5,575 nucleotides of DNA. Source: Thermodesulfovibrionia bacterium (GTDB lineage: Bacteria; Nitrospirota; Thermodesulfovibrionia; UBA6902). Position 1 is the stretch's first letter, and each line of letters opens with the position of its first letter. Positions 1-5,575 of this stretch are shown piece after piece. Where the stretch lies: NCBI GenBank assembly GCA_947258735.1, contig CAMYJJ010000195.1, forward strand, positions 1 to 5,575, in the 5' to 3' direction. Under the pieces are notes generated by a model. It was not told the origin of the DNA. It saw nothing but the letters and a program-made list of their open reading frames with translations, and made no database searches. A program made the translations under genes and the position numbers.

Positions 1-16
1 GCTGAAAGATAATAAT

Positions 17-1288
17 TTAATACATATCAAAATTATCAAAATGTGCATGACTGCGCACTGCAGCCAGACCAATCATCCCTGAACTGACATCAGTAAAAGA
101 ATACTGTGCCATCTGTATATAGCCGCTGTCATCCCTGTCATCATCTACATAGAGGGTTGTTGTATTACCGTCAATAACAACTCTCATCCGGTACCACCTT
201 GAGGTATCTATCGGATATTCAGTTACATCCATTTCTTTCCAAGCGCCGTCATAATAGCCGATTCTCCACTCATCTGCTCCTTCCCTGGCAGCTGCATACT
301 TGAAATCATCCGGCCCCTGATAATCAAAGATAATAAAGCCGTTGAATATAGTCCCGTCAGGCCGGCTGAAATAATCGGCTTCAATGACTCTATTGTCAGT
401 TGTCATGGAATAATCAACCGTTGATATTGCTATATCGGATACGCCTGCATCAGCACTGTACTCGCCCCCTTCGACAGCCCATGTCCCGTTTCCCTGTGTC
501 CATACATCAGCATTACCTTCATTGAAATCGTCACTGTATGCAAATGGTATATACATATCAAAATTATCAAAATGTGCATGACTGCGCACTGCAGCCAGAC
601 CAATCATCCCTGAACTGACATCAGTAAAAGAATACTGAGCCTTCTGTATATAGCCGCTGCCATCCCTGTCATCATCTACATAGAGGGTTGAGGTGTTGCC
701 GTTAATAACAACTCTCATCCGGTACCACCTTGAGGTATCTATCGGGTCTTCGGTTACGTCCATATCGTTCCATGTGCCGTCATAATAGCCGATTCTCCAG
801 TTATCTGCTCCTTCCCTGGCCCCTGCATACTTGAAATCATCCGGCCCCTGATAATCAAAGATAATAAAGCCGTTGAATATAGTCCCGTCAGGCCGGCTGA
901 AATAATCGGCTTCAATGACTCTATTGTCAGTTGTCATGGAATAATCAAGCGTTGATATTGCTATATCGGATACGCCTGCATCAGCACTGTACTCGCCCCC
1001 TCCGACAGCCCATGTCCCGTTTCCCTGTGTCCAACCATCAGCAATACCATCATTGAAATTATCGGAAAAAAAGATACAGTCTGGATCAGATTGAATTGGA
1101 CATAAATCACAAACATCTCCGACTCCATCATTGTCAAAATCTTCCTGATTGTGGTTAGGAGTATCGGTGCAGTTGTCATCACAGTCCGCTGTATTTCCGC
1201 CTGTACACGGAGTATCCCCTGAATAGCCGCTGAAATCGCCATCATCATATATACCGTCATCATCAGAATCATTCTCCGGAGAAGGCAC
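17..1288 (-). CDS. C-terminal part of frameshifted gene D: TSP3-like calcium-binding segment plus two LamG/ConA-like domains
   Basis: The only start-like codon in this frame is a GTG at 1288-1286, which has no Shine-Dalgarno sequence. The frame is open further upstream, to 1456, and that extra stretch encodes the missing end of the paralogue domain (FTLFFTST, then FVPSP). I therefore read this as the 3' part of the gene starting at 1923, not as an independent gene. Residues 6-71 (from the GTG) are rich in Asp and contain six Cys, with DSDDDG and DFDNDGVGDVCD motifs typical of thrombospondin type 3 calcium-binding repeats. Residues 74-246 and 251-423 are two copies of a beta-sandwich domain of the LamG/concanavalin-A-like superfamily (DDFN-G-AD-W, NGTW, GEYS, FNGFIIFDYQ, RWYRMRVVI, FDNFDMY). 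Such domains usually bind carbohydrate or protein. The protein ends exactly at the end of the second copy with TAA; no PEP-CTERM or other sorting tail follows. Domain calls come from motif reading only. Confidence 0.8.
   Translation of the reverse strand: MPSPENDSDDDGIYDDGDFSGYSGDTPCTGGNTADCDDNCTDTPNHNQEDFDNDGVGDVCDLCPIQSDPDCIFFSDNFNDGIADGWTQGNGTWAVGGGEYSADAGVSDIAISTLDYSMTTDNRVIEADYFSRPDGTIFNGFIIFDYQGPDDFKYAGAREGADNWRIGYYDGTWNDMDVTEDPIDTSRWYRMRVVINGNTSTLYVDDDRDGSGYIQKAQYSFTDVSSGMIGLAAVRSHAHFDNFDMYIPFAYSDDFNEGNADVWTQGNGTWAVEGGEYSADAGVSDIAISTVDYSMTTDNRVIEADYFSRPDGTIFNGFIIFDYQGPDDFKYAAAREGADEWRIGYYDGAWKEMDVTEYPIDTSRWYRMRVVIDGNTTTLYVDDDRDDSGYIQMAQYSFTDVSSGMIGLAAVRSHAHFDNFDMY
20..530 (-). repeat. 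Second copy of the 531-bp tandem repeat encoding LamG-like domain 2
   Basis: Partner of 551-1061. Two long blocks are identical in both copies: 20-106 (87 bp, same as 551-637) and 292-417 (126 bp, same as 823-948). Most differences fall in short clusters around 151-165, 226-256 and 503-530. The stop codon follows directly after the last repeat residue, so the array simply ends with this copy. Confidence 0.93.
551..1061 (-). repeat. First copy (in coding order) of the 531-bp tandem repeat encoding LamG-like domain 1
   Basis: Aligns without any gap to 20-530 at a constant offset of 531 bp (177 codons: 173 domain residues plus a 4-residue IPFA linker). By hand I count about 30 nucleotide differences over about 510 bp and 17 residue differences over 173. 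Differences are clustered rather than spread evenly. Confidence 0.93.
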
Positions 1289-1437
1289 AAACTGTGTATC
1301 CGCTCCGCCGCCATATAATGCCGCAGCATGGAAGGTTGGAGGTGAGGTACTGGTAAAGAACAGGGTAAAGCTCTCATTTCCGGCTTCTATAGCACTGAAC
1401 GGTGCGAAAGAATATATAACGGCCTGACCATCCGTAT

Positions 1438-1459
1438 CTATGCCTTTGTAGGGCCGTCA
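1438..1459 (-). pseudogene. Frameshift site joining the two parts of gene D (17-1923)
   Basis: In the upstream frame the coding sequence reads GPTKA and then TAG (1440-1438). In the frame used downstream, the nearest upstream stop is TGA at 1459-1457, so the shift must lie between these two stops. Downstream of the shift the frame encodes DTDGQAVIYSFAPF and EAGNESFTLFFTST, matching RSVAYNFSPL and EAGDESFTLFFTST in the paralogue at 3776-4555. Restoring the frame needs a net +1 nt (or a 4-nt insertion, which would give exactly the paralogue's spacing). The local sequence ACAAAGGCATAGATA has no long homopolymer and no canonical A-AAA-AAG slippery heptamer, so a mutation or an assembly error is likelier than programmed recoding. 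Confidence 0.8.
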
Positions 1460-1923
1460 TCGGCATCTCCGGAACCCAGACCGAATATGTCGACATCTGC
1501 ATCATTTGTATAACCTATGCCTGTTACCGTGTGCAGAGCAGGTACGAGTATGCCGTTGATTAAAGTTGTTAAGCTTGCCAGTGCATTGCTATCATGATCA
1601 ATCTGATAGACATATACATATTCTCCGCTATTGATTGTTATACTTTCAACAATATCTGCAGGATCTGAAGCAGGATCAACAGAAATGGGAAGGGGCCCGA
1701 AATCCTGATAGCCTGATTCTCCGGCTATGGGGTCGCCTGTTGAATACTTAAAAACTGCGAAATGAATATCTGATGACCATTGAGATGCGGTGAATGTCAC
1801 CGGGGCAAGGTTTCCACTTGCGCTCGTTGAGCTGAATTCCGGCAAGAGAAATGAATTGGAGTCTACAGGAAAAAAAACCGGGAATAGCAGGATCATTGTT
1901 GCCAAACTTAAAATCCTTGTCAC
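1438..1923 (-). CDS. N-terminal part of frameshifted gene D: secreted paralogue of the neighbouring PEP-CTERM proteins
   Basis: I place the start at GTG 1923-1921. AAGGAG lies 6 nt upstream (1930-1935), and this start gives a compact signal peptide (TRILSLATMILLFPVFFPVDS). The frame stays open upstream to an ATG at 2016, but that codon overlaps the -10 box of the likely promoter and cannot be the start. The 161 residues after GTG align throughout with the three downstream-type paralogues in this window: SSTSASGNLAP, W-SDIHFAVF, AGESGYQDFG, YVYVYQIDHD, IGYTNDADVDIFGLGSGD and DDGPTKA. They lack the C...C insert seen in the proteins at 2205-2957 and 3776-4555. Reading stops at TAG 1440-1438, in the middle of the conserved domain, and homology continues in another frame. 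If the frame were restored the protein would be about 635 residues. The domain family has no function I can name; an exported location follows from the signal peptide. Confidence 0.8.
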   Translation of the reverse strand: MTRILSLATMILLFPVFFPVDSNSFLLPEFSSTSASGNLAPVTFTASQWSSDIHFAVFKYSTGDPIAGESGYQDFGPLPISVDPASDPADIVESITINSGEYVYVYQIDHDSNALASLTTLINGILVPALHTVTGIGYTNDADVDIFGLGSGDADDGPTKA

Positions 1924-1929
1924 TTTTCT

Positions 1930-1935
1930 CTCCTT
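1930..1935 (-). promoter_or_regulatory. Ribosome binding site that fixes the GTG start of gene D
   Basis: AAGGAG on the minus strand, 6 nt upstream of GTG 1923-1921. A second purine-rich stretch (AAGGAGAA) lies about 15 nt further upstream. This site favours the GTG over the upstream ATG codons at 1958 and 2016, neither of which has a comparable site. Confidence 0.8.
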
Positions 1936-2014
1936 ACTGTTCTCCTTGATATACATTATACATACATTATTGTGATTAGACCAAGGATATATCGGCAGTA
2001 TTCTTGATAAAGGC

Positions 2015-2043
2015 ATTTTAAAACAGATTCAGTTGAATGTCAA
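2015..2043 (-). promoter_or_regulatory. Sigma70-like promoter of gene D
   Basis: On the minus strand a perfect -35 TTGACA (2043-2038) is followed after 17 nt by TAAAAT (2020-2015, 5 of 6 consensus bases). Transcription would start near 2008, giving a leader of about 85 nt before GTG 1923. The location rules out a start at 2016. Confidence 0.75.
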
Positions 2044-2065
2044 TTTATTATTTAATTATGTATAG

Positions 2066-2072
2066 TTGCGCA
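2066..2072 (-). promoter_or_regulatory. TTGCGCA box upstream of the gene D promoter
   Basis: TTGCGCA (plus strand; TGCGCAA on the coding strand) lies 22 nt upstream of the -35 box. The same heptamer is found 25-26 nt upstream of the -35 boxes of the other two promoters in this window. Immediately beyond it are two adjacent copies of CATATGAA (2071-2086). It may be a regulator-binding site; the regulator is unknown. Confidence 0.45.
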
Positions 2073-2141
2073 TATGAACATATGAACCTTGCTTTTTTCT
2101 GAGATTTTGCGGTCATCAGTAATTTCTTCCCTCTGCTACAA

Positions 2142-2185
2142 GAAAGCAAAAAAAGACTTGAAAATTCAAGCCTTTTTTTGCTTTC
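2142..2185 (-). terminator. Intrinsic terminator after gene C
   Basis: A near-perfect inverted repeat of about 20 bp per arm (2142-2162 with 2165-2185, one mismatch at 2156/2171) starts 19 bp beyond the stop of the gene at 2205-2957. Its core is CTTGAA with TTCAAG, flanked by A7 and T7 tracts, so it reads as a stem followed by a U-run in both directions. It also separates gene C from the promoter of gene D. Confidence 0.85.
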
Positions 2186-2204
2186 CATCATTAATTGTAT
2201 AAAC

Positions 2205-2957
2205 TTAAGATTTTCTTCTTTTCAGGAAACGCCTGTACCCCATCGTAAGTCCGCCGGTAATAAAGAGAATGGAACTGACCGGTTCAGGTGCCGGTGAGGG
2301 CAAAGAAGCAGAAGCACTTGAACCACCAAATAGTGATGATGAATGTGATCCGGGATCTTCAGTACTTGTAAAAAATAAAGTGGAACTCTGATTTCCTGCC
2401 AGTATATTATTAAAATTATACGTTACACTTCTACCGGAATCAGAGTACGTAGCATGGGTAGGTAAATCTCCTGAACCCAGACCGAAAATGTCGACATTTG
2501 CGTCATTCATAAAACCTATACTGGTTATGGTATCCACGTCACCTTCAAATATCCCGATGTTAAGCTTCGTTAAACTCGAAGAAGCAAAAGGGTCATGGTC
2601 AATTTGATACACATATAAATATTCACCGCTATTAACGGTTACATTTGTCGCAAGCTGTGGACCATAACAACCGGCAGGGGGGAAAAAACCGCCGCAAACT
2701 TTTATATCATAGGGGGGGCCAAAACCCTGATATCCTGTTTCTCCTGCTACCGGATCTCCGCCCGAAAAAACAGCAAAATGAACATAACTCGTCCAATTAG
2801 CAGTTGTGTACTCGGCTGCTATCAGATTACCGCCCGCACTGGTTGAACTGTAATCTGCTAATAAATCTGCTGACGCATCAGGAATTGCAGCAAACGAAAA
2901 TATCAAAAGGTTCGCAATTATAATTGATGATATTTTTTTATAGAAATCATTTTTCAT
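2205..2957 (-). CDS. PEP-CTERM sorting domain protein (gene C), secreted, function unknown
   Basis: I place the start at ATG 2957-2955, preceded by GGGAGG with a 5-nt gap; an in-frame ATG nine codons upstream has no such site. The 250-residue product has a signal peptide (Lys-rich start, hydrophobic core at about residues 9-25, likely cleavage after DASA, residue 30). The middle is the domain shared by all four genes here: STSAGGNL, HFAVFSGGDPVAGETGYQGFGPP, EYLYVYQIDHD, NDANVDIFGLGSGD and STLFFTSTEDPG. A two-Cys insert (CGGFFPPAGC) is shared with the protein at 3776-4555 only and could form a disulphide. The C-terminus is a canonical PEP-CTERM signal: PEP at 224-226, hydrophobic SSILFITGGLTMG, then RRFLKRRKS. 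Such signals are cut by an exosortase in the inner membrane, and the proteins are usually linked to exopolysaccharide or the cell surface. The gene has its own promoter and terminator. The central domain is not one I can name. Confidence 0.92.
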   Translation of the reverse strand: MKNDFYKKISSIIIANLLIFSFAAIPDASADLLADYSSTSAGGNLIAAEYTTANWTSYVHFAVFSGGDPVAGETGYQGFGPPYDIKVCGGFFPPAGCYGPQLATNVTVNSGEYLYVYQIDHDPFASSSLTKLNIGIFEGDVDTITSIGFMNDANVDIFGLGSGDLPTHATYSDSGRSVTYNFNNILAGNQSSTLFFTSTEDPGSHSSSLFGGSSASASLPSPAPEPVSSILFITGGLTMGYRRFLKRRKS

Positions 2958-3015
2958 GTCGCCCTCCCGGTTATAAAAAAACAAACAACAGATTATGCAT
3001 ATTTTTAATACTCAA

Positions 3016-3044
3016 ACCATAATACATTTTTATCCGAAAGTCAA
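3016..3044 (-). promoter_or_regulatory. Sigma70-like promoter of gene C
   Basis: On the minus strand TTGACT (3044-3039) is followed after 17 nt by TATGGT (3021-3016). The predicted leader is about 50 nt to ATG 2957. The site lies within an upstream module shared with gene A, which supports it. Confidence 0.65.
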
Positions 3045-3070
3045 GCTTTTTTTTCTTTATATCTGCACAC

Positions 3071-3078
3071 TTGCGCAA
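3071..3078 (-). promoter_or_regulatory. TTGCGCAA palindrome upstream of the gene C promoter
   Basis: A perfect 8-bp palindrome TTGCGCAA lies 26 nt upstream of the -35 box. Seven of its eight bases recur at equivalent positions before genes A and D. It is a candidate regulator-binding site with no assigned regulator. Confidence 0.45.
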
Positions 3079-3088
3079 TAATATAAAA

Positions 3089-3120
3089 TAAGCGCACCAC
3101 TCTGTCATATGGTGCGCTTA
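3089..3120. promoter_or_regulatory. Conserved hairpin in the upstream module of gene C
   Basis: An 11-bp perfect inverted repeat, TAAGCGCACCA (3089-3099) with TGGTGCGCTTA (3110-3120), encloses a 10-nt loop. It lies about 45 bp upstream of the -35 box, so it is outside the predicted transcript of gene C. The corresponding hairpin before gene A keeps the stem although two outer A-T pairs have become G-C pairs. On the plus strand it is followed by a T-rich stretch. It could be an insulating terminator or a DNA-level regulatory element. Confidence 0.6.
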
Positions 3121-3530
3121 TGCATTTCTTCTTTTTCTATTTAAATATGTATGTATCAAATTGTATGCCACGCTTTATGAAAGCTTTTAATTTTCTGCAG
3201 TTCCTATAAATTTCAATTAGTTATGATATAGCTCCATTTGCACAAGATAGTTTCATGCGATTAAGAAATAGTATGTGGCACAAGGGTTTCTGGCGCACAT
3301 GCGTGCCGGCGCACACAGACAATCTCTTCTCTGCAAAAAAGAAGATGCTCTTATTCATGAATTTAAAGCAGATACTGAAAATGCGCCTTGTATATAAAGT
3401 GGAGTTATTCCCGTGCAGGATGACAATAGTGACGCAGGCTGATCGCAGGAACAGCAACTCATGCCCGCCTGATAAGAAGCATGTATCATCCAGTTGTCTA
3501 TTCTGCTGATACACCTGTGCGAGATATTAA
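3121..3530. other. Non-coding stretch without a supportable gene
   Basis: About 400 bp between the upstream module of gene C and the MITE-like element. Open frames exist on both strands (for example 3221-3514 minus and 3255-3509 plus) but they overlap each other, lack ribosome binding sites and encode no recognisable motif. The only pattern I see is TCATGCCCGC at 3459-3468, repeated at 3570-3579 within the element to the right, followed in both places by a loosely similar sequence reaching ATC(AT)CCAG. It may be a decayed copy of the same palindromic repeat. Confidence 0.6.
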
Positions 3531-3703
3531 AACCTATCTCAAATCTCAAAATTGAAATATTAACACATGTCATGCCCGCATGTCTTAAGCGGACCTGCCT
3601 GCGGTAGGCAGGCATCCAGAACATATTGAAAAACTGGATTCCCGCCTTTGCGTAAATGAAAAAGAATCGTTTAACTCATATAAATCTAAATTTGAGATAG
3701 GTT
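3531..3703. mobile_element. MITE-like element with 14-bp terminal inverted repeats and internal palindromes
   Basis: The ends AACCTATCTCAAAT (3531-3544) and ATTTGAGATAGGTT (3690-3703) are perfect inverted repeats 173 bp apart from outer edge to outer edge. The interior encodes nothing convincing. It holds a small hairpin, CCTGCCT-GCGGT-AGGCAGG (3594-3612), set into a larger partial palindrome (ATGCCCGC ... AAGCGG ... ATCCAG at 3614-3619, CTGGATTCCCGC at 3634-3645). This resembles a class of dispersed palindromic repeat. I see no clear target-site duplication, so a non-autonomous transposable element is an inference from the ends and size. Confidence 0.5.
3594..3612. repeat. Small GC-rich hairpin nested in the MITE-like element
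   Basis: CCTGCCT and AGGCAGG form a 7-bp stem around a GCGGT loop. It sits between AAGCGG and CATCCAG, where a simpler form of the surrounding palindromic repeat would be expected to run on directly. This suggests an insertion of about 20 bp into an older repeat. Confidence 0.6.
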
Positions 3704-3716
3704 CCAAAATGAGCAT

Positions 3717-3749
3717 AAAAAAAGAGGCCTGTTTATATACAGACCTCTT
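3717..3749 (-). terminator. Intrinsic terminator after gene B (end of the A-B operon)
   Basis: On the minus strand AAGAGGTCTGT (3749-3739) and ACAGGCCTCTT (3732-3722) form an 11-bp stem with one T-G wobble and a 6-nt loop, followed directly by seven T residues (3723-3717). It lies 26 bp past the stop codon at 3776. Confidence 0.93.
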
Positions 3750-3775
3750 AAAATTTTAGGGCAGTATACAGCCGT

Positions 3776-4555
3776 TTACTTTAACGTGCTTCGTTGTTTT
3801 CTGAATCTCCTGAGTCCTAATGTTGCACCGCCGGTAATAAAGAGAATGGAACTGACCGGCTCAGGTGCGGGAGATGGTAAGTCCGCAGTAGCACTTGAAT
3901 TTCCAAATAATGATCCCGCATGAAAACCGGGGTCTTCTGTACTTGTAAAGAACAGGGTAAAGCTTTCATCCCCTGCCTCTACAACTCCCAGAGGTGAAAA
4001 ATTATATGCAACACTTCTGGTAATATCGGAGTACGTTGCCTTGACCGGGCCGTCACCGGCATCTCCGGAGCCCAGGCCGAAAATATCGACATCCATGTCA
4101 TTGGTAAAACCCACGCTGGTAATCGTATTTATATCATGAGCATATATTCCCATACTGTAACTTGTTAAACTGGCCGCAGCATTAATGTCATGCTCAATCT
4201 GATAAACATACAGATACTCATTGCTATCAACGATTATAGGGTTTATGGCATCCAGATTTGTGGAATCACAACCCGCCGGAGAAAACGGCATGCCACAAAC
4301 AGTGATAGGATAAGACGAGCCAAAATCCTGAAAACCTGATTGTCCTGCTATCGGATCTCCGCCAGAAAATACCGCAAAATGTATATCACTCGTCCAGTCT
4401 GCAGTGGAGAATGTAGCCGGTGCAAGATTACCACCCGCGCTAGTAGTTGAATAGTCCGGTAACAGGCCTGCAGTAGCATTCGGCAGTAGAGCAATGGGGA
4501 GTATGAGAAGAGACATCACTGCTATGTATAAACATTTTTTTCTATAAATCTTCAT
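3776..4555 (-). CDS. PEP-CTERM sorting domain protein (gene B), secreted, function unknown
   Basis: ATG 4555-4553 is preceded by GAGAGGGG with a 5-nt gap. The 259-residue product has a signal peptide (KIYRKK start, hydrophobic core at about 9-25, likely cleavage after NATA, residue 29). The shared central domain follows: STTSAGGNLAPATF, HFAVFSGGDPIAGQSGFQDFG, YLYVYQIEHD, NDMDVDIFGLGSGDAGDGP and ESFTLFFTSTEDPG. Like gene C it has a two-Cys insert (CGMPFSPAGC). The tail is a PEP-CTERM signal: PEP at 231-233, SSILFITGGATLG, then RRFRKQR. It is expected to be an exosortase substrate released to the surface or extracellular matrix. It starts 43 bp after the stop of gene A with no room for a separate promoter, so the two are probably co-transcribed and end at the terminator at 3717-3749. 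The closest relative in the window appears to be gene C. The central domain has no function I can assign. Confidence 0.93.
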   Translation of the reverse strand: MKIYRKKCLYIAVMSLLILPIALLPNATAGLLPDYSTTSAGGNLAPATFSTADWTSDIHFAVFSGGDPIAGQSGFQDFGSSYPITVCGMPFSPAGCDSTNLDAINPIIVDSNEYLYVYQIEHDINAAASLTSYSMGIYAHDINTITSVGFTNDMDVDIFGLGSGDAGDGPVKATYSDITRSVAYNFSPLGVVEAGDESFTLFFTSTEDPGFHAGSLFGNSSATADLPSPAPEPVSSILFITGGATLGLRRFRKQRSTLK

Positions 4556-4598
4556 AATAACCCCTCTCTTTCATAGAAACGAAGATTTAATACATTAT

Positions 4599-5321
4599 TT
4601 ATCTCTTCATAAAACGTCTGAATCCCAGCGTTACACCTCCGGTTATAAAGAGGATCGAACTGACCGGTTCAGGTACCACTGGGGCCTGTGGTGTAGGTAA
4701 CAACTGCTGATCCTGATACCCTGCGTTGGCCAGCGTGGCTGTATTATAATCAGGGGCATTGGTGCTCGTCAGGAACATGGTATAACTCTCATCACCTGCT
4801 TCAACATGACCAGTAGAATAATCCCATAAAATTCCGCCTCCGGGGAAATTGGCCCAGGCATAGTCAGGGCCGTCATCAATGTCGCCTGAACCCAGGCCGA
4901 AAATATTGACATAAGTGTCATTTGTATAGCCGACACTCGTCACAGAACTCTCTGCTGATGAAAAAATCTGAAGACTGGTCAAATTTAATGCTGCCTGAGC
5001 GTTTATGTCGTGGTCAATCTGGTACACATATAAATACTCTCCTGGATTGATTGACATTGTCGTGGAAGGGGGAAAGGCAAAGGGTAAGCCCTGGTATCCA
5101 GTTTCTCCGTCTATCGGATCTCCTGCACCAAAATCATATACCGCAAAATGAACATCAGTTGTCCAGTCAGGAGTGGTGAAAGTGGCCGGGGCAAGGTTTC
5201 CGCCAGCGCTGGTAGTACTCCAGTCATCCAGAAGACCCGCGGATGCATTCGAAACCATAAACAACGGAACCAATACAACCGATAATGCTAAAACAAGGAA
5301 CTTATAACTATCCTTTCTCAT
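4599..5321 (-). CDS. PEP-CTERM sorting domain protein (gene A), secreted, function unknown, first gene of the A-B operon
   Basis: ATG 5321-5319 has AGGAG 5 nt upstream. The 240-residue product has a signal peptide (MRKDSYK, hydrophobic core at about 8-23, likely cleavage after NASA, residue 28). It then carries the family domain: STTSAGGNLAPATFTTPDW, HFAVYDFGAGDPIDGETGYQG, EYLYVYQIDHD, NDTYVNIFGLGSGD and ESYTMFLTST. It lacks the two-Cys insert of genes B and C and diverges most after GSGD, where it has WANFPGGGILWDYS in place of the usual YSD-RSV-YNF. A Pro-rich linker (PTPQAPVV) leads to the PEP-CTERM signal: PEP at 217-219, SSILFITGGVTLG, then RRFMKR. The role is probably an exosortase-processed surface or matrix protein; no enzymatic motif is visible. 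It is transcribed from the promoter at 5409-5437. Confidence 0.93.
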   Translation of the reverse strand: MRKDSYKFLVLALSVVLVPLFMVSNASAGLLDDWSTTSAGGNLAPATFTTPDWTTDVHFAVYDFGAGDPIDGETGYQGLPFAFPPSTTMSINPGEYLYVYQIDHDINAQAALNLTSLQIFSSAESSVTSVGYTNDTYVNIFGLGSGDIDDGPDYAWANFPGGGILWDYSTGHVEAGDESYTMFLTSTNAPDYNTATLANAGYQDQQLLPTPQAPVVPEPVSSILFITGGVTLGFRRFMKR

Positions 5322-5408
5322 GGCATCTCCTCTCTCTTTACAACTTTATAGGTGGGAATTATAAATAAATATTACAAAATCAGCTAATATATTTTTTTGT
5401 TATATAAT

Positions 5409-5437
5409 AATTTACTACATTAATATTTTTTTGTCAA
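5409..5437 (-). promoter_or_regulatory. Sigma70-like promoter of the A-B operon
   Basis: On the minus strand a perfect TTGACA (5437-5432) is followed after 17 nt by TAAATT (5414-5409), a weaker -10 match in a very AT-rich stretch. The leader would be about 80 nt to ATG 5321. The -35 and its surroundings align with those of gene C. Confidence 0.65.
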
Positions 5438-5462
5438 GGATTTTTTCTTTAAATATGCGGAC

Positions 5463-5469
5463 TTGCGCA
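5463..5469 (-). promoter_or_regulatory. TTGCGCA box upstream of the A-B operon promoter
   Basis: TTGCGCA lies 25 nt upstream of the -35 box, in the context ACTTGCGCA shared with the site before gene C (3069-3077). It is the third occurrence of the heptamer at this relative position in the window. Confidence 0.45.
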
Positions 5470-5480
5470 GATATGTGAAA

Positions 5481-5513
5481 AGGGCGCACCACTCCTTGGA
5501 GCTGATGCGCCCT
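5481..5513. promoter_or_regulatory. Conserved hairpin in the upstream module of gene A
   Basis: AGGGCGCA (5481-5488) pairs with TGCGCCCT (5506-5513). An inner CTC/GAG stem (5492-5494 with 5499-5501) may extend it. It lines up with the hairpin at 3089-3120: both contain GCGCACCACTC, and the outer pairs differ in a way that preserves pairing. A T-rich run (5523-5529) follows on the plus strand. Function unknown; a terminator of an upstream gene outside the window is an alternative. Confidence 0.6.
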
Positions 5514-5575
5514 GATGCACTTCTTTTTTTGTTTCCAATTAATTTTTTCAAAATATGTGACAATATAATAACCAA

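Follow-up and report, generated by a model that had tools for sequence, protein, structure and literature searches.

A frameshifted paralogue of PEP-CTERM proteins with TSP3-like and CBM66-like LamG modules in the place of its sorting tail

Introduction

The NCBIfam 'choice-of-anchor' families express the idea that members of one protein family can carry alternative C-terminal signals. Families of this kind, ending in GlyGly-CTERM, LPXTG or PEP-CTERM, are described in the excerpted text of PMC3237569. For the PEP-CTERM/exosortase proteins, the excerpts of PMC1569441 report homologous pairs with and without PEP-CTERM, paralogous families that grow rapidly, and typically no homology outside the tail. 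Little is known of most PEP-CTERM ectodomains or of the destination of these proteins, and a paralogue with a sugar-binding-type module in the place of the tail would be a natural experiment on the role of the tail.

Here we describe such a candidate, gene D, on a single contig of 5,575 bases, the whole of which was analysed (the window). We consider it probable, at moderate confidence, that gene D is a paralogue of its PEP-CTERM neighbours whose tail was swapped at a PSP linker for a TSP3-like spacer and a CBM66-like LamG module. The literature searched, mostly titles and abstracts, yielded no description of a join between a PEP-CTERM ectodomain and TSP3-like/CBM66-like modules.

Results

The window holds four genes, all on the minus strand, which are transcribed in the order 4599-5321, 3776-4555, 2205-2957 and gene D (17-1923). 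The first three are paralogous open frames with PEP-CTERM tails that align as PEPVSSILFITGG. Against TIGR02595 (cut-off 16 bits) the tail of gene 3776-4555 (about 3868 to 3779) scores 20.2 bits and that of gene 4599-5321 (about 4676 to 4602) 17.2 bits; the tail of gene 2205-2957 (2208-2291) scores 14.3 bits, under the cut-off, and aligns with the other two. Genes 2205-2957 and 4599-5321 have an upstream element in common at 3049-3135 and 5441-5530 (score 56, shuffle maximum 33), composed of a GCGCACCA/TGGTGCGC hairpin and TTGCGCA or CTGCGCA-like bases, and one copy doubles as a terminator-like site. For gene D the scores of 30 and 28 equal the shuffle maxima, and the element is not clearly shared. 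A 21-base inverted repeat between gene 2205-2957 and gene D (2142-2185, 95% complementary) has a terminator-like position for gene 2205-2957.

Gene D runs from a GTG start at 1923 to a stop at 19-17 and is split between two frames. Piece 1 (1438-1923) contains a signal-peptide-like start and most of the ectodomain. Piece 2 (17-1447), in a different frame, opens with the remaining 57 residues of the ectodomain (1277-1447), which end in FVPSP. Every one of the 11 tailed family members aligns with piece 1, gene 3776-4555 most closely (88 of 154 aligned residues identical), and the ectodomain part of piece 2 finds the same best partner (27/50 identical), with a score of 151 against a maximum of 55 in 200 shuffles. 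Upstream and downstream of the frameshift alike, gene D has ectodomain homology that exceeds shuffles. The tail, with its C-terminal PEP motif, hydrophobic helix and basic end, is absent: a profile built from 11 PEP-CTERM tails and run over all six frames of the window scored 59-63 bits on the three neighbours and below 6 bits elsewhere (best 20 matches listed), with no hidden PEP-CTERM remnant in gene D, and TIGR02595 matched neither of the two pieces at E up to 1. The earlier note had placed gene D in the PEP-CTERM family as a member without the sorting tail, and this assignment agrees with both the ectodomain scores and the six-frame search. One TIGR04161 match in gene D (13.1 bits, cut-off 33), inside LamG domain 1, was taken as chance.

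The alignment of gene D with the family ends at the PSP, and ENDSDDDG starts right after FVPSP, at 1276, as expected of the clean exchange at the PSP linker that had been proposed. For genes 2205-2957 and 3776-4555 the alignment extends to residues 222 and 229, with PEP beginning one residue further on; the claim that gene D switches exactly where PEP-CTERM should begin is therefore true of these two LPSP genes, but not of gene 4599-5321 and the outside relatives, where a longer gap separates the aligned part from PEP.

The ectodomain itself resembles little in the databases. Pfam had no match for the ectodomain of the window genes or for piece 1 at E up to 1, and on the 11 family members it gave weak matches only: NapE in four (best E 0.072) and the PEP-CTERM family PF07589 in two (0.047). 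NCBIfam returned the PEP-CTERM tail and one weak match on the window genes, and the PDB two short and weak matches to the ectodomain (E 0.008 and 0.13).

A profile of the three tailed genes, applied to proteins of about 140-440 aa (7994 candidates scored), matched 82 proteins, four of which are the window's own. Among the 24 of the 82 matches seen as sequences, at least eight are full-length outside relatives (P0006-P0012 and P0014) and 8/8 are tailed; with the three window genes, 11/11 other full-length members among the matches listed end in the tail. For most of the other sequences among these 24 the match is chiefly to the tail; two of them, P0018 and P0043, are named Nitrospirota. P0015 and P0016, tailed as well and each with YMYQV and LTSN motifs, may be remote ectodomain members, a hint of a wider family. 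P0058 combines a precomputed PF13385 (LamG) match with a terminal PEP-CTERM tail of the same type, and LamG and tail are therefore not mutually exclusive.

No intact ortholog of gene D beside PEP-CTERM paralogues was found in the protein, GTDB-contig and 395-genome searches. Using words of gene D alone on proteins of about 350-1110 aa, 1483 candidates passed and none scored as a long protein with its ectodomain. Thirteen stretches of GTDB contigs fit the ectodomain pattern, none of them a relative, and on plasmids nothing matched the gene 3776-4555 ectodomain. Of 395 genomes from the phylum to which a Nitrospiraceae genome belongs, none matched at E 0.001, a set without a known positive, so the zero is uninformative. 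The ectodomain family is sparsely sampled, and an ortholog of gene D may merely be missing from the collections searched.

The switch is followed by an Asp-rich segment of 68 residues (1073-1276), which is 75% identical in the subtilisin-like protease P0121 and 61-65% identical in seven other proteins. Three of the eight relatives (P0114, P0132 and P0137) carry a PF02412 (TSP_3) annotation. The segment itself scores 15.1 bits against the gathering cut-off of 25, and for this reason we term it only TSP3-like; in the structure model its pLDDT is below 50. It had been called calcium-binding and TSP3-like: the Asp-rich runs and the relatives with PF02412 fit this, the Pfam score lies below the cut-off, and "calcium-binding", like any Ca2+ dependence of the protein, therefore leans on the Asp-rich composition and the relatives and should be read as putative.

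Two LamG-like domains follow, at 551-1072 (domain 1) and 20-550 (domain 2), in accordance with the earlier note: Laminin_G_3 (PF13385) matches two stretches of gene D with 34.4 bits (gathering cut-off 27.6). The domains are 90% identical in protein and include a 300-base stretch that is 93% identical, at a spacing of 531; dS between them is 0.121 and dN 0.051. Judged by this similarity they are a recent tandem duplication, a point absent from the earlier note.

Structure prediction served the two halves of gene D unequally. The model of 20-1288 has a mean pLDDT of 78 with a confident LamG part, but the ectodomain model is poor (mean pLDDT 46). By Z score the best solved structure for the LamG model is CBM66 of the Bacillus subtilis levanase (Z 23.7, rmsd 2.0 over 160 residues, 18% identity); other lectin-like chains have Z of 17-21. 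In the order of Foldseek E-values, galectin-8 and one laminin pair come first and CBM66 fifth. A sequence profile of LamG likewise has CBM66 as its top match (E 6e-6), ahead of neurexin (0.009). On the predicted fold, which is that of CBM66, the LamG domains are closest to this carbohydrate-binding module. According to the excerpt of PMC11002231, CBM66 binds fructan ends and, in one case, xanthan; sugar binding by the LamG domains of gene D is putative.

The second half of gene D matched 61 proteins, one of them the window's own. The LamG module is 46-59% identical in 11 proteins (P0089-P0093, P0095-P0097, P0099-P0101), is found three times in P0086 at 43-46% and once in P0105 at 46%, and has many weaker matches. 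Its flanks vary from tandem-95 and VCBS repeats to regions that match choice-of-anchor Q or beta-helix families and the middle of a FlgK, and the ten LamG-module proteins scanned gave no PEP-CTERM match at E 0.01. Nine loci with the module comprise two in one Nitrospiraceae MAG (46-56%) and seven in other bacteria, mostly Planctomycetota (31-40%). At E 1e-10 it is present in 2/395 genomes of the Nitrospiraceae genome's phylum; the module is promiscuous yet not common there. Both incoming parts, the TSP3-like segment and LamG, are promiscuous: each turns up in otherwise unrelated proteins, from Nitrospirota as well as from other bacteria.

Two further observations concern these relatives. P0097 (719 aa) is a FlgK-type flagellar hook-associated protein (TIGR02492, 318 bits) with a LamG domain at 329-497 that is 50.6% identical to LamG domain 1 of gene D, perhaps a case of a flagellum bearing a sugar-binding module. 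P0089, P0092, P0096, P0119 and P0121 have a C-terminal module of the form AYDxAxDGDTIQxQAxxFTExL...GGYDC beside LamG or TSP3-like modules, apparently one more shuffled part.

As assembled, gene D is broken, and a product of 635 residues would require read-through of the frame change. The two frames meet within 1438-1459: piece 1 ends at TAG (1440-1438), and going upstream the piece 2 frame reaches a stop at 1459-1457 (by eye). This zone has no long homopolymer and no standard X XXY YYZ heptamer (both by eye), so that ribosomal frameshifting as the means of joining the pieces is unsupported. A GTG at 1288 was considered as an independent start for the TSP3-LamG part and rejected, the nearest GGAG being 14 bases off and no signal peptide following (by eye). 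The frameshift is either a sequence error or a recent inactivation, and gene D may therefore make no long protein.

These features are what a decaying pseudogene would present, one in which the fusion occurred but the later frameshift put the gene out of use, leaving it without a long product; we regard this as unlikely, though not remote. Its difficulty is the state of the rest of the gene. The two pieces together have 635 codons with no second break, AAGGAG is still present just 5' of the GTG at 1923, and a sigma-70-like match lies upstream at 2015-2043 (minus strand; TTGACA, 17, TAAAAT; 11/12 matches), although this site is only suggestive because the window has 23 sites at that stringency versus 15.9 (sd 3.4) in shuffles. 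dN/dS between the pieces of gene D and its neighbours is low in both ectodomain pieces, 0.16-0.25 in five of six comparisons (the sixth has a saturated dS), as compared to 0.23-0.24 among the neighbours themselves, and in the LamG copies dN likewise lies below dS. These pairwise ratios, taken at high dS, show constraint for most of the history of gene D, not present use. The low dN/dS, the lack of a further break, the promoter-like site and AAGGAG together say that gene D was in use until recently; the frameshift, unless a sequence error, speaks against its being alive at present.

The join keeps the reading frame and falls between domains. None of the repeat families detected in the window extends over 1276, GC and GC3 are alike to either side of the join, and Nitrospirota are among the named relatives of each half. 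We therefore hold it very unlikely that the assembly wrongly fused two genes, one for the ectodomain and one for TSP3-LamG, from one genome or from related ones, even though the join is known from one contig only, which ends 16 bases past the gene D stop, beside the 93% identical repeat.

In a tree of the 12 ectodomains, rooted at the midpoint, gene D branches between tailed members (88/89); P0014, gene 4599-5321 and gene D have long branches. Since the 11 other members are tailed, replacement of the tail in gene D is the simplest reading, and the direction from tail to modules is supported, as we infer from the tree and the tails. The reverse order, an older untailed TSP3-LamG form from which the other members departed by gaining the PEP-CTERM tail, would need the root, here merely the midpoint, to lie on the gene D branch, and is highly improbable given that the 11 other members are tailed, the most distant (P0014) included, and that TSP3/LamG modules are joined to many other N-terminal parts.

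Discussion

We favour the replacement of the tail in gene D. The PEP-CTERM tail would have been exchanged at the PSP linker for the TSP3-like spacer and one CBM66-like LamG module, and the LamG module would then have been duplicated in tandem. Its signal peptide would still direct the product out of the cell, now without an exosortase signal; there the protein would either go free or be retained non-covalently, the lectin-like domains most likely holding it on extracellular polysaccharide. The earlier note had suggested free secretion and a Ca2+-dependent partner that binds the PEP-CTERM neighbours or the polysaccharide, a role that is putative. A tentative extension, possible rather than probable, is that one ectodomain has two modes of display, handled by exosortase in the neighbours and held on exopolysaccharide by the duplicated CBM66-like module in gene D. 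If true, gene D hints at the exopolysaccharide matrix as a destination of PEP-CTERM proteins. With one contig and a broken reading frame, the swap is a lead and not a result.

Among known systems, the PEP-CTERM/exosortase proteins, as excerpted from PMC1569441, resemble this locus in their tailed and untailed homologues and their paralogous families. Unlike those pairs, gene D has a TSP3-like spacer and lectin-type modules in the place of the tail and lies beside tailed paralogues. The families in the excerpts of PMC3237569 likewise join one ectodomain family to differing C-terminal ends, but the new end of gene D is no known sorting signal. The thrombospondin C-terminal region (2RHP, rank 14 in the structure search) resembles the modelled half of gene D in architecture only. 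CBM66 of the Bacillus subtilis levanase (4AZZ, 4B1M) differs from the predicted LamG domains in sequence, at the 18% identity given above, and the LamG domains of gene D are not attached to an enzyme. The nearest parallel is P0086 (Nitrospiraceae bacterium C4560_07360), in which a signal-peptide-like start and an N-terminal part are followed by tandem LamG modules to the very end; its N-terminal part differs from that of gene D, it has three modules, and no TSP3-like segment is among its matches. Tail swapping is in outline already known, and gene D, with TSP3-like and CBM66-like modules as the new end, adds another case.
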